Virus record (IMG/VR): IMGVR_UViG_3300036828_000198
Span: 1-64,000 of that record
Reading direction: 5' to 3' (one strand)
DNA length: 64,000 bases
Source of the DNA: a virus
Part shown: positions 1 through 64,000 of the stretch, in pieces
How the letters are laid out: the number at the start of each line of letters is the position of its first letter
How positions within the stretch are numbered: position 1 is the first letter of the stretch
Translations under genes and position numbers: made by a program
Notes under the pieces: generated by a model
The model's input: the letters and a program-made list of their open reading frames with translations, nothing else
The model's database searches: none
What the model was told of the DNA's origin: nothing

Positions 1-2
1 CC

Positions 3-134
3 ACTCCATGGGAAGCAGCCTGTATTGCACGTAGACAGGCTCGAGCTGCAAAGTTCACAGTCAGTTCAAGTAGTGGAACGGTGCGCGTAGCAAGAAGCAA
101 GAACGGTAAGAGGGCTCCTACCCGTAATGGGTAG
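3..134 (+). CDS. C-terminal end of an unknown basic protein (partial)
   Basis: An open frame runs in from the window edge for 43 codons to a TAG at 132-134. The visible part is rich in Arg, Lys and Ser (for example RRQARAAKF and RSKNGKRAPT), as in a nucleic-acid-binding tail. Its start lies outside the window. The next gene follows 38 bases later on the same strand. I do not recognise the family; that it is a real gene end is inferred only from the open frame and composition. Confidence 0.4.
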   Translation, partial: TPWEAACIARRQARAAKFTVSSSSGTVRVARSKNGKRAPTRNG

Positions 135-172
135 AGTTCAAGGCGGACAACAAACTTAAACTGGAGATTCAC

Positions 173-931
173 ATGACTCAGGTACGTCTAAGCCACGTAC
201 TGTCGCGTTATGCAGATGCTACGACTCGAATGAAAGATGTTCAAACTAGAGCATATCACAGGATTCAGAAGGCGCCTGGTCTAGCTGGGTTCACGAAGAT
301 ATACCGAGTCGAGCGTCAAGGAACTGCAATACAGCCTGATCAGAGTCAGCTGTTGCAGACTCGAGCATACAAGGTTCTAGAGGAATTCGTAGCCGCTCAA
401 GCCGTTCTGCTAGACGCTAGGACGACTAAGGATTATGCCAACACAGAGACTACTGCAAACGTAGTAGTTGACGGAAACATCATGCTCGCAAACGCTCCTC
501 CTACTCTTCTCCTGTCCATAGAGAAGATGGTAACCGACCTTAGAACGTTCCTAAACGCTCTTCCGGTTCTCCCCCCAGACGAGCAGTGGCATTATGATCC
601 AGCACAGGACTGCTATGTCTCCGAAGTGTCAGAACAGACTCGAGTCGAGCAGGTCAAGGAAGGCCTAGTCCTATATCCTCACCAGGAGACCTCTAAAGGC
701 CTACTTCCTGCTCAGACTCAGATCGTAGAGAACAGCCACGTTGTAGGCATATGGACTACAACCAAGTTCTCTGGAGCAGTTACCCTTAAGGACAAGGAAG
801 CACTAGTCGCAAGGGCCCAGAAGCTAGTAGACGCAGTTAAGATGGCCCTACATGAGGCTAATGCCCACGTGACAGAAGATCGTCATCCAGCACAAGAGCT
901 GCTCGGGTATGTGACTGAGGTCCTATCCTGA
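173..931 (+). CDS. Hypothetical phage protein, 252 aa
   Basis: ATG start with GGAG about 8 bases upstream. The protein is soluble-looking and mostly helical, with no signal peptide or membrane segment. Long amphipathic helices at about residues 60-90, 110-130 and 205-235 suggest an oligomeric or structural role, but I cannot assign a family. It is the last gene before the 385-base noncoding stretch that holds the tRNA-like element. The frame is certain from its length and codon use. Confidence 0.7.
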   Translation: MTQVRLSHVLSRYADATTRMKDVQTRAYHRIQKAPGLAGFTKIYRVERQGTAIQPDQSQLLQTRAYKVLEEFVAAQAVLLDARTTKDYANTETTANVVVDGNIMLANAPPTLLLSIEKMVTDLRTFLNALPVLPPDEQWHYDPAQDCYVSEVSEQTRVEQVKEGLVLYPHQETSKGLLPAQTQIVENSHVVGIWTTTKFSGAVTLKDKEALVARAQKLVDAVKMALHEANAHVTEDRHPAQELLGYVTEVLS

Positions 932-1078
932 GCGAACTACCCTAACCTGAACCTGATAGTGACGAGTCAAGAGACTCACATTAACCTGAGCCCACAAGGG
1001 TTAACGGAACCCAACAAAAACGAGGGCGTTTCAACTTCGCAGGGATAAACTTAAGAGCACCCCGTGGACGAATCAACG

Positions 1079-1185
1079 GGGAGGAACAATCCAACACTGA
1101 TGTCGGTTCGAGTCCGACTCGGGGAGCCAACGATCCCCGATAGCTCAATGGCTAGAGCAAGTGCCCTTTAAACCTGATTCCTCCC
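1079..1185 (+). ncRNA. Permuted (half-swapped) tRNA-like RNA
   Basis: A canonical tRNA 3' half precedes a canonical 5' half. The 3' half has T-stem GTCGG (1102-1106), T-loop TTCGAGT, CCGAC (1114-1118), acceptor strand TCGGGGA (1119-1125), a discriminator G and encoded CCA (1127-1129). After a 4-base linker the 5' half begins: acceptor TCCCCGA (1134-1140, perfect 7-bp complement), TA, D-stem GCTC (1143-1146), loop with GG, GAGC (1155-1158). AGTG (1160-1163) can pair with CACT (1095-1098) as an anticodon stem, and GGGAGGAA (1079-1086) pairs perfectly with TTCCTCCC (1178-1185). No G3-U70 pair and a real D-stem argue against tmRNA. The anticodon is not clear. Normal tRNA order is impossible here because the matching halves are not found downstream or upstream. 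Confidence 0.65.
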
Positions 1186-1220
1186 GACGCCTGTCGTCTA
1201 CATCGGTCGGGTGCCAGGAC

Positions 1221-1252
1221 GCTCTTAACCGAGCACATGCCTGCTAAGCATG
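1221..1252 (+). other. Second tRNA-arm-like pair of hairpins
   Basis: GCTC-TTAACC-GAGC-A is followed by a perfect 5-bp stem CATGC/GCATG closing the 7-base loop CTGCTAA. This looks like a D-stem plus an anticodon arm with central triplet GCT (Ser). It repeats the GCTC...GAGCA of the upstream D-arm (1143-1159). No T-arm follows it. It may belong to the same structured RNA as the permuted tRNA-like element; its role is unknown. Confidence 0.35.
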
Positions 1253-1266
1253 TAAATCCTACAACG

Positions 1267-1299
1267 GGGGGAGCCTGAACGGCAGAGTCAGGCTCCCCC
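1267..1299 (+). terminator. Strong hairpin ending the noncoding RNA region
   Basis: GGGGGAGCCTGA (1267-1278) pairs without mismatch with TCAGGCTCCCCC (1288-1299) around a 9-base loop. There is no T-run after it, only CTCTTAGG, so it is either a GC-rich terminator of the preceding RNA or an RNA-stabilising 3' hairpin. The next gene starts 18 bases downstream. The remainder of 932-1316 contains only shorter hairpins, such as GAGTC/GACTC around AAGA and CCCCGT/ACGGGG. Confidence 0.5.
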
Positions 1300-1316
1300 T
1301 CTTAGGAAGTAAACTA

Positions 1317-1559
1317 ATGACTGACGAACGTGAAGCATTCCGAGAAGCAATGCACATAATGAGAGACGCTTTTCTAGTACTAGAGGACCAACTGGACAGT
1401 GCAGGTTGGTCGGTTTTCGAACAAAGTACTAGATTCCTTTACGGATTTGAAACAGCAAATAAGATCTTTGGCGACGTACTACTTCAAAGAGACGTAGAGA
1501 CTATATTCCATAGCTCGGAAAGGAGTGTCCCTGAAGGGAGGGAAAAGACAGATGAATGA
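1317..1559 (+). CDS. Hypothetical small acidic protein, 80 aa
   Basis: ATG start 18 bases after the big hairpin, with AGGAAGT as ribosome-binding site. The product is small, charged and helical with no recognisable motif. Its stop overlaps the start of the next gene (ATG at 1552), implying translational coupling. No family recognised. Confidence 0.55.
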   Translation: MTDEREAFREAMHIMRDAFLVLEDQLDSAGWSVFEQSTRFLYGFETANKIFGDVLLQRDVETIFHSSERSVPEGREKTDE

Positions 1560-1983
1560 TATTGAGAAGGCTCCGCCAGCGTTGTTTCAACACTGTGTTA
1601 CCGTGTTCGAAGCAATGAGAGCAGGAGCCCTTCCTCATCAGATAGGAACCCCTGGAGACTCTGCTGCACCCGTAAGACATGCTTTCGTCTACCAGGGTCA
1701 TACGACTAGGTTGTTCAGAGAGCTAAACCTACCTAGTCCATACTACACTAGTATCCTCCAGGCGCTCCAACAGATGGGCTGTATTAAGCAGCTCTCTCGC
1801 GGAGGCGGAAGCGCTGAGTCCCGATGGGAACTTCTAGACGACCCGACAATGGACCTCTTCTTCGAATCGTCAGGCGTAACTCCTGGTAAGTCAAGAATGG
1901 CCAAGATAGAACAGAGGCTAGCCGATAGTCAAAACAGGCTAGACGCAATAGAAGAGCGTATCCGTCTAGAGGAAACAGGGTGA
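1552..1983 (+). CDS. Winged-helix-like putative regulator with coiled-coil tail
   Basis: An upstream GTG at 1525 is possible, but ATG 1552 follows GGGAGG at a good distance and overlaps the stop of the previous gene. The middle of the 143-aa product reads like a winged helix: a recognition-helix stretch (YYTSILQALQQMGCIKQL) followed by a glycine-rich wing and a beta strand. The last about 30 residues (KIEQRLADSQNRLDAIEERI) form a coiled coil likely used for dimerisation. A DNA-binding role is inferred from this pattern, not from a recognised family. Confidence 0.6.
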   Translation: MNDIEKAPPALFQHCVTVFEAMRAGALPHQIGTPGDSAAPVRHAFVYQGHTTRLFRELNLPSPYYTSILQALQQMGCIKQLSRGGGSAESRWELLDDPTMDLFFESSGVTPGKSRMAKIEQRLADSQNRLDAIEERIRLEETG

Positions 1984-1986
1984 CAC

Positions 1987-2397
1987 ATGGCCGAAACCCT
2001 CTATGAAGAGGCGTGCAGATGCCCTACCTGTAATGAACCTGGCAAGCTCATCAATGTCAGAACTGCTAGAGTTCCAGCTACAGTAGCCACGCCTGGTACT
2101 AAGGTACACCTTCTAGAGTGCAGGAACGATCGTTGTCCTGACTTCGTTCCACCTGAGCTAGCCGGATCAAGTACTCTGATTCCTGGAGAGCGTGGCAGAT
2201 GGTACGTACAAGTCAATCCTGATGGCACGGTGCCTCCTAAGGGCTCAGGATCCACAGGCCCGAAGGCTTTCGAATCAGAAAGTGTACACTCAGCTCTAGC
2301 CCAACGTGCACGAGACAACCTTAGGTACCTTGCAGCCAAAGATGAACGTAAAGGCGAAGCGTACGAAATCGGAAGAGACCTAGGATACCCTGACTAA
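1987..2397 (+). CDS. Zinc-ribbon-type hypothetical protein, 136 aa
   Basis: The N-terminus carries CRCPTC and, about 33 residues later, CRNDRC, a paired Cys arrangement typical of a zinc ribbon. The C-terminal half is helical and charged. It starts 4 bases after the previous stop, and its TAA overlaps the ATG of the next gene, so it is part of a coupled operon. Function unknown; nucleic-acid or protein binding is a guess. A weak copy of the dispersed two-box element lies antisense within it (2224-2261). Confidence 0.6.
   Translation: MAETLYEEACRCPTCNEPGKLINVRTARVPATVATPGTKVHLLECRNDRCPDFVPPELAGSSTLIPGERGRWYVQVNPDGTVPPKGSGSTGPKAFESESVHSALAQRARDNLRYLAAKDERKGEAYEIGRDLGYPD
2224..2261 (-). repeat. 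Dispersed two-box element, weak copy
   Basis: Minus strand: box 1 GGGCCTGTGGA (2261-2251) is perfect, but at the expected distance the second box is only GCACCG, so box 2 is doubtful. Confidence 0.4.
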
Positions 2398-2639
2398 TGA
2401 GACCTACATGGCTTATAGAATACGTTCCTACACCTGAAACGCTACGTGACATGCTTCAACTCGTTGGGGTTGAAGTAGATTCCAAAGATCTAGAGCAACT
2501 ATCTCCCATGGAGGGTCTAGTCGTCGCAGACTGGGCTGTGCGAGTACATCTCAAAGCTTCAGACAACCCTTTGATGTACAGACCGAAGCCATACATACTC
2601 TCCTTTCTACAGGTACTTCACCGTAATTCCCAGAGGTAA
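2397..2639 (+). CDS. Hypothetical protein, 80 aa
   Basis: ATG shares one base with the preceding stop codon (TAATG). The product is a small mixed alpha/beta protein (starts MRPTWLIEYVPTPE) without cysteines, signal or membrane segments. No family recognised; kept because of tight coupling to both neighbours. Confidence 0.55.
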   Translation: MRPTWLIEYVPTPETLRDMLQLVGVEVDSKDLEQLSPMEGLVVADWAVRVHLKASDNPLMYRPKPYILSFLQVLHRNSQR

Positions 2640-2641
2640 AC

Positions 2642-2923
2642 ATGGGCGAAGAGATTACTCCTGAACTGAATACGGACCAACTGATAGAGCAGATGCAAGC
2701 TGATGAACTCGAAGACGACGAATCTCCTCTCATAACTCCGGTCAATTACAGTAAGATTAGACCGTTCAAGCCACAACAGGTTTTTTATCACATAAGGGCA
2801 CATCACCTAAAGGTATACTTCTGCCCATGTGGTAGAAAGTGTATAAACAAACAAGAAGCCGATGTGTACTTCCGAAGCATCGGAAAACTTCAGAAACCAG
2901 GAGACAATGATGGGCAGACTTAA
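2642..2923 (+). CDS. Hypothetical protein with small Cys motif, 93 aa
   Basis: Starts 2 bases after the previous stop. The N-terminal third is very acidic (DELEDDESP), the rest basic, with CPCGRKC near residue 62 that could hold a metal. The 3' end overlaps the next gene. Family unknown. Confidence 0.5.
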   Translation: MGEEITPELNTDQLIEQMQADELEDDESPLITPVNYSKIRPFKPQQVFYHIRAHHLKVYFCPCGRKCINKQEADVYFRSIGKLQKPGDNDGQT

Positions 2924-3146
2924 GGTCGCAAGAGATCGAGCCAAGAAGCTCAACGTATACGACTGGGGCATATTTGCATCGATGACACTAGGACTGAGCA
3001 GCATAGTAATAAACTCGCCCAACCTTTACCCAGTTCTAGCGGCTTTCTGCCTAGAGATATTCTTCATCGTGATGTCAAACCAACTACATCTAAAGGACAA
3101 AGACGAGAACAAGACACACGACCGTAACGACATTTGGCCGAGGTGA
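2910..3146 (+). CDS. Small membrane protein, two transmembrane helices
   Basis: ATG at 2910 is preferred over the longer GTG-started frame because CAGGAG lies 6 bases upstream. The 78-aa product has a basic N-terminus (GRLKVARDRAKKL) followed by two hydrophobic segments at about residues 17-35 and 38-56 and a charged C-terminal tail. Inner-membrane location is inferred. The start overlaps the end of the preceding gene. Confidence 0.55.
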   Translation: MGRLKVARDRAKKLNVYDWGIFASMTLGLSSIVINSPNLYPVLAAFCLEIFFIVMSNQLHLKDKDENKTHDRNDIWPR

Positions 3147-3148
3147 TA

Positions 3149-3349
3149 ATGGTGCCAATTAGAGTGCTACGATTGATAGAGTATGTCTATGACACTCCTG
3201 AGCGTGCCGAAGCAGATAGACAACACTGGCAGATACCCCCTATAGGTACGCGACGTCATGGAGATATGGTCATTAGGTCTACCATCCTAGAAGATTTGGA
3301 TTGGAAAGGCCCAACTAGTATCAACTATCCTCCGACAGAACATGGATGA
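3149..3349 (+). CDS. Hypothetical protein, 66 aa
   Basis: ATG 3149 follows GAGGTG closely and comes just after the previous stop (3144-3146). The product is a short mixed alpha/beta chain without motifs (MVPIRVLRLIEYVYDTPE...). It is placed in a run of coupled small genes; no function can be assigned. Confidence 0.5.
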   Translation: MVPIRVLRLIEYVYDTPERAEADRQHWQIPPIGTRRHGDMVIRSTILEDLDWKGPTSINYPPTEHG

Positions 3350-3352
3350 AAC

Positions 3353-3595
3353 ATGTATCACACTATCAAGGAACTGAAGGAAGCGATCAAGGATCTGCCA
3401 GACGAGGCAGCAGTGCGTACCGAAGGCTGCGACTGCACAGGTCCTTGGGACGGAACAGTAACAGAAGATCCTCCAGCTGACATGTGGGAAGAAGCGTCTT
3501 ACGGGACTAAGATATTTACAGTAGGCAGACTAATGGAACCCTACGAACAATTCAGAGATAAAGGCGATCCGACTCCTTCAGGTCCGCTACCGTAA
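3353..3595 (+). CDS. Hypothetical acidic protein, 80 aa
   Basis: Begins MYHTIKELKEAIKDLPDEA, a pattern seen in small phage proteins whose first helix ends in DLPD followed by a beta strand. A CDC at residues 26-28 is the only cysteine cluster. Its last base overlaps the next ATG (TAATG). No family recognised. Confidence 0.55.
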   Translation: MYHTIKELKEAIKDLPDEAAVRTEGCDCTGPWDGTVTEDPPADMWEEASYGTKIFTVGRLMEPYEQFRDKGDPTPSGPLP

Positions 3596-4008
3596 TGCCA
3601 GATGACAACTTGTATGATGGTCTAGTCAGACTAGGACAAGGTAGAAAGATATTCAGGAGGAAACGCAAGAGTAGGGGAGCAGACTTTTCCGGTCAAGAAC
3701 CCCCTACTATGCAGGAGATCAACAGAGGCGTATGGTGCAAACGATGTAAGAAACGTCATCCGTACAATGGATCCAAGAGGATTAGATTGGGAACACAGTA
3801 TGAAAAGAGAGGAGCCCACTTCGTAATTTATTGGTTGTGCCCTGTAAGCGGTGACTATATAGGAGAGATATGTCTAGGACGTACGGGGACATCTACCCAA
3901 CAAGACGAGACTCTCACAACCACTACTATAGACTCTGGCACGGAATGCTCAAGAGATGCTACGACCCCGAGCATCATAACTACGCATACTACGGAGGAAG
4001 AGGAATAA
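3595..4008 (+). CDS. Hypothetical zinc-finger protein with altered C-terminus, 137 aa
   Basis: The first about 95 residues look genuine: a basic segment (FRRKRKSRG) and Cys pairs (CKRC ... LCP) suggesting metal binding. From about residue 96 the frame overlaps the HNH-AP2 endonuclease gene by 139 bases and becomes Thr/Glu-rich low-complexity sequence (LTTTT...TTEEEE), unlike normal protein. The likely reading is that insertion of the endonuclease gene cut off the original 3' end and gave this gene a chance tail. The true ancestral end is not visible. Confidence 0.5.
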   Translation: MPDDNLYDGLVRLGQGRKIFRRKRKSRGADFSGQEPPTMQEINRGVWCKRCKKRHPYNGSKRIRLGTQYEKRGAHFVIYWLCPVSGDYIGEICLGRTGTSTQQDETLTTTTIDSGTECSRDATTPSIITTHTTEEEE

Positions 4009-4388
4009 CAGTATGCGATCGATGGTTCGAATTCGAATATTTTGTGGAAGACATACTGGAGTTTATTGGTCCTAAGCCCGAAGGACATACTCTAGACAGA
4101 ATTGATAACTCAAAGGGATATTGTGCACGTAATGTACAATGGGCAACGATGATAGTGCAGAACAACAATAGACGTGAGATAAAGGCGCCAAGGCAAAGAG
4201 GTACAAACTATAGAGGTGTCACTCTGCATGCAGGCAAGTGGGTTGCAAAGGGTTCTCATAGAGGCCCTATCTATCTAGGCAGGCACGATACCCCTGAGGA
4301 CGCAGCTAGAGCATACGACACCTGGGCTCTACAAGAGTTCGGTCCGGAGTACAAAGGTTTCAACTTTCCAAGGAACGTAGGGAGGTGA
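3870..4388 (+). CDS. HNH-type homing endonuclease with AP2 DNA-binding domain
   Basis: ATG preceded by AGGAG. Residues about 1-105 match phage HNH-like endonucleases (YYGGRGITVCDRW, then DRIDNSKGYCARNVQWAT). Residues about 115-168 form an AP2 domain (YRGVTLHAGKWVAK ... YLGRHDTPEDAARAYD ... GFNF). Such free-standing enzymes cut a target site and spread themselves. It overlaps the gene before it and sits directly upstream of the helicase gene, whose start codon lies 6 bases past its stop. That helicase carries an odd 5-nt insertion at a highly conserved motif, a possible scar of homing. Confidence 0.85.
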   Translation: MSRTYGDIYPTRRDSHNHYYRLWHGMLKRCYDPEHHNYAYYGGRGITVCDRWFEFEYFVEDILEFIGPKPEGHTLDRIDNSKGYCARNVQWATMIVQNNNRREIKAPRQRGTNYRGVTLHAGKWVAKGSHRGPIYLGRHDTPEDAARAYDTWALQEFGPEYKGFNFPRNVGR

Positions 4389-4393
4389 TGTCA

Positions 4394-6741
4394 ATGAATT
4401 CGTCACGTATACAACTATACACCTTCCAACGGGAGGCGGTCGACAAACTAGGAGTTCCCGAGCTTGCTAGTAGGTTGGTCGGTGACGATATGTTATCGGA
4501 CTAGGAAAAACGTTCGAGGCTATTGTCATAGATATGCGCCTTAGGGTTAAGACCCTTAATGGCTCCGGACCTTTGAAAGTTAGGCGTACTCTGATACTTG
4601 CTCCTCTTTCGGTTCATGGACATTGGCAGAAGCACATTAAGGCATTGTGGCCTCAAGCACGTGTATACGTTATGGACAGAACTGGAATGCCTGTTGATGG
4701 TAGGCGAGCGTTCAGGAAGGCATTGACCCAGAACTACAACTACTACATTTGTCACTATGAAGCTGTTCGCAATAAGGATCTTATCCCAGCTATTCGCAAG
4801 GTAGATTGGTTCCACGTTATTGCTGACGAATGTCATAGGTTGAAGGGAAGAAAGACTCAACAGACTAGGGCTGTCAAAACCCTTAAACCTAAATTCAAGA
4901 CAGGTATGTCTGGAACCCCTGCAGAAGATAAGCCACAAGACCTCTGGTCGATTTTGAATTGGCTGTGGCCTCAGACGTATAGGTCGTTCTGGAAGTTCGT
5001 TGGTGACTACTGTAATCCACCGGAAACTCCTATATGGATGGCAGATGGAACTTTCAAGGCACTAGGAGACGTAAAGATTGGAGACAAGGTAATAGGTTGG
5101 GACTCTTCAAAGAAACTTTGTGTCTCTGACGTACTTGCGATCTACGGACGTAGAGCACCTCTTGTCAAGGCAACACTAGCATCGGGTTCGACTATCAGAT
5201 GCACGCCTGATCATAAGTGGCTAGACCCAAGAGCAAGCGTACCTTCTAGAGTTAAACTAGGTTCTAACCCTTGGGTACAACTTGGACACAATCCTTTGGG
5301 ACTATACGGTGGTTCTAAACATCTGTCCAAAGTGGTTGAAGTACCAGATGAGCTAACCTGGAACTTGAAAAAAGAAGCCATGTGGCTAGGTGGTCTTTAC
5401 GATGGAGAAGGTAACATCAACGGAAAGGGTAATTTCAGTATATCTCAGTCTCCAACTCATAATCCGGAGGTATGTGACAGAATTAGAACAGTAACACGCC
5501 TTCTAGGATTCGAAGTAAGCGAAGACCCTCACGGCGGATGTATTGTATTTAGGTTTACAGGAGGACAAGGGTCCCCTACCCTAGTCAATAGTCTGAAGGT
5601 TAAGTTTCTCAGCTACTGCGAACCATCACGAAAAGGTAAAATTGTAGATAGTCTGCTTAAAGCTCACTTTGGAAGGCTCGATCGTGTCGAGAAAATAGAG
5701 AAAGACGGAGACGACGAGCCTGTTATATCCATGAAAACCTCAACGGGAAACTATGTAGCTTGGGGATATGCGTCCAAGAACTGTGAACAAGAGACAGTCT
5801 GTCAAGAGTGCGGAGGGGTTTCAGCATTTGAAAACGGACCCATCATACACACTAGTCGTTGTACTAAGACTGGAACAACGTTCAAGAAGATCGTAGGCGT
5901 AAATAAAGCTTCTATACCTGCACTACGTAGGGAGATGTCTAGGTACACAGTCAGAAGGCTAAAGTCTGATCCAGGTATTCTAGATGAACTACCACCCAAG
6001 ACGTACACCGACATAGAAGTAACACTTGCTCCTAGGCAACGCAAAGCTTATGACCAGATGCGTAAGAATATGCTAGCCTGGATCGGAGAACATGAGGACC
6101 AACCACTTACGGCGGCAGTGGTTGTGGCTCAGCTTTGTAGACTACAACAGTTCGCATTGGCATCTGCTCACATTGAAATGAGACCAGTTAGGAGACGTAA
6201 GACAGGACAAGTAGAACTAGTACGATATGTCGTTCTAGAAGAGCCATCCTCCAAACTAGCAGCCCTAGAAGAGGTCATAGATGACCACCCAAACGAATCC
6301 TTCGTCGTCTTTTCCCAGTTCAAGTCGATGGCTAATCTCGTTGCCAGGAAACTGGAAAGTAAGAATATCTCAGTCGGGGTCTACACAGGTGACGTCAGGG
6401 AACAATCGGTTCGAGACAAGCTTGTTGATGAGTTCCAACACGGCGATATTCAGGTGTTCGTTGGGACCATTGCGGCTGGGGGCGAAAGTATCACGCTTCA
6501 TAGATCCTCTACGTGCATCCTTCTTGATAGGCACTGGACGCCCACTAAGAACGAGCAAGCTGTCGATAGACTTCACCGTGATGGACAAAAGCACCCAGTC
6601 CAAGTTATAGACATAATCGCCCGCAATACTGTTGACCTAGGACGTAGAACTAAGATTGCCGGAAAATGGAATACTCTCAAACTTCTACTGGACGACAAGG
6701 TAGACATGGACGCGTACGAGGAGCAGGCAAGTGGATATTAA
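4394..6741 (+). CDS. SNF2-type DEAD/DEAH helicase with intein and a 5-nt frame-breaking insertion
   Basis: ATG 4394 follows GGAGG at a good distance and encodes the Q-motif-like YTFQREAVDKL and GDDM. After ATG 4490-4492, five extra bases (TTATC, 4493-4497) break the frame; then GGA CTA GGA AAA ACG resumes the Walker A GLGKT. Without them the text reads the canonical GDDMGLGKT. Downstream motifs are intact: DECH near 4825, MSGTPAED, and the SNF2 motif VI region (AVDRLHRDGQKHPV) near the end. An intein occupies 5011-5781. The extein has a Cys cluster (CEQETVCQECGG). The enzyme presumably remodels DNA during replication or recombination. The open frame alone runs from ATG 4534 (735 aa). Either the gene is broken, or ribosomes hop the 5 bases. 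Confidence 0.8.
4493..4497 (+). other. 5-nt insertion inside helicase Walker A motif
   Basis: The bases TTATC separate ATG (4490-4492) from GGA (4498). Their removal restores GDDMGLGKT. The insertion creates a second AT-starting codon, ATC (4495-4497), exactly 5 bases after ATG, so a peptidyl-tRNA slip from ATG to ATC would resume correctly at GGA. Zero-frame reading meets TAG at 4502. Confidence 0.7.
5011..5781 (+). other. Intein (257 aa) with LAGLIDADG-type endonuclease domain
   Basis: The intein begins with Cys (codon 5011) and ends Asn (codon 5779), with Cys as +1 extein residue, as expected for protein splicing. Block A region: NPPETPIWMADGTFKALGDVK; block B-like region: TPDHKW. The centre has LGGLYDGEGNI, a LAGLIDADG motif. 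The C-terminal block is YVAWGYASKN followed by Cys; the penultimate residue is Lys rather than the usual His, which may slow or alter C-terminal cleavage. It interrupts the helicase between its SGTP motif and the Cys cluster. Confidence 0.85.
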
Positions 6742-7204
6742 GGATTCTACCGATCACAGGAAAGCTTATCTCAGTTGTTGTAGCCAGAGTCACTTTAGTA
6801 TAGAATTCCGTAAGTCGGATTCGACGCTAGCATATGAAGAGTTGAGGAGTGAGCAAGCTAAAGCGACCGGACGTCCTTTCCGTCTTGGTGATCCTGATAT
6901 TCTGGTTGCTATTTGCCTACGTTGCGGTAACGAAATTACGATTACGGATACAGAGGGTAAAGTACCGAACGTAAGAACGGCCGCCTCAGATGTGTACTGG
7001 GGAGCTGACGGACGTATCAAAGTTAAGACCCGCGTGGCTCACGACGCATCTGGAAACTATCCAGACAAGGAATACTACGATCCAAGAGGCTATCGCGACC
7101 AGAGGATCCATAGGCCAGAAGATCTGTACGGTGACTCTAACTGGAAAGCACACATAGATGGGCTTCGTAGGGCAGCGAGAGGAGATCCCCTTGAGTGGGA
7201 ATGA
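6731..7204 (+). CDS. Hypothetical protein with Cys pair, 157 aa
   Basis: GTG start overlapping the helicase stop by 11 bases, with GAGGAG upstream. CLRC near residue 62 plus an earlier CC suggest a metal site. The C-terminal third is highly charged and aromatic (YYDPRGYRDQRIHRPEDLYG). Possibly a helicase partner because of the overlap, but no family is recognised. Confidence 0.6.
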   Translation: MDIKDSTDHRKAYLSCCSQSHFSIEFRKSDSTLAYEELRSEQAKATGRPFRLGDPDILVAICLRCGNEITITDTEGKVPNVRTAASDVYWGADGRIKVKTRVAHDASGNYPDKEYYDPRGYRDQRIHRPEDLYGDSNWKAHIDGLRRAARGDPLEWE

Positions 7205-7222
7205 AGACTGGACAGAACAGTT

Positions 7223-7696
7223 ATGAGACAAATTCCAGTAGGTAGTATGGTTGCTTTCGTAGATGATGAAGACTACGAAAGAGTATCGGGCTATACTTGG
7301 TACCCTATTGGTGATGGAAACGGCTATACGTTCTACGCAAGAGCATATGCGCCAACTGAACCTAGTGAACGCATCAACATGCATACGCTTATCACTGGTT
7401 GGGACCGCGTTGACCACTCGGATGGAAACGGTCTCAATAACCAGAAAGGCAATCTGAGAGAGACTACTCGTAGTCAGAATGCTATGAATCAGCGTAAGAA
7501 GACAGGGACGTCTTCTTGCTTCAAAGGCGTAGGCAAACATAAGCAGTCAAACAAGTGGGCAGCGAGAATTAACAAAGACGGGCAAAGAACTAACCTAGGA
7601 CTCTTTACAGACGAAGAGGAAGCAGCACGAGCCTACGATATAGCAGCTAAAGAACTATTCGGAGAATTTGCCTATCTCAACTTTCCGGAGGAGTAA
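7223..7696 (+). CDS. HNH endonuclease with AP2 domain (second copy type)
   Basis: The protein shows the HNH signature VDHSDGNGLNNQKGNLRE at about residues 68-85, followed by TTRSQNAMNQRK, and an AP2 domain at about residues 105-155 (FKGVGKHKQSNKWAARI ... LGLFTDEEEAARAYD ... LNFP). It is a free-standing homing endonuclease. It shares the AP2 half with the enzyme at 3870 but has a different nuclease half. It is inserted between two small genes without visible damage to either. Confidence 0.88.
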   Translation: MRQIPVGSMVAFVDDEDYERVSGYTWYPIGDGNGYTFYARAYAPTEPSERINMHTLITGWDRVDHSDGNGLNNQKGNLRETTRSQNAMNQRKKTGTSSCFKGVGKHKQSNKWAARINKDGQRTNLGLFTDEEEAARAYDIAAKELFGEFAYLNFPEE

Positions 7697-7909
7697 ATGG
7701 CAAACGAAGACGAGTGGACCTGTTGGGGAGACGCAGCCGAACCTGTTCTTGAAGGAACAGAAGAGGAGTGCAAGAAGTACGTTGTACATCCTCCTGAGGA
7801 ATCAAAGGACAGAATAGATCTGTACGTAACTGACCCAGAAGGCAACGACTGGGTGTACAACGACAACGATAACTGGGTACTGGAGTACAGCATCCTAGGC
7901 GACAAGTAA
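7697..7909 (+). CDS. Hypothetical acidic protein, 70 aa
   Basis: ATG immediately follows the stop of the endonuclease; the ribosome-binding site GGAGG lies inside that gene's end. The product is strongly acidic with several Trp residues (NDWVYNDNDNWVLEY). Small acidic phage proteins often act as DNA mimics or host inhibitors, but nothing specific supports that here. Confidence 0.55.
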   Translation: MANEDEWTCWGDAAEPVLEGTEEECKKYVVHPPEESKDRIDLYVTDPEGNDWVYNDNDNWVLEYSILGDK

Positions 7910-7962
7910 ACATCCACAAAGGAAACTTGCGTATCATACCCTCGACCGGTTTGGAGCTAAAC

Positions 7963-8346
7963 ATGGGTGACGCAAGTATACCTGCACGTGTACACGATCT
8001 GCTTGACCCCGAAGTAGAAGACCTCATTAGGAGTACTATAGACAAGTTCAAGATGGGCCTAGAGATCTGGTGGGCAGCGGTGCCTGATATAGCACAAATG
8101 CCTATCCTAACTCCTGAAGGCCAACCAACAGGTGCAGTTCACCATCAGCCGGTCATGAAGATCATTATCGGAGCACGAGGACTCGCCCTGGGCCTTCAGA
8201 ACTTCCTCTGGTCTTTCGTTCTGACAGACCCTATACCGCAGCAACCTAGCCTAGAAAGAGTCATCATAAAGGCTATAGAAGAACTAAACCAGCAAAGAGC
8301 ATCACAACTCAACGGACCATCAACATCTTACCCAAAGGGAAGCTAA
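7963..8346 (+). CDS. Hypothetical protein, 127 aa
   Basis: ATG 7963 is chosen over TTG 7927 because GGAG lies about 7 bases upstream. The product is mixed helix/strand (PARVHDLLDPEVEDLI ... RGLALGLQNFLWSFVL) with no cysteines or clear membrane segment. It ends by overlapping the next ATG. Unknown function. Confidence 0.55.
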   Translation: MGDASIPARVHDLLDPEVEDLIRSTIDKFKMGLEIWWAAVPDIAQMPILTPEGQPTGAVHHQPVMKIIIGARGLALGLQNFLWSFVLTDPIPQQPSLERVIIKAIEELNQQRASQLNGPSTSYPKGS

Positions 8347-8618
8347 TGTCACTCGAAACACGCAAGTGGAAGATAACCGTAGAATACCTCGACGGGCACA
8401 TAGAAGAGCAACTAGGCGAAATCTACCTCAAGGACGCAGTAATCGAAGTTCGAACCAGAGGCGCACAGGTAGGATACGGTGACACTGCCGATCTGGTCGC
8501 ATGGTTCCCTCTGTGTAATATCCGCAAGAGTACTCTCGAAGAGTACTTCGAGCCAGAACCAGCACTGCATCATGATACAGAAGTGCTAGTAGCAAGACAT
8601 GGAGGAAACTTTGGCTAG
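8346..8618 (+). CDS. Hypothetical beta-rich protein, 90 aa
   Basis: Starts with the last base of the preceding stop. It begins with alternating strands (KWKITVEYLDGHIEEQLGEI), consistent with a small beta-barrel. The 3' end overlaps the next gene by 20 bases. No family recognised. Confidence 0.5.
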   Translation: MSLETRKWKITVEYLDGHIEEQLGEIYLKDAVIEVRTRGAQVGYGDTADLVAWFPLCNIRKSTLEEYFEPEPALHHDTEVLVARHGGNFG

Positions 8619-9183
8619 AGTCGTCATACTGTCCTTCGAGAACAATGCAGCTGCCAACAAGTTCGTTAAGGACTTGAACGCGTCACAGAACTCAGACGAA
8701 GTAGCATCTAGTAAGGTTGCAGAGATGGGCCTTATAGCTATGTCGTACAGCAAGCTAGAAGCACTCCTAGCTAGGCCTACGTTGGCTTGTGAATGCACCA
8801 AGGGTCTTGGAATCAGGAGCCAACAGTACAAGGCGGTAGCAGGATTCGGCAAGACTACCAAGTTTGGCTGGTGGGTTCATTCTGCTTGTAAAAGGCCAAC
8901 TAAGCTGGTCGTAGATAGGTTCATTCACAACCTGATCATCTCAGGCGGTAATAATCTTCTACAACAGGTCTTGACACCCAAAGGGCCTGTGGAGGCTCAT
9001 GTTATGGGGGGCCCGAATCAGAAGATGTTCCAGCCAGGATACAAGCCCAACGATCCTGTAGACCATTCCCAGCATATGCTAGGTGGTGAAGATGGAGCAA
9101 CCGAAGCTTCTGACACTGAGAGAACAGATACAGTTCCACCTGGAGTACATCAGGAAGAGGTACGGGATGAAGGTAATACCTGA
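8599..9183 (+). CDS. Hypothetical protein with Cys/His cluster, 194 aa
   Basis: Residues about 60-100 contain CECTKG and HSACKRP, a possible metal-binding CxC...HxxC arrangement. The C-terminal 45 residues are acidic, disordered-looking and coincide with a 92-base overlap with the next gene. A copy of the two-box repeat (8983-9015) lies in sense within the coding sequence. Function unknown. Confidence 0.5.
   Translation: MEETLARVVILSFENNAAANKFVKDLNASQNSDEVASSKVAEMGLIAMSYSKLEALLARPTLACECTKGLGIRSQQYKAVAGFGKTTKFGWWVHSACKRPTKLVVDRFIHNLIISGGNNLLQQVLTPKGPVEAHVMGGPNQKMFQPGYKPNDPVDHSQHMLGGEDGATEASDTERTDTVPPGVHQEEVRDEGNT
8983..9015 (+). repeat. Dispersed two-box element, strong copy
   Basis: GGGCCTGTGGA (8983-8993), 15-base spacer, GGGCCCG (9009-9015). 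It lies within a coding sequence. Confidence 0.65.
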
Positions 9184-9784
9184 ACCAGGAGACTTCGCTG
9201 CAGTTAGAACAGGCGGAGACATAGGTCTAGCAATCAGAATAGGACAGTGGCTGAATGGAGGCGGATTCAGAGATTACGAACATGCACTAGTGTGTGTAGG
9301 TCCTCCTCTGACAGTGGGATCTATTATTCCAGATCCTATGCAAGGAGCAATGTCTGGCATTCAGGGTCGCACAGTCAAAGAGGGAGAAGTCTGGATTCCG
9401 GTACTAGAGGCTCAGCCTGGTGGATCGCGTGTTAGGTACAGGCGAGTAGAAGATACGGATCTCTGGTCAACAGGGATCATTGATATTACGCCGGAACAGA
9501 GATCTAAGGTGCCATCATTGGTATCTGGGTTCACAGGAATAACCTATTCATCTCTAGTCTACTTTGCTCTAGCGTTGCACAGACTCCATGTCAACACTAG
9601 TGCACTGCAGAACTATATCAACGAACACAGACAGGACATCTGTTCTCAGCTAGTAGACCAGTTCGAACTAGCTCTAGGAGTTCACCTGTTCGTCGACCCG
9701 CCTAGGTGGCCTGGAGATGTCGACCCGGAAGACCTAGCTAACCTACTGATAAGCGAACGATACAAAAAGGGTATCAAATCGTGA
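9092..9784 (+). CDS. YiiX/NlpC-P60-like cysteine hydrolase
   Basis: ATG 9092 is preferred to upstream GTGs because AGGTGG sits about 6 bases ahead. The permuted NlpC/P60 (YiiX-like) order is visible: a GD turn (PGDFAAVRTGG), the catalytic His in RDYEHALVCVG, and late in the protein the catalytic Cys in DICSQLVDQF. Such enzymes cleave peptide or lipid-linked amide bonds, often in cell walls. There is no signal peptide, so the site of action is uncertain. Its stop overlaps the GTG of a membrane protein, placing it in the envelope-directed cluster. Confidence 0.65.
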   Translation: MEQPKLLTLREQIQFHLEYIRKRYGMKVIPEPGDFAAVRTGGDIGLAIRIGQWLNGGGFRDYEHALVCVGPPLTVGSIIPDPMQGAMSGIQGRTVKEGEVWIPVLEAQPGGSRVRYRRVEDTDLWSTGIIDITPEQRSKVPSLVSGFTGITYSSLVYFALALHRLHVNTSALQNYINEHRQDICSQLVDQFELALGVHLFVDPPRWPGDVDPEDLANLLISERYKKGIKS

Positions 9785-9987
9785 ACGAGATCATAGCCAA
9801 GCTACTACCAGGACAACTATTCTTTATCATAGCACTCATCATTATAGTCGGGGGAATAACAGTAACTTCAATAGCACGATGGACATCTAGAGCAATCATA
9901 GGAAGGTACGAAGACGACAAGGAAGAGGAGGTGAGGCCTATTGCCGACTCTAACGGGGACGACTCCTCAGGCAATCCTGAGGAGTAG
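9781..9987 (+). CDS. Single-pass membrane protein, 68 aa
   Basis: GTG start overlaps the previous TGA (GTGA). A hydrophobic helix spans about residues 10-30 (LFFIIALIIIVGGITVTSIA), followed by Arg-rich and then acidic residues. The size resembles small phage membrane effectors or holin-like proteins, but the lysis genes are at 33-34.5 kb. Neighbours on both sides act on the cell envelope. Confidence 0.55.
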   Translation: MNEIIAKLLPGQLFFIIALIIIVGGITVTSIARWTSRAIIGRYEDDKEEEVRPIADSNGDDSSGNPEE

Positions 9988-10005
9988 TCAATCATTGGAG
10001 AAGCA

Positions 10006-10815
10006 ATGCACAAGGCACAACATGCGGCGAAAAGGTTCGTTAGTGAAATACGTGAACTAGCCTACAAAGGCCAGAACGTAAAAAGGACCCCAAAGAACTA
10101 CATGTGGCTACTACCCATAGTTGCAGTTCTAGCACTAGTGCCAGTGTCAATCATGCTCGTTCCGAAAGCGTTTACAGGAGGAGGATCTTCACTACGCGAC
10201 TTCTCAAACTTCTCAGCACCTGAGAGCAAATCTACATCAGCCGTCGCAAGTTCAACCTTGTGGCGGCATAATCATCCTATTGCAGCTCCAGCAGCTGGAG
10301 AGGCAATAAGTTCGTTCCCGTACTTCTACACGGTAAGAAAGGGAGATACTCTCAGCACGATCGCCCAGCGCATCTACGGTCGATCTGATGCTTGGACTCT
10401 TCTGTACTACAAGAACCATATCAAGGACCCATCAACCATAAGTACAGGTACGCGACTTAAGGTCGTAGCACTACATGGCAATCCACCCGAGCCCCCACCT
10501 GTACCTAAAGCATCCACAGCCCCCACGCCTAGCCAAAGTTCCTACCAAGCTTCACCCTCTTCGTCTTACACCTCAGTATCAGGGGTCGGAGGAGCTTTCG
10601 GCGCGTGCGTTCGAGCGGCAGAAAATGGAGGCAGTTACTCGTGGGCAACAGGTAACGGAGGAGGAGCATACCAGTTCCTTGCTTCTACTTGGGTAGCATA
10701 CGGTGGAGACCCAAGTCTCTACGGCAATGCTGGACCTGCCTATCAAGACCAAATATTCATGAACGCTATCAACGCAGGAGGACAGAACAACTGGGCACCA
10801 TATGATGGATGCTAA
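10006..10815 (+). CDS. Membrane-anchored LysM + Rpf-like transglycosylase
   Basis: Layout of the 269-aa protein: basic N-terminus; transmembrane helix at about residues 33-54; LysM domain at about 107-150 (YTVRKGDTLSTIAQRIYG); Pro/Ser-rich linker; then a resuscitation-promoting-factor-like lysozyme fold at about 197-269 (ACVRAAENGGSY with the likely catalytic Glu, GGGAYQFLASTW, NWAPYDGC). It should cut peptidoglycan outside the membrane. Rpf-like domains are typical of actinobacteria and their phages, which is the main host clue. It lies among replication-side genes, not the lysis genes, so wall remodelling during infection is more likely than final lysis. Confidence 0.8.
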   Translation: MHKAQHAAKRFVSEIRELAYKGQNVKRTPKNYMWLLPIVAVLALVPVSIMLVPKAFTGGGSSLRDFSNFSAPESKSTSAVASSTLWRHNHPIAAPAAGEAISSFPYFYTVRKGDTLSTIAQRIYGRSDAWTLLYYKNHIKDPSTISTGTRLKVVALHGNPPEPPPVPKASTAPTPSQSSYQASPSSSYTSVSGVGGAFGACVRAAENGGSYSWATGNGGGAYQFLASTWVAYGGDPSLYGNAGPAYQDQIFMNAINAGGQNNWAPYDGC

Positions 10816-10991
10816 GTAAACCGGAGGGTCCCATACGGCGAGGGATAACCAAGATCTCAGGCTACGGCAGAAGCCGGTCAGGCAAGCCGTTTCAGACTGC
10901 CATCCTTAAAGGTGGCCTGAGCCGCCCTCTACTCAAAGTCAAGAAGGGTACAACGTGGACACATTCCCAACCGTGGAAGAAGCTAATGTAG
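10809..10991 (+). CDS. Doubtful small basic protein, 60 aa
   Basis: ATG lies in the end of the LysM-Rpf gene (GATGGATGCTAAG). The frame is basic (RRGITKISGYGRSRSGK) and overlaps the next gene by 37 bases. The DNA of 10816-10954 also holds small GC-rich inverted repeats, so it could instead be a leader region. Kept at low confidence because the 140-base gap would otherwise be empty. Confidence 0.3.
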   Translation: MLSKPEGPIRRGITKISGYGRSRSGKPFQTAILKGGLSRPLLKVKKGTTWTHSQPWKKLM

Positions 10992-11236
10992 CTGCGCAAC
11001 ATCTGCATGATGCGCTAGACGAGAAGTACAGCGCTCAGGTAGGTATGGCTAGGGAAGCTGTACTACACGATATGTCACCAGGTGAGATTGCAGAGATGGT
11101 AGCAATCCACTTCGATGAAAGTCCAGAAGATGTTCTCGATACAGCAGAAGCACTCGTAGGACAGTTCGGGTCTATGGGATATAGACTTAATCGAGATCAA
11201 GCTCATGAATGGGCCGATAAGGCCTTCGGCGTCTAA
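10955..11236 (+). CDS. Hypothetical helical acidic protein, 93 aa
   Basis: GTG start with AGAAGGG upstream. The product is all-helical and acidic (EEANVAAQHLHDALDEKY, DMSPGEIAEMVAIHFDESPEDVLDTAEAL), resembling small phage proteins with helix-turn-helix spacing but lacking basic residues for DNA binding. Family unknown. Confidence 0.55.
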   Translation: MDTFPTVEEANVAAQHLHDALDEKYSAQVGMAREAVLHDMSPGEIAEMVAIHFDESPEDVLDTAEALVGQFGSMGYRLNRDQAHEWADKAFGV

Positions 11237-11254
11237 CAATCAGGAAGAAGAACC

Positions 11255-11701
11255 GTGCGTAAGCCAGTAGTACTACTACCCGTCGCAATCCTAGCAGCTG
11301 CAGTAGGATGCGGAGCATCATCTAGTTCAACTCCCTCTGCAGTGGCTTCTAGTGCCAGAGCTCATGCTCAAGCACTAGCTACTAGCCCTACAGTACTCAA
11401 GGCAGAGAAGACGGTAGCGGTCAAGTTCGGACGATGTGCAGCCGGCAAGGGAGTAACTCTCACCATCGTCAACGCAGGAACGCCTCAGATGAAGGTCATG
11501 GTCACTCACGTATCTGGTTCCTTCATGCTTCATCCTGTTCACAGTACAGAGGACATTGGGACCTGTATGGGACTCACTTCTGCAAAGGTCGCTCAACTCA
11601 AAACCTTCACCGAACAGACCATTATGGCTAATGGTCTAGGATCAGGTAGCGGTACTAAGGACTTCACCGCTATCGTCAACAAGGTAGCTCAGCTGTCATG
11701 A
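11255..11701 (+). CDS. Lipoprotein, 148 aa
   Basis: GTG start. N-terminus RKPVVLLPVAILAAAVGC is a short lipoprotein signal with Cys at about residue 19, followed by a Ser/Thr/Ala-rich linker. After lipidation it would be anchored on the outer face of the cytoplasmic membrane. Two further Cys (GRC, GTC) could form a disulphide. Lysogenic or lytic phages use such lipoproteins for superinfection exclusion; this is inference. Its last bases overlap the ATG of the membrane protein that follows. Confidence 0.6.
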   Translation: MRKPVVLLPVAILAAAVGCGASSSSTPSAVASSARAHAQALATSPTVLKAEKTVAVKFGRCAAGKGVTLTIVNAGTPQMKVMVTHVSGSFMLHPVHSTEDIGTCMGLTSAKVAQLKTFTEQTIMANGLGSGSGTKDFTAIVNKVAQLS

Positions 11702-12588
11702 CAACGGCTAGCAATGATTACGGAGTGACAACGGGAATTCATGTAGTTAAAGCCCGTAAGATCAAGCAGGTCTGCTGGTCATTGGGTCTAGGTGTCCTTG
11801 TCTTCGGCTTGCTATCTTCAGGGCTGTACTTCGGTATCAGCCAGGTGCACTGGTACGTTCATGTCGGGTCGTTCTACTGGCCTGGATTCTGGCTCAAGCA
11901 GGGCTGGGATAGTGGCATGGGCATAGTAGGTCAGCATACCTGGCTAATCAACCAGGGGAACTGGGCTGCTTATCGACACCCCTACAGGGATATCGGTCTA
12001 CCAGCTCTGGCAACCATGGGCGCACTGTCTATTGCTGGAGGAGCACGTAAGCCTGCCAGTAGGTGGTACACAGCTATAGCTCCGATACTGGTGCTAGTAT
12101 CTGCAGTAATCCTTATCACTGCAGCTACGTGGCTGAAGCTCAGGTTCAACAGTAGTCCAGGCGTATCATCAATCACTGCCCAACAGATGAACTGGCTACA
12201 TCTAGCAGAATCTCTGTTCCTGGGCATCCTCATAGGCCAAATACTCCATAGGATCTGGAGACCAGCTGGAACAAGAATTCAATCGTTCATAGTCGAACGA
12301 CTCGTAGATTCACACTTCCGAAGGGGAGGTATTGGTGATCCATACTGGATGCGCTATGAACTCATGCCTCCTACTGCCATAGAAGCAGCAACGAAACTCA
12401 TCCAAGAAGATGAACTATCGGGAGAAGCAGATGCTCTTCGGAAAGAAGGACATACTTCTAAGTCCCGAACGATCTACTGGGTCGCCGCTCTTGTGTGTCT
12501 GGTTATCCTGAGCATCGACTTCGTAGGGTTCATCGGTCACTTCTGGGTTGGTGTGTTGGGACACAACTTCCCCTACCTAGCCCCCTAA
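11698..12588 (+). CDS. Polytopic membrane protein, 296 aa
   Basis: ATG overlaps the lipoprotein stop. Hydrophobic segments lie at about residues 29-50, 102-116, 128-148, 170-186 and 263-290, separated by Trp- and Tyr-rich loops (HWYVHVGSFYWPGFW). A cytoplasmic-looking domain is at about 190-255. No family recognised. The coupled pair lipoprotein plus membrane protein suggests one envelope complex. Confidence 0.6.
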   Translation: MTTASNDYGVTTGIHVVKARKIKQVCWSLGLGVLVFGLLSSGLYFGISQVHWYVHVGSFYWPGFWLKQGWDSGMGIVGQHTWLINQGNWAAYRHPYRDIGLPALATMGALSIAGGARKPASRWYTAIAPILVLVSAVILITAATWLKLRFNSSPGVSSITAQQMNWLHLAESLFLGILIGQILHRIWRPAGTRIQSFIVERLVDSHFRRGGIGDPYWMRYELMPPTAIEAATKLIQEDELSGEADALRKEGHTSKSRTIYWVAALVCLVILSIDFVGFIGHFWVGVLGHNFPYLAP

Positions 12589-12602
12589 TAGAAAGGTACA
12601 AC

Positions 12603-13397
12603 GTGAAGCGCATACTCTGGCTTCTACTGATCGTTCCGCTCGCGATTCTGGGATTCACAGCATCTCCTGCTGTAGGTTCTACAAGTGCTCATCATAGTAC
12701 TTCGGTCTCACAGCACGTTCAGCATTCTCGTGTGGACTGCACCATCAGCATCGATGTTGACCACTCGCCGGGCTTCGTTGACGCCCACGGTCGGTCCTGC
12801 TCGGAGACCTACAACTCGTGGGCGTTCTTCAGCACGCCGACCAATGCTCTGAAGCACGGGCGCGGCACCACAAGCAGCAACGGGTCCGCCATCATCGCTC
12901 AGGGCAACACGCTCTACGGCGGTTACGATAGATGGCAACATAATGGTACGGAGCATACCTACTGTACCTGGGGTTGCGTGCTGTTCCACAAGGCGGGCAT
13001 CCGGAAGGCAGCCCTGACGACATGCATGTACCACCACGCCACCGATTGCATCAGAACGGGCATCCTACTGGCTGCTTTCCAGCAGAATTGTAGGCCCGGA
13101 TGGGACGACAACGTCAACACCAACAACCTGACTGGCGCGTATGCCCAGGCTGACTGGGAGACATCCGGTTGTCCCACCTCGATGCAGGTGCGAATCCTGT
13201 GCGAGAACGTCGTCACTCTACAACGGTATACGCGGACCAGTGGTGAGGTCACTAGAGAGGAACTTGAAACGAGGGCAACGTGCGGTATCCCTGACGCCAT
13301 CCTCCTCGCTACTATCTCGTTCAACGACGGCCCATACACCGAGTTCTGGCCATCACGAAAGGCTCTTACGAGCCAGACGTATCGTCTAGATGCATAA
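12603..13397 (+). CDS. Secreted Cys-rich protein, 264 aa
   Basis: GTG 12603 after AGAAAGG gives a clean signal peptide (KRILWLLLIVPLAILGFTASPAVGS, cleavage near residue 26). The mature part has about 12 Cys, probably forming disulphides outside the cell. DNA of about 12,740-13,110 is clearly GC-richer than neighbouring genes, suggesting recent transfer. The last part (RATCGIPDAILLATISFNDG) resembles no family I know. It is the final gene of the envelope cluster. Confidence 0.6.
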   Translation: MKRILWLLLIVPLAILGFTASPAVGSTSAHHSTSVSQHVQHSRVDCTISIDVDHSPGFVDAHGRSCSETYNSWAFFSTPTNALKHGRGTTSSNGSAIIAQGNTLYGGYDRWQHNGTEHTYCTWGCVLFHKAGIRKAALTTCMYHHATDCIRTGILLAAFQQNCRPGWDDNVNTNNLTGAYAQADWETSGCPTSMQVRILCENVVTLQRYTRTSGEVTREELETRATCGIPDAILLATISFNDGPYTEFWPSRKALTSQTYRLDA

Positions 13398-13408
13398 GGG
13401 AGGCAAAC

Positions 13409-13432
13409 ATGATCAGCTCTAGTTGGGGCTAA
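13409..13432 (+). CDS. Leader peptide of 7 codons
   Basis: ATG 13409 has an ideal GGGAGG upstream and encodes MISSSWG then TAA (13430-13432). The stop lies directly against the structured RNA element that follows. In the related element at 18.7 kb an ORF also stops with TAA at exactly the same place (TAATCT then CATTGAACGT), which supports it as a functional leader. Confidence 0.45.
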   Translation: MISSSWG

Positions 13433-13433
13433 T

Positions 13434-13550
13434 CTCCATTGAACGTCCGGCTCGAGAATGCGAGGGATGGTCCCTCACTTGAGTGATCTGGTCCAGCACA
13501 GCAGGTCGCTCTTGATCGGTCTGCATTCTCGAGCCGGGCCTTGAAAGGAG
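13434..13550 (+). ncRNA. Structured cis-regulatory RNA element, copy A
   Basis: Base stem CTCCATT (13434-13440) pairs with AAAGGAG (13544-13550) with one mismatch. Conserved internal loop is GAACGT (13441-13446) against GCCTTG (13538-13543). Then comes a perfect 14-bp stem CCGGCTCGAGAATG (13447-13460) / CATTCTCGAGCCGG. Inside are hairpins GAGGGA/TCCCTC and GAGTGA/TCGCTC. The 3' strand of the base stem is the ribosome-binding site of the gene at 13558, so folding would hide it. Copy B (18686-18787) keeps the loop bases but changes the stem sequences, compensated pairing that supports a real RNA. Confidence 0.65.
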
Positions 13551-13557
13551 AATAATA

Positions 13558-13746
13558 ATGACAAATGCAGAATGGATAGCTAGCCTGGTTGAGATAGCCG
13601 GATATCCCGCTATAGAGGTTCAGGAGGACGGCGGCTGGGGATTTAGCGTATGGCGGGTAGGAGGCCCAAATGGCGTATTCAGTCTTACTATAGACACCGA
13701 ATCGAAACCTGTACCGTCTAGTGGAGACATTTCGGAGATCCAGTAA
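13558..13746 (+). CDS. Hypothetical protein, 62 aa, under RNA element A
   Basis: ATG with AAAGGAG upstream, which is also the 3' strand of the structured RNA. The product (MTNAEWIASLVEIAGYPAIEV ...) is a small alpha/beta protein without cysteines. Its TAA overlaps the next ATG. No family known. Confidence 0.6.
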   Translation: MTNAEWIASLVEIAGYPAIEVQEDGGWGFSVWRVGGPNGVFSLTIDTESKPVPSSGDISEIQ

Positions 13747-14018
13747 TGGGAACGCTCAACAGTAGGATGATGGGACAGTTCGTACAGCCTTCAATCAAGG
13801 GACGAATGAGTCTAGGTGACAACAAGCCTAGTAACGACCAGTATGACTTCGAGTCTCCTGCCGCCTTGTTGGACATGGACGAAGCACATGATGCTCAGGA
13901 TGTCCTAGCTGGTATCTCGTTCAACAAGAAGGTACACAAGTCTAAGACCAACCGCGAAGATGTAGTGGAAGCTCTACAGGCCTGTGGAATCTTTATCAAA
14001 GACAGGGCTCCGAAGTAA
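13746..14018 (+). CDS. Hypothetical protein, 90 aa
   Basis: Coupled by TAATG to the gene before. The C-terminal half reads like a helical DNA-binding or dimerising segment (KTNREDVVEALQACGIFIKD). A strong copy of the two-box repeat lies in sense in the last codons (13979-14012), and a promoter follows 37 bases after the stop, marking this as the end of a transcription unit. Confidence 0.55.
   Translation: MGTLNSRMMGQFVQPSIKGRMSLGDNKPSNDQYDFESPAALLDMDEAHDAQDVLAGISFNKKVHKSKTNREDVVEALQACGIFIKDRAPK
13979..14012 (+). repeat. Dispersed two-box element, strong copy at unit end
   Basis: GGCCTGTGGA (13979-13988), 16-base spacer, GGGCTCCG (14005-14012), overlapping the last codons of a gene just upstream of the promoter at 14055. 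Confidence 0.6.
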
Positions 14019-14054
14019 CCCCTCAGGAAGTTAAATAAACAGGTAGTGAAGCTC

Positions 14055-14083
14055 TTGATAACCTAAGTGATCCCAGGTATAAT
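14055..14083 (+). promoter_or_regulatory. Sigma-70-type promoter
   Basis: TTGATA (14055-14060), 17-base spacer, TATAAT (14078-14083). Spacing and -10 box are consensus. It would drive the exonuclease / Sak4 / SSB / primase block starting at 14112. Confidence 0.7.
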
Positions 14084-14099
14084 TGTATTATACAATTAT
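14079..14099. promoter_or_regulatory. Palindromic operator overlapping the -10 box
   Basis: ATAATTGTA (14079-14087), TTA, TACAATTAT (14091-14099): a perfect 9-bp inverted repeat that begins inside the -10 box and covers the expected start of transcription. A dimeric repressor bound here would block the promoter. The repressor itself is not identified. Confidence 0.55.
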
Positions 14100-14111
14100 G
14101 AGGTGATGGGC

Positions 14112-14573
14112 ATGACAACTCCAATTACTCCCAAGAGTCCAGTTAGCGGAAAGGTTTGGGCTGCTACAGGATCAGGTGGCTCTCTAGGTATCGCCGTAGG
14201 ACTAATCATCGATTTCGTTCCGTGGCTTCGTACAAATATTCCCCCCGATGCTATCCCCCTTATTCCGCCTTTCTTGGCAGGGCTAGGAGCATTCGCTGGA
14301 GGATACAGGGCTACGCATAGGCCTACGGTATCAGAGATCATTGCCGAAGTCGGATCGGCCGAGAGTCTCATCAAGGCCATCGAGGATGCAGCTCGCCCAG
14401 TAGCTACACTAACCCCTACATTTTCATTCGCTCAGCATCCCGGAGTTCAGCTTCCAGCTCAGTCTAGCTCGGGTATACATGTCGATCCTGCTCAAGATCT
14501 TCAGGGTTACGAGCCTCCGGCTCCTACAGTTCCACCTATGCCTGATCTTATTCAGGACGCTCCGCAAGCATGA
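14112..14573 (+). CDS. Membrane protein with glycine-rich TM segment, 153 aa
   Basis: ATG 14112 lies 6-7 bases after GAGGTG; a longer frame starting at 14067 would run through the operator. Two hydrophobic segments span about residues 21-39 and 50-72 (PFLAGLGAFAGGY). The C-terminal half is Pro-rich and disordered. It is the first gene after the promoter/operator. The 3' end overlaps the exonuclease start. Confidence 0.55.
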   Translation: MTTPITPKSPVSGKVWAATGSGGSLGIAVGLIIDFVPWLRTNIPPDAIPLIPPFLAGLGAFAGGYRATHRPTVSEIIAEVGSAESLIKAIEDAARPVATLTPTFSFAQHPGVQLPAQSSSGIHVDPAQDLQGYEPPAPTVPPMPDLIQDAPQA

Positions 14574-15772
14574 CAGTAGACCTCTACTCTGAAGATCTGA
14601 TCGCCCGCAGGATAGTACATGAAGTGCATACGAGTGAACGGCGATCATTCAGAGGCTGCCGCAGACGATGGAACTGGGTAAGAGAAGGTTACTATCCAGT
14701 CACTACGGCTAAGCCTCTTGAGTTCGGAACAGCGTTCCATATTGCAATGGAAACGTTGTTCAACCCAACGACGTGGAAGTACAACCATATAGTTCTAGGT
14801 GCACTAGCTGAAAAGGCATTCGTAGACACGTGTAACGAACAGCGTAAGCAGTACCTCTGGGCCAGAGATGAATTTGCTCTCGAAGGCGAAGACGAAGAAG
14901 ACTACGACGAAAGAGTTGATCTTGGCAGGGGCATGATCAAATACTTTGTCAAGCGTCAGCTTCCGATATTGCAAGACAAATACGTTCCTACCCACGTGGA
15001 GGTTAGCTTTGACGTTCCATTGCGAGATAGTAACGGGAACCAGTTGCTCTGCAAATGTAAATCCTGCCGATCCTCCTTTGCTAAGGCTGGTGGAGGTAGA
15101 TGGAGAGGTAACCCTGTTGTCTTTTCCGGTCGAGTTGACGCCATCATGCATGACATGTCCGGAGGGTACTGGATCGTTGATTGGAAGACAGCTGCCCAAC
15201 TTCGTGACATTGAAATATACCTAGAGCTGGATGATCAGGTTGCAGGGTACTGTTACGCACTTAGACGTGCAATGGGATTGAACCTACGAGGATTCATCTA
15301 TTTCGAAATTAGAAAGGCTTTTCCAGAACCACCTAAAGAAAATACGTCTATAAGACTAGGACGTAAGTATAGTGTCAACAAGCAGATGGCAACAGATTAT
15401 CAGACGTACTATGAAACCGTTTCTGTTAATGACGCAGAAGCCTTTAAAGCAGGTCTGTACAACGTTTTTCTTGATTGGTTGAAGAACGAAGGAATCGTTT
15501 ATTATAGATCGTCCACAATTTACAAGTCTGACTACGAACTAGAACAGGTCGAAGAAAACCTAGTCGCAGAAGTCCTAACAATGCTCGATCCGAACCTACG
15601 CATCTATCCAATGCCAGGTCAGTTCAGCTGTAGAACTTGTGCATATCAAACTCCATGTCTAAGCAAAAACGCAGGCCAAGACTACCAATACAGCCTAGAC
15701 ACACTTTATCAGAAACTAGAACCGTATTACAAGCGGCAAAAGAAGCCTACAACTGATAAGGTAGGGGACTAG
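14570..15772 (+). CDS. PD-(D/E)XK exonuclease, RecB/Cas4-like
   Basis: The 400-aa protein has the nuclease core at about residues 185-225: GRVDAIM, then WIVDWKTA (D-x-K), then DDQVAGYCYAL (QxxxY). A Cys at about residue 30 (FRGC) and CRTC...PC at about 351-361 match the Fe-S layout of AddB/Cas4-type nucleases. An extra zinc-like CKCKSC is inserted at about residue 160. It probably resects DNA ends to provide single strands for the Sak4-like ATPase encoded two genes later. Start overlaps the previous stop; stop overlaps the next GTG. Confidence 0.85.
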   Translation: MTVDLYSEDLIARRIVHEVHTSERRSFRGCRRRWNWVREGYYPVTTAKPLEFGTAFHIAMETLFNPTTWKYNHIVLGALAEKAFVDTCNEQRKQYLWARDEFALEGEDEEDYDERVDLGRGMIKYFVKRQLPILQDKYVPTHVEVSFDVPLRDSNGNQLLCKCKSCRSSFAKAGGGRWRGNPVVFSGRVDAIMHDMSGGYWIVDWKTAAQLRDIEIYLELDDQVAGYCYALRRAMGLNLRGFIYFEIRKAFPEPPKENTSIRLGRKYSVNKQMATDYQTYYETVSVNDAEAFKAGLYNVFLDWLKNEGIVYYRSSTIYKSDYELEQVEENLVAEVLTMLDPNLRIYPMPGQFSCRTCAYQTPCLSKNAGQDYQYSLDTLYQKLEPYYKRQKKPTTDKVGD

Positions 15773-16029
15773 TGAAACCTAGTGTAGGTAGGACCGTACA
15801 TTACGTTCGTAACAGCTCGGGCGGAGAACGTTACCCTCAGGACCACTATGCGGCTATGATCACAGAAGTGGCTAAGCCTACTTCGATCATGGAAGCAGAA
15901 GAGACCGTCGGCCTGTTCGTATTCGAACCTTATGGTCTCAAGATCAAGTCGTTGGAAAATGGTGGAGTCAAGCACGACGAGAACATGTCTGCAGGGACCT
16001 GGCACTGGCCCGAAAGGGTAGCGGAATGA
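15772..16029 (+). CDS. Hypothetical beta-rich protein, 85 aa
   Basis: GTG start overlapping the exonuclease stop. It begins PSVGRTVHYVRNSSGGERYPQ and includes FVFEPYGLKIKS and GTWHWPE. This layout (short strands, HYV..., WHWPE end) is common in small phage proteins encoded beside recombination genes, but I know no function for it. Confidence 0.55.
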   Translation: MKPSVGRTVHYVRNSSGGERYPQDHYAAMITEVAKPTSIMEAEETVGLFVFEPYGLKIKSLENGGVKHDENMSAGTWHWPERVAE

Positions 16030-16196
16030 AAGTCACAATCAAGTGTGAAAGAGCCGATGGACAGTTCGCTCTCGCTGTTACAGACGTGCCAGATGATCTC
16101 CTGTATGCAGATATAAGTCAACAGGATGCAGCAGAAGAAAAGATCAAGGGAGGCTTCGTAGATACTTACAGGCGAGCAGCGGAGTTGCCACGATGA
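16026..16196 (+). CDS. Hypothetical protein, 56 aa
   Basis: ATG overlaps the previous stop (GGAATGA) and its TGA overlaps the next ATG (CGATGAC), a perfect fit in the operon. The product starts MKVTIKCERADGQFALAVTD and is a small beta/alpha protein. Real by position; function unknown. Confidence 0.55.
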   Translation: MKVTIKCERADGQFALAVTDVPDDLLYADISQQDAAEEKIKGGFVDTYRRAAELPR

Positions 16197-17005
16197 CTAC
16201 CGTAGATGTAGTTCCGTCTCCCAAGACCTTCGCAGGTATTCCGATCGCGCCTGTGAGAGCTACAAGGTCTAATATCAACCTGCTGATCTACGGTAAGCCC
16301 GGAGCTGGTAAGACGTTCCTAGCTTCGACTGCAGATTACGTACCTGAAATGAGACCCGTTCTGTATCTTAACGTCGAAGGTGGAGACATGACACTACGTC
16401 ACTCTGCACCTGAGATCAGGAAGATACCTGAAGAGGGCAGCTTGACTTGGCCTCAGCTTCAGACCATCTACGACCTTCTAGCTCGCCAGTGCTATAACGG
16501 TCCTGAGCCAGGTGAATTCGTTCCTAGGACTGTTATTCTGGACACTCTCACTGAGTGCCAGAAGATGAACATGAGCCAGATCATGGCCGAGCTAATGATG
16601 GATCAGCCTGAAAAGGGCTGGGATCCAGACATACCCCAGATCAAGCAGTGGGGTAAGAACATCGAGCAGATCCGTAAGTGGGTTAGGAAGTACCGTGACC
16701 TACCCCTTAACGTGATCATGACTTGTCACGAGCAGATTGACAAGGACAACATGACGGGCCAGCAGCTACACAAGCCTCAGCTGTCTGGCAAGTTGTCCAA
16801 CGAGGTGGCTGGCTTCTTTGATATCGTTGCGTACTTGTACGTGAAGCAAGAAGAAGGCAAGCCAGTTCGTAAACTCCTAACCGGATCGTGGGAAGGATAT
16901 GTAGCTAAGGACAGATCAGGAAACCTACCAGAGATTATGGTAAACCCAAACATGGGAGAAATATACGAACGAATCACTCAAGGGATATCCGATAAAGTAG
17001 AGTGA
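16193..17005 (+). CDS. Sak4-like RecA-fold recombinase ATPase
   Basis: Walker A GKPGAGKT lies near residue 34 and Walker B VILDTLTE near 112. The C-terminal KPQLSGKLSNEVAGFFDIVAYL is typical of the AAA_24/Sak4 family. Sak4 proteins promote single-strand annealing with a partner SSB, and here the partners (exonuclease at 14570, SSB-like at 17998) flank it. The C-terminus GEIYERITQGISDKVE is repeated in altered form beyond the next gene (17926-17987), showing that the 3' end was replaced when gene 17016 was inserted. Confidence 0.85.
   Translation: MTTVDVVPSPKTFAGIPIAPVRATRSNINLLIYGKPGAGKTFLASTADYVPEMRPVLYLNVEGGDMTLRHSAPEIRKIPEEGSLTWPQLQTIYDLLARQCYNGPEPGEFVPRTVILDTLTECQKMNMSQIMAELMMDQPEKGWDPDIPQIKQWGKNIEQIRKWVRKYRDLPLNVIMTCHEQIDKDNMTGQQLHKPQLSGKLSNEVAGFFDIVAYLYVKQEEGKPVRKLLTGSWEGYVAKDRSGNLPEIMVNPNMGEIYERITQGISDKVE
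16960..16988 (+). repeat. Direct repeat, left copy (Sak4 3' end)
   Basis: Twenty-nine bases, starting AATATACGAACGAATCACTC and ending GGGATAT, are identical to 17926-17954. Similarity continues imperfectly on both sides. This copy encodes IYERITQGI in the current gene. Confidence 0.85.
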
Positions 17006-17015
17006 AGGGAATCTA

Positions 17016-17876
17016 ATGAAGAAACGGATACTAGCCCTTACAACTGCAGTAGCAACAGCTGGGTTGCTATGTCTAGCTGGATCCTCTGCTGCTAGTTCAG
17101 GTGACAGCACGAGCCTGTCCGCTACGGATGTCGGGTCTAATTCTACTCCAAACGGCTCACTGAGCCCGTTCCCCAATACATCTGGGAGCGGAACGCTATA
17201 CTCACCAGCTGACGCAGGATACGTACTCACTCCTGGGACTATTAGCGGGTTCAAGTACGTATCTGCTACGTTCGTGCTACCATCTTTCAGTACCTGTTCT
17301 AGTGCAAGTGCTGCTATCCACCTAGTAGGACTAGGCGGCTGGAACGGTAACAACATTCTAGCTGCAGTCGGAGTAGATGAAGGCTGCACTGCTGGTGTTG
17401 CTGTTCCATTCTATTACGGGTACTGGTACGACGATTTCTATCAGCACTTCGTCGAGGACTTCGTACCTAACTGGTTCCTCGCCCCTGGAGACACGATCTT
17501 CACGAGCGTTCTGGGTAACGCTGGAACAGGCACTTACACTTATACGCTCAACGACATCACGACAGGTAATAACTTCTCGACAACATACACCTGCGGCGGA
17601 ACTGCTTGTGCTAGTGCAACTGCCGAGATATTCACTGCTACCTTCCAGAACAACGGCAGTACACCGGTGCCTAACTTCGGTAACGTCAACTTCACTGACG
17701 TGAAGGTAACACCGCTAGGCCAGTCTGGTACAGAGGGCATCAACAATGCTGCGTGGACCACCACGAAGGTTATCGACTACGGTACATCCACATCGGATGT
17801 GGTGGTACAACCAGGTAGCATCGGTGGAGACAGTAATTCTTCAACGTTTACCAACACCTGGGAACACGGAAGCTAA
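17016..17876 (+). CDS. Secreted eqolisin (peptidase G1)-like protein, 286 aa
   Basis: Signal peptide KKRILALTTAVATAGLLCLAGSSAASS, cleavage near residue 27-30. The mature part has the G1 fold pattern: an S-G-F-K-Y-V-S-A-T-F-V-L-P strand, then HLVGLGGWNGNNILAAVGVD, then PFYYGYWYDDFY. In active G1 peptidases the equivalent positions hold a catalytic Gln (LQ-T-G) and Glu (WYE-W); here they appear as Ala and Tyr, so a binding rather than protease role is possible. The gene sits between recombination genes and is flanked by a duplicated piece of the Sak4 gene, marking it as a recent insertion. Confidence 0.65.
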   Translation: MKKRILALTTAVATAGLLCLAGSSAASSGDSTSLSATDVGSNSTPNGSLSPFPNTSGSGTLYSPADAGYVLTPGTISGFKYVSATFVLPSFSTCSSASAAIHLVGLGGWNGNNILAAVGVDEGCTAGVAVPFYYGYWYDDFYQHFVEDFVPNWFLAPGDTIFTSVLGNAGTGTYTYTLNDITTGNNFSTTYTCGGTACASATAEIFTATFQNNGSTPVPNFGNVNFTDVKVTPLGQSGTEGINNAAWTTTKVIDYGTSTSDVVVQPGSIGGDSNSSTFTNTWEHGS

Positions 17877-17925
17877 CCCAAGACTTCCTTTAATACAAAG
17901 GAAAGATGGACTATAGCAGGAGGAA

Positions 17926-17987
17926 AATATACGAACGAATCACTCAAGGGATATTCGACAAGACTAAAGAGTCAATCGCATCCTAGA
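17926..17987 (+). pseudogene. Detached original 3' end of the Sak4-like gene
   Basis: After the inserted gene the frame encodes (G)KIYERITQGIFDKTKESIAS then TAG (17985-17987). This matches the current Sak4 C-terminus GEIYERITQGISDKVE and extends it, so it is the probable ancestral end. The first 29 bases are identical to 16960-16988. It has no start codon of its own. Confidence 0.75.
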
Positions 17988-17997
17988 AGGTGAAACA

Positions 17998-18546
17998 GTG
18001 GGAATTAGAGTAAACGTTTCCGAACAGGAAGCAAAGAGTCAAGATCGCGAACCTCTTCCCAAGGGAAAGTTCCACTACAAGTTCACGGACATGGAAATCA
18101 TGTTCGTCAAGGACACCGGCGCAGACGGATCTCCTAACAAGAACGCAGGAAAGCCGTACCTCAACCTCGAGCTCACAGTTCAAGACGGACCGTTCTCTGG
18201 CCGCAAGGACTGGGTCAACATGATGTGCTTCGAGGGCGCTCTTTATACTGCATCACAGATCCTGAAGGCTCTCGATTACGATCTTCCCATCAATAGCCAA
18301 GGTAAGGCTATTGGCGGAGAGATCGATATCCCAGACGACCGCGACTTCTATGTCGGTAAGGACATCTGGGGACGTCGTGATGTCTCGAGAGGAAAGGACA
18401 AGAAGCCTCAACTGGACGATTCAGGAGAGCCTAGGATCCAGATTCAAGGCTTCTCCAAGTACGTCACGGGTCAGTCTGGAACAGCTCAGGCTCCCCTCGA
18501 CGCTCCAAGCGGTGCCTCTAAGGCACCAGCAGGAGTTCTTCCGTAA
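17998..18546 (+). CDS. Single-strand DNA-binding-like protein (DUF669-type)
   Basis: GTG start with AGAAGGTG upstream. An OB-like core is seen at about residues 15-130 (LPKGKFHYKFTDMEI, KPYLNLELTVQDGPFSGRKDW), followed by a Pro/Ala/Ser-rich flexible tail, as in SSB proteins and DUF669 recombination partners. It would coat single strands made by the exonuclease and help the Sak4-like ATPase. Context strongly supports this role; the exact family is inferred. Confidence 0.7.
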   Translation: MGIRVNVSEQEAKSQDREPLPKGKFHYKFTDMEIMFVKDTGADGSPNKNAGKPYLNLELTVQDGPFSGRKDWVNMMCFEGALYTASQILKALDYDLPINSQGKAIGGEIDIPDDRDFYVGKDIWGRRDVSRGKDKKPQLDDSGEPRIQIQGFSKYVTGQSGTAQAPLDAPSGASKAPAGVLP

Positions 18547-18557
18547 AGGAGTATTCA

Positions 18558-18683
18558 ATGAATCCAGAAGGAAACGTCCCTACTTGGGACAGTGCAGACC
18601 AGGACAACAAGGGCCCCGTAGAGGTCCTTCACCCCGCGGACTGCCTGTGTAGTCCTAACTGTGCAGCGCGGATTCGCCAGTAA
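18558..18683 (+). CDS. Small Cys-containing protein, 41 aa
   Basis: ATG with AAAGGAG upstream. It encodes MNPEGNVPTWDSADQDNKGP ... and a CLCSPNC cluster. TAA at 18681-18683 directly abuts RNA element B, in the same geometry as the 7-codon leader before element A. It may serve as the leader whose translation controls the RNA. Confidence 0.5.
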   Translation: MNPEGNVPTWDSADQDNKGPVEVLHPADCLCSPNCAARIRQ

Positions 18684-18685
18684 TC

Positions 18686-18787
18686 TGCATTGAACGTCCG
18701 GCAGGAGCATCTGAATATAGGCTACTCGTTGATCCGTGGGTAGCCATAACGGATCCAGAGCTCTGCTCCTGTCGGGCCTTGAATGCA
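18686..18787 (+). ncRNA. Structured RNA element, copy B, with internal pseudoknot
   Basis: Base stem TGCATT (18686-18691)/AATGCA (18782-18787). Internal loop GAACGT/GCCTTG is identical to copy A. Upper stem is CCGGCAGGAGCA (18698-18709)/TGCTCCTGTCGG (18764-18775). Inside, GGCTAC (18720-18725) pairs with GTAGCC (18740-18745), while GATCCGT (18731-18737) pairs with ACGGATC (18749-18755): the pairs interleave, an H-type pseudoknot. Stem sequences differ from copy A but stay paired. The gene 18809 follows with GAGAGGAGG. Confidence 0.65.
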
Positions 18788-18808
18788 AGTTATTGAGAGG
18801 AGGTACGT

Positions 18809-19021
18809 ATGAATGAAGAACAGACTCGTAGAGAGACTAGAGGAACTGGGCCTGGCACGGTAGATGCTAACCTGGGAACGAGTCTAGTTATTTGCCCTGT
18901 CGGTAAGTGTACGACAACTCAAAGGTTTACAGAAACGGCAGCTACTCTAGCTATGCCGGTTAGAACAAACAAAAGCAGAGAGGAATATCTTAGGCTGGCA
19001 CATAAAGCCGGACGCCACTAA
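18809..19021 (+). CDS. Hypothetical protein, 70 aa, under RNA element B
   Basis: ATG with a strong GAGAGGAGG site 22 bases downstream of the RNA element's 3' end. The product is polar and Thr-rich with one CPVGKC pair. No family recognised. It lies between the RNA and the primase gene. Confidence 0.55.
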   Translation: MNEEQTRRETRGTGPGTVDANLGTSLVICPVGKCTTTQRFTETAATLAMPVRTNKSREEYLRLAHKAGRH

Positions 19022-19032
19022 ACCAGGAGTCT

Positions 19033-21204
19033 ATGATGCTTCCGGCAGTCTTCTTTCATACCATATTCGGTTCATCTAGCGGAATAGTGTGTCTTGCTGT
19101 CAAGAACAAGAATGACTTCCAGGAGACTTACTTTAACTACCCTGATCAAATTAGGATTATGCATGAATTCGTCGAACGAAGCAAATACTCAGGAAACGTC
19201 TACTTCTGCCCTCAACTACTATCAGAGCCAACAAGGACTAAAGCTAACGTTGTCACTACCACATGTACATGGGCAGACCTGGATTCTTGCCCTCCTGGAG
19301 TTCTACTGGTTCGACCCACAATCGTCCTGCAGACAAGTCCTAACCGTTTTCAGGCTTTTTGGGTCTTTGAAGAGCCTAGGGATCCTACAGAAAGTGAAGA
19401 CCTCGCAAGGCGCATTGCGTACTATCACTCCAAAGATGGAGCAGACAGAAGCGGTTGGGATCTCACTCAGTTGCTTCGAATCCCCGGAACTAGGAACTAT
19501 AAGTACGGTGAGGGTGCACTTGCCCCTGAGGTAACCGTCGAAGAAGTAAATGACGCAAAGTACCGGTTGTCAGACTTCGACCAGTATCCGGTAGCTAAGG
19601 GTTACGAATATACTCAAGTTCCATTTCCTCAGCTGGTAATCGAAGACGGAGTAAAGTTCCTAGAGCGGTACAGCTTCAAGCTAAGCGGCGTCGCACATAC
19701 ACTCTTTCATCAGGAAGTAGAAGAAGGTACTAGAAGCGAAGCTCTATTCAGGCTAGTCATGGTTTGCTCTGAAGCAGGCATGACAAGAGAAGAAGCGTTC
19801 CAAGTAGCTAGGGACTCTAAGTGTAACAAGTGGCCCGATCAACCAGACCTCCTTTGGAGAGACGTTTGTCGAGCATATCAAGTCCATGATCAGAATGAAA
19901 AGGCAACAAATCTTCCAAGACCTGAAGAAGGACCAGAGCTAGTAACCGATCAGGAAAGACACGACATACTAGCTAACCCCTGCTTCATCGAGAGGTACAT
20001 TGCATGGGCATCGACTCTAGGAGACGCTGCTGTCCAGTACCATCAGGCGGGTGCTTTTATTGCACTTTCGAGTATGTTGGCCGGTTCGATTCGACTTCCT
20101 ACATCGTTCGGGCCCATTGTTCCCAACCTGTGGTTGATGATTCTGGCAAACACTACCCTGTCTCGCAAGTCTACCTCTATGAATACAGTGATGAACCTGA
20201 TAGAGGAAGTTGACGAATCTCTTCTGATGGCTACAGACGGAAGCATAGAAGGGTTCGCTTCTGCTTTGTCGTCCAGACCAGGCAGAGTCTCAATCTTCTT
20301 TAGAGACGAATTCACCGGCTTGCTTGAGACAATGACAAAGAAAGACTACATGTCAGGCATGCCAGAGTTCTTCACTAACTTGTACGATGGAAGGAGTCAA
20401 CTACGACGGCTACGCAAAGAGGAGATCAGGATAAAGGATCCACGCCTGATTATATTCGCAGGCGGAATCAAAGACAGAATGCAGAGCCTGGTAACCTTCG
20501 AACATGTAAGTTCGGGGTTCTTGCCCAGGTTCATTTTCGTTACAGCAGATACTGATCCAACTAAGGTCAGACCTCTAGGTCCGCCTACAGAAGACAACTG
20601 GGGCGCAAGGGACGTAATCCTTAATGAACTTAGAGACATGTATGCCTGTTATCGTGCTCAAGTTCCAATCACAATGAACGGAAAGGTAACAAGTCTAACT
20701 GACAGAGTCATAGACGCAACCCTGACAAAAGATGCGTGGACTCGATTTAACCGAATTGATCAAACACTTATGCACGTAGGAATGGACGCAGGAGACCTTA
20801 GGAACATCCTAACACCATTGTACGCACGCCTTGGGTTCAGTATGCTCAAGGCGGCAGTTTTGATAGCAGCTTCCAAGGTTCGAGAAGAGTCAGTTATAGT
20901 TCAGGAAGAGGACATTATAAGAGCGGCTCATTACGGAGAGTCTTGGAGACGTTACGCACAAGACATCGTAGTGAACATAGGCAAGGGACCACTCGAGCAT
21001 AAGATCGAACTGGTCAACAATGCAATATCCAGACACGGACACATTGCTCGGTCTGCAATTATGACCAGGTACCATCTAGAGGCTCGAGAGATGTCACTCA
21101 TAGTTAGGACTCTAGAAGAGAGAGGCCTGATACTTATAGACCAACATGGTAAGCAACAGGTGTATAGAACGACACTCACAGAGACGGAGAAAATTCTTAA
21201 ATGA
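19033..21204 (+). CDS. RepB-like primase fused to DUF3987-type helicase/ATPase
   Basis: AGGAG precedes the start. Residues about 1-190 resemble archaeo-eukaryotic-type RepB primases: WADLD (metal-binding acids), QTSPNRFQAFWVF and DLTQLLRIPGTRNYK. Residues about 310-560 form an ATPase of the DUF3987 type: an A-loop ANTTLSRKSTS as Walker A near residue 376, then IFFRDEFTG as Walker B. The C-terminal 100 residues contain a winged-helix-like end. It should make primers and unwind DNA at the fork, working with the polymerase at 28285. Length 723 aa suits such fusions. Confidence 0.75.
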   Translation: MMLPAVFFHTIFGSSSGIVCLAVKNKNDFQETYFNYPDQIRIMHEFVERSKYSGNVYFCPQLLSEPTRTKANVVTTTCTWADLDSCPPGVLLVRPTIVLQTSPNRFQAFWVFEEPRDPTESEDLARRIAYYHSKDGADRSGWDLTQLLRIPGTRNYKYGEGALAPEVTVEEVNDAKYRLSDFDQYPVAKGYEYTQVPFPQLVIEDGVKFLERYSFKLSGVAHTLFHQEVEEGTRSEALFRLVMVCSEAGMTREEAFQVARDSKCNKWPDQPDLLWRDVCRAYQVHDQNEKATNLPRPEEGPELVTDQERHDILANPCFIERYIAWASTLGDAAVQYHQAGAFIALSSMLAGSIRLPTSFGPIVPNLWLMILANTTLSRKSTSMNTVMNLIEEVDESLLMATDGSIEGFASALSSRPGRVSIFFRDEFTGLLETMTKKDYMSGMPEFFTNLYDGRSQLRRLRKEEIRIKDPRLIIFAGGIKDRMQSLVTFEHVSSGFLPRFIFVTADTDPTKVRPLGPPTEDNWGARDVILNELRDMYACYRAQVPITMNGKVTSLTDRVIDATLTKDAWTRFNRIDQTLMHVGMDAGDLRNILTPLYARLGFSMLKAAVLIAASKVREESVIVQEEDIIRAAHYGESWRRYAQDIVVNIGKGPLEHKIELVNNAISRHGHIARSAIMTRYHLEAREMSLIVRTLEERGLILIDQHGKQQVYRTTLTETEKILK

Positions 21205-22148
21205 TATACGGAACCGCAGTCACCCCAACACCAGTATTTCCAATCGAAAACGAACGAGTAATCATTCCCCCGGGCCTACAAGGAACACAGTTTCCACAGG
21301 ACCTGGAAATTCCGATTCCTAGAGAGGACCTAGTCGATAGCGTGCCTATCGTCGACGCAAAGGAACCTGATGGTGTAGTTATCGTGTCAGGTGGTCTAGA
21401 CAGTATTACTACTGTGTACCGTATGGTTCAAGTACACAATGCTACCCCTCACCTTATCAGCTTCGACTACGGCCAGCGGCATTCTAAGGAACTCGACTAT
21501 GCACTCGCATGTGCAGAACGTCTCGGCCTTAGGTGGAGCCTAGTCGAACTTAGCACTCTTACAGACCTGATCAGCAACTCGGCTCTCACATCTCAAGGTC
21601 GCATCATAGACGATCCTGATCAGCCAGGATACAAGATGGGTTCCGAAATTCTTGTACCAGAGGGGCACTACTCTGAAGACAACATGGCGATCACGGTAGT
21701 TCCTAACCGGAACATGGTGATGATCTCCATCGCTGCAGCTATCGCAGTCAACAACAAGTACAAGTATGTCGCTGCAGGTATGCATGCAGGTGACCATGCT
21801 CAGTATCCTGACTGTCGCCCAGGGTTTCTGAAGTCCGTACGGGAAACGATCATGTGGGCCAATGAAGGCTTCATCGATCCGAACTTCGAACTCCTAACCC
21901 CATACATTCGCCTGAGCAAAAACGATATTGCAGCAGACGCATATCGTTTCGGAGTTCCACTTCATATGACGTGGAGCTGCTATAAGGGTGGAGCCATCCA
22001 CTGTGGCAGGTGCGCAACCTGCGTCGAGCGTCAAGAGGCAATAGCCAGTGTCAAGGAAGCCCCTGCAGACTGGGATCAGACTCTATATGCGGACTCTGAA
22101 TTCTGGAAGCAGACAGTAGCAGACTGGCATCAGCAGCATTCAACCTGA
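21201..22148 (+). CDS. queC: QueC, 7-cyano-7-deazaguanine (preQ0) synthase
   Basis: A PP-loop ATPase motif SGGLDS lies near residue 62, and the zinc-binding set SCYKGGAIHCGRCATC is at about 263-279; SFDYGQRH and VPNRNMVM are also classic QueC. It converts 7-carboxy-7-deazaguanine to preQ0 using ATP and ammonia. An N-terminal extension of about 50 residues precedes the PP-loop. Start overlaps the primase stop. With QueD, QueE and FolE nearby the full GTP-to-preQ0 route is present. Confidence 0.93.
   Translation: MIYGTAVTPTPVFPIENERVIIPPGLQGTQFPQDLEIPIPREDLVDSVPIVDAKEPDGVVIVSGGLDSITTVYRMVQVHNATPHLISFDYGQRHSKELDYALACAERLGLRWSLVELSTLTDLISNSALTSQGRIIDDPDQPGYKMGSEILVPEGHYSEDNMAITVVPNRNMVMISIAAAIAVNNKYKYVAAGMHAGDHAQYPDCRPGFLKSVRETIMWANEGFIDPNFELLTPYIRLSKNDIAADAYRFGVPLHMTWSCYKGGAIHCGRCATCVERQEAIASVKEAPADWDQTLYADSEFWKQTVADWHQQHST
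21267..21302 (-). repeat. Dispersed two-box element, strong copy
   Basis: Minus strand: GTCCTGTGGA (21302-21293), 16-base spacer starting AACTGT, GGCCCGGGGG (21276-21267). Antisense within queC. Confidence 0.5.
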
Positions 22149-22160
22149 AAGATAGAGGCA

Positions 22161-22415
22161 ATGGCTCTTCCAGAACCTCCAGGTAAATATATCAAGGATA
22201 TACAGGGCAAGATCGAGATAGTCATAAGTGGAGAACGATACACGGCGGAAATAGAAGAAGCTTGGACTCAAGAGAGTCCTGCAACTGATACATGGGCTGC
22301 AGCTGCAAAGATAGTCGGTAAAGGAAATGTATGGACCTTGAATGGAATGGGTCCTACAGATGCTGTCGCAAGATGTCTAGCAATTGCAGTATCAGCACAC
22401 GAGGTAGGAGAGTAG
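22161..22415 (+). CDS. Hypothetical protein, 84 aa
   Basis: ATG after AGAGGCA. The small alpha/beta product ends in a helix (DAVARCLAIAVSAHEVG), a pattern of small beta-beta-alpha phage proteins. No family recognised; it lies inside the 7-deazaguanine cluster. Confidence 0.55.
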   Translation: MALPEPPGKYIKDIQGKIEIVISGERYTAEIEEAWTQESPATDTWAAAAKIVGKGNVWTLNGMGPTDAVARCLAIAVSAHEVGE

Positions 22416-22421
22416 TAGTTA

Positions 22422-22514
22422 GTGGATAATGTCGTAGCAACAGTTACACTGATTCCAGCAGCACTAGCATGTATAACAATGGCTATCCTGAAAGCAACAA
22501 GGTGGAAGGGTTAA
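22422..22514 (+). CDS. Membrane micro-protein, 30 aa
   Basis: GTG start with GGTAGGAG upstream. It encodes a single hydrophobic helix (VATVTLIPAALACITMAIL) and a basic end KATRWKG, the usual topology signal for a membrane peptide. It fills the 100-base gap exactly and stops one base before the next ATG. Confidence 0.5.
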   Translation: MDNVVATVTLIPAALACITMAILKATRWKG

Positions 22515-22515
22515 C

Positions 22516-22932
22516 ATGCCGCTGATACCAATGAGCCCGGAGGAGGTTTCTGGGTTCTCTAGTCAAGGACAAGTATCGTATGACATCTGTAAAGAGTTCC
22601 TTGCTGCCGGAATAGTTATAGCCAAGGTCGATCCGAACGACTTTCCTGGACACAGGCCGACAGCTATATCATCTAGCCTGAATGCTTACATCAGGCGGCA
22701 CGAACTGCCTATGAAGAATACCTACAGGAAGGGAGACGTAATCCTCTTTCGGACTGACCGAGACGAAAACGGAGAAGTAGATAAGAGGGACATAGACGAC
22801 TACGTAGACTCTACGTTTCAACTCCCAGCAGGCAAGGCAGGCCCAGAACTGGTTGGACGATCAGATATTCCAACACTGTCTGTTGATACTGCCCGTAGAC
22901 GTCTCGCTGAAGAGAACGAATCGCCAGAATAA
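22516..22932 (+). CDS. Hypothetical protein, 138 aa
   Basis: ATG right after the micro-protein stop. The middle reads like a basic-helix segment (SLNAYIRRHELPMKNTYRKGDVILFRTD), where an RGD/KGD turn followed by strands could be a small DNA-binding wing. The C-terminus is charged. The TAA overlaps the next ATG. Function unknown. Confidence 0.55.
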   Translation: MPLIPMSPEEVSGFSSQGQVSYDICKEFLAAGIVIAKVDPNDFPGHRPTAISSSLNAYIRRHELPMKNTYRKGDVILFRTDRDENGEVDKRDIDDYVDSTFQLPAGKAGPELVGRSDIPTLSVDTARRRLAEENESPE

Positions 22933-23153
22933 TGCCACAAGATAACATTGAAGTGAGGTGCATGGTTCATGGACCAATGAAGTACCGTTTTGATCGTGAC
23001 TGGTGGAACTGTGTAGGTTACGATGGTGAAGGCTGCGGATCGTTTCTTACGGCCGAAACCGTAAGGGACCAAGATCCACCCAAATTCGGAACGGTACTTT
23101 GGAACATATATCCTAACGGTATACCGTTCGGAATAGAGGAGATTACCAAGTGA
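22932..23153 (+). CDS. Hypothetical Cys/His-containing protein, 73 aa
   Basis: Starts MPQDNIEVRCMVHGPMKYRF; Cys and His residues (CMVHG, NC, GCG) spaced as in a small zinc-binding fold. ATG overlaps the previous stop and the stop overlaps the next GTG. No function assigned. Confidence 0.55.
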   Translation: MPQDNIEVRCMVHGPMKYRFDRDWWNCVGYDGEGCGSFLTAETVRDQDPPKFGTVLWNIYPNGIPFGIEEITK

Positions 23154-23794
23154 GTCACGTTCTTATCATCTGTGCCAGACGGTACAATCCTCATGCCTTG
23201 TATACCGTTATGGACGTTCTTAACAGCAACCAGTGCGTCATGTCAGTAATGTCTACCGACATAGTTATCCAAGACATGTATACAGGAGAACCATTCAGGA
23301 TACAGAAGACACTAGACAACACATCTCTTCTGCCGCCATTCACACAAGCATTCGACGGAGTCATATTCGTAGACGGAGAACTAAAGGATACCCAGGTTCT
23401 GTGGACAGATCATAGGCTACTAGAACTAGTAGCTACGTTCAAGTGGGACGGAAAACCCATAGCAGCTATCGGTACTGCTGTTCCATGTGTTAGGCTAGTC
23501 AGCAATAATAGGCGAGTTTCGTTCTTCCCCCTAGTTGAAGTTAGAGACCTACTGGTAGAGGCTGGAGCAACTCCTAGTGGGGCAACGATGACTAGGGACA
23601 ACAATATCGTAACAGGAGAGCATGAACAATCAGCACAACTAGTAACAGAACAGTTTTGTAAGCTGCTAAACGGTGAACCTTGGCACTACGTTGAAGAACA
23701 TGCAGAGTTCAAACCGGACGGACGAAAGCCAAGGCCTGTAGACCTAATTGACAAGATCAGAGAAATACGAAGACTGAAAGAGGCAAGTCAGTGA
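23150..23794 (+). CDS. DJ-1/PfpI-superfamily protein lacking the usual nucleophile Cys
   Basis: The 214-aa product has the class I glutaminase-like order: FDGVIFVDG near residue 67, an elbow KPIAAIGTAVP near 102, a GATPSG strand and the closing NIVTGEHEQSAQLVTEQF. In DJ-1/PfpI the elbow is normally A-I-C-H-G; here Gly replaces Cys, with another Cys three residues after the elbow (VPCVRL). It lies between queC and queD. Possible roles are a handling step on the preQ0 nitrile (isonitrile hydratases belong to this fold) or a non-catalytic partner; both are inference. Confidence 0.6.
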   Translation: MSHVLIICARRYNPHALYTVMDVLNSNQCVMSVMSTDIVIQDMYTGEPFRIQKTLDNTSLLPPFTQAFDGVIFVDGELKDTQVLWTDHRLLELVATFKWDGKPIAAIGTAVPCVRLVSNNRRVSFFPLVEVRDLLVEAGATPSGATMTRDNNIVTGEHEQSAQLVTEQFCKLLNGEPWHYVEEHAEFKPDGRKPRPVDLIDKIREIRRLKEASQ

Positions 23795-24000
23795 GCTCAA
23801 GCATAGGAGCCAGTAACCCTGTTCTAGACAAAGCAATTAAGAATAGAGGTCCGAAACCTAATACGGGTCACGATCCCCTACACAACTTCGAAGTATACAA
23901 GTCATGCTGGTGCATGTGTAGCAAGTGCTGGCGCAAGTATAAGACCGGAGGACTAGGACGGTGCGTATGTCCCCAGTGTCCATGTAACAAGTTCTTCTAG
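23791..24000 (+). CDS. Cys-rich zinc-binding protein, 69 aa
   Basis: GTG start overlaps the PfpI-like stop. The C-terminal half has CWCMCSKCWRKY and CVCPQCPCNKFF: eight Cys in paired CxxC order, enough for two zinc sites. Possibly binds DNA, RNA or the adjacent enzymes. It precedes queD by 7 bases. Confidence 0.6.
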   Translation: MSSSIGASNPVLDKAIKNRGPKPNTGHDPLHNFEVYKSCWCMCSKCWRKYKTGGLGRCVCPQCPCNKFF

Positions 24001-24007
24001 GAGAGCC

Positions 24008-24439
24008 GTGTACAAAATCAGCAAGGACTTCATGTTCAGTGCTTCTCACTTCCTAACAGGATTGCCTGAGGGTCACCAGTGTGCTAGGCTTCACGGACAC
24101 AACTACATAGTTCGGGTAAAGCTAGCAGGAGACCTACAAGATCCTGGATTCGTTAGAGACTATGGAGACCTGAGTGAGTTCAAGGAGTACCTAGATGTAC
24201 ACTTCGAACATAGGCATCTAGGAGCAGGATCTCTCATTATAAGAGACCATGTCGGACCAGAAGCCGAAATAGATCCGGTAGTTCAGTTTAATCCAACTGC
24301 AGAAAGACTCGCCTTCTTCTTCTTCCATGTACTCAGAATCAACCTGCACTTTCCGGAAGTGTATGCCGTAGGAGTAAGTGAGACGCCTAAGACCTTTGCA
24401 TGGTATGAGCAAGACATACTCCTAGGAGAACCTAGGTGA
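24008..24439 (+). CDS. queD: QueD, 6-carboxy-tetrahydropterin synthase
   Basis: The GTG-started 143-aa protein has the zinc-binding His set (FSASHFL and LHGHNY) and catalytic Cys in HQCARLHGH. FNPTAERLAFFFFHVL and VSETPKTFAWYE match the family's PTAE and SET motifs. It converts dihydroneopterin triphosphate to carboxy-tetrahydropterin, the second step to preQ0. Its stop overlaps a GTG that starts a truncated copy of the queE beginning. Confidence 0.92.
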   Translation: MYKISKDFMFSASHFLTGLPEGHQCARLHGHNYIVRVKLAGDLQDPGFVRDYGDLSEFKEYLDVHFEHRHLGAGSLIIRDHVGPEAEIDPVVQFNPTAERLAFFFFHVLRINLHFPEVYAVGVSETPKTFAWYEQDILLGEPR

Positions 24440-24483
24440 GGCTACTTCAGGTAAACAGGATCTTTGGTCCAAGCGATGCCTAG
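24436..24483 (+). pseudogene. Truncated original start of queE
   Basis: GTG 24436 encodes MRLLQVNRIFGPSDA then TAG. The first 12 codons match the second copy at 24973 (MRLLQINKIFGP) and the usual QueE beginning. The endonuclease gene follows immediately, so this is the original queE start cut off by insertion. It overlaps the queD stop, exactly as an operon gene would. Confidence 0.8.
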
Positions 24484-24976
24484 CCCCTACAGGTCTCAGA
24501 TCAAGGAGGCTTGGCTTATACAGACTCCGGAACTTGTAGCCTACTGTGCTGGCTTCTTCGACGGTGAAGGGAGTATCAGCTTTCCGGGAGGATACCTAAG
24601 TCTCTCTGTAAGCCAACGTCTACTTGAACCGATCGAGAGATTCCAAGGCCTATACGGCGGAAGTATTTCGTATCCAACGGACAAGATCCCTACTTACATT
24701 GTACAAGCAGTTGGAAAGGAATTTCCAGTAGGTAACGTTACTTATCGCTGGTATAGAACGGGAGCAGCTAACTGCAAACCTATACTAGAAAGCTTTCTAC
24801 CTCATCTCACTGTTAAGCGCCTACAGGCCGAATTGAGCCTTGAATGGATAGGCCTAACAGCTGTCGTAGGATCTAATACTAAGCTGCCTATTCAGGTAGC
24901 TAGTCGGCGGGAAGCAATCATAGAGGAGATCAAGGCTGCTAAGAAGCCTTGGCTGAAAGGAGGTGGTGCCGTATGA
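24476..24976 (+). CDS. LAGLIDADG homing endonuclease
   Basis: ATG 24476 (MPSPYRSQIKEAW) is the likely start, although a clear ribosome-binding site is missing. The 166-aa product carries one LAGLIDADG motif, YCAGFFDGEGSI, near residue 24, so it should act as a dimer. VTYRWYRTGAANC and the C-terminal SRREAIIEEIKAAK fit the family. It is inserted at codon 13 of queE. Its 3' end supplies AAAGGAGG and an ATG plus a rewritten copy of the first 12 queE codons. Confidence 0.85.
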   Translation: MPSPYRSQIKEAWLIQTPELVAYCAGFFDGEGSISFPGGYLSLSVSQRLLEPIERFQGLYGGSISYPTDKIPTYIVQAVGKEFPVGNVTYRWYRTGAANCKPILESFLPHLTVKRLQAELSLEWIGLTAVVGSNTKLPIQVASRREAIIEEIKAAKKPWLKGGGAV

Positions 24977-25733
24977 GGCTGCTACAGATCAATAAGATCT
25001 TCGGCCCTACTTGACCATCCAGGGGGAAGGTCCGTACGCAGGTCATCACTGCCTATTCGTTAGGCTGTTCGGGTGCAACCAAGAATGTACATGGTGTGAT
25101 ACATGGGAGACCTGGGCCGTTACTCCAGCAAAGGCAGCCAAGACGGTTCTTGGTAAGATGGCTAACAAGGCAGACGAATGTCATGAGATGACAGTCGAAC
25201 AGGTTCTGGAAGAACTAATCAAGCTCTGGCCTATAGGTAGCAAGCCCACCATCATAGTTATCAGTGGTGGAGAACCTATGATGCAGCAGACAGCTCTTTC
25301 GCATCTGGTAGAGGAACTGCATTACCAATACTGTCCAGTTCACATAGAGACTGCCGGCACTATAATGCCAATGGTACCTGAGCTACTTCATCAGGGGTTC
25401 GATACTCATGACCAGTACGTAGTTTCGCCCAAGCTGGCCAATAGTGGTAACCCTTACAGTAAGAGGTACAAGCCAAAGGTGCTTCGTGCCTTGAGAGATC
25501 AAGGTGCCTACTTCAAGTTCGTAGTATCAGGCCCATCAGACTTCGAGGAGATCGACCAGATTGTCAAAGAATGTAACCTAGATCCTAGCAGGATAATGTG
25601 CATGCCAGAAGGTACTCACCAGACTCTTCTGGACAGTAGAGCTCGGCAAATAGTAGACGAAGTACTCAAAAGAGGGTACGGACTTAGTCCCAGAATGCAC
25701 GTCATGATCTGGGGAGACGAGAGAGGACGTTAG
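24973..25733 (+). CDS. queE: QueE, 7-carboxy-7-deazaguanine synthase, with 5-nt insertion near the start
   Basis: ATG 24973 with AAAGGAGG encodes MRLLQINKIFGPT and meets TGA at 25012. Five extra bases (for example ACTTG, 25009-25013) lie inside the invariant FGPTIQGEG; without them the frame is continuous. From TTG 25011 the frame is open to 25733: TIQGEGPYAG, then the radical-SAM GCNQECTWCDT (CxxxCxxC), and VISGGEP. It makes CDG from carboxy-tetrahydropterin. TTG overlaps the stop (TTGA), so reinitiation could give a protein lacking 12 residues; alternatively a 5-base hop from ACT to ACC restores the full protein. Confidence 0.85.
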
Positions 25734-25734
25734 C

Positions 25735-25851
25735 ATGATATGCAAGCGCTGTAAAAACGACCAACATGAAACCTGTAAAGGTGACACCTGGTGTGACTGT
25801 CAACATAAAGACAGGGACGATTTCCCTATTAAACGGAAGGGAAGTAGCTAG
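25735..25851 (+). CDS. Zinc-binding micro-protein, 38 aa
   Basis: ATG one base after the queE stop; TAG overlaps the folE GTG. It encodes MICKRCKNDQHETCKGD then WCDCQHK: six Cys and two His in a compact finger. Position between queE and folE and perfect coupling on both sides support it. Role unknown. Confidence 0.55.
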   Translation: MICKRCKNDQHETCKGDTWCDCQHKDRDDFPIKRKGSS

Positions 25852-26438
25852 TGGTCTGGACAGTAGACATGCGTGAAGAGCTCAAGAGATTCCCAATCAA
25901 CCAACTAGCAGAAGAATTGCTAGTCCGGTGCGCGGGTCTCGACCCAAATGATCCACAGGCCAGTAGGACACCGGAAAGGCTAGTTAAGGCCTTGAAGGAA
26001 CTTACAACGCCTGAAGAGTTCGACTTCACTACGTTCGACAACGATGGATATGATGAGATGGTCACAGTAGGAGACATTCCTTTTGTCTCCCTGTGCAAGC
26101 ATCATGTTCTTCCTTTCGAAGGCGTAGCCTACGTAGGCTACATCCCAGACCATAAAATTGCGGGACTATCCAAGATCGCACGAGCCGTAAAGTACTTCTC
26201 CAAGAAACTTCAGACCCAAGAGCAACTAACAAACGACATAGCCGAATGCATCGAAGAAGAACTCAAGCCTGTGGGAACCGCAGTCATACTTCGAGCTCGT
26301 CATTCATGCATGTCAATTAGGGGTGCTCAAAGCATTGGTGCACTTACAACGACTGCATGTATGAAGGGAGTGTTTTCTGACCACGCTAAGACCGCAAAGA
26401 CGGAGTTCCTTCAGTGGGTGAATCATGGACCTAAATGA
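25851..26438 (+). CDS. folE: FolE, GTP cyclohydrolase I
   Basis: The family signatures SLCKHHVLPFEGVAYVGYIP (zinc Cys and His) and RHSCMSIRGAQ (second zinc Cys) are present, with RTPERLVKAL near residue 42. It converts GTP to dihydroneopterin triphosphate, the first step to preQ0. The 195-aa length is normal. It overlaps the genes on both sides. Confidence 0.95.
   Translation: MVWTVDMREELKRFPINQLAEELLVRCAGLDPNDPQASRTPERLVKALKELTTPEEFDFTTFDNDGYDEMVTVGDIPFVSLCKHHVLPFEGVAYVGYIPDHKIAGLSKIARAVKYFSKKLQTQEQLTNDIAECIEEELKPVGTAVILRARHSCMSIRGAQSIGALTTTACMKGVFSDHAKTAKTEFLQWVNHGPK
25927..25961 (-). repeat. Dispersed two-box element, weak copy
   Basis: Minus strand: GGCCTGTGGA (25961-25952), 15 bases, then CCCGCGC, a poor second box. 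Antisense within folE. Confidence 0.35.
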
Positions 26439-26763
26439 CTTCGTGAAGCAGGTAGCTGAAGACGGACATCGGTGGTTCCCCAAGGTGGACAAGAACATTG
26501 TCTACACATCTCTGGGACTATGCGGCGAAGTAGGAGAAGTAACTGACGTCGTCAAGAAGTACGAAAGATATTCTATGGACTGGGATGCCCTATGTATTAG
26601 GCTACCAGAAGAGATAGTAGATGTCCTGGTATACACACTCAAGCTGGCGTACCAGATAGGTATAGACCTAGAAGAAGAGTATCACAAGAAGCGCAAAGTA
26701 AACGAAGAACGATTCGGTCATAGTACGCACGACATTCGTACACTAGGAAGGAATGGCCAATGA
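26425..26763 (+). CDS. MazG-like nucleotide pyrophosphohydrolase
   Basis: The 112-aa helical protein has the MazG metal-binding helices LGLCGEVGEVTDVVKK (ExxE) and LPEEIVDVLVYTLKLA (ExxD). Such enzymes hydrolyse NTPs or dNTPs to monophosphates. In a base-modifying phage this could remove unwanted or host nucleotides. ATG overlaps the folE end by 14 bases. Confidence 0.8.
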   Translation: MDLNDFVKQVAEDGHRWFPKVDKNIVYTSLGLCGEVGEVTDVVKKYERYSMDWDALCIRLPEEIVDVLVYTLKLAYQIGIDLEEEYHKKRKVNEERFGHSTHDIRTLGRNGQ

Positions 26764-27302
26764 GTGATTCGTTCGAAGAAGCAGAACAAGCCCTACGTGA
26801 ACTAGCTGAGGAGGCAGCAAAAAGGCTAGACGAAGATTCAGGTACGAACTTCGCCGATCAAGTAGCATCGGCAGCAGGTATAACAGAGGAAGCAGCACGA
26901 CAGTTCAGTGAGACCGACGAAGACCCTAATAAGGTCTTTGCCGCCTTCGATTCCGGTCCGAAGTCAGTTACTGAGAATCCAAATACCGTTTCGTCTGATG
27001 AAGAGGTAGCCCTCAGACACGCAGTAGCAGAAGCTTCTAAACTGTTCGATGAGATGTGTAAGGATCGTCACGAGTACGGTCAACAGAAGTACAGCGAGTT
27101 CTCGTACGTAGAAGCACCTACTCTGCAGATGGCACTAGAGGAGATAGCCGACCTATCTAACTATGCACGGTACACGTTCATCAAGGTATGGCTTATACGT
27201 GGAGCTATAGAACGAGCTCAGGTTTCTCTGATGCAGAAGGCAGGTGGATCAACCGGAGGGTTCATTAGTACCAGTGACGTACTAGGAGTAAAGGGTAGAT
27301 AG
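26760..27302 (+). CDS. Second MazG-like all-alpha NTP pyrophosphohydrolase candidate
   Basis: An acidic N-terminal extension of about 85 residues precedes a helical domain with EYGQQKYSEFSY and ALEEIADLSNYARYTFIKV; the EExxD-type helix resembles MazG-like folds (dUTPase-2/MazG clan). Start overlaps the first MazG-like gene. A nucleotide-pool function fits the neighbours, but key acids are fewer than in the first protein. Confidence 0.55.
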   Translation: MSDSFEEAEQALRELAEEAAKRLDEDSGTNFADQVASAAGITEEAARQFSETDEDPNKVFAAFDSGPKSVTENPNTVSSDEEVALRHAVAEASKLFDEMCKDRHEYGQQKYSEFSYVEAPTLQMALEEIADLSNYARYTFIKVWLIRGAIERAQVSLMQKAGGSTGGFISTSDVLGVKGR

Positions 27303-27306
27303 TGAC

Positions 27307-28074
27307 ATGGAAGTGGCTCTTATACCCCCAGGCAGTCAATGCCACTGGAATACATCTAGAAAGTTCGAGATGATTATTCCAGAAGGTATCAAACACAGTT
27401 CAGACTACAGCAGCTACTACAGTAGGCTAGTCAAGGTACGGCCTAGCTACAAGTATGTTATGATAGACAACGGTGCCTTCGAATCTGCCGCTCTAACAGA
27501 TCATAGACTCCTAGAGATAGCTCACGTACTCCGTGTAAATGAAGTAGCAGCTCCAGACGTCATGGGAGACGTCTATCACAGTTTGAACAGACTAGAAGCA
27601 TTCATATACACTATAGAAATGATATACGACTTCAGACTCAGAGTTATGGCAATCGTTCAGGGTCAGAACCTAGTAGAGTGCAAAAACTTCATTACCTACA
27701 TAGCTAACACTCAGCATGCAAACGTCACATGGACTATAGCATTCCCAAAGCATCTTGTCAAGACAACCGGACACCAAGATGTACGACTCAAACTAGTACG
27801 CTGGACGCAAAGAGAATACGACCACCTTTTCCAGATACACGCCCTAGGATATAACTTCCCAGGAGAAGTTCAAGGCCTAGCAGAACTTGGTATTAGAAGC
27901 CTAGATACCAGTGCTCCGTTCGTAGCAGCTCTTCACGGATGGAACCTAAATGACCACCTTGAGCCTCTGCCTAGAACTCAGGACTACTGGAGTATCCCAG
28001 CAGATCAATTCGACACCAAACTAGTAGAGGAGAACATCCAACTTCTAGACAAGTGGGCAGGAGGACGACAATGA
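27307..28074 (+). CDS. dpdA: DpdA-like DNA guanine transglycosylase
   Basis: The 255-aa protein follows the TGT-superfamily barrel: MIDNGAFES, then AAPDVMGD, MAIVQGQNLVEC, WTIAFPKHLVK, HALGYNFPGEVQGLAELGIRSLDTSAP. Phage DpdA proteins of about this size exchange guanine in DNA for preQ0 or a relative. With FolE, QueD, QueE and QueC in the same cluster, the substrate is probably preQ0. No QueF or amidotransferase-fused QueC is seen, so the final base may be 7-cyano-7-deazaguanine. Confidence 0.75.
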   Translation: MEVALIPPGSQCHWNTSRKFEMIIPEGIKHSSDYSSYYSRLVKVRPSYKYVMIDNGAFESAALTDHRLLEIAHVLRVNEVAAPDVMGDVYHSLNRLEAFIYTIEMIYDFRLRVMAIVQGQNLVECKNFITYIANTQHANVTWTIAFPKHLVKTTGHQDVRLKLVRWTQREYDHLFQIHALGYNFPGEVQGLAELGIRSLDTSAPFVAALHGWNLNDHLEPLPRTQDYWSIPADQFDTKLVEENIQLLDKWAGGRQ

Positions 28075-28313
28075 GGCTTCGTGCCATTCCTGGTACGCTC
28101 TGGCTCTGGTGGTGGGATCTTCCTGGATCGCATTGGTGGTTCCCCGACCCGATCTTCGGCCACGAGATGATCTGGAGTATTAACGAGCGCGGCGTCGTTG
28201 CATGGCCAGGCATGATCCGCTGCCTGTTCAAGCCGCACTCCGATGATGGCTACGGCAATTGCTGCTTCTGTGGATGGTGGGACCGTGAGGAAACATCCTC
28301 TAGCCAATTGTGA
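28071..28313 (+). CDS. Small Trp/Cys-rich protein, 80 aa
   Basis: ATG overlaps the dpdA stop (ACAATGA). It is Trp-rich (TLWLWWWDLPGSHWWFPD) and ends with a metal-like CLFKPHSDDGYGNCCFCGWW. The DNA is noticeably GC-richer than both neighbours, suggesting separate origin. It overlaps the polymerase start by 29 bases. Possibly binds modified DNA or a host factor; unknown. Confidence 0.6.
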   Translation: MRLRAIPGTLWLWWWDLPGSHWWFPDPIFGHEMIWSINERGVVAWPGMIRCLFKPHSDDGYGNCCFCGWWDREETSSSQL

Positions 28314-30744
28314 AGACTGCCCTCTTAACGAGATAGGCGTCTTCGTACCTAGCTGTGGGCCTCGCCAAGCCGATGTCGCAATTGTAGGTGAAGCGCCCGG
28401 CGTCAATGAGGCCAAGTACGGAGAGCCTTTTGTAGGTGACTCTGGCCAGCTACTCAATAAGGTCTTGAGTCACTACAAAATTAACCGAAAGGAGGTGCTA
28501 CTTACTAATGCCTGCCTATGCAGAGACCCCGAAGGAGGAACTCCCCCAGCAGCTGCTATCCAAGCGTGTAGGCCCCGTCTACTGGAAGAAATCCGTCAGA
28601 GGGAAGTCAAGGACATTGTGGCGCTTGGGAATTCAGCTTCCCAGTCACTCCTACGTACTCAAGTTGGAGTCACATCACTCCGACTCGGGTTCGGGCATTA
28701 CAATGAAGAAGAGCTCCCTGGAACCCGCATTGTGGCGAGTTTTCATCCAGCGGCCTGCCTACGGGTACCTAGTTTCTTTCCATCGTTCGTAAATGACGTA
28801 GGGAAGATTAAGACCTCTGATGGTAATGCTATCTGGTATGAGCCTGACTACAAAGTCTTTGACGACTCAGAGTCAACATTCCTGGCACTAGCAGAGATAG
28901 ACAGACGTTTCCCAGATAACCCCATCACGCTAGACATTGAGACTGCAGTAGAAAAGGACCTCACTTTCGAGCAACCCGGAAGGCAAGGGTTGCTCTGTGA
29001 GGGGCTAGGGTATTCCAAAGGGAAGGTAATAGTTGTAGGCGAACAAGCTCTGAAGGACTCGGCCGTTATAGAGGCCCTAAGGAAATTCCTAGCTAGACGG
29101 AGGATTAGGGCACAGAACGGTAAGTTTGACCTTAAGGGCAACTACTCAATGCTGGGGCCTTCAGAGACTAGGCTCTGGCAGGATAGTATGCTAATGTCAT
29201 ATTGCCTAGATGAAAGAAGCGGTATTCACGGGCTCAAGTACAATTCTCAGGAGAAGCTAGGTTCTCCCCCGTATGATGATGAGATGCGTAGGTACCTTCC
29301 GAACAAGAAAACAAGCTTCGCAGTCATACCTAGAGACATCCTATACAAGTATAATGCCTGTGACGTACATGCAACCGATCTACTGTGCGACTACTTCTGG
29401 GACTTGATGGAAGAAGAAGGTCCGGTAACAGATTGGGATCGTCCAGGTAGAATAAACTCATTCCATGATCCTGGTCTAAGGTTCCTACACGACTTCCTTG
29501 TGCAAGCTAGTAATGCACTCATGTACCTAGAACTAAACGGCATGGGAGTTGACCTAGCATACAATGCAGTCATCGGAGCAGAGTACCAATCTTCACTAGC
29601 CGCCAATGAAACTAAGCTTGCAGATATCATTACCCAGTATTCAGAAGACCCTAAGTGGAAAACGTTTAATCCTAGAAGCCCTATGCAGGTCAAGAAAGTC
29701 ATGAAAGACGTTTACGGCTACAAGCGTCTTCCTATGATTAGGAATCTTAAGGGCGAACAGGTAGAGACAACTAATGCAGACGCACTGAACTTCCTGTTGC
29801 TCAATGCCAAAGGCAAACCATCTTATCCATTCCTAGAAGCACTGCTAGACAACCGACGCGAAGCTAAGATGTACGGCACGTACGTCAAAGGAGTACGACA
29901 GAGGACATTCAGAGGCAGAGTTTACACTACATACCTGATACACGGTACTACTACTGGTAGGCTATCTTCACGTAACCCCAACCTACAGAACATTCCTCGA
30001 GAAGGTCATATCAGACAACAGTTTGTACCAGCTAGACCAGGTCACGTACTAATTCAAGCTGACTACAAACAAGCCGAACTACGAATGGTCTGCTGGCTGG
30101 CTAAGGAACCGTTTCTTCAAGCTATCTTCAATGACCCAAATGCAGACCTATTTAGCGACACCATGGTTCGACTATACGGAGACGAGGCACTAGAACTAAC
30201 TAAGCCAGAACAGAAAGAACTAAGAATTAGAGTTAAGGCATATTGGTACGGAGTAGCGTACGGTAGGAAGGCTGCTTCCATCGCAGACGAATTCTCTATT
30301 ACCCTGAGAGAGGCTCAGGACGGCCTTAGAGAGTTCTATAGTCTTATTCCGCGTGTGAAGGCCTGGCAAGGGGATACTATCAAGTCTGTTATGGACGGAG
30401 AAGACCTCACAACTCCATTCGGTCGTCATAGGCGCTTCATGCTCATTACTCCCAAGAACAGACACGAGATCGAGAATGAAGCTCTAGCATTTAGGCCTCA
30501 GTCAATATCTTCCGACGCTTGTCTGCAAGCGTTCACTTGGGTAAGACCTAAGCTCAAGGACCTAGCCTATCCAAGGAATATAGTTCATGACAGCATCATA
30601 GCAGAATGTCTTCCTGAAAATGCTGACATAGTGGGACAAATAATCAGTGAAGAAATGATTAAGTCGGCACATTCAATTGTGGGAGACTACGTTAGATTCT
30701 CTACAGACATTACTACCGGAGTACATTGGGGCGAACTTATCTAG
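28285..30744 (+). CDS. Family-4 uracil-DNA glycosylase domain fused to DNA polymerase I
   Basis: GTG 28285 (RKHPLANCEDCP) is chosen over ATG 28243, which lies deep in the preceding gene. Residues about 8-190 are a family-4-type UDG: Fe-S Cys in NCEDC, CLC and ACRP, GEAPGVNEAKYGEPFVG as motif 1 and SFHPAACL as motif 2. Residues about 210-390 are a DnaQ-like 3'-5' exonuclease (LDIET; later YNACDVHATD). Residues about 440-815 are a family A polymerase: motif A ADYKQAELRM, motif B KAYWYGVAYGRKA, motif C VHDSIIAE. All active-site residues are present. The fusion could remove or exclude uracil at the fork. Confidence 0.88.
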   Translation: MRKHPLANCEDCPLNEIGVFVPSCGPRQADVAIVGEAPGVNEAKYGEPFVGDSGQLLNKVLSHYKINRKEVLLTNACLCRDPEGGTPPAAAIQACRPRLLEEIRQREVKDIVALGNSASQSLLRTQVGVTSLRLGFGHYNEEELPGTRIVASFHPAACLRVPSFFPSFVNDVGKIKTSDGNAIWYEPDYKVFDDSESTFLALAEIDRRFPDNPITLDIETAVEKDLTFEQPGRQGLLCEGLGYSKGKVIVVGEQALKDSAVIEALRKFLARRRIRAQNGKFDLKGNYSMLGPSETRLWQDSMLMSYCLDERSGIHGLKYNSQEKLGSPPYDDEMRRYLPNKKTSFAVIPRDILYKYNACDVHATDLLCDYFWDLMEEEGPVTDWDRPGRINSFHDPGLRFLHDFLVQASNALMYLELNGMGVDLAYNAVIGAEYQSSLAANETKLADIITQYSEDPKWKTFNPRSPMQVKKVMKDVYGYKRLPMIRNLKGEQVETTNADALNFLLLNAKGKPSYPFLEALLDNRREAKMYGTYVKGVRQRTFRGRVYTTYLIHGTTTGRLSSRNPNLQNIPREGHIRQQFVPARPGHVLIQADYKQAELRMVCWLAKEPFLQAIFNDPNADLFSDTMVRLYGDEALELTKPEQKELRIRVKAYWYGVAYGRKAASIADEFSITLREAQDGLREFYSLIPRVKAWQGDTIKSVMDGEDLTTPFGRHRRFMLITPKNRHEIENEALAFRPQSISSDACLQAFTWVRPKLKDLAYPRNIVHDSIIAECLPENADIVGQIISEEMIKSAHSIVGDYVRFSTDITTGVHWGELI

Positions 30745-31010
30745 TGGGACACCAAGTCATAAAGCAGCCAGATGGCAGACTAGCAATCTTTTCAGATGGC
30801 GTAGAAGACTGGATTATTACAGACGCTACTCAACAGGAGATTGAAGACTATTATGCCGACAAAGCAGCAGACCGTGCACGTGAGTCTGCCAGAGAAACAT
30901 GCGAAGCAGTACTAGCTGGTAATGCCAGCAACATCTATTGTCAGTTCACTATGACTTACGAAGGAGCTATGAGGAGGAGTAGGATCCATGCCAAGGGGAC
31001 AGAAAGCTGA
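30744..31010 (+). CDS. Hypothetical helical protein, 88 aa
   Basis: GTG 30744 shares its first base with the polymerase stop; a longer TTG-started frame would overlap more. The product has a short beta start (HQVIKQPDGRLAIFSDGVEDW) and a charged helix. It resembles small phage proteins beginning with a beta-hairpin that reads a sequence and a helix; no family assigned. Confidence 0.5.
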   Translation: MGHQVIKQPDGRLAIFSDGVEDWIITDATQQEIEDYYADKAADRARESARETCEAVLAGNASNIYCQFTMTYEGAMRRSRIHAKGTES

Positions 31011-31299
31011 AATTGGAGACAAGACTGTTAATAAGCTAGGATACGAATACACCAAAACGAAGGATGGTTGGGTAGGAACTCATATACTCGTTATGGAAAG
31101 ACATCTTGGACGCAAGCTTGATCCAGGAGAATTCGTAGCCTTCCTCAACGGACATAAACCACCCATTACGCTAGAAATGCTGATCCTCCGGAAACGAGGA
31201 GACAAGAAAAGCCCTCAACATAGGCTAGCTGAAATAGACGCTAGGATAGAAGAACTACAAGCAGAACGAGAATCAATACTGGAGGAAATAGATGGGTAG
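30988..31299 (+). CDS. Degenerate HNH-like DNA-binding protein, 103 aa
   Basis: The stretch THILVMERHLGRKLDPGEFV ... GHKPPITLEMLIL follows the layout of HNH nucleases (which have G-E-V-V-H-H-x-D/N-G), but the two catalytic His are replaced (FVAFLNGHK). The C-terminus is a coiled coil (RLAEIDARIEELQAERESILEE). It probably lost nuclease activity and kept DNA binding plus dimerisation. Overlaps the genes on both sides. Confidence 0.55.
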   Translation: MPRGQKAEIGDKTVNKLGYEYTKTKDGWVGTHILVMERHLGRKLDPGEFVAFLNGHKPPITLEMLILRKRGDKKSPQHRLAEIDARIEELQAERESILEEIDG

Positions 31300-31813
31300 G
31301 AAGCATCCGCCACGAAGAGGTCTTCTACCTAAGACTCAAGTGGGACCAACGACGATATCTCATATCAGGCCTGAAACGGGACCCCTACAACGACAAGATT
31401 CCACAGGCCCTTTCGATGGCCGATCCTATGAAGACTACCTGAAGCTTCGAGATGAACTCCAAGGTCTGATAACCGAAGCTCATGGTCTACTTAAGGACCT
31501 TCGGGTAGAAACCCGACAAGCCAGACGAGTCCTTCCTATGATCGTCTCCAAGCGTATCTCTGCAGAACTCGAAAAGCAGCTCGGCGAGATGGGAGAACGC
31601 ATCTCGGAGGCTATGGATGCATCTGTAGCTAAGGTCGGAAGAGAATTCGACAAACTGTCGGATACCTTCTTGGGTAAGGATCACACAGCTCGGAAAGCTG
31701 GTCTCAGGCCACTACCTGAAATAGTAGATGCTTTTTCACATATCAGGGATCCCGAACTAGAAGACCGAATACTCAGACCACTACCAACGGATGCGGACAA
31801 ATCAGATGCCTGA
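31292..31813 (+). CDS. Coiled-coil protein, 173 aa
   Basis: Basic N-terminus (GRKHPPRRGLLPK), then a long heptad-like region at about residues 45-125 (LKLRDELQGLITEAHGLLKD ... LEKQLGEMGERISEAMD). No enzyme motif. Strong two-box repeat lies antisense within it (31377-31410). Overlaps the preceding gene's stop. Confidence 0.55.
   Translation: MGRKHPPRRGLLPKTQVGPTTISHIRPETGPLQRQDSTGPFDGRSYEDYLKLRDELQGLITEAHGLLKDLRVETRQARRVLPMIVSKRISAELEKQLGEMGERISEAMDASVAKVGREFDKLSDTFLGKDHTARKAGLRPLPEIVDAFSHIRDPELEDRILRPLPTDADKSDA
31377..31410 (-). repeat. Dispersed two-box element, strong copy
   Basis: Minus strand: GGGCCTGTGGA (31410-31400), 14-base spacer, GGGGTCCCG (31385-31377). Antisense within a coding sequence. 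Confidence 0.65.
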
Positions 31814-32192
31814 ACAGACACTAGACTGTCGGATGTGCAAACAGGAAAAGACAACCGACAACCATCTCATACATGTTCGTATCCATATGGTGAAGTCCTA
31901 CCATAGTGATTCATGTATTCGTTCAGGGTGCGACAACGATATAGCACACCCGGACGGATACTGTGAGGAACACCACTTCATATGGGTACATGAAGAGAAC
32001 GCTCGTCACTGGGCTCTCTTGACTCGTCAGGAAGTAGTAACAGGAAAGATACCTAAGGGCATCTGTTCCTGGAACAGAGACGGAGAAGACTGTCTAGAAC
32101 CCAGAGATAGAGCAGACTCCGGTTACTGTAAAGAACATCGCAGACAGTACGCCCGAGAGTACCATGAACACAAGGTCCATTCTAAGCTTTAG
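31806..32192 (+). CDS. Zinc-finger protein, 128 aa
   Basis: ATG 31806 is preferred to 31791 because the conserved-looking LDCRMC begins soon after; neither has a strong ribosome-binding site. Cys and His cluster in three groups: CRMCKQEKTTDNHLIH, CIRSGC...GYCEEHH and CSWNRDGEDC...GYCKEHRRQY. The last two look like a repeated C-x-D-C...YC-x-EH finger, likely binding metal. Function unknown. Confidence 0.55.
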   Translation: MPEQTLDCRMCKQEKTTDNHLIHVRIHMVKSYHSDSCIRSGCDNDIAHPDGYCEEHHFIWVHEENARHWALLTRQEVVTGKIPKGICSWNRDGEDCLEPRDRADSGYCKEHRRQYAREYHEHKVHSKL

Positions 32193-32215
32193 CGCTGAGC
32201 TAAGCAGCGCTTAAA
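32188..32215 (+). terminator. Hairpin over the stop codon
   Basis: TTTAGCGCTG (32188-32197) pairs with CAGCGCTTAAA (32205-32215) with one bulged T, enclosing AGCTAAG. It includes the TAG of the zinc-finger gene and has no T-run. The gap 32193-32337 also holds a perfect GCTGTGT-A-ACACAGC repeat (32283-32297) and GTCTAACT direct repeats; it may contain a weak terminator and a regulatory site for gene 32338. Confidence 0.35.
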
Positions 32216-32337
32216 TTCCATAGATAGACGCGCTAGAGATAAGTCTAACTGTCAACACAACGCACCAACGTAGAAACTCATAGCTGTGTAACACAGCATC
32301 GTCTAACTCTCAGTCTAAATGATTAGAGGTAATCAGA

Positions 32338-32850
32338 ATGAAGGCAATCGCTCTCGATCCTGGAGGTCATACTGGATGGGCACTATGGGATAGCGTCTCT
32401 GGAAAATTCATCTACGGACAGCTAGAAGACGATAATCATCATCTGGAACTATGGGACCTTCTAATGGAAGAAGACCAGTATTATAATACTGGCCGAGCCG
32501 GCAACATGCTCATCATATGCGAAAGGTTCGATCACAGGAACAATCAGTTCGCCGAACTAATCAGTAAGGAATACATCGGCGTTGTCCACCTGTTTGAACA
32601 GGCTGCAAACAAGGTGTCTCTAGGTCACGCCAGATTCCCTAATGTTGTGTGGGTCGGCTCCGACAAGATGAAGTGGGCTACTGACGAGAAGCTAACAAAG
32701 CTGAAACTCATGATCAGGCCTAAGATCAAAAATAAGGATGCCCTAGCGGCTATGAGGCACCTTGTCGGATACATATGTAACTACGGTGGAACAGATACAG
32801 ACATACTGAGAGCCCGTAATCAAATGCTCAATACACTGAAGGAGGACTAA
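32338..32850 (+). CDS. RuvC-like Holliday junction resolvase
   Basis: RNase-H-fold layout: first acid in AIALDPGGHTGWALWD, second in MLIICERFDH, last in NKDALAAMRHLVGYI, matching RuvC-like phage resolvases in order and spacing across 170 aa. It would resolve branched DNA before packaging. GAGG precedes the start. Confidence 0.75.
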   Translation: MKAIALDPGGHTGWALWDSVSGKFIYGQLEDDNHHLELWDLLMEEDQYYNTGRAGNMLIICERFDHRNNQFAELISKEYIGVVHLFEQAANKVSLGHARFPNVVWVGSDKMKWATDEKLTKLKLMIRPKIKNKDALAAMRHLVGYICNYGGTDTDILRARNQMLNTLKED

Positions 32851-33039
32851 GTGCCTAGGCAGAGCCAGAATAAGAATAATGCCGACAAGTCGGCAGCGAA
32901 AGCTAGTACCGTAGGCGGTCAGAACCGTAGTGTCCGGACTACCGGCAAGACTGGTCAGGCTGAACGTGATGAGGCTGCGGTACGCGGATCCAATTATCAC
33001 GACCCGAAAGAAGCAAACAAGCCCTGGTGGAAATTCTAA
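32851..33039 (+). CDS. Small basic disordered protein, 62 aa
   Basis: GTG start directly after the resolvase stop. It is rich in Asn, Gln, Lys, Arg, Ser (SQNKNNADKSAAKAS) and ends PWWKF. No fold is apparent. Last rightward gene; its TAA is immediately followed by the two-box element and the convergent terminator. Confidence 0.5.
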   Translation: MPRQSQNKNNADKSAAKASTVGGQNRSVRTTGKTGQAERDEAAVRGSNYHDPKEANKPWWKF

Positions 33040-33072
33040 GGGCCTGTGGAACATAAAAGAGTCGGGCCCCGG
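33040..33072 (+). repeat. Dispersed two-box element, strong copy directly after a stop codon
   Basis: TAA is followed without gap by GGGCCTGTGGA (33040-33050), 13-base spacer, GGGCCCCGG (33064-33072). Box 2 is also the 5' arm of the terminator. Confidence 0.7.
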
Positions 33073-33123
33073 TGTCACCTTTGCGCGGCGGACAAACGCA
33101 ATCGCCGGGGCCCGACGTTTTTT
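33061..33123. terminator. Convergent (two-way) terminator
   Basis: GTCGGGCCCCGG (33061-33072) pairs perfectly with CCGGGGCCCGAC (33105-33116) over a 32-base loop that itself holds TGCG/CGCA. GTTTTTT follows on the plus strand. On the minus strand the stem is followed by CTCTTTTA, a weaker T-run. It separates the rightward and leftward halves. Confidence 0.8.
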
Positions 33124-33128
33124 ATGGG

Positions 33129-33989
33129 TTATGGAGTCTTGGTATAGAACACCATACCTGCTGGCATAATAGGTCGAACGTAACTATTGAACGCTGCAAG
33201 GTTTGTCGGATTGATACTAGTGGAGTTCATCGTGGTAGCAATGACCTCATCCATACTCTCGTTACGGTCTCTACAGAAACCGTATAGCGATCGAGTTCCG
33301 TCAGCTACCTGACGATAGGGCCCTTGAGGTACATGACTCATGATCCACGCATCCAGGTCGCTAGGCGTTCCGTTGAAGGCATCTGCGTCAACTGCTGGAT
33401 TCCCTACTGTACCCCACTGCCAGAAGTGTGCCTTCTTCCAAGGCGTAGTGATACTCTCTGGCGGCCAGACAGTGTTAGGCCACGCTACCCAATAGGGCCA
33501 CGTGGTACACGACTTCAGATGCTGACCTACATTGTTGTTCGAATAGATCATCGGGATGGCGTGTACACCGTTAAGGGCACATAGGTCATCCAGCTTCTCA
33601 TTGAACGCAAATGACTGAGAGTCTACGTTCGCTGCAAGCAGCTCTGTGTCATTGACAAGCATGTCTCCATCTTCAAGTCCAGCTGCATGAACAGCTGCGA
33701 AGAAGAAGTTAGCCTGTTCAACAGGTGTCGGACCACCATCAGCGTAGAAGTACCAGTACGCACCTCTGTGAACCCCGACGGCCTTCATTTCCTTCCAGTT
33801 GCGAACAGCATTGACATCGATGTTCATATTCGGGAAGTGCGACCAGTCACTGAACCTGGTATACCCGAACGAAAGTCCTTTGAGGTCTCCAGAACCAATA
33901 GGCCTCTGGAAGCTAGACCAGTCTCTTCCTTGTGCCGAGGTAACAGTCGCAGCATTTGTTGCTGTAACTACTTCTGCGTTGTAAGTCAT
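33129..33989 (-). CDS. GH25-type endolysin with LysM-like tail
   Basis: Residues about 18-220 read as a GH25 muramidase: GRDWSSFQ (Asp), AYWYFYADGG, DMLVNDTELL (the D-x-E catalytic strand), PMIYSNNNVG, FWQWG. The final 60 residues (RSLYGFCRDRNESMDEVIATT ... LAAFNSYVRPIMPAGMVFYT) resemble the LysM-like C-terminal binding module of actinophage lysins. It should cleave the glycan strands of the wall at lysis. No signal peptide, so the holin candidates next to it (34011 and 34334) are needed for release. Confidence 0.75.
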   Translation of the reverse strand: MTYNAEVVTATNAATVTSAQGRDWSSFQRPIGSGDLKGLSFGYTRFSDWSHFPNMNIDVNAVRNWKEMKAVGVHRGAYWYFYADGGPTPVEQANFFFAAVHAAGLEDGDMLVNDTELLAANVDSQSFAFNEKLDDLCALNGVHAIPMIYSNNNVGQHLKSCTTWPYWVAWPNTVWPPESITTPWKKAHFWQWGTVGNPAVDADAFNGTPSDLDAWIMSHVPQGPYRQVADGTRSLYGFCRDRNESMDEVIATTMNSTSINPTNLAAFNSYVRPIMPAGMVFYTKTP

Positions 33990-34010
33990 CTTGTCCGCCT
34001 TTCTTGTTGT

Positions 34011-34337
34011 TCACTTAGTACAGTTCCGTGGAGCATTTACTTTATCAACATAAGCCAGAAACTGATTGGTCAGATGTACTCTGGCTATCCTCTGAGCCGC
34101 AGTCTCGTTGGGCGGTGGAGGGCTGATATGTATTAGGAACGACCATAGTTGCCTCTGTTGAGCTCTAAATTCATTACCTGACTGACACAACTGTGTGATT
34201 GTCACTGAATTATTGGTAGCAGTGCTTACGGCATGAGAAGCCAAAGCGTAATTGACAAACCACCCACCTACCAGAAGAGCAACTATTACTAGGCTGGCCA
34301 GAACGATTTGATTTATCGCAATTTTAGGCTTAGTCAA
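34011..34337 (-). CDS. Membrane protein in lysis region (holin or spanin candidate)
   Basis: One N-terminal transmembrane helix at about residues 11-33 (VLASLVIVALLVGGWFVNYA), then an external domain of about 75 residues with two Cys. Encoded directly after the endolysin direction-wise and overlapping gene 34334. The single N-terminal anchor suits an accessory lysis protein. Confidence 0.5.
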   Translation of the reverse strand: MTKPKIAINQIVLASLVIVALLVGGWFVNYALASHAVSTATNNSVTITQLCQSGNEFRAQQRQLWSFLIHISPPPPNETAAQRIARVHLTNQFLAYVDKVNAPRNCTK

Positions 34338-34561
34338 TGTCCTGCTCCTTTACGCCAATCTTCTAGTATAGAAAGTCTAGTATTCTGCCTCTCTACTTTT
34401 TCCGTAAGTTCTATCATCGCCTCAGTCTGCTTGCGAGTCGCTTCAGTATTATCTTTCACTGCATCGCTTTGACGAATCAGACCTCGAACTAGTGCCCACA
34501 CTGCACCTATAAAAATTACTGCTCCGCCAAGAGCAGCCAATATAGACAAGAATATGTTCAA
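34334..34561 (-). CDS. Holin-like protein, 75 aa
   Basis: N-terminal TM helix at about residues 5-25 (LSILAALGGAVIFIGAVWAL), then a charged coiled coil (TEATRKQTEAMIELTEKVERQNTRLSIL). This layout is common in small phage holins or holin-like proteins next to endolysins. Overlaps both neighbours by 4 bases. Confidence 0.55.
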   Translation of the reverse strand: MNIFLSILAALGGAVIFIGAVWALVRGLIRQSDAVKDNTEATRKQTEAMIELTEKVERQNTRLSILEDWRKGAGH

Positions 34562-34902
34562 CTATTTACTCCGTTAGACCGAAGATATGATTCGTACAAG
34601 GCTTGCAAAGCAGCCTTCTGATTATCCGTTAGATTCAGGTCTGCATCTATAGAATCAGGCACCGACATTGCAACTACCGATTCAGGTGCTATAGGTTCAA
34701 ACGGCATAACGTTACCTCCTATTCCGCCTCCACCGCTACCTGGATTTCCAGAGTCACCTGGTCCAGGAGTGTTTCCTACTATACCAGTTTGCAAAGATAT
34801 ACCATTCTGCTGCAATTGAATGACCAGATCCTTGAAGCCCTGTTTCAGCTGTTTGATATCTCTGATTATGTCATAGGGTACTGCGTACCGGTACTTCGGC
34901 AT
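34558..34902 (-). CDS. Hypothetical Gly-rich protein, 114 aa
   Basis: N-terminal helix (DIIRDIKQLKQGFKDLVIQL), a glycine-rich linker, and a C-terminal helix NLTDNQKAALQALYESYLRS. Overlaps the large tail gene by one base and the holin-like gene by 4. Likely a minor virion or lysis accessory protein; no family. Confidence 0.5.
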   Translation of the reverse strand: MPKYRYAVPYDIIRDIKQLKQGFKDLVIQLQQNGISLQTGIVGNTPGPGDSGNPGSGGGGIGGNVMPFEPIAPESVVAMSVPDSIDADLNLTDNQKAALQALYESYLRSNGVNS

Positions 34903-37900
34903 TAGGTACCGCTTCCCGTTGGTTCATCGAACACCAATGTAATTGTCTCAACGCCTGAAGCATTATCGGCTGGTACGATATTCCATCCGATGACCCTTAC
35001 ATTGAACGAGAACCCAGCAGGGAACCTAGGATCGGTAACGTAGGCAATAACATAGTCTCCCAGGCTGTAAGAACCGAACGGAGGAGCCCCTGCTCCAAAC
35101 AAGTCTGCAGCATGAGTAACAAGAGGCATAGTAAGAGAGTTAAGGTCCGACTGTGCATGATCTTGGATAGTGGCGGGATCGGTAACACCAGAATAGGTGT
35201 TAACACCTTCTATCAGTGGCCAACCTGCTCCCAATGTATTAGGATCAGTAGCTTCTCCCGTAACAGCAGCTGACCCTGTCCCGTCTCCTACAGCCCACCA
35301 CTGGTTAGCACCAGATGATGCATCTTCGTTGTAGGTGTAATCTTCAATGGTCCCAGGGTAGTCTACGACTAGGTTGGTTGTACCAACAGGATTGCCTATG
35401 CGAGGCGCCACAAGTAGCTGCTTAGCCGGAATACCGTTGTTATCCTGATTCCATAGTACGGTATAGTCTGGACCGTTAGAGAACACTATAATCGACTGAA
35501 TCAAGTCATCATACGAAGTTGATAGATCCCACCCGTTAACAGTAAGTTGTCTAATAACATCTTCTGCTGGAAGACTAAGAGTGGATTGTACTCCGATGCT
35601 TCCATTAGCAACGCTTTGCATCTGCTTCCAAAGGTCATCAATGATGAAACACTGACCACTATTGTACACCTGAGTATCCGTTTGAATTACAGACCTAGGG
35701 AACCTTCTTGATGCATACGATTCAAAGGTCTGACCAGTAATAGAGAATGACTTGCCCTTAGACTGCCACTGTCTGGTCCATATGATTCCACCCCAAACTA
35801 TTTGGTTATTCCTATATGCCCAGAAAGCTGTTCTGCCTGGAATAGTTCTCGCTATGAAGTCGGCATTCGAGATACGAGGATCATCTAGGTTGCCGCTAGC
35901 AGTCATGTTACCCGCACTGTTCAGCTGACAGTCTAGAGATACTCCTGATACTGGAATCTCTCCTAGCGTGGCTCCTGTTACTAGATCCGTAGTAAAGTAC
36001 CCATAAACAGGAGTCGGATAAGACGGGAATGAAACAGGACCAATTGGCGGAAGTACAATTGGTTGACTAGTAGTCATAGAGGCCTGACTAACTAGTATCT
36101 CAGCGGTGGTAATACCGGCCATGCCTTGACTAGAGACAAGAGTTCCCGTAACAGTTGCAGTGATATCAAGTTCGCCAGCTAGGGAGAATCCTCCTGTGCC
36201 TCCCGAGTTCAGAGCATCGAAGATGCCATCGTAAAGAGGTATCCTGAAGTCTCCGGTAAATATGGGCGGAGCGTTCAAAGAGTTATTTCCGTTGTCAATC
36301 ATAATGTCAGCATTGACAAGACTAGTATTAACTCTGGTGGTGAAGTAGGTCTGAACGTAGCCGAAGAAGGTAGTAATCTGGGCAGTAGTTAGACCACCGC
36401 CGCCAGTGACAGCGTCAACGAATGCGGGATAAAGAGTGTCACAAACGGTTTGTCTTGAAGGACTTGTTCCAGTAGTAGGAGCTAGAGTGTTCTGGTTAAT
36501 ACCTTCTGCACCAGCTGCTCCGTTATACCACATGCAGTCTAGGTTTTGCTTACCTGCATTCAGCCTCCCTACCATAATCGTTTGCCAGGCTTGCATAAAA
36601 GTCGTGATCTGAGTCAGAGTCTGAAATGGCGTCAGAGGAATAGATATACCGAGTTCAAAGAACCCGAATGGCTTTGGAGGAGAAGCATTATCTGCAATGG
36701 CAATAATGTTGTCGTACCTAAGCCCGTTAGTGTACTCATGACCGTAGGTGTCTACAGCTACACCATCACAGAAAGCATCTCCGGGATAGTAAGAGGCCCA
36801 TTGAGTCTGAGCGTGACCAGCAGCATCATAGATCAAAGGTAGACCTAGAGCATGTACGGTAGAATAGAAGAACTGGTACATTGCTACGTAACATTGGGCG
36901 GAAAGTTGAGCAGAAGCGTTCTGAGGCTCTTGTGCTAGAACTACACCTCTAATCTTAAGGCCTGCCGCTGCAAGACCATTGAGACTATTAGTAAGTAGAG
37001 TTTTTTCGCTATTTAGGAACCCGAACGGAGGTGCTGTTGCATTGGGAATATACGTAGGCCAGTAGAGCATCCAAGCATACGATCCAGTATTTATCAAGCC
37101 CTGCATGTGAGCAGTAGGACTAGTCGGGAACGGACTAGGATGCCCTGGTGTATTAGTGGTGTTGAATAGCTTTCCGACAGTAACTGGTCTATGAGTCACT
37201 GCAGCGAACTGCTGTTGTGCTTGAGTAGAAGATGTACCAGTTGGGAAAATGTTTTCATTTACTGTCGAACCCATGAAGCCTGCGCCAGTGCCGCCGCCCC
37301 CCGTCGTGCTACCATTAAATCTCCACAGCCCGAACGGTTTCGGAGGGGTCGCACCATTGGCAATGGCTGCAGCTGAATCTATTCGTATAGCAGATCCGAA
37401 GTACCCTGATGCGTATATCGTTGTCGAGACCTTATCAACGAACGCATCACCAGGATAGAAACTAGCACCAGCCTGATTCTGTGCACCGGCAGCACTTATG
37501 ACAAACACTAGTGGGTAGTACTGTCTAATGGTAGAAGCGTAGAACTGGAACGCAGCTATACTGAGAGCTGGAGTCATACCAGTAACGTTCGGTGGATCTA
37601 CGAATATTGTTACATCGGCTATGAGTCCTGCAGTTTTACAGCTGCCTAGGAAAGTATTCAGAGCAGCCAAGTCGGTTGAAGTAGGTGGATTGAAACTAGG
37701 AGAAAACGACATACAGACTTTTCGCCCAGCAGATACATCGGATTGCAAGTCAGCAGTTATCGCAGCAGGGATAGATGTAAAGTCTTGTTCCCTAACTGTA
37801 AGTGGTCTGCCTGAATAAGTAACCCAGTCTGCTATCGCTTGACCCGTTGTGAGTCCAGCAGGATTAAACGAACCGGTCTTGATCCACGAACCTACTAGGC

Positions 37901-38573
37901 CTTGCTGAACAGCAGTTGCAGTTGCAGTGAATGTAAGGACTATACCAGTCCACGCATGTGTGTTAGTAGATGCTACCGAACTTGTGCCGATTACCGATAT
38001 AGTAGTTCCTGCAGCGGAAAGCTTGTAGGAACTGTACATGTGCCTACCTGATGATGCCGTGTCAGAAACAAGAGTAGTGTGGCCAGAAGGAATTGTCCAA
38101 GTGATAGCTGCGGCAGGAGTAATAAACTCGTTGTAACAGGTTAGAATAAGATCACCAATAGCAGCAGCAGTACTTGTTATAGGAGTAACAGAAGCAACTG
38201 CACCAGCAATAGCATTACCTACAGCATTAGGCGCAATAGTAACCCCAGCTCCAGCATCGAACTCCGCAAGTCCAGCTTTGAGGTTACCAGTAGTATTGTT
38301 AGTAAATGTAACAGACGTTACTCCACCAGCAGTATCGATAGCATACAGGATGGTAGCATGAGAAAAGCCACCATTAGCTATATCGGCATTCGGATATAGA
38401 TTCCATCCTGAAGGTAGAGGTGTCCAAAGACCTGCGTTTGAATTGATCAATACGGCAACGAGCAAGTGCGGATGACCTACTGCACCAGTAGATGCAGCAG
38501 GCAAGGTAGGAGCCACTGTAAGACCTGAAGCTGTAGCAGCTTCAGTGCCTACTTGGGTTAGAGTCCAAGCCAT
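34902..38573 (-). CDS. Large tail protein with tandem glycosidase-like barrels and Gp37-like hub domain
   Basis: 1223 aa. Residues about 1-215: beta-sandwich (similar to the protein at 55054). About 220-440 and 460-700: two related TIM-barrel domains. The second has the clan A acid/base motif (VVLAQEPQN) and a later Glu (GFFELGIS). The first reads FVDPPN and LWRFNG at the same places, so its catalytic acids are lost. About 860-1223: siphovirus Gp37/hub-like tail domain (YGYFTTDLVTGATLGEIPV, YRNNQIVWGGIIW). It probably docks on the tail tip and degrades a surface polysaccharide. Confidence 0.75.
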   Translation of the reverse strand: MAWTLTQVGTEAATASGLTVAPTLPAASTGAVGHPHLLVAVLINSNAGLWTPLPSGWNLYPNADIANGGFSHATILYAIDTAGGVTSVTFTNNTTGNLKAGLAEFDAGAGVTIAPNAVGNAIAGAVASVTPITSTAAAIGDLILTCYNEFITPAAAITWTIPSGHTTLVSDTASSGRHMYSSYKLSAAGTTISVIGTSSVASTNTHAWTGIVLTFTATATAVQQGLVGSWIKTGSFNPAGLTTGQAIADWVTYSGRPLTVREQDFTSIPAAITADLQSDVSAGRKVCMSFSPSFNPPTSTDLAALNTFLGSCKTAGLIADVTIFVDPPNVTGMTPALSIAAFQFYASTIRQYYPLVFVISAAGAQNQAGASFYPGDAFVDKVSTTIYASGYFGSAIRIDSAAAIANGATPPKPFGLWRFNGSTTGGGGTGAGFMGSTVNENIFPTGTSSTQAQQQFAAVTHRPVTVGKLFNTTNTPGHPSPFPTSPTAHMQGLINTGSYAWMLYWPTYIPNATAPPFGFLNSEKTLLTNSLNGLAAAGLKIRGVVLAQEPQNASAQLSAQCYVAMYQFFYSTVHALGLPLIYDAAGHAQTQWASYYPGDAFCDGVAVDTYGHEYTNGLRYDNIIAIADNASPPKPFGFFELGISIPLTPFQTLTQITTFMQAWQTIMVGRLNAGKQNLDCMWYNGAAGAEGINQNTLAPTTGTSPSRQTVCDTLYPAFVDAVTGGGGLTTAQITTFFGYVQTYFTTRVNTSLVNADIMIDNGNNSLNAPPIFTGDFRIPLYDGIFDALNSGGTGGFSLAGELDITATVTGTLVSSQGMAGITTAEILVSQASMTTSQPIVLPPIGPVSFPSYPTPVYGYFTTDLVTGATLGEIPVSGVSLDCQLNSAGNMTASGNLDDPRISNADFIARTIPGRTAFWAYRNNQIVWGGIIWTRQWQSKGKSFSITGQTFESYASRRFPRSVIQTDTQVYNSGQCFIIDDLWKQMQSVANGSIGVQSTLSLPAEDVIRQLTVNGWDLSTSYDDLIQSIIVFSNGPDYTVLWNQDNNGIPAKQLLVAPRIGNPVGTTNLVVDYPGTIEDYTYNEDASSGANQWWAVGDGTGSAAVTGEATDPNTLGAGWPLIEGVNTYSGVTDPATIQDHAQSDLNSLTMPLVTHAADLFGAGAPPFGSYSLGDYVIAYVTDPRFPAGFSFNVRVIGWNIVPADNASGVETITLVFDEPTGSGT

Positions 38574-38582
38574 AACTGCCTC

Positions 38583-38972
38583 CTAGGAAGCCAACGGTCC
38601 TATGGTGACTACTTCGGACGAAAGACTGAGAGGGAACCCAGTCTGAACAGTTATGTTAGATGAAAGCTGAAAACTGAATATGAACACTCCAGCTGTCACC
38701 AATGTCCATACCGATATACCGATGATAGTCTCAGGGCTAGTTCCAGCCCATGAAGGCCAAGTTGGTGTATTAGATATGTTCAACGTGCCAGCAGAAGGTG
38801 CACCCCACGTTATCTGTTCTCTGGTCGTCGTCGACGATATGTTGGAAGACCCAGTTACTCCAGGGTCACCAATATGAAGCTCTGCCCAAGTAGCAGCAGG
38901 AGGAGTGAATGTAGTACCGCCTATGGTCCCCAGTAGCTGGTTAGCATAAGTCGGATTCAGTCCGAATGGCAT
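38583..38972 (-). CDS. Minor tail protein, 129 aa
   Basis: Beta-rich, with PFGLNPTYANQLLGTIGG and EQITWGAPSAGTLNISNTP ... SWAGTSPETI, a pattern common in small actinophage tail proteins encoded between Dit-like and fibre genes. No enzyme motif. Confidence 0.65.
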   Translation of the reverse strand: MPFGLNPTYANQLLGTIGGTTFTPPAATWAELHIGDPGVTGSSNISSTTTREQITWGAPSAGTLNISNTPTWPSWAGTSPETIIGISVWTLVTAGVFIFSFQLSSNITVQTGFPLSLSSEVVTIGPLAS

Positions 38973-38981
38973 AACTACTCC

Positions 38982-40016
38982 TTACACATCTATAGGAAGA
39001 CGTGTGTATAGATCGAACCTTATTGCTGCAATAGCCATACCGTATACTTGAATGCTACCATCAGGAGCGAAGTCAAACGCTGGAGGCTCCAGGTTACCTC
39101 CTACGGTCTTAATTGCATCACACCAGCCCGTTCTGCGGTGGAACGTAGGAGGCTGGTAGATTCCAGGAATACCTCCTGCATTAAGAACGTTAGTACCATC
39201 TGTCACGGTACCCGGAGTCAAGTTCCTGATTGCTACTACTATTTCGTTTTCTAGGGACCTGCGGTACTTGAAGTATCCGCCGCTACCGAAACCCCATCCG
39301 TTCTGAAGAGTGTTAACACTGTGCCATGAATCTATTTGAGTCAGACTAGACGAAGTCAAGAACAGGTACTTATACGTGCCAGCTACTATGATGCCTAGAG
39401 CCCCTGTATCGGTCTCAAACCACATTGTTCCCTCGTGGCAAGACAGAGCGGGCTTTGCCGAGCTGGTAGTCCATAGCACTCCAGGCAACGGAGCAAACAC
39501 TCTAGCATCGATTACGGTGCCCCCTCCGTTAGTTACTGTCATGTTTGGAGTAACGTGTATAATAGCTAGTATGACTGAGTTGTTGGGAAGAGATGGCAAA
39601 GTACCTGGAGCGCTTCCTGAGAATGCACCTGCAACATCTACTATGTCCCAGTTGTTGTCTGCGTCTCCTTGAACAGCCGCATCGTGCTGTCTTGCGACTA
39701 TATAGTCAGATCTCCACTGAGTTGCATTGGAAGCTGGAACAGCTACGCTGTACAGAGCGGTATTTGGAGCTGTGTACATTCCTTCCCAAGCTGTTGAATT
39801 AGGCATGTTGACTAGTCCAGTGTCAACGTTCACCGTCATACCAGCTGTGCCAGTTACTATGAGCTGATTACCGAATCCAGGAACTACTCCACCGATAGGT
39901 GAGGTAGTACCTACCGGCATTGGCCCCGCATTAGGAGACATGTTAGACAGCCGAAATGTCTGCGCAGTATGGTCAGTTCTGTTCTGAAGACAGAACGACG
40001 GGTTAAGCGGAGCCAT
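38982..40016 (-). CDS. Minor tail protein, 344 aa
   Basis: Beta-rich, Gly/Asn/Thr-rich. N-terminal two thirds (TDHTAQTFRLSNMSPNAG, YIVARQHDAAVQGDADNNWD) resemble baseplate upper-protein-like segments of actinophage tails. The C-terminal part is a small beta domain. Lies between Dit-like and fibre genes, as expected for tail-tip proteins. Confidence 0.65.
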   Translation of the reverse strand: MAPLNPSFCLQNRTDHTAQTFRLSNMSPNAGPMPVGTTSPIGGVVPGFGNQLIVTGTAGMTVNVDTGLVNMPNSTAWEGMYTAPNTALYSVAVPASNATQWRSDYIVARQHDAAVQGDADNNWDIVDVAGAFSGSAPGTLPSLPNNSVILAIIHVTPNMTVTNGGGTVIDARVFAPLPGVLWTTSSAKPALSCHEGTMWFETDTGALGIIVAGTYKYLFLTSSSLTQIDSWHSVNTLQNGWGFGSGGYFKYRRSLENEIVVAIRNLTPGTVTDGTNVLNAGGIPGIYQPPTFHRRTGWCDAIKTVGGNLEPPAFDFAPDGSIQVYGMAIAAIRFDLYTRLPIDV

Positions 40017-40027
40017 ATCCTATCCTT

Positions 40028-41374
40028 CTAATAGTATGTATTGTACACAGTTGCACTGTACGACCCAGACGTAAGAGACGTAAAGAACGTATCAATAGTG
40101 CCGGGAGGTATACTAAAGAAATTGATCCCGTTGTAAACAGACCGTACACTGATACCGTTGACCAATATCGTCTTATTTCTACAGTCAACTGTAAGGATGT
40201 CGCTAGCTGCCAGAGATATATTCAACATCATGTTAATGTTACTAATAGAATCGGTTATAGCTGGAGTTATCGTCGGACCGTTAATAGTAATAATCGGGTA
40301 CGCAGTGTGAGAACCGAAGTTTCCTACGCTTACAAGACTAGGAGTAATAGACCCGCCAAATCCAACGTTGAATCCAAGACCGTTAACAGAAAGGAACACA
40401 TCATCTACGTAGTGGACTTCATTAGCCGCACCAGTTGCCTGAACTCCCACTACCAATCTGACCCATACAGCATTAGCTGGTGCGGCCGAACCTGGACCAA
40501 AAACTTGAGTCCAACCTGAAGTGGTATCAGCTACTGCTGTACCGAATACGTTTGATCCGATGACTGTACCAGTTATGTCGTAGTATGCAAGTCCTACTTC
40601 ACAGCTTCTGGGACTAACCGCAGATCGAAACCAAGCATTACACGTTACGAAATCACCAGGAGATACGGCTGCGCCTCCAGTAGAGATGTTACCTACTGTA
40701 ACGTGCGTAGCTGTCATAAGACCTGCTGCAACAGAGGTCATCTGAAGAGAGTTTACACCGCTATGAGCCTGAACTGCAGTGTCAGCCAATGTAGAGTTAC
40801 TCAAGTTAAGCCAAGTACCCGTACCACCTTCAAAGCCTGAATTTACAACTGACAAGAAGTTAACTTGACTATTAAAGCCTAGTCCCATACTAACAGGACC
40901 AGTAGGCGCCGCAGCGGCAAAGTTAGCAGGGTAATCGTATATGTATGGATCGCCTGCTAGCAATGACAGTTGTATAGGAGTTACACCTATACGCCTGTTA
41001 GTGTCAACAGCATATAGAGCTCCTCCACCTTGTACATTAATGAACCTGATCGGCTTACCAGGATGCTTGAAATAGAAGGGCTGAACTGTAGGGTTAGAAA
41101 ACTGAGCGCGCAACAAGTCACAAAGTGTATCAGGGTCGAATGCATTAGTGTACACGTTGGCAGTAATTACTATTGTTCTAATAGACTGAAAAAGATTGTC
41201 TACATAGGTTCCGTCAGACCCTTCACGTTCAGTAGTGTTTATTCTTTGAGGAGCGGAATCCAAACCAGTAATGCTAAGGACGTCAACAAAAGGAATCGTA
41301 TTGGTAAAGTCGGTATTGAGAACAAATCCCGTCTCTCCAAGAGCGTACTGGTAGTCAAGCAATGTTGGTGGCAT
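40028..41374 (-). CDS. Distal-tail-like (Dit) protein with inserted carbohydrate-binding domain
   Basis: The first about 140 residues match Dit-type proteins (VLSITGLDSAPQRINTTER, EGSDGTYVDNL, IVITANVY). Residues about 170-330 form a CBM-like jelly roll (NSGFEGGTGTWLNLSNS ... VHYVDDVFLSV). The end resumes the tail domain. Directly downstream of the tape measure gene, the usual Dit place. It probably forms the tail-tip ring and adds sugar binding. Confidence 0.75.
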   Translation of the reverse strand: MPPTLLDYQYALGETGFVLNTDFTNTIPFVDVLSITGLDSAPQRINTTEREGSDGTYVDNLFQSIRTIVITANVYTNAFDPDTLCDLLRAQFSNPTVQPFYFKHPGKPIRFINVQGGGALYAVDTNRRIGVTPIQLSLLAGDPYIYDYPANFAAAAPTGPVSMGLGFNSQVNFLSVVNSGFEGGTGTWLNLSNSTLADTAVQAHSGVNSLQMTSVAAGLMTATHVTVGNISTGGAAVSPGDFVTCNAWFRSAVSPRSCEVGLAYYDITGTVIGSNVFGTAVADTTSGWTQVFGPGSAAPANAVWVRLVVGVQATGAANEVHYVDDVFLSVNGLGFNVGFGGSITPSLVSVGNFGSHTAYPIITINGPTITPAITDSISNINMMLNISLAASDILTVDCRNKTILVNGISVRSVYNGINFFSIPPGTIDTFFTSLTSGSYSATVYNTYY

Positions 41375-41384
41375 GATTCACCTC

Positions 41385-44300
41385 CTAAGAAGATCTCCTA
41401 GCCAACTCCCATCCAAGCTGGGCTGCATGGTACCTAGGATTGATTTCATTCGTAATGACTTGTAGCAAGAATGGAGGCTTGCCACCCTTAAGCGGAGTTA
41501 CAGTAGCTCCATGAGGACCAACACTAACTGCCTCAATTCCTCGGTCGCCTACTATACCATGTCCCCCAAAGGGAATCGTTCCTCCATACCCGTACCAGTG
41601 ATGAGAAAGTTCATGTCCCTCAGCGTTAGCAGGGCTACCGTACGTACTGCTAATATATCCAAGTCCCCAGTTGATCTGAGCCGCAGCAGACGACTGAGGT
41701 GGGTTAGCTGCAGCACCCATCTTGCCAGGAGGAAGTGCCTGTGGAATACCGTACGCACCAGAGGTCGGGTTCTGAGCAAATCTATTCCAACCAGACTCCT
41801 GATTCCAAAGTGCAATGAGCGGAAGCATCTGGGACGAGTTCCAACCGAAAGCCCCTAGTCTAGATCGAGCATAAGCCTGAGCCTGTGCAGCACTAGCGCT
41901 AGTAGGTCCGCCTAGTGCCCCTGGGCCAGTACCCATAGCTGACGGCTTGAGTCTTCCTGAAAAGTGAACAGAACGAACTATAGAATGAACAACATTAGAA
42001 AGCATACCAGCTAGGGCTCTAATACTGGGAAGAGATAGATGTACAACAACTCCACTAGTACCGGAAGCATATCCTCCTATTGCATGGTTAGGTATGACTG
42101 TTTCTCCGCCACGCATGTTGACTAGCTCGGGACCTTTTTCACCGACTACATGCCATCCGGCTATTGCACCACTAGTACCGGCAGCTAGTCCACCATGGAT
42201 ACCTGTGATGTCATGAGACGAAACACCTTTAGGAAGATCTATACCAAGTTTGATAGGATACGTCGGGTTTGTCAGGCTAGCCAGATGAGCTTTAGTACTT
42301 GTAATAAAGCCACCGATAGCCTTATCGGCGCTCTTCAACTTGGGACCAAGAAATGGTATCCAGCTAAAAGCATCTGCAGCTAGGTGTACCATACCCTTAG
42401 CCCACTCTGCGGCCTTGAGCAGAATTTCCAAGAAGGTTATCTTAAGGAACTTATATGCGTCGTCAGCAATACGCTTGATGAATCCCCAAACAGTCTTCCA
42501 ATGCTTAAGTAGTTCAAAAATGCCTATGACAATAGCGCCGATTGCTAGAACGATTCCACCACTTAGGATAATCATTGCAGCGTTAGCTACAACCCATGCT
42601 GCAACAGAAGCAGCAGCGGATGCTACCCACGCGGCTGCCATTGTAGCTGCCGTCCAAATTGTTTTAGCAAGCCAAATAGCTCCAGTCTTAATGGCACTAG
42701 CTGCAGATACCACCATATCCTTAGCATAGATTACGACAGCTTTTCCTATGGCCTTCCACATCTTAGCAACACCCATGCCCTTGGTATCTAGACCAAGCAT
42801 CCCCGATATAACGCCGCCGAACTTCAAAGCTAGAATCGAACCAAGGCCTCTATAGATCATATCAAATATAGCACCAACTGCTTTCAGTGTTCCGAACTTA
42901 GAGAACAGAAGAACAAATGCAGTCATGTTATACAGGAATGGACCAATACCAGGAATACCCGCTAGCTTGTTCAGACCCTTGAGCAGTAGATCAAGGAACT
43001 TAAGAGCTGCCGAACTTAGTCCTCCACCCATTTGAAGGATAAGCTTTCCAAGGATTTGGAACAGCTGCTTCAATATGTCAACAAGGGTAGGAGCATTCTT
43101 CTTCATTTCGTTAACGAACGCAGTGAAAGCTGGACTGCCAGTAAAGTTCTTAAACGAATTAGTCATCTTAACTAGGTCATTGACCATCATGGTACTAAGA
43201 CCGGACTTAGTAATGGCCGTAAAGATGTGACCTATTCCAATTCCAACATTGATTATAGACTGACCGAACCCTTTTATAGCAGGTCCGCTAGCCTTAATCA
43301 ACGTATTCATGAAGTCTTTAAATCCGCTAGACTGGAACCCCTTTCCTATTTGGTTGATTAGAGGAACCAATGCTTTAGATGCCTGGTTTGCCAAAGGTGC
43401 AAGGTACTTCAGTAGAGGTGTCAGAGCCTTTAGCCCAGCATCATATACACTCAGAACAGCGGGCTGAGCTTGCTTCTGTGCCGCAACCAAAGCGTTGTCG
43501 AACTTGGTGTATGTGAACAGAGCTTTCTGCTGAGCAGCGTCCAGTTGCAGATACGCCTGACGTTCTGCCATCAGAGCCGATATTTGAGCCTTTTCTGACG
43601 TAGGCATACCGGTGGTGCTCTGAGCAGCTACAACCAAGTTCCTTTGTTGGTTCTTGCTAAGCGTGTACCAGTTGGCATTAGGATTAGTTAGAAATCCTAG
43701 TCCTGGTCCTAGAGCATTTCGAGTACTAGTAGTGGACCCAGCAGTGCCAGCTGTACCACCACCACCAGCTAGCTGTCTCTGTTCAAATGCAATTGCTGCA
43801 CGGTACGTCGCCTGAGCAGACGCAGTTCCTCTTGGAGAGGCCAACGATGCAGCCAACCGAGCCTGATTACCAGCTATCCTGGCTTGTATGATCTGACGTT
43901 GTGATGCAGTCAGTGCACCTGTACCTGCAATGCCTGCTGTCCTAGTAATAGTAGGAGCAGCCTTTAGCCACGTTTGGAGTGCTGTAGCATTCGCCTTAAT
44001 GTTACCAGTAGTATTCAACTTGTCTATAGTAGTAAAAGCTTGTCTAACCGGACCTAGTGCTTGCGCAGCAGCTAGACCCAAAGCTCCTAGTCCCGCAGCA
44101 GCACCAAAGGCTGCAGCGCCAAAGCCTCCAAGGACACCAAGAGCTCCCTGAATTGCACCAGGAGCAGCAAGCATTCCTGCGCCAACCCATGGAAGCCAAC
44201 CTGGAGGAGTAAACTTCTCTTTCTTAAGCCGGTCCCTAAATGACTGCGCAAACCTTGAAGCTACATTTTCACCCTGCTTCTTTGCCTCAGCGTCAGCATC

Positions 44301-44516
44301 AGTTCCTAGCTTCTTGACTGCATTCTTGATTATGCCCGACTTACCCAACTGGGCTACTCTTGCAAGTTCTTTCTCTAGATCCGTAGCAATGCTAAAGTCA
44401 GACTTAGTCTTAGCTTCTCGCCGAAACTGTGCAATAGCCTCCTGAGCAATCTTCAGCTTAGTAAGCAGGTCAGCTATTTCGCCCTTGAGGGTTGCAGTTA
44501 CTTCAAGGTCTGCCAA
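41385..44516 (-). CDS. Tape measure protein with C-terminal transglycosylase
   Basis: 1043 aa. N-terminal coiled coil (EIADLLTKLKIAQEAIAQFRR), long Ala-rich helical body, hydrophobic stretches at about residues 105-150 and 640-670. Residues about 910-1000 are a soluble lytic transglycosylase-like domain (MLPLIALWNQESGWN with catalytic Glu, SGAYGIPQALPPG). It sets tail length and probably opens the wall during DNA entry. Position after the tail chaperone supports it. Confidence 0.9.
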   Translation of the reverse strand: MADLEVTATLKGEIADLLTKLKIAQEAIAQFRREAKTKSDFSIATDLEKELARVAQLGKSGIIKNAVKKLGTDADAEAKKQGENVASRFAQSFRDRLKKEKFTPPGWLPWVGAGMLAAPGAIQGALGVLGGFGAAAFGAAAGLGALGLAAAQALGPVRQAFTTIDKLNTTGNIKANATALQTWLKAAPTITRTAGIAGTGALTASQRQIIQARIAGNQARLAASLASPRGTASAQATYRAAIAFEQRQLAGGGGTAGTAGSTTSTRNALGPGLGFLTNPNANWYTLSKNQQRNLVVAAQSTTGMPTSEKAQISALMAERQAYLQLDAAQQKALFTYTKFDNALVAAQKQAQPAVLSVYDAGLKALTPLLKYLAPLANQASKALVPLINQIGKGFQSSGFKDFMNTLIKASGPAIKGFGQSIINVGIGIGHIFTAITKSGLSTMMVNDLVKMTNSFKNFTGSPAFTAFVNEMKKNAPTLVDILKQLFQILGKLILQMGGGLSSAALKFLDLLLKGLNKLAGIPGIGPFLYNMTAFVLLFSKFGTLKAVGAIFDMIYRGLGSILALKFGGVISGMLGLDTKGMGVAKMWKAIGKAVVIYAKDMVVSAASAIKTGAIWLAKTIWTAATMAAAWVASAAASVAAWVVANAAMIILSGGIVLAIGAIVIGIFELLKHWKTVWGFIKRIADDAYKFLKITFLEILLKAAEWAKGMVHLAADAFSWIPFLGPKLKSADKAIGGFITSTKAHLASLTNPTYPIKLGIDLPKGVSSHDITGIHGGLAAGTSGAIAGWHVVGEKGPELVNMRGGETVIPNHAIGGYASGTSGVVVHLSLPSIRALAGMLSNVVHSIVRSVHFSGRLKPSAMGTGPGALGGPTSASAAQAQAYARSRLGAFGWNSSQMLPLIALWNQESGWNRFAQNPTSGAYGIPQALPPGKMGAAANPPQSSAAAQINWGLGYISSTYGSPANAEGHELSHHWYGYGGTIPFGGHGIVGDRGIEAVSVGPHGATVTPLKGGKPPFLLQVITNEINPRYHAAQLGWELARRSS

Positions 44517-44531
44517 CTATTTCACCTCCCT

Positions 44532-45017
44532 TCAGAACAGAATACCTGCAACTGCATCAAGCATAGACTTACGCCAGTGTTCAAAGAAGATATGCTGGGC
44601 ACCAGTAGGATCGATTTCGCTTCCGAACTCTAGAACTATGGGGCGGAAGTATGGCCTAGGTGGAACATAGGTCGAATGATTCGTACCAGCGAAGCCGCCC
44701 ATTTCTTGAATACGAGCATATACGGCGCCTACGCCTACTGTAGCTTGGCCCGGGAGAACCGATTCATTTACTGTTACAGAATCCCTAAGGTGTCCACTAA
44801 TAAGACCGGGCGGACCTACGAACCGAGCAGTAGGAGATGGTGTCCCAGCTGGGTGAGGCCAAATGCTCAGAAGTTCTTGAACTCGTTCTGCAAGAGTTCT
44901 TGCTGCTTCCATGGAGGCTATATCGTTCTGCAAGCGAACGGTCTTATTCCAGTCGGCTATAAACGCCTCGAACTTTTCATCGTCCAAGGTAATGTTAACC
45001 TGAAAGCCTCCTGGCAT
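44532..45017 (-). CDS. HK97-gp10-like protein
   Basis: 161 aa with an N-terminal DDEKFEAFIADWNKTVRLQ helix, then GHLRDSVTV, VGVGAVYARIQEMGG and PPRPYFRPI, the pattern of HK97 gp10/minor tail completion proteins. Unusually it is encoded between the tail chaperone and tape measure. Role probably in tail assembly or head-tail joining. Confidence 0.65.
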   Translation of the reverse strand: MPGGFQVNITLDDEKFEAFIADWNKTVRLQNDIASMEAARTLAERVQELLSIWPHPAGTPSPTARFVGPPGLISGHLRDSVTVNESVLPGQATVGVGAVYARIQEMGGFAGTNHSTYVPPRPYFRPIVLEFGSEIDPTGAQHIFFEHWRKSMLDAVAGILF

Positions 45018-45018
45018 A

Positions 45019-45722
45019 TTACCTCCCTTGACGACGCTGTTCCATATGTCGTTGATTCTCTTCTATCTCGTGCTTTTTACCTTGCGCATCTACTACCCAG
45101 TTCATTCCTATTACGAGCAGTGAATCCTGATCGAGAAGTCCTCCTGGACTAGGAAGACACTTAAGCGATTGACACATATTTGTCATCCCGATGAGCTGGG
45201 TGGCAATATCGCCGTCTCGACCGAATCCTTTGCCATCTTTGGTAGACCGCTCGTTGACGATCCGTTGCCAGATGGCGCGCTGGAGTTTGGGAACTGCTTC
45301 TTCCAGTTGTGCATTTCGTCAATACGTTCTGCTATCTCTTGTCCGATGTTACTGTCCAAGACTCGAACGTCAGCAGCATTCTTGAAGTCGAGAATTCTAC
45401 CCGAATCATCTTGGAGGTTGTGCTCTGTAACACAGGTACGGATCTGAAACTCCATAATGGCTGCTCTAGATATATCCACCCCGAGCTCAGGGTTATCAGA
45501 GCCGGCCTCATCAGCCTTCATCTGAATCTGATACATCATGTCCTGGCTGGCCATTAGCTCGCCGTATGTCATTCGGCGCATACTAATGTACCCGTCCGGT
45601 GGACAGGTAACGAGATTGAACTTCTTAGGAACCGTAGAGACGGTAGCCTTAGGCACTTTTGTCCGCCTTCCTTTATGCCTTCGAGATCTGCGCAGTACCT
45701 TTAGTCTGCGCTTAGTACTCAT
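45019..45722 (-). CDS. Tail assembly chaperone, -1 frameshift (GT-like) product
   Basis: A second frame, -1 relative to gene 45183, is open past its stop down to TAA at 45021-45019. It would add about 70 residues (DGKGFGRDGDIATQLIG ... MNWVVDAQGKKHEIEE). The switch is likely near GGCAAAG or the upstream ACCAAAG (about 45230-45243), where re-pairing AAG to AAA is possible. It ends 2 bases before the ATG of the next gene. Phage tail chaperones are usually made in such short and long forms. Confidence 0.6.
45183..45722 (-). CDS. Tail assembly chaperone (G-like, short form)
   Basis: 179 aa with a basic N-terminus (TKRRLKVLRRSRRHKGRRTK) and an acidic helical core (MTYGELMASQDMMYQIQMKA ... RIDEMHNWKKQF). 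Located between tail tube and tape measure, the normal chaperone position. The end (PPSSSG) is disordered and lies past the frameshift site. Confidence 0.7.
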   Translation of the reverse strand: MSTKRRLKVLRRSRRHKGRRTKVPKATVSTVPKKFNLVTCPPDGYISMRRMTYGELMASQDMMYQIQMKADEAGSDNPELGVDISRAAIMEFQIRTCVTEHNLQDDSGRILDFKNAADVRVLDSNIGQEIAERIDEMHNWKKQFPNSSAPSGNGSSTSGLPKMAKDSVETAILPPSSSG

Positions 45723-45723
45723 G

Positions 45724-46671
45724 TTACGTAATAGACTCTTGAGACTGAACGACCAGCTGAGTAGCGTTACCCGAACCGTCGATGGTGGAGTCGTAAGTCA
45801 AGCTAGACCTAACGATGTCTCCCTGAGCAGCCATAGGAATCTGCATAGTACTCTTGAACGCGTTCCCGATCAGGAACTGAATACCGTTGTTAGCTCCATG
45901 CGAAGCCAGAACAGTAATACTCTGAGCAGTACCAGCTTGGAACGCGTTGTAGTCAGTCCTGTCTAGGAAGTCCCTACTTGCAGTCATCTGAACAGTACGC
46001 TCACCCATAGAGATGAACTGAGATCCTCGACCTGCGTTAGGACCTGTGTTCTTCAGTCGGTAGGCAGCTGCTCCTGCTTCATCTACGGAATACGAGAAAG
46101 TGTCCATATCGAACACCTGAGTAGCAGTGGGGACCTGAACGGACCATGAACCCGGACCGTACGGAGTACCTGTTCCCCAGGTAGGACTAGGAGTACCCTG
46201 AGTTGTTTCGTTCTGCCCTAGGATGTCTACATCCATCTGCAGAATATCGTTAGTAATAGACAGCGTCAACTTAGACACGACACATCCAAGGTAACCGAAT
46301 ACCTGACTATTACGTACGACTGTCAGAGACAAAGTTCTAGTCGGGAATGCATTAGTTGACGTAGGTGTACAGGTATAGATCCAGTTAGGAGTAGTACCAG
46401 TCCTAACAATACCCATACGCATCGCGTACAAGTAGTACACGATAACATCATCCATTGCCTCCATAGATACCGTGCCCGATATACTAACGTTACCGGGAAC
46501 CATACCTATCTGGTCCACTGTCTGCCTAATAGGCCTACGAAAGACGTTACCAGGCATAAATTCTAGAGCTTCACTCAGAATCGGATGAAACTTGGTTGGA
46601 GCGACATAGGTGCCAGGAACCGTTTCGAAAGCGAGTCCTAGGCTACCACCACCTGCTACACCAATGCCCAT
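45724..46671 (-). CDS. Major tail tube protein
   Basis: 315 aa, beta-rich, starts GIGVAGGGSLGLAFETVPGT, with alternating strands and the tail-tube-like end RSSLTYDSTIDGSGNATQLV. Position upstream of the chaperone and tape measure fits. Start overlaps the previous stop by one base. Confidence 0.8.
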   Translation of the reverse strand: MGIGVAGGGSLGLAFETVPGTYVAPTKFHPILSEALEFMPGNVFRRPIRQTVDQIGMVPGNVSISGTVSMEAMDDVIVYYLYAMRMGIVRTGTTPNWIYTCTPTSTNAFPTRTLSLTVVRNSQVFGYLGCVVSKLTLSITNDILQMDVDILGQNETTQGTPSPTWGTGTPYGPGSWSVQVPTATQVFDMDTFSYSVDEAGAAAYRLKNTGPNAGRGSQFISMGERTVQMTASRDFLDRTDYNAFQAGTAQSITVLASHGANNGIQFLIGNAFKSTMQIPMAAQGDIVRSSLTYDSTIDGSGNATQLVVQSQESIT

Positions 46672-47033
46672 TAGGACTCACTCCCTGTATCTGCCGGGGC
46701 CCCACTTGACGAAGAATCCACAGGCCCTTGTGAGTTCCCAGTATCCGTATTGGCTTTCATTTCAGTGACTGTAACACCTCGCATACCCTGAGATGCTGTC
46801 ACCAGATCTGGACCTAGTTCTGGCTTAGGAATGTACTGACCGTACGATTCAGATTCAGGATCGTCGTCGTACTTACCTGTGTCGACAGAATTAACGACCC
46901 TAAAGTGCATTTCTTGTTCATCGGAAATCTCGTACGTGCCGTCATCGTAGGCACCTAGACCATGAATAAATATCTCGCCATGACTGCTGTTAATGCCTAG
47001 GTTACTGCGGTCTACAACTAGCGTGTATGGCAA
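46671..47033 (-). CDS. Hypothetical virion-module protein, 120 aa
   Basis: A beta N-terminal half (YTLVVDRSNLGINSSHGEIF) and an acidic, Ser/Gly-rich tail. Lies between the tail terminator-like and tube genes, so a connector or tube accessory role is likely. A strong two-box repeat (46694-46727) covers its last codons in sense. Confidence 0.6.
   Translation of the reverse strand: MPYTLVVDRSNLGINSSHGEIFIHGLGAYDDGTYEISDEQEMHFRVVNSVDTGKYDDDPESESYGQYIPKPELGPDLVTASQGMRGVTVTEMKANTDTGNSQGPVDSSSSGAPADTGSES
46694..46727 (-). repeat. Dispersed two-box element, strong copy near a gene end
   Basis: Minus strand: GGGCCTGTGGA (46727-46717), 13-base spacer, GGGGCCCCGG (46703-46694). Confidence 0.65.
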
Positions 47034-47045
47034 GGTATACCTCCT

Positions 47046-47540
47046 TTAGGCATCCAGAGTCACCTTAGTTCTTGCTACAAAAGTCAGTCTAGTAGTGTCG
47101 TACAATGCGCCTATGCCTGCGGTGCCGAGGAAAGCTACACCAGGATCAACTGCAGTGCACATGCAATCAATAACTAGTCCGCCAAAGTTGCCAAGAGTAT
47201 TCTGGAACCTCTTGACCTTATTAGCAATGGTCAAGGATGCGTGAGTGTTCAACTGAACATCCTGGATCTTACCGTAATATACCAACGCAAACGTTTGGAA
47301 AGTCATAAGTACTGGTCGTGCACCTATACCGTTGTACGCAGATGATTGAGGACCCGGAACGATTGTCATACAAGGAGTAGTTGGCAACAGACTTGTTTGG
47401 TTTCCGTACCATATAGCCTGAATAGGAGTTGGAGGATTCCCGTTGTCAGTAAAAGTACTCATAGCGCCAGTGAAGGCATTCAGAAGATAGTTAGCCACCA
47501 CCTCTGAATCATCTGTAAGACCAGCATATGGTGAAGGCAT
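47046..47540 (-). CDS. Tail terminator-like neck protein
   Basis: 164 aa, alpha/beta (YLLNAFTGAMSTF, IWYGNQTSLLPTTPCMTIVPGP, LTIANKVKRFQ). Size and place between the head-tail adaptor and tail tube match tail-completion/terminator proteins. Family assignment is by context. Confidence 0.6.
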   Translation of the reverse strand: MPSPYAGLTDDSEVVANYLLNAFTGAMSTFTDNGNPPTPIQAIWYGNQTSLLPTTPCMTIVPGPQSSAYNGIGARPVLMTFQTFALVYYGKIQDVQLNTHASLTIANKVKRFQNTLGNFGGLVIDCMCTAVDPGVAFLGTAGIGALYDTTRLTFVARTKVTLDA

Positions 47541-47548
47541 GTCACCTC

Positions 47549-48034
47549 CTAGAATACCTTATGCGTACCGAAGTAAGCTGGACCAATGGACATATCGTCC
47601 GGGTTTTTGTTTGCCATCTGCGCTTCAGTAGTGGAACTATTATCTGTAGGATAAAAGACTGGGGCAGTAGTAGGAAGATTAGGAAGAAGTTCAACAAGCT
47701 GAATAGAGCTGCTGATTATTCCGGCAAGAATTGTCTCTGCACTAGTTCTTAGGACTAGTCCATAACTGTTACCCTGAGTGGCAAGAACCTCACTATACTG
47801 CCGGTCGTAGAACCAGCCAGCATATATCATGGAAATTACTTGTCTAACCAGTTCAGGAGTAGAGTTCTGGTCTATCCAAGTTGGTGTACCGAAAGAAGGA
47901 TCTCCATAGGTTTCAGATAGCCTACCTAGAACTTCGGTAGATATCTGCTTCTCCAAGGATGCATCAAGAGACGACAGGTTGGCTTTTGTTCCTTCTAGCC
48001 ATGCCTGCGCATCCGAGAGAAGTATGTGGGCGAT
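47549..48034 (-). CDS. Head-tail adaptor protein with probable ATC start codon
   Basis: A TTG start at 47956 would remove a conserved-looking beginning. The frame continues upstream as IAHILLSDAQAWLEGTKANLSSLD, very like adaptor N-termini of actinophages, back to ATC 48034-48032, which has a perfect AGGAGG (48045-48040) 5 bases upstream. No ATG, GTG or TTG lies between. Stop codon TAG bounds the frame upstream. It likely forms the adaptor ring below the portal. Confidence 0.65.
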   Translation of the reverse strand: MAHILLSDAQAWLEGTKANLSSLDASLEKQISTEVLGRLSETYGDPSFGTPTWIDQNSTPELVRQVISMIYAGWFYDRQYSEVLATQGNSYGLVLRTSAETILAGIISSSIQLVELLPNLPTTAPVFYPTDNSSTTEAQMANKNPDDMSIGPAYFGTHKVF

Positions 48035-48054
48035 GTCTTCCTCCTATGTGAACA

Positions 48055-48109
48055 GTGGCCCTGACACTTGTGTCTCCCTGACAGTGCAGGCGGGACGTAT
48101 CAGGGCCAC
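48055..48109 (-). other. Long hairpin between capsid-side and connector genes
   Basis: GTGGCCCTGA (48055-48064) is perfectly complementary to TCAGGGCCAC (48100-48109) around a 35-base loop. No T-run follows in the leftward direction, so it may be an attenuating or RNA-protecting structure downstream of the abundant capsid genes rather than a classical terminator. Confidence 0.45.
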
Positions 48110-48119
48110 CGTCGTTAGA

Positions 48120-48572
48120 TTACCCCCCAGTCTTAGTACCCGCACTAGGACTGGGAGGAGTAGAAGGAGTTCCTCCACCGGAACCAGGCCCACCTGGATT
48201 AGACGGAGGGGGAGTATTACCTCCTACAGGAGGTACTGAAGCCTTAGGATCTGCAGCCTTAGAGCTGTCGCTCTTAGTAGCTGCAGCATCCTCTAGCTCC
48301 TTGATGCGAGCCTTGAGAGCCTGCATCTCTTCGTCCCGAGCTGCAGATTCTGCATCAGCTGCAGCAACTGCTCCTGCAGATCCCATTACGAGAGCTGCAT
48401 CCGGGTCACCAAGAGGAAGAACTACTCGGTGATCTACCATGTACTTCCAGTTGTCGGAATCTACTCCACCATGGTTGTCAGGGTCTACGAAGGACCCTGA
48501 CGCACCATTAGGACCTAGATCCGAATATGCTACCCAGCGCTGCTTAGCAGGCGCCTCAGCAATGTCAGCCAT
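48120..48572 (-). CDS. Capsid-region protein with Pro/Gly-rich tail, 150 aa
   Basis: ATG 48572 with GGAGG upstream (MADIAEAPAKQRW). Middle coiled coil (RDEEMQALKARIKELEDAAA), then Ser/Pro/Gly-rich disordered tail. Lies directly after the major capsid gene. Possibly a head accessory or decoration protein. Confidence 0.6.
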   Translation of the reverse strand: MADIAEAPAKQRWVAYSDLGPNGASGSFVDPDNHGGVDSDNWKYMVDHRVVLPLGDPDAALVMGSAGAVAAADAESAARDEEMQALKARIKELEDAAATKSDSSKAADPKASVPPVGGNTPPPSNPGGPGSGGGTPSTPPSPSAGTKTGG

Positions 48573-48586
48573 TGTTGTTCCTCCCA

Positions 48587-49603
48587 TCAACCGACGAAGC
48601 CGGAGGACAAGGTGTTGACGAACAGGAAGCCACAAATGCTCTTACCTGCGCCAGCTGGGTCAAGCCCGACCAGCTTGAGGTCGTAACGGGTACGAAGACG
48701 AACAATGTCGCTCGCACGACGCTCTTCCCTCCACCTGTCCACGACTCGATCCTGACCTCCACCGAATCCCCAAGCGAACTCGTACCCGAAGGCAGGAGTC
48801 TTGAGACCCGGACGAGGCGGGTTGAAGGCCAGCACGACCTCAATGTTCCAGAGGTACTGGAGAGTAAGAGTCTGACCTGGGTTGTTCGAGGCAAACCCGA
48901 ATCCAGGCACGACACAGTTAGACAGACCAAGCAGGCTCTCGACAAGGTCGGGAGTAAGGATCGCACGCTCCACGTACTGGATACGGTTGATCAGGTCCTG
49001 GCTGTCCTCGAGTGCAGACATCACCTTGTAGGAAATCACGGCCTGGTTCGGCTGCAAGAACGAGTTCTTGTGAATCAGCCTCATAGCAGTACGGATGTCC
49101 TTGATAGGTGTGGCAGCAGCCGAGCTGTCCCACTGAGGACCGAACCCAGTAGGAGCAGTGCTCAGGTCAACAGTAAGAGCGGCCAGGTATGCCGAAGCAA
49201 CAGCCGCCTTCTGATAGATCCTGTACTCCTTACCGAGGGCGACACGAGACGTGATCATCTCGGTACCATCGACATCTGGGTTCAGAGGACTGTCAGCGTT
49301 CTCACGCTCTTCGTCCGTAATCGCCAGCTGGAGTGCGTGCTCCTGTGCGTAGTACGTGTCGACCGACATCGCCATACCGGTGATCTCGTTCGCTTCGTCG
49401 CCAGGTGCACGACTGTCGTCAAGTGCTGGATACCAGCCCTCACGACCGTTGTAGATGTAGTACTTGTTCGACTGCTTCATCACGGGCACGACTGGGAAGA
49501 GGACTTCGCCAACCAGGCCCTCATTCGGCCAGGCTACCGACACGTTAGTCAGTACGACGTCAACGTGAACGTTACCTGATCCGGATGGGTTGTAAACTGC
49601 CAT
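48587..49603 (-). CDS. Major capsid protein
   Basis: 338 aa. Opening NVHVDVVLTNVSVAWPNEGLVGEVLFPVVPV, middle ITDEERENADSPLNPD, and end YDLKLVGLDPAGAGKSICG fit HK97-fold phage capsid proteins of the gpE-like group. The gene is GC-richer and has more regular codon use, as expected for an abundant protein. Flanked by capsid cement and protease/scaffold. Confidence 0.85.
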   Translation of the reverse strand: MAVYNPSGSGNVHVDVVLTNVSVAWPNEGLVGEVLFPVVPVMKQSNKYYIYNGREGWYPALDDSRAPGDEANEITGMAMSVDTYYAQEHALQLAITDEERENADSPLNPDVDGTEMITSRVALGKEYRIYQKAAVASAYLAALTVDLSTAPTGFGPQWDSSAAATPIKDIRTAMRLIHKNSFLQPNQAVISYKVMSALEDSQDLINRIQYVERAILTPDLVESLLGLSNCVVPGFGFASNNPGQTLTLQYLWNIEVVLAFNPPRPGLKTPAFGYEFAWGFGGGQDRVVDRWREERRASDIVRLRTRYDLKLVGLDPAGAGKSICGFLFVNTLSSGFVG

Positions 49604-49621
49604 TTCTGGTTGCCTCCTCTC

Positions 49622-50077
49622 TTAGCTTCTCGCGCCGGGCGTGAGCAGAACGGCGATGATGTCACCTGCAGCAGCCGCAGCAGTAGTACCACCGGCATCA
49701 CCAAGGTAGATCCCTACCTGAGGCCTGCCTGTAGTACCAACTGCAACTGCAGCCAGACGACCTGCAACGACACCCGATGGAATCAACGATGCTGCCGGGT
49801 TAAGAGTTCCGACACCATCCCAGATTGCGTAGGCGATACCAGCAATTGCAACCGACGCGTACGCCTTGCCGGTCTGAACCTTGACCAGGTCAATGTTCTC
49901 CTGGCAAAGCCCCAGAGGAGTCGGAGCATTAGCTGCATTAGCACCCGTAGTAGCCTGAACCATCTGGTTCGGGTCTAGAGCGGTTCCGGCAACAGCTACA
50001 ACGCACTGTCCGTAAACGTACGCTGCAGCACCTGTGGTCAGAAATGCCTTGGCAAGAAGGTGATCCTGTCCAGCCAC
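49622..50077 (-). CDS. Capsid cement / DUF2190-like decoration protein
   Basis: 151 aa, Ala/Gly/Val-rich beta protein (YVYGQCVVAVAGTALDPNQMV, SVAIAGIAYAIWDGVGT, GDIIAVLLTPGA), the typical sequence style of DUF2190 head proteins. Between capsid and protease genes, as usual. Confidence 0.75.
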   Translation of the reverse strand: MAGQDHLLAKAFLTTGAAAYVYGQCVVAVAGTALDPNQMVQATTGANAANAPTPLGLCQENIDLVKVQTGKAYASVAIAGIAYAIWDGVGTLNPAASLIPSGVVAGRLAAVAVGTTGRPQVGIYLGDAGGTTAAAAAGDIIAVLLTPGARS

Positions 50078-50082
50078 CTAGG

Positions 50083-50736
50083 TCACCTCCCATCCGATGG
50101 AATGTACGCGTCCTGCCTATACTGCTCAGCCAGCTGGGGATTCTCCCTAGCAGCTTGCACAGAGGCCTGAGCGTGAGTCATCTTACGGCCCTTGGCAGCA
50201 GCATCAGTCATGATGCTGTCGATCTCGGTCAGGAACAGCTGAGTTGGCGACTTTTCATCGCCACGACGTTGCCAACCACGCTCGGTCATGTCAATGACGC
50301 CGAGCTCCAGGGTCTTCTTGTAGGCTTCGAAAACTTCCTTACCAAGGCCTTCAGGGGCCTCCATAAGGATTTCACGAAGACGGTCCTTGACTACTGGCGG
50401 AACAGCGTACTTGGCACCATCGAGGCTATCGATCATGCGCTCGACCATGACCTTCTGCTGCTCTTCCTTCAGACTAGACAGCTGACGCTGCTGAGCCTCA
50501 ACCAGTTCGGTCAGAGCCTTCACACCTGGGTTACCACTAAGGTCACTCAGCTGCCGAAGCAGGTCAGGAATCGAGGAGTTCTGGATGTCCAGATCACTCT
50601 TGGTCGGAGGAGTAGGAGGCGTCGGAGGAGTAGGCGGATTAGCTGCAGCAGCCATCTCTGCCAACTTCTTCGTAACCTCTTCATCCGTAGCCGTCTCCGA
50701 AAGCCCGATGAGGGCACGGAGAACCTTCGGGTCCAT
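50083..50736 (-). CDS. Nested scaffold protein (internal start)
   Basis: Within the protease gene, ATG 50736-50734 has a strong GGGAGG about 9 bases upstream and starts MDPKVLRALIGLSETATDEE. The 217-aa product is helical with a long coiled coil (EAQQRQLSSLKEEQQKVM), as in scaffold proteins made from the 3' part of protease genes (lambda C/Nu3 arrangement). Confidence 0.65.
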   Translation of the reverse strand: MDPKVLRALIGLSETATDEEVTKKLAEMAAAANPPTPPTPPTPPTKSDLDIQNSSIPDLLRQLSDLSGNPGVKALTELVEAQQRQLSSLKEEQQKVMVERMIDSLDGAKYAVPPVVKDRLREILMEAPEGLGKEVFEAYKKTLELGVIDMTERGWQRRGDEKSPTQLFLTEIDSIMTDAAAKGRKMTHAQASVQAARENPQLAEQYRQDAYIPSDGR

Positions 50737-51258
50737 GCGCGTTCCTCCCTTCGGAGGCGTTGGAGACGGATCCGGACTTGGCTCCGGATGCTTGAACAAC
50801 TCACTGAGATTAATTGGAACAATGTCCTTAAGGAACGGTCGGTTAGTGATCGCTCCGCCGAACAGAACATCCTTGTGCTTCACCCCCGTCTTGGGGTGCT
50901 CCCACTCATCGTTGTACTCAGGACTAAAATACCTGTAGGCCTTCTCCTTGAGCTTCTGGTAGGCCGACTTAGTCCACTCGACTAGGATCCAAAGTCCATC
51001 TGGCCTAGCTTCAGCTTCCTTGATCCACCCAGCAGCTTCTCCACCGTTGGCCTTATGGTCGTAGTCGATATCCAGATCTTGCGTTCGAACGCCATTATTG
51101 ACGTTGTCAGCAAATCTAGTGACCTTGTCAGGTGTAATGTTGACCTTGCCATACACCGGGTGGGTATACTCGCCAAGTGGCATAGCTTGGATCCAAACGG
51201 AAGTTCCGTCGTCTCCTAGCTTAAGCGCTGCCAGATCGGCCCAGTACCCGAACTTCAC
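50083..51258 (-). CDS. Mu-I-like capsid maturation protease with scaffold domain
   Basis: 391 aa. Residues about 1-160 match Mu I/DUF-type phage proteases (VWIQAMPLGEYTHPVYGKV, DLDIDYDHKANGGEAAGWI, YFSPEYNDEW, VLFGGAITNRPFLKD). A Pro-rich linker follows, then the scaffold half with coiled coil. The protease matures the capsid; an internal start also gives the scaffold alone. Confidence 0.8.
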   Translation of the reverse strand: MKFGYWADLAALKLGDDGTSVWIQAMPLGEYTHPVYGKVNITPDKVTRFADNVNNGVRTQDLDIDYDHKANGGEAAGWIKEAEARPDGLWILVEWTKSAYQKLKEKAYRYFSPEYNDEWEHPKTGVKHKDVLFGGAITNRPFLKDIVPINLSELFKHPEPSPDPSPTPPKGGTRMDPKVLRALIGLSETATDEEVTKKLAEMAAAANPPTPPTPPTPPTKSDLDIQNSSIPDLLRQLSDLSGNPGVKALTELVEAQQRQLSSLKEEQQKVMVERMIDSLDGAKYAVPPVVKDRLREILMEAPEGLGKEVFEAYKKTLELGVIDMTERGWQRRGDEKSPTQLFLTEIDSIMTDAAAKGRKMTHAQASVQAARENPQLAEQYRQDAYIPSDGR

Positions 51259-51893
51259 GAGAAGTCACCTCCTGGGCCCTTAGTCGTGCCCTTACGGGCA
51301 ACCTTAGCCAGGTTAGGATTAGCCTTCTTCGCCTTGGACCCAGCCTTCTGAGAAGCTGCAGCTACCATAGCGGCACCTTGCTGAGCAGATACACCGGCGG
51401 ACTTAGCAGCAGAAGAAGCAGCTGCCTTAAATCCCATACCCTGAGCCATAGACTTGTTCTTGTCATCAGCGTCAGGTTCGGCGTAAGATGATCCGGAAGG
51501 CTTATCTAGGTCACTAGGGGTAGGTCGTGCCGAAGCTCCAGGCTGCCTGTCCATACGCGGCATCGTGGAATTTGCAAAGGTGTGAGCCGGAACATGATCA
51601 GCCAGAGAGGCTTTGCCGGTCTTGTTAGAGGTACCCGCTGCACTAGAAGCAGGAGCGACCTTAGAAGATCGTCTGTTAGAGGCAGTAGAAGATCCAGAAG
51701 AAATACCGTATGCCGACTTACTAGTCGATCCTGTGCCTCCTGCGGGAGCCGGCTTACCTGGTCTACCTCCGCCCTTATATCCAGAGCTTCCAGCATCGCT
51801 AGCAGGTGCTCCACCAGAAGCCCTCTTAGCCTTAATTCCGCCTCGAGCAGCTGCTCCGGTCTGTGACCCTGAGCCCTTTTTAGTTCTAGCCAT
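51255..51893 (-). CDS. Ser/Ala/Lys-rich disordered protein
   Basis: About 212 aa of low-complexity, strongly basic sequence (KKGSGSQTGAAARGGIKAKR, KAAASSAAKSAGVSAQQG). Likely binds DNA inside the capsid or is a flexible virion component. Overlaps the protease gene by 4 bases and the HNH endonuclease stop. Confidence 0.6.
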   Translation of the reverse strand: MARTKKGSGSQTGAAARGGIKAKRASGGAPASDAGSSGYKGGGRPGKPAPAGGTGSTSKSAYGISSGSSTASNRRSSKVAPASSAAGTSNKTGKASLADHVPAHTFANSTMPRMDRQPGASARPTPSDLDKPSGSSYAEPDADDKNKSMAQGMGFKAAASSAAKSAGVSAQQGAAMVAAASQKAGSKAKKANPNLAKVARKGTTKGPGGDFS

Positions 51894-52390
51894 CACATCA
51901 TCGCCTCGATTAGTTTCGCATGCTTAGACCGATTACACTGTGAGCAGCCTGTCTGAACATTATAGAGACAGTGAAGCCCACTCTTAGAAAGTGGTATAAC
52001 GTGGTCTAGATGCATTTCTTCAAACGGAACGAAGTCTCCGTTACAGACTAGCTTGATGCGACAGCAGCCTTCGTCACGTCCCCATACGGCTCGACGATCT
52101 ATGCCACTTACGCAGGAACTATGTTCACACGATACCTGCAGTGATTGCCTACGACGCGCATGATTAGCTTCATGCTTCATACGTCCTTGTTCACTACTAC
52201 CGTACTCTCTCTGATACTTCTTGATCTGATTCGCATTGTCTTCGTTATACTGTTTACGGTACGTAGCATATCGACTACGAGCATATGATGCTGTGCAATC
52301 TTTGCAAATATAATCTCCATGTGAGAAACGCAGCGCAGTAATGTTCTTACCAACAATAAGAACACCACTACACTTACGACATATTTTCAT
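51893..52390 (-). CDS. HNH homing endonuclease
   Basis: ATG 52390 overlaps the preceding stop. Zinc-type Cys pairs (CRKCSG, CKDC) at the N-terminus, a basic middle (KKYQREYGSSEQGRMKHEA), and the HNH core LDHVIPLSKSGLHCLYNVQ ... CSQCNRSKHAK. A third style of HNH enzyme in this window, here in the virion module. No duplication of neighbours seen. Confidence 0.85.
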   Translation of the reverse strand: MKICRKCSGVLIVGKNITALRFSHGDYICKDCTASYARSRYATYRKQYNEDNANQIKKYQREYGSSEQGRMKHEANHARRRQSLQVSCEHSSCVSGIDRRAVWGRDEGCCRIKLVCNGDFVPFEEMHLDHVIPLSKSGLHCLYNVQTGCSQCNRSKHAKLIEAMM

Positions 52391-52647
52391 CACATTGGTC
52401 CAGTACCCTGGGGAATAATCTTGGCCCCAATATCATTAGGGTTGTTCTGCGCAGGATCAGAAGGCGTAATACGCTTACGAGAACTAGACATTCCGAAGGG
52501 CTTGATAGGCTCTCCGTCATTCTTAAGTCTGCCTCGAGCCTTCTTCCTTGCTTTCTTGGTCATCCTGACCTTAGGATGGCTAACCTGGTCAGAGTATGCA
52601 ACCGAGATCCCAGTCAACACACTGTCTTCTGCACCAGATTTGGCCAT
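52390..52647 (-). CDS. Small basic protein, 85 aa
   Basis: Basic middle (MTKKARKKARGRLKND), Pro/Asn-rich end. First gene after the leftward promoter at 52676-52705, with AAGGAGT upstream. Could be a DNA-binding or virion protein; unknown. Confidence 0.55.
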   Translation of the reverse strand: MAKSGAEDSVLTGISVAYSDQVSHPKVRMTKKARKKARGRLKNDGEPIKPFGMSSSRKRITPSDPAQNNPNDIGAKIIPQGTGPM

Positions 52648-52675
52648 TCACACTCCTTAGTCTCTCGCTATCTTG

Positions 52676-52705
52676 ATTTTACCGTAAGTCCACTATGAAC
52701 CACAA
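52676..52705 (-). promoter_or_regulatory. Leftward promoter, copy 1
   Basis: Minus strand: TTGTGG (52705-52700), 18-base spacer, TAAAAT (52681-52676). It sits in GGTAAAATCAAGATAG (52683-52668), which is identical at 63803-63788. Located 29 bases upstream of the first codon of gene 52647. Confidence 0.65.
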
Positions 52706-52730
52706 CGGATTGTATAACATTGGGAAACAC

Positions 52731-52761
52731 CGGAACCCTAGACATACAGTTTCCACAGGAA
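52731..52761 (-). repeat. Dispersed two-box element directly after a stop codon
   Basis: Right after the TAG of gene 52762: TTCCTGTGGA (52761-52752), 13-base spacer starting AACTGT, GGGTTCCG (52738-52731). Followed by the promoter of the next unit. Confidence 0.55.
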
Positions 52762-53190
52762 CTATAGTAGTCGTCTTTCCTGTCTTGCCTTATGAAGTGC
52801 ATGATGTTTGTGTATAAGTTCCCTGGTTAGTTCTTTACCCATTAGATCAGGGTGATGATGTCTACAGAGCTTGAATGTTCCACCCGCAGCTTCATACTTG
52901 CCTAGACGCCAGCAGCCCCAAGGAAGCCAGCCTTCGGGATCGTGACAATTGTATCTCTTGTACTGTAGTACAAGCCATCCGAATACACCTGTCAATGCAA
53001 GAGGTGACCAAGGGAACACGCTTCCGAACCCAGACCAGTAACAGTAAGGAAGACCCGTTGGTCCACATATGGTCCCTGTCTTGTAAGCATACCAGTGCTG
53101 CATCCAGGGCCAGGATATAGCAAACACTAGGCAGAGCAGTATTACTCCAGATGCAACTATCCGCCAGAACGATATCCATCTTGTACTCAT
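52762..53190 (-). CDS. Membrane protein with Cys/His tail, 142 aa
   Basis: TM helices at about residues 10-30 and 57-73, with a Trp/Cys-rich loop between. The C-terminal part has NCHDPEGWLPWGCWRLGKY and CRHHHP, a likely metal site, then a basic helix. Unusual in the virion module; perhaps host-envelope related. Confidence 0.55.
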   Translation of the reverse strand: MSTRWISFWRIVASGVILLCLVFAISWPWMQHWYAYKTGTICGPTGLPYCYWSGFGSVFPWSPLALTGVFGWLVLQYKRYNCHDPEGWLPWGCWRLGKYEAAGGTFKLCRHHHPDLMGKELTRELIHKHHALHKARQERRLL

Positions 53191-53528
53191 AGTCCTACTT
53201 TAACCTCGAATATGTTGAGTGCCGGAGCTATAATGGCGCCAGTGCCTATCCACTCATAGGTCCACTCATCTAGAGCGACACCAGCTGGTAGCAAGCCCGT
53301 AGTGTCTACGTCTGCATGATACAGACCTACGGCATCTTTGGATATGCGAACATCAGGGAAGGTAATAGTTACTGTAGCAGCTGCAGATCCAGGCTTGTAC
53401 TTGAGTACTACAGTCGTAGGGTCTGCAAGGTTTCCGTTAACATCCCTGAAACCTCCAGTTGGAGTTGCTAGAGTTCCGCTATACGTTGCCATTCGTACAA
53501 GAGACCCTGTGTAGTATGTATTAACCAT
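53187..53528 (-). CDS. Ig-like virion accessory protein, 113 aa
   Basis: Beta-rich; VNTYYTGSLVRMATYSGTLA, then DPTTVVLKYKPGSAAATV and GLYHADVDTTGLLPAG, the pattern of small Ig-like proteins that accompany actinophage head-tail or fibre genes. Start and stop overlap or abut neighbours. Confidence 0.65.
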   Translation of the reverse strand: MVNTYYTGSLVRMATYSGTLATPTGGFRDVNGNLADPTTVVLKYKPGSAAATVTITFPDVRISKDAVGLYHADVDTTGLLPAGVALDEWTYEWIGTGAIIAPALNIFEVKVGL

Positions 53529-53536
53529 ATTAACTC

Positions 53537-55042
53537 CTAGAGGAAGTAATCGAATGCACCTGTAGTATTAGCAAGTCTATCATACGCCCCTACAGTACCA
53601 ACTGGACTATCTGTTGCAGACACAGTATTCGGAGCCAATCGGTCAAATGCTGATACAGAACTAGCCGAACTATCAACTGCCTTAGTAGTATTAACCAGAC
53701 TATCAACAGCAACTACAGTTCCACCAACGTGAGTTGGAGGTGGAGGAGGCGGAGGAAGAGCCGTTCGAACAAGACTTATGTAACCTAGACCAGGACCAGG
53801 ACCTCCAAACGATATACCTTGCACTCCAGACAAAATAGGATCAGGAGATGCAACATAGTTATACGGAGGCGGATTACTAACAAGTATACGAACACTATCA
53901 GGTGGGAACTTAGTAGGAGCTACTACGACTATTGGCTGTACTGGGTTAGGCGGTCTAAGTGGAGTACGAGATATACTAGAGAAACCAGCAATAGTAGGAG
54001 TAGGCTGAACAGATACTATAGGATCGGCAGTAGTAAGAACAGGAGGATCTTGTAGAGTATTCCTAATCAACTCTGGAACTGGATTAACGGTATAAGGTGA
54101 AGCAGATGTCGGCTGAACTTCTACAACAGGAACAGTCGTAGCACCCGAGGGCGGTATGATTGGCGGTTGAGGAGCTTGCGAAACAGCAGAGGTACCAGGT
54201 ATCGTTGGTGTAGGTTGCGAAACTACAAGTGGCTGTGGAGTCGTTAGTACAGGTGGGTCCTGTAGAGTATTCCTAAACGATGATACAGAACCAGATATTG
54301 TGGGAGTAGGAGACGTTGTAACAATTATGCGAGAAGATCTTGGAGTAATGAAATCGGAGGTATCTTCCGTACCTCTGATAACGGTTGACGAACCTGGAAT
54401 AACAGGTGACGAGGCATCTACAACAATAGGTGGACTTGTTGTAAGGACAGGAGAATCTTGTAGAGTACTTCTTATCGTTACTGGATTAGGAGTAACAGTA
54501 TAGGGACTAGCAGAGGTAGGCTGTTCTGTGACTATTGGTACAGTAGTAGGCCCGAAAGTAACAATAACAGGTGCCTGAGGAGCCTGTGATACGATTACTA
54601 TACCAGATATCGTAGGAGTAGGCTGTGAAGAAATTATAACACGAGTTCGAGAATTAAAGTCAGTAGGATCTTCTAGGCCTCTAATAGTCGAAATATTACC
54701 AGGTACAACAGGACTAGGCTGGACAACAACAATAGGCTGAGTTGGATTAACATCAGGTGCGTCTTGTAGTGAGTTCCTAAATGTAGCCGGAGGAGTACCT
54801 GAAACAGTTGGTGTTGGCTGTGAAGCAACTATAGTTCTAGAACTAGGATTATTGAAGTCAGTAGGATCTTGGTGCCCATGGGCAATAATCGGACTAGGAG
54901 CAATGATCATAGCTGCCGCAGCAGCAACAGCTCCCATACAGTTTACTATAGTTTGTGTTCTAAGTCCTGTATCTGGAGCGTCCTGCAGATCATTACGAGA
55001 GAGGATAGGGGTATTCGGGTAACTGCGACCCATAATAGCCAT
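53537..55042 (-). CDS. Repetitive Pro/Thr/Val-rich fibre-like protein, 501 aa
   Basis: Imperfect repeats of about 35-40 residues, built from RNTLQDPPVLTT, then PIVVVQPTPTI(S/P)G, then a short strand, fill residues about 60-390. The last 75 residues switch to a shorter repeat, VDSLVNTTKAVDSS / FDRLAPNTVSATDS. One hydrophobic stretch near residue 35 (CMGAVAAAAAMIIA) is odd for a fibre. No globular enzyme domain. Probably a stalk or surface-displayed virion protein. Confidence 0.6.
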   Translation of the reverse strand: MAIMGRSYPNTPILSRNDLQDAPDTGLRTQTIVNCMGAVAAAAAMIIAPSPIIAHGHQDPTDFNNPSSRTIVASQPTPTVSGTPPATFRNSLQDAPDVNPTQPIVVVQPSPVVPGNISTIRGLEDPTDFNSRTRVIISSQPTPTISGIVIVSQAPQAPVIVTFGPTTVPIVTEQPTSASPYTVTPNPVTIRSTLQDSPVLTTSPPIVVDASSPVIPGSSTVIRGTEDTSDFITPRSSRIIVTTSPTPTISGSVSSFRNTLQDPPVLTTPQPLVVSQPTPTIPGTSAVSQAPQPPIIPPSGATTVPVVEVQPTSASPYTVNPVPELIRNTLQDPPVLTTADPIVSVQPTPTIAGFSSISRTPLRPPNPVQPIVVVAPTKFPPDSVRILVSNPPPYNYVASPDPILSGVQGISFGGPGPGLGYISLVRTALPPPPPPPTHVGGTVVAVDSLVNTTKAVDSSASSVSAFDRLAPNTVSATDSPVGTVGAYDRLANTTGAFDYFL

Positions 55043-55053
55043 GACCTACCCCC

Positions 55054-55905
55054 TTACCAGTTAGCAGCGTCTGTAGTAGTTTGACTAGGAGCGACAATTA
55101 CCTGGTTTGGTTGAGCTGTAACAGGAGCTGCGACGGCGACAGGAGCTATAGCAGCTACCGGTCCTACAAACGGCTGAACCGGGCCGAACGTCCCTGACAG
55201 CGCAGGCTGCCAGGGCAAGCTCCAAGAAGCAGAGCCGCCGCTAACTACGGACCCAGCAGGCAGAATCTCAATAGCGACTATGTTCTGGCCATCGGCGGCT
55301 GTGTTGCTAAACCCTATGGTTTGCGTGGACAAGCTGGACGTGAGGCCGGTCAGCCGGAATGCTGCGTACCTCTCGGTATCGCCGCTGTCACTAACACTCT
55401 GCCAGGCAGTGGTGACCCCGTTGACGGTTAGCGCTCCGGCAGCGATCACGTCCACCAGGCCGCCGCACAACAGCGAGTTCACCTGCGTGGGGGTGATCGC
55501 GATGCCAAAAGCAGTTGTGTTCAGCGCCGTGGCCGAAGCGCCCAGGCAGGTCGCCTTAGGCTGCGCCCCGGTGAGCACCTTGACGCACAACGAGTTGCCG
55601 AGGAAGTTGGTCCCCGTCGCCGGGGTGTAGGTAACAGTCCGCGCTGCGGGACTGGCCCCGGCGTCAGCCGCCCACACTTCCGACGCGCCGCCGTTACCAG
55701 CGCTGGCGCGCTTCAGCAGCGTCCAGGCGGAGCTGATCGAATCGGTGACGGTCCCGGTAGCGGTACCCGACCCAGTGTTGTTGCCGACGTTACCGATGGC
55801 CAGGATCAGAGAGTTTGCAGGTGGGGTAAAGCTCGTAGTCGTTAGGGCTGCATTCGCAGTATTGGTAAGCGCCGCTGGGGCACTGGCATCTTCAGCTATT
55901 GACAC
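55054..55905 (-). CDS. Beta-sandwich virion protein, GC-rich gene, 283 aa
   Basis: Residues 1-215 repeat the fold of the N-terminal domain of the tail protein at 34902 (SLILAIGNVGNNTGSGTATG ... VKVLTGAQP ... IVAIEILPAG). The tail is Pro/Val/Ala-rich. The DNA of 55,200-55,900 is markedly GC-richer than its neighbours, so it probably arrived separately. Likely a virion surface protein binding a host sugar. Confidence 0.6.
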   Translation of the reverse strand: MSIAEDASAPAALTNTANAALTTTSFTPPANSLILAIGNVGNNTGSGTATGTVTDSISSAWTLLKRASAGNGGASEVWAADAGASPAARTVTYTPATGTNFLGNSLCVKVLTGAQPKATCLGASATALNTTAFGIAITPTQVNSLLCGGLVDVIAAGALTVNGVTTAWQSVSDSGDTERYAAFRLTGLTSSLSTQTIGFSNTAADGQNIVAIEILPAGSVVSGGSASWSLPWQPALSGTFGPVQPFVGPVAAIAPVAVAAPVTAQPNQVIVAPSQTTTDAANW

Positions 55906-55933
55906 CGGCCCACCTCCTCTTTAGGGCAGGAGG

Positions 55934-56524
55934 TCAGCCCAATAGCTCAACGGTAAGCTCTTCGCAGGTGATGCTGGTCAGGGCGGTGGTCACGTTGGGC
56001 GTAGTAACCACGTAGATGTTCTGGTTCGTGTTCGTGACCAGCCCGGTCGCAGTCTGAGCCACAGTCGCTAGTGCATTAGTAATGGGCAGCGTGCTCGGCA
56101 GTCCCATTGCACTGATCGCAGTAGCTTGCTGCTGCCAGCCTCTGCCCCGGACACTTGCGTTAGTACCGGTAGACGTAGATACAGCCAGGATAATTCCCCT
56201 GTACTCCATCTCCCAAGGCCAGTTAGCGGACCCGGTGTTAGGAACCAGAACCGGAGCAGTCACGCCAAGAATTGCCGGGGTAGTAGCGAACGCCGTACCC
56301 ACCTGGTTCATGTAGAACCCCCAGGTAGGCGTCGCTGTCGCCGCCGACGTAACAATGTTGCCCTGAGCCAGGATTCGCACCCGCGTTCCAGCCTTCAAGC
56401 TGTCAGCCGGAATAACTTGCGTGTACGGCGAAATGTCAGTTGCCGCTGCTGCGATGGCCGGGCTAGCTGTCGCAGTCGCCCCGAGGACGTCGAGGACGGG
56501 AGCAGACCAAGCAACAGAAGGCAT
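55934..56524 (-). CDS. Beta-rich virion protein, 196 aa
   Basis: Ala/Thr/Val-rich strands (SPYTQVIPADSLKAGTRVRI ... WEMEYRGIILAVSTS) resembling surface proteins of actinophages. No signal. Between two other accessory genes. Confidence 0.6.
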   Translation of the reverse strand: MPSVAWSAPVLDVLGATATASPAIAAAATDISPYTQVIPADSLKAGTRVRILAQGNIVTSAATATPTWGFYMNQVGTAFATTPAILGVTAPVLVPNTGSANWPWEMEYRGIILAVSTSTGTNASVRGRGWQQQATAISAMGLPSTLPITNALATVAQTATGLVTNTNQNIYVVTTPNVTTALTSITCEELTVELLG

Positions 56525-56536
56525 GTGTCACTCCTA

Positions 56537-56734
56537 TCAAAATATTCTGGGTCCTGCTTCGACTATCTTATATGCTTCAGGAAAATGCATCATAGAAGGC
56601 GACGCTTCACAGTGGAAGCGATCCCGATGTTGAATCGCTGCCGGAGCAGTTGAATCGGGTTCGCTGTCCACTATGAAGGTCCTCGCTGTTCCCGATGCCT
56701 TCCGGATCTTCCGGTGGCAGTAGTAGCACTGCAT
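56537..56734 (-). CDS. Small zinc-finger-like protein, 65 aa
   Basis: Starts MQCYYCHRKIRKASG with CxxC and later HCE, a small metal-binding knuckle. Fits tightly between neighbours, in the right strand. Unknown role. Confidence 0.5.
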   Translation of the reverse strand: MQCYYCHRKIRKASGTARTFIVDSEPDSTAPAAIQHRDRFHCEASPSMMHFPEAYKIVEAGPRIF

Positions 56735-56751
56735 GTCCGCCTCACTTAGTG

Positions 56752-57024
56752 CTAGGGAAGAGCTGTTGCAGTTTCAGCAGGAGAGTCAGCAGGAGCAGAA
56801 GAAGCAGTCTGAATAACTGCCTTAACCTGTGCTCCTACTCCTACCTTAGCCGCTTCAGTAGGCTGACCGTCGGGTCCGAACCCAGAGTCAGCGTTCTCTT
56901 CGTGCTCATGAACGATCTTTACACCAGTGATCTCGTGTTCAGTTCCGTCTACATCTACTACGACAGGGACACCTGCACGGACGTCCGCGAGCATCTCCTG
57001 TACGTCTGCGTGAGTGTTTCCCAT
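56752..57024 (-). CDS. Hypothetical acidic protein, 90 aa
   Basis: ATG 57024 (MGNTHADVQEMLADVRAG) is chosen; the longer frame upstream overlaps gene 57026. An alpha/beta N-terminal half and an acidic to Ala-rich tail. Unknown virion-module protein. Confidence 0.55.
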   Translation of the reverse strand: MGNTHADVQEMLADVRAGVPVVVDVDGTEHEITGVKIVHEHEENADSGFGPDGQPTEAAKVGVGAQVKAVIQTASSAPADSPAETATALP

Positions 57025-57025
57025 A

Positions 57026-57511
57026 TCAGATCCTCTCGAAGAACATGGATGCACGAGCGTTGACGACAGCTGGTGCCGTGAGCCTAATAGAGAACCCGTT
57101 ACTGACTGCAGCGTCGGGAACGTCACCGAGCGGGCAGTCATACACGACCGTACCACCGTTAGGCGTAAGCAGGTACGCGTCAACGTTGGTCTGAACCGTA
57201 GGCTCAGACGAACAGTTGTACCCACCAGTGAATCCGAGCGTGATAGCCCGACCGTATATCTGCTGAATGTTAGGCGTAGTCGCTAGGTTCGTGTTACCAG
57301 TACCTGCAGTGGAGTTAGTCGCTGCAGTGTTGTAGTTCAGCTCTACGAAGACCGGAACGGCAGAAGCAGTGACACCGTCAAAAGACAGACGATACTTCTT
57401 CCAGTCCATACCGAAGTTCGCAGTACCCGTAACGAATATAATCGTCTTAGCCGTAGCAGCAAGAAGACCTACAGCTGCGCCTGTCTGCGCTGAATACCCT
57501 GCCTTTGCCAT
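57026..57511 (-). CDS. Virion structural protein, 161 aa
   Basis: Beta-rich, begins AKAGYSAQTGAAVGLLAATA and ends FSIRLTAPAVVNARASMFFERI. Such proteins are frequent near portal genes in actinophages and are probably head or tail surface subunits. One base of spacing to the next gene. Confidence 0.6.
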   Translation of the reverse strand: MAKAGYSAQTGAAVGLLAATAKTIIFVTGTANFGMDWKKYRLSFDGVTASAVPVFVELNYNTAATNSTAGTGNTNLATTPNIQQIYGRAITLGFTGGYNCSSEPTVQTNVDAYLLTPNGGTVVYDCPLGDVPDAAVSNGFSIRLTAPAVVNARASMFFERI

Positions 57512-57520
57512 TGTCCGTCC

Positions 57521-57925
57521 TTAACTCGTAGTAGCCGTAGCTACTGAGTAGTTCACTGTTCCAGCAGCTCCCGTACTCGTCTGCTGAAGAGTAACTACAT
57601 ATATCTGACCCGGAATAGTAGGTGGAGTTGCCGCTATAAGCGGATCGTCTACCGAGAACGGAATAGAGTAAGTAGTAGACGCAGTCGTTGTGAGTACCTG
57701 TGCGACGCCTACTAGCGTTCCGACTAGGCTCGCACGCCTTACACGCAGTGTAACTGCAGTAGTCAGAGTACCTGTAGAGTAATTAACGAATCCATCTACG
57801 ATGACATGACTAAGAAGCAGTCCGCCAGGTTCTGCTGGAAGCGGAACACCTGGCAATGTCATAGCTACGAATTCAGCAGTAGCTGCGCCTGCAAGTCCAG
57901 TTGCCGACGCGACTGATCTCTTCAT
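57521..57925 (-). CDS. Virion accessory protein, paralog 1, 134 aa
   Basis: ATG 57925 with AGGAGG. Shares order and motifs with the next gene at 57936: SxAxAxPxTAEF/G, LLLSHVIVDGFVNYSTGT, PTIPGQIYVVTLQQTSTGA, NYSVATAT. The pair is a tandem duplication. Beta-sandwich fold suggested. Confidence 0.6.
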   Translation of the reverse strand: MKRSVASATGLAGAATAEFVAMTLPGVPLPAEPGGLLLSHVIVDGFVNYSTGTLTTAVTLRVRRASLVGTLVGVAQVLTTTASTTYSIPFSVDDPLIAATPPTIPGQIYVVTLQQTSTGAAGTVNYSVATATTS

Positions 57926-57935
57926 ACCTTTCCTC

Positions 57936-58349
57936 CTAGTTCGCAGTCGCGTGAGCAACGGCGTAGTTCGAAGCACCAGCAACAGTCGCTGGTCCTGCTG
58001 ACTGCTGAACTGTCAGCACGTACTGCTGACCTGGTACATTAGGCGGAGTTGTCTGAATGACAGGATCGTCAGCCATTATTGCTAGGGACTGAGGAGCTCC
58101 AGCTGCACATGCAACTACTAGAGCCGCTCCGATCAGTGTACCTGCAATAGTAGTGCCTCTGCGCAACCTGACTGTTAGCTGTGTAGCTCCTGTTCCAGGA
58201 GTAAAGTTGACAAATGCATCAACTACGAGATGACTCCACAATATCCCAGAAGCCTCTCCCTCTACAGGAACGAACGGAAGAGTTAGAACTACACCTTCAG
58301 CCGTAATAGGGCTAGCGATTGCTGACCCAGAGACTACAACCCTCTGCAT
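57936..58349 (-). CDS. Virion accessory protein, paralog 2, 137 aa
   Basis: ATG 58349 with AAGGAG. Pattern SGILWSHLVVDAFVNFTPGTG ... NVPGQQYVLTVQQSAGPA ... NYAVAHATAN parallels the protein at 57521. Directly downstream of the portal gene. Confidence 0.6.
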   Translation of the reverse strand: MQRVVVSGSAIASPITAEGVVLTLPFVPVEGEASGILWSHLVVDAFVNFTPGTGATQLTVRLRRGTTIAGTLIGAALVVACAAGAPQSLAIMADDPVIQTTPPNVPGQQYVLTVQQSAGPATVAGASNYAVAHATAN

Positions 58350-58365
58350 GCTTTTCTCCTTGTCA

Positions 58366-60405
58366 TTACTGGCCCCTTCTGTTACCCTTGCCTGAACTGT
58401 CACCCTTGCCAGTAGACGGAGCAACAGTTCCAGGCTTAGTTTGCCTTGGTAGCCCAACCCTAGGCGGCTTCGGAGGCGGTACATTAGGCCCAGGAACGTT
58501 AGCGTTTTGCTTATGCTGTGCACCTACACCTGCACCAGACTGTTGCTGCTGTCCAGGCTGAAGACCAATCGGCCCCTTGATCTGTTCGGGTTGCGATGGC
58601 TGCGCTGGCGGAGGCTCACTAGGCGTTGCTGGCTGTCCAGGCATATTTGCCGGCAAAGTCTGGTGTCCGGGACCTGGCTCTTCACTAGGTGCAGGCTGAA
58701 TCTTCTGCGGGTTAGTCTGTGCAGGAGTACGAACCAGACGAGCCGTAGCAGTGTTAACAGGTGGAAGACCCATCTCATCCCGGATCTGGTTCTCCAGATC
58801 ATCATCTGGAACAATAATACCTGCACCGACATAGTTCCTAAGCGTAAAGCTCTGAGTACGCCAGTCTTCCTGCTCGCCAATCCTCTTGGCGTATACCTCA
58901 GGATATACGGATCTAGTCCAGTTAAAGTCAACCAGCTGAGGAATGGCATACTTGTTCACTACATCCAGTAGGATGTCAGCCGTAAACCTTGTTGCCTTCA
59001 GGAACATCGTGTGTTGCTCTTCAATGTCCGTCTTCTCAGTGACCATAAACTGACCCAGGATGCCCTGAGGAATCATCTGATCATGGTGCTTAATGCTCGG
59101 AATGCAGTCAACCGGGTGACCCTTAAGCTCAGCGAATGCCAACGTCCACAATGGAGGCAGTACAACATGGGCTCGATCGTTTGTCCTAAGGTTTCGACCT
59201 AGCTGGTCAGCTAGCTTCAAGTCATCGTTAGAATATCCTACAGGAAGAGATACGACAGGGATACCAATACCATGCCGTTCCTTCTGAATAGCATCGATCT
59301 TATACAGGTTATCCTTGTAGTACCAGTGCTTATAGGCAGACCTGAGAATAGATATACCTTCTACGTTACCTGCTTCCTTGTCAAAGGAGAACACTATCAG
59401 CTTGCTAATTGGAATGTTAATCCACCTAGAGAACGCTTGAATAGTTCCACCCTGGAAGGTAGGCGGAATGCTCTGAGGACCACCAGCAACAGCTGCCTCA
59501 CCAGGCCAAACTGGAGGAGCCCACATGTCTACCGAAAGAGGTCCACCATTTATGTCGTAGAACCATTCCTTGACATCCATCGGGTGCCTAGGCGCGAACT
59601 TCTTCCAACAGATCTTGCCTCTAGCACTAGGATCATTGGTTACATTCTCGCCATAATCGAACACTTTCTCGAACATATAGTAGCCGAAGTCCAACATAAG
59701 CAGGGCTTCAGTGACAAATTGGGACCAGGACATAGACGTCCACTTGGTCAGGTTGTTCCAAACAAAGTTCGCAATGTTTACATCTCTAGTGCTCTCACTT
59801 GCAGGCTTGATACCCCACTGAGCAGCTAGAACAGGAGTCTTAGCAAGACGCATAGTACCACGTACGGTACCATCACTCTTACGCATCTTGTCATACATAC
59901 GCAGACCCTTAAATCCGAACAGGTCTGCATTGTACTCTCTACGAGTCCAAGCCGTCCACGGTGATGCTACTGCAGTGCCCAACTCAGTACCCATAGTGTC
60001 AGAATCGCTAACACCAATGCTCTGAGACAGATCAACCCTAGTATGAGGCTTAATTGTACCGGAAGTTGCTCCAATTCCGATCCTCTGGTTGCCTGTTTCA
60101 GCAGGAAGACCAGCATATGGCTGCGGATTACTCCCAAATCCAGCAAGAGACATCTGACGATCGCCAACATCAGGAATAAGAGCACCTCTACCAGATATGA
60201 TCTCTGGCTCAGGATACCTAGGCGCAACAACAATGAACTCCCTACCAGTTTCACCACTAACAATCACCGGGTCACTGTGATTTAGGACGTCGTTAAGGTC
60301 AACCCGTTCCAAATTATTGAGGTCGAATATCTGAGCACGAATACGTGGCTTGGCAGCGCGCCTCTCCTCATCTGACAGAGATTCCACAGGCCCGTTATCA
60401 GTCAT
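58366..60405 (-). CDS. Portal protein (DUF935-like)
   Basis: 679 aa. Core RREYNADLFGFKGLRMYDKM, KSDGTVRGTMRLAKTPVLAA, FVTEALLMLDFGYYMFEKVF and the clip region EGISILRSAYKHWYYKD match Mu gp29/DUF935-like portals. The C-terminal 130 residues are Pro/Gln-rich and disordered. Forms the 12-mer at the head vertex. A weak two-box repeat covers its first codons (60362-60393). Confidence 0.85.
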   Translation of the reverse strand: MTDNGPVESLSDEERRAAKPRIRAQIFDLNNLERVDLNDVLNHSDPVIVSGETGREFIVVAPRYPEPEIISGRGALIPDVGDRQMSLAGFGSNPQPYAGLPAETGNQRIGIGATSGTIKPHTRVDLSQSIGVSDSDTMGTELGTAVASPWTAWTRREYNADLFGFKGLRMYDKMRKSDGTVRGTMRLAKTPVLAAQWGIKPASESTRDVNIANFVWNNLTKWTSMSWSQFVTEALLMLDFGYYMFEKVFDYGENVTNDPSARGKICWKKFAPRHPMDVKEWFYDINGGPLSVDMWAPPVWPGEAAVAGGPQSIPPTFQGGTIQAFSRWINIPISKLIVFSFDKEAGNVEGISILRSAYKHWYYKDNLYKIDAIQKERHGIGIPVVSLPVGYSNDDLKLADQLGRNLRTNDRAHVVLPPLWTLAFAELKGHPVDCIPSIKHHDQMIPQGILGQFMVTEKTDIEEQHTMFLKATRFTADILLDVVNKYAIPQLVDFNWTRSVYPEVYAKRIGEQEDWRTQSFTLRNYVGAGIIVPDDDLENQIRDEMGLPPVNTATARLVRTPAQTNPQKIQPAPSEEPGPGHQTLPANMPGQPATPSEPPPAQPSQPEQIKGPIGLQPGQQQQSGAGVGAQHKQNANVPGPNVPPPKPPRVGLPRQTKPGTVAPSTGKGDSSGKGNRRGQ
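60362..60393 (-). repeat. Dispersed two-box element, weak copy
   Basis: Minus strand: perfect GGGCCTGTGGA (60393-60383), but 20 bases later only GGCGCG. In sense at the portal gene start. Confidence 0.4.
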
Positions 60406-60415
60406 TATTCACCTC

Positions 60416-61951
60416 CTAGAAGTCCTTATCCATAGTAAATGTGCCGCCAAATATGGATCCTTCGTGCGAACCGAACATATCACTGTCCAAATCCATAATA
60501 CTTGTTGCAGATCTAGAATTGGCTGCTATCAGTTCACTAGTCCTATTAGGCGCTCCCCGCTCAACACCCTTTGCATTAGAAGACAGCTCTACTAGTTCAG
60601 TCGCACCTTCAGTCATTACGTCGGCTAGGCTATAACTGGCACCCATTTTGTAAAGACACACCAAAGCGTACCTCAGTGCGTCTATTGTGTGGTCTTCAAC
60701 TTTATTACCCAATTCGGGAACGTTGCGACCCTTAATTGGATCCTTGCTCCTGTAGTTCGAGAACTCCTTAGTCACGGCTCTACACGACGGATCTACGAAG
60801 AACGACGGCTCATACTCTGGCGTTCCGTACTCATCCTGACTAACTTCCCGATCAGCTCTCATGAAATCACGCATCAGCATGATACCATCTAGCCAAGTAT
60901 ATAGGGACTTCAGTTCCTTAGGCGCATAGAACGGGAACCCGAACTGCTGACCTGCAACTATTACACCCTCAGGATCTGCTGGATCTGCGAACCCCATGTT
61001 GACATGGTACCCTGGAGGGTTATCCTGAGCCTTGTACTCACCAATTGCATCAATCAAGGTCTTGTACGACTTGTAGTACACCCTCCATACGAATATTCTA
61101 TCGTCAGGCGATACCTGAAACTCTACAATGGCTAGAGGGTTAGTATAACCAAAGTCAATAGTAATGTAATTCTTCCAGGCTGGATTGAAAACATACGGAC
61201 GAATGTGCAGGAACTCGTCCCAGTCAGGGAAAATCCTGCCAACGAAGCTAGCAAAGTCAGCAGCAATTTCCTGTGAGAACCAAGCCGGATCCATAGTGGC
61301 CCGAAGCAACTCAATTTCCGAGTCTGTCTCTCCTCCGGGGTAGATATGAGAGTTTGCCCAGCTGGGAAACTTCCAGGACTCGTAGTCTGGAAGCGTAGGA
61401 TCACGACCGAAACCAAACAAGTCGTAGATCCAGTTGAACCCTTCAGGCGTAGTTGGAAAGTCTGCTGAGCCATGGAAATCAGTCAGCGCAGGCCTGATCA
61501 ACCGATCCCACGTTTCCTGCTTATGCTTGGCTGCCTCACACATAATGACATGGTGGAGACCTTCACCCACGAGTGAATCTGGGTTCTCAGCCGACTTAAC
61601 CTCTACTCTTGCACCCCAAGGGAACGCAATGAACATGTCTCCCTGGCGAACGTTGTAAGCCTTCTTTACTCTTTTGTCCCTACCGAACTTCTTCTTGATA
61701 ATCAGGTCTTTCCAGATGACACGGAACTCTTTTTCGCCCAGTCCATAGTTGGGGCCCACTAGCCATACATAGCCATCAGGAATGAGCACATGCTTCGGAA
61801 TAGCATCTCGAGCTGCCATTGTCGACTTGCCGAACCTTCGTCCGCAAGTAGCTACTCGGAACCTGGCCTTACTCCTATGAAACGACCACTGCTCCCTAAA
61901 CGGCTCGTAGCCAATTGACTTGAAGTATGCATCTACCGAAGGCATGTGCAC
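60416..61951 (-). CDS. Terminase large subunit
   Basis: 511 aa. Walker A-like GRRFGKSTMAARDA near residue 38, Walker B-like HHVIMCEAAKH, then the RNase-H nuclease acids in ITIDFGYTNPLAI, ending in HTIDALRYAL. It pumps DNA into the head and cuts it. Portal follows with an 11-base gap. Confidence 0.93.
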   Translation of the reverse strand: MHMPSVDAYFKSIGYEPFREQWSFHRSKARFRVATCGRRFGKSTMAARDAIPKHVLIPDGYVWLVGPNYGLGEKEFRVIWKDLIIKKKFGRDKRVKKAYNVRQGDMFIAFPWGARVEVKSAENPDSLVGEGLHHVIMCEAAKHKQETWDRLIRPALTDFHGSADFPTTPEGFNWIYDLFGFGRDPTLPDYESWKFPSWANSHIYPGGETDSEIELLRATMDPAWFSQEIAADFASFVGRIFPDWDEFLHIRPYVFNPAWKNYITIDFGYTNPLAIVEFQVSPDDRIFVWRVYYKSYKTLIDAIGEYKAQDNPPGYHVNMGFADPADPEGVIVAGQQFGFPFYAPKELKSLYTWLDGIMLMRDFMRADREVSQDEYGTPEYEPSFFVDPSCRAVTKEFSNYRSKDPIKGRNVPELGNKVEDHTIDALRYALVCLYKMGASYSLADVMTEGATELVELSSNAKGVERGAPNRTSELIAANSRSATSIMDLDSDMFGSHEGSIFGGTFTMDKDF

Positions 61952-61958
61952 CTCCCTT

Positions 61959-62171
61959 CTAAAGTCCTGCGAACGGTGCAGCGAAGTTGGAGTTCTCCGC
62001 TACACCAGTTGGAGTTACAATAGCCAGATAGTTCGAGTTCGAAATCGAACGCAAGCCGATCTGGATAGTGTACGTACCAGGAGGAACAGTACCACCCGAA
62101 ATGACAGGAGTACTAGCCACGCCCGCTGTAACGGTGAACGTAATCGTAGCAGTCCTGTCAGGCAGGCTCAT
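61959..62171 (-). CDS. Small beta protein, paralog A, 70 aa
   Basis: TITFTVTAGVASTPVISGGTV and GTYTIQIGLRS share layout with gene 62168 (TLTFTVTSGTPSAVSSAG, GTYTITVTGD). A tandem duplicated single beta-sandwich, perhaps virion decoration. Start overlaps the previous stop by 4 bases. Confidence 0.6.
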   Translation of the reverse strand: MSLPDRTATITFTVTAGVASTPVISGGTVPPGTYTIQIGLRSISNSNYLAIVTPTGVAENSNFAAPFAGL

Positions 62172-62368
62172 TCGATGTCGTCTCCCTTAGTGAACCCCGA
62201 CTGACCAGTTGCGCCATATGGCGTAACAATGTCAAGAGTGAATCCGGTGTTGTCACCCGTAACGGTAATGGTGTACGTACCATCTGAAAGCGTGTTGCCT
62301 GCCGAGGAGACAGCACTAGGAGTGCCAGAGGTAACCGTAAACGTGAGTGTACCAGAAGTAAACGCCAT
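62168..62368 (-). CDS. Small beta protein, paralog B, 66 aa
   Basis: Shows the same FTVT...GTYTI...IVTP.G pattern as the protein at 61959 (LDIVTPYGATGQSGF). Likely the same virion role. Confidence 0.6.
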   Translation of the reverse strand: MAFTSGTLTFTVTSGTPSAVSSAGNTLSDGTYTITVTGDNTGFTLDIVTPYGATGQSGFTKGDDIE

Positions 62369-62373
62369 GAGAC

Positions 62374-62778
62374 TTACCTTCCGAAGACGCTAGCGGGAAG
62401 CTGGTAGACGCCAACCGTGTTACCAGTTACAACGGAAATGTTCGCATTGAACAATCCGTTGACGTCATTGAAGTCCGCCGGACTGAAAGGTCCCCAGAGA
62501 TAGTTGGTGCTGTTAACTACAGCAATAGGTGGAATGGTAGCCCCAAAGCTCTCAATGGTCCTCTGGGTAAGAAAGGTAACGTTTCCTGCTCCTGCAACTC
62601 CTACGCACAGCCTAAGCAGGACCGCTCCGTTATTCGGGAACGTAAACCCAGTGTTGCCCGTTAGGACACCAGCTTCAGCTGCGGGAAGAATGTTCGGTGT
62701 AACGATGCCTGCGCCAGGAGTGCTACCAGACGCACTCCCAATCTGCGTGACTGGCGCCGCCAAAGCAAGTACTGCCAT
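62374..62778 (-). CDS. Beta-rich virion protein, 134 aa
   Basis: Ala/Val/Thr-rich (VLALAAPVTQIGSASGSTPG ... AVLLRLCVGVAGAGNVTF). First gene after the 90-base gap 62779-62868 that holds the two-box element and an AT-rich stretch with TACAAT (62815-62810 on the minus strand), which may be a promoter. Confidence 0.6.
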   Translation of the reverse strand: MAVLALAAPVTQIGSASGSTPGAGIVTPNILPAAEAGVLTGNTGFTFPNNGAVLLRLCVGVAGAGNVTFLTQRTIESFGATIPPIAVVNSTNYLWGPFSPADFNDVNGLFNANISVVTGNTVGVYQLPASVFGR

Positions 62779-62835
62779 AACCTTCTCTTTTCAGTCATTG
62801 CTTCTTATTGTACATTTCCGATATTTCTTTCGGCG

Positions 62836-62868
62836 CGGGCCCTCACAACATCAGGATTCCACAGGCCC
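62836..62868 (-). repeat. Dispersed two-box element directly after a stop codon
   Basis: TAA (62871-62869) is followed without gap by GGGCCTGTGGA (62868-62858), 15-base spacer, GGGCCCG (62842-62836). GGGCC and GGCCC ends could also form a hairpin. Confidence 0.7.
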
Positions 62869-63219
62869 TTATCTAGCCCGACCTAGGAAGTATACGACTG
62901 CTGTCACTGCAGATACCGTAATGGCTGAGCTCACACGTACCCACGCTTGGTTAACTACGCCTATAAACGGATACCGTATAGCTCCCGGAGCAGAAATGCC
63001 TGCTGGCGCTGCTAGCTCCGCCACTGGAATAGGAGTAACAAGCGTGATCCCGTTATCAGGAGACATCTGGAACGTCGGCGTAAGCGTTCCGCCTACAGTC
63101 ATAACGATCCAGAAGGCACCATCTACGTAAGCACTGAGATCAAACCAGTTACCGTTGACTGTACTGACACCTACAGCGTTCAGAGTCTGCAGAGTTATCT
63201 TGTCAGTTAGGTTCCCCAT
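62869..63219 (-). CDS. Virion accessory protein, 116 aa
   Basis: Beta-rich (DLSAYVDGAFWIVMTVGGTL, RYPFIGVVNQAWVRVSSA). No motif; ends a short leftward unit. Overlaps gene 63219 by one base. Confidence 0.6.
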   Translation of the reverse strand: MGNLTDKITLQTLNAVGVSTVNGNWFDLSAYVDGAFWIVMTVGGTLTPTFQMSPDNGITLVTPIPVAELAAPAGISAPGAIRYPFIGVVNQAWVRVSSAITVSAVTAVVYFLGRAR

Positions 63220-63401
63220 TATGCTGGCGGGTTTCTTTTCCAGGGGACCCTAAGTACCGGTCCGACACCAGAAAGCGCTAGACAGAGTAGACCGATTAGC
63301 GTAAAGGTCAGAACATCGACCTTACCTGAGCCCCATCCGAACAGATGCATCAGCAGAGCGATTGCGAATGCCAGAATGGCAATCAGCTGAGATAGAGACA
63401 T
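63219..63401 (-). CDS. Small membrane protein, two TM helices, 60 aa
   Basis: Hydrophobic helices at about residues 4-22 and 28-50 separated by GWGSGK, with a basic end (VPWKRNPPA). Such proteins among packaging genes may be holin-like or membrane effectors. Unknown. Confidence 0.55.
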   Translation of the reverse strand: MSLSQLIAILAFAIALLMHLFGWGSGKVDVLTFTLIGLLCLALSGVGPVLRVPWKRNPPA

Positions 63402-63404
63402 ATG

Positions 63405-63695
63405 TCAGTGTCCTCGATTCGCTTCGGTGGACAGTTCCTCCAGGAAGGCCTCGAGCCTACCCTGCTCGTCTCCACCCTGACCAACCGGGCCGAGGTTCCT
63501 GTCAACGATGTACTGAGCAGCCCTAAGCCTCACACTAGCAGCGATAGTGTCGTCAGTGGCCATAGTGGCAATAGACTGGGCAGCGAACGGAGCACTCTCT
63601 TCGATGATCCTCTTAGCAGCCTCAATCGGCTTCTCGGAGAAGAACTGCATCTCGTTCAGTTCCGGCTTTCCGGTTCCGCTTCCGGTCTCATCCAT
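63405..63695 (-). CDS. Terminase small subunit candidate, 96 aa
   Basis: Helical protein; EESAPFAAQSIATMATDDTI ASVRLRAAQYIVDRNLGPV is the kind of short-helix repeat seen in some small terminase subunits. It is near the promoter-proximal end of the leftward unit that includes the large subunit. Assignment is by context and style only. ATG 63695 follows GGGAGG and overlaps the micro-ORF stop. Confidence 0.5.
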   Translation of the reverse strand: MDETGSGTGKPELNEMQFFSEKPIEAAKRIIEESAPFAAQSIATMATDDTIAASVRLRAAQYIVDRNLGPVGQGGDEQGRLEAFLEELSTEANRGH

Positions 63696-63774
63696 CTGCT
63701 CGTTCGCCTCCCTTGCCTATTGTGCTTACTCTCGGTAGAGTCCTTTGAGGCCTTACGTCGAAGTCCGATGTCAT
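63688..63774 (-). CDS. 28-aa micro-protein leading the late operon
   Basis: ATG 63774 with an excellent GAAGGAG 7 bases upstream. Encodes MTSDFDVRPQRTLPRVST ... then TGA, which overlaps the next gene's ATG region. First ORF after the late promoter. Either a small protein or a translational leader. Confidence 0.5.
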   Translation of the reverse strand: MTSDFDVRPQRTLPRVSTIGKGGERADG

Positions 63775-63795
63775 CGTGAGACTCCTTCTATCTTG

Positions 63796-63825
63796 ATTTT
63801 ACCAGATGACCAACGGGAAAAGCAA
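63796..63825 (-). promoter_or_regulatory. Leftward promoter, copy 2
   Basis: Minus strand: TTGCTT (63825-63820), 18-base spacer, TAAAAT (63801-63796) inside GGTAAAATCAAGATAG (63803-63788), identical to the copy at 52683-52668. It precedes the first leftward ORF by about 20 bases. Confidence 0.65.
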
Positions 63826-63951
63826 TGGCAAGTGTCACAGTGAAGGCAAAGGTAGGAAAAGGTATAACATGAAAATCTCAAATCGCGCGAGCGAGAGCTA
63901 CTGAATTTATAAATCTTGCGATCTCGCGCGGGTATGGTTAGGCTAGAGCTA

Positions 63952-63970
63952 GCGCTCGCGCGGCGAGCGC
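63952..63970. promoter_or_regulatory. GC-rich inverted repeat in divergent region
   Basis: GCGCTCGC (63952-63959), GCG, GCGAGCGC (63963-63970), a perfect 8-bp palindrome 23 bases before the next rightward ATG. Shorter related GCGCGAG-type words occur at about 63885-63895 and 63928. Could be an operator or RNA hairpin controlling the rightward gene. The rest of 63826-63992 is AT-rich then GC-rich with no ORF I trust. Confidence 0.5.
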
Positions 63971-63992
63971 ACGACACGAAAGGAGGCGCGCG

Positions 63993-64000
63993 ATGGCTCA
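63993..64000 (+). CDS. Start of a rightward gene (partial)
   Basis: ATGGCTCA follows an ideal AAAGGAGG. Only the first two codons (Met-Ala) are visible; the gene continues beyond the window. It is divergent from the late leftward unit. Confidence 0.6.

Follow-up and report, generated by a model that had tools for sequence, protein, structure and literature searches.

Putative homing-endonuclease cassettes with a built-in translational bypass in phage queE and other conserved genes

The queE gene of the analysed phage DNA (the window, a stretch of 64,000 nucleotides from a 67-kb virus record) is interrupted by five nucleotides at the conserved codons for FGPTIQGEG, directly behind a homing endonuclease ORF. 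The interruption is neither a product of chance nor a sequencing error. In our opinion, the best explanation, and a likely one judging from the compared sequences and predicted RNA folds, is a mobile homing-endonuclease cassette equipped with its own minimal translational bypass.

Interrupted genes of the window

The homing endonuclease ORF, of the LAGLIDADG type (24476-24976; 166 aa from its ATG; weak LAGLIDADG_3 match, phrog_5046 E 4.8e-11), lies, like the parts of the two interrupted loci described below, on the plus strand and has a copy of the queE 5' end on each side. The upstream copy, which was missed in the initial annotation, is an orphaned fragment (24436-24483) that starts with GTG, reads VRLLQVNRIFGP with the same conserved motif at its end, and then continues through SDA to a stop codon. 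The second copy, MRLLQINKIFGPT, extends from ATG 24973, which overlaps the stop codon of the endonuclease ORF (ATGA), to the putative take-off codon ACT (24973-25011, take-off codon 25009-25011). The two copies are identical at 26 of 35 nt. The endonuclease thus lies within queE, and the beginning of this gene is present twice.

The motif in the second copy reads ATC TTC GGC CCT ACT TGA CC ATC CAG GGG, i.e. FGPT is followed by TGA. The gap TGACC (25012-25016) comprises the in-frame stop (TGA, 25012-25014) and the putative landing codon (ACC, 25014-25016), and removal of these 5 nt restores FGPTIQGEG. The insertion had been reported in the initial annotation, and the sequence is exactly as described there, with ACTTG given as the 5 nt whose removal restores the motif. 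From ATC 25017 the frame is intact up to 25733 and encodes the rest of QueE (7-carboxy-7-deazaguanine synthase; IQGEG onwards, a radical SAM protein), as indicated by PF04055, by phrog_2076 (E 4.4e-54) and by the presence of CNQECTWC (CX3CX2C); TIGR04322 and TIGR03365 also match, below their curated cut-offs. When joined, the two out-of-phase ORFs give the full conserved QueE protein.

The duplicated 5' end is preceded by AAAGGAGGTGGTG (24957-24969), an extended Shine-Dalgarno-like sequence. Sites of the AGGAGGTGRTG type occur only twice in the window, in both cases at an interrupted gene (queE and the helicase described below), and the GGAGGTGATG signature is probably a strong Shine-Dalgarno sequence and not an RNA signal in itself. 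RNA folds predict an mRNA hairpin at 24975-25008, whose 3' arm, composed of the FGP codons, abuts the take-off codon.

The initial annotation had also mentioned a second interrupted gene next to a homing endonuclease, and this could be identified as an SNF2 helicase gene located immediately 3' of an HNH-AP2 endonuclease ORF (3870-4388; AP2; phrog_374 E 4.6e-46). Its 5' part, MSMNSSRIQLYTFQREAVDKLGVPELASRLVGDDM (4388-4492), ends in the putative take-off codon ATG (4490-4492). The 5-nt gap TTATC (4493-4497), with TTA as its first codon and ATC as its last three bases, splits Walker A between GDDM and GLGKT; the remainder of the helicase, from GLGKT, follows in an open frame (4498-6741, profile match). 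SNF2 relatives, which gave no match with a 160-aa query and were found with a longer one, have DDMGLGKT or DGMGLGKT uninterrupted in all five that were read through.

An intein (Hint module) is present within the helicase from about 5007 (5007-5900), so this gene contains two kinds of selfish element. Two more HNH endonuclease ORFs (7223-7696 and 51893-52393) have no obvious interrupted neighbour. The LysM and transglycosylase-like (PF06737) protein encoded at 10006-10815 suggests an actinobacterial host for the window phage.

Recurrence and common anatomy of the sites

Relatives were searched for insertions at the motif, as had been proposed in the initial annotation, by scanning IMG/VR for FGPT...QGEG with inserted bases. 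The scans added L089, L090, L100, L108, L151 and L152 to the window and L002, so that frame-breaking insertions of 5-11 nt at the queE motif are known in eight phages (window, L002, L089, L090, L100, Sour/L108, L151 and L152). Seven of these are represented by metagenome contigs and the only isolate is Gordonia phage Sour (L128), which has the same gap as L108 and in which the annotated QueE begins 3' of the motif. Sour was also the only one split at the motif among 60 isolate-phage matches sampled down the ranking. The motif is in frame at all 78 intact queE loci used as a control. Eight interrupted phages, including an isolate, against 78 intact loci bear out the earlier opinion that chance or random sequencing error is unlikely. 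Mapping of the interruption onto a QueE tree requires four changes, of which at least two are forced. A search for relatives of the L151 QueE returned only L151 itself, hence no dN/dS could be obtained for a shared queE insertion.

An endonuclease is encoded directly upstream in 6 of the 8 interrupted queE genes, and belongs to the LAGLIDADG, HNH or GIY-YIG family. By comparison, among the genes upstream of intact queE (n=45), QueD is encoded by 32, and matches to endonuclease families are absent. The postulated link with endonucleases is strengthened, as the same arrangement is seen in phages, and with endonucleases, that are unrelated to one another. In the window and in two relatives, L002 (NUMOD4/HNH endonuclease; 8-nt gap CAA-TTAGG-CAG) and L100 (GIY-YIG endonuclease; 5-nt gap), a copy of the queE 5' end lies on each side of the endonuclease. 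Sour keeps an HNH remnant. In L152 (2303 onwards, reverse strand) the gap is kept without an endonuclease, and the Cys motif has one additional residue (CDYQHCSWC).

Further insertions were found at other places. L090 and L151 contain a second queE gap, located in the radical-SAM Cys motif (CGA-TTACC-CGT and TGG-TTAA-AGG, respectively), and a PfpI-like gene of the L002 phage has a 5-nt gap, AAT-TT-AGT, behind an HNH ORF. PfpI and SNF2 show reciprocal states: PfpI is intact in the window (23150) and interrupted in the L002 phage, while the reverse is true for SNF2. In the phage of L151, a portal-like gene (L182, 2230-2400) has an in-frame interruption of 57 nt with two stops, bounded by GGC and GGT. 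GGAGG precedes the landing site, and the opposite strand has an HNH ORF upstream. This is possibly a long bypass similar to that of T4 gene 60, or merely a later start.

The insertions in queE, the SNF2 helicase gene and the PfpI gene provided 12 sites for comparison. At all 12, the codon after the take-off codon is a stop (7) or TTA (5), and the landing codon, defined as the three bases that close the gap, matches the take-off codon in at least two of three positions (identical in 3). The junction is set by the native protein, but a Pro take-off instead of Thr gives the same queE product, so that the respective P values, about 1e-14.8 and about 1e-9.5, are both approximate. Imperfect landings, with 2 of 3 positions paired, are exemplified by TGG to AGG, ATG to ATC and AAT to AGT.

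TTA is absent from the 16,426 curated codons of the window phage (49% G+C) and occurs 387 times in the +1 frame; the few TTA codons in the automatic ORF list are in ORFs judged spurious or 5' of the likely start. However, ordinary genes of L089, L090 and L151 use TTA (L151 has five in the same gene as the insertion), for which reason the idea of TTA as a universal 'unreadable' codon was dropped. A genome-wide codon-bias scan of the window for hop sites was also abandoned, since it gave too many false matches at gene boundaries.

In each of the eight interrupted queE genes, and also in the PfpI gene, a hairpin is predicted that extends up to the take-off codon. In a test devised post hoc, once the folds had been seen, the 60-nt upstream segments had z <= -1.28 in 8 of 8 interrupted queE genes versus a mean of -0.01 in 44 intact ones (p=5.3e-6), and the difference persisted with 45-nt segments (p=0.002). 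Pairing is better between the 5' and 3' arms of one locus than between arms exchanged among loci (p=2e-4), i.e. the arms co-vary, and at ten sites the last base of the take-off codon lies 0-4 nt beyond the 3' arm. The stem of the SNF2 helicase is weak and doubtful (z -0.17/-0.57), being visible only with a longer upstream region.

Gaps that open with UUA are also present in terminase genes. According to a passage of the Atkins review, a UUA bypass is likely in terL of Hau3. By our own reading, this gene has two 10-nt gaps, GGC-TTACTCC-GGT and TCT-TTAACGG-TCC; both are common to GreenWeasel, BroPlease has one and Yosif none. In these isolated Streptomyces phages, the terminase parts downstream of the gaps have dN/dS values of 0.06-0.13. 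Thus, in plaque-forming phages, essential terminase genes are under purifying selection downstream of UUA gaps. Among genome contigs and IMG/VR we obtained 28 TerL matches with TTA gaps, some of them duplicates or copies of named phages (one is Hau3 itself). The scan demanded TTA, therefore the codon is not independent evidence there. The gaps, of 5, 7, 8, 10 or 11 nt, are never a multiple of three, so normal decoding of UUA may have to abort the protein. TTA-initiated gaps of 5-11 nt in the TerL Walker A were recorded in Streptomyces prophages and viral contigs (L169, L171, L174, L175, L177 and L188-L212). No homing endonuclease adjoins terL at any of the five prophage loci that were read, apart from the short HNH gene usual beside terminases.

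Proposed mechanism and rival explanations

On the preferred reading, the endonuclease gene would have inserted into queE at the conserved codons between FGPT and IQGEG, and the cassette would supply a queE 5' end of its own, preceded by a strong Shine-Dalgarno sequence. By destroying the site that the endonuclease targets, the 5-nt insertion would protect the carrier. A ribosome would translate 13 codons and stall with UGA in the A site and peptidyl-tRNA-Thr on ACU; the hairpin directly 5' of the take-off codon would then refold and thereby favour forward slippage, the tRNA would re-pair on ACC, 5 nt downstream, and translation would resume at AUC, yielding the native FGPTIQGEG. The hop from ACT to ACC by a single Thr-tRNA had been suggested in the initial annotation, and the recurring stop or UUA, the near-matching landing codons and the predicted hairpin strengthen it. 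A similar cassette may be present in the helicase gene starting at 4388, where UUA, unused in the genes of the window phage, would replace the stop. One point against the bypass reading is the use of TTA elsewhere in L151, by which UUA is not unreadable in every carrier.

It also seems fairly likely that such cassettes are widespread and repeatedly invented selfish elements of phages, in which unrelated endonuclease families occupy active-site codons of conserved genes, a hairpin-driven hop of 5-11 nt at a stop or UUA serves as self-protection, and the frame-broken genes are expressed and not dead.

The opposite view, that the interrupted genes are endonuclease scars or decaying pseudogenes, is unlikely in our opinion. 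QueE is presumably non-essential for a phage, the Sour annotation begins QueE 3' of the motif, and the extra residue in the L152 Cys motif would fit with decay. However, all eight queE genes and the helicase have an open frame beyond the gap, a dead gene offers no reason for the stop or UUA, landing and hairpin features, and similar gaps occur in essential terminase genes which remain under selection. Termination at TGA followed by reinitiation at the overlapping TTG (25011-25013), giving QueE minus its first 12 residues, is the other route that had been put forward for the window gene. The TTGA overlap is present in the window and in L100, where this route is possible, and phage operons do use stop/start overlaps of this kind. 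On the other hand, L089, L090, L151, L152 and Sour offer no ATG, GTG or TTG at the motif in the restored frame. As a general route it fails, because the second gaps of L090 and L151 split CX3CX2C and the helicase gap splits Walker A, so that a restart would lose catalytic residues. Reinitiation needs neither a matching landing codon nor a hairpin, and we regard it as improbable.

A -1 shift can cross a 5-nt insertion, which makes ordinary -1 or +1 ribosomal frameshifting, with extra residues left in the protein, worth considering. Yet there is no slippery heptamer, two residues would be added within FGPTIQGEG or Walker A, a shift in the opposite direction would be needed for gaps of 7 and 10 nt, and at seven sites the stop directly after the take-off codon leaves no room, all of which makes frameshifting very improbable. 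Splicing of the segment, as a group I intron from the RNA or as an intein from the protein, might be suspected, as introns and inteins often house endonucleases and in the window the 5' fragment runs up to the conserved motif. Nevertheless, Sour and L152 have just a 5-7-nt gap and lack a split 5' fragment, which leaves no segment that could be spliced out. No intron family matched the queE region, even at an E-value of 5, or four relatives, and no intein ends were found around the queE gap; both candidates were therefore rejected, and splicing appears extremely improbable. Finally, a 5-nt discrepancy confined to a single metagenome contig would arouse suspicion, but different insertions, outside homopolymers, occur at the same place and follow common rules in independent metagenomes and in the isolate Sour, which leaves a negligible probability for an assembly or sequencing error.

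Comparison with known bypass systems

The best known counterpart is gene 60 of phage T4, in which a take-off codon, a stop, a 5' stem-loop and a matched landing codon drive the bypass (PMC11194080, PMC5009743). According to passages of the same two articles (for the cassette role, via ref. 158), the insertion is thought to disrupt the target of the neighbouring endonuclease. The likeness extends to the layout, with an endonuclease upstream of a newly created gene start and an insertion proposed as protection. As the parts match those driving gene 60, we read the putative cassette as an endonuclease, a self-protecting insertion and a ribosome hop.

There are also differences. The gene 60 gap is 50 nt long, as opposed to 5-11 nt at the queE, helicase and PfpI sites. 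Gene 60 depends on both a nascent peptide and a stem-loop at take-off, whereas the queE leader can be as short as 13 residues; in the window queE these are too few for a nascent-peptide signal about 25-30 residues before take-off. Unlike in T4, several endonuclease families and several target genes have come to one solution, in which UUA can replace the stop.

Synthetic stop-hops, in which peptidyl-tRNA moves a few nucleotides between matched codons on either side of a stop, were described by Weiss et al. 1987 according to PMC5009743, a review aware of no in-frame stop-hop in natural use. The phage sites share with them the matched codons around a stop; the Weiss constructs are synthetic. The byp elements of Magnusiomyces mitochondria resemble the phage sites, as interpreted here, in that insertions are neutralised in translation, an unused codon occupies the A site and imperfect landing is allowed. 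In contrast, they are mitochondrial and apparently independent of mRNA context (PMC5009743), while the phage sites have a recurring 5' hairpin. The Hau3-type terL gaps are short, open with UUA after the take-off codon and have a synonymous landing codon, in which they resemble the UUA sites described above, but their hairpin is inside the gap and not 5' of it, and no homing endonuclease is adjacent at the loci read.

If the proposed mechanism is correct, some 'frameshifted' phage genes annotated as truncated or split are probably whole, e.g. QueE of Sour and the terminases of GreenWeasel and BroPlease, and the queE sites could be assayed with the existing queE complementation tests. Gene 60 is an almost lone example of programmed bypassing in a bacterial system, and shorter counterparts with matched codons have been expected (PMC5009743). 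The dozen sites in queE, helicase and PfpI genes would be such short matched-codon bypasses, and would tie bypassing to homing endonucleases in general.
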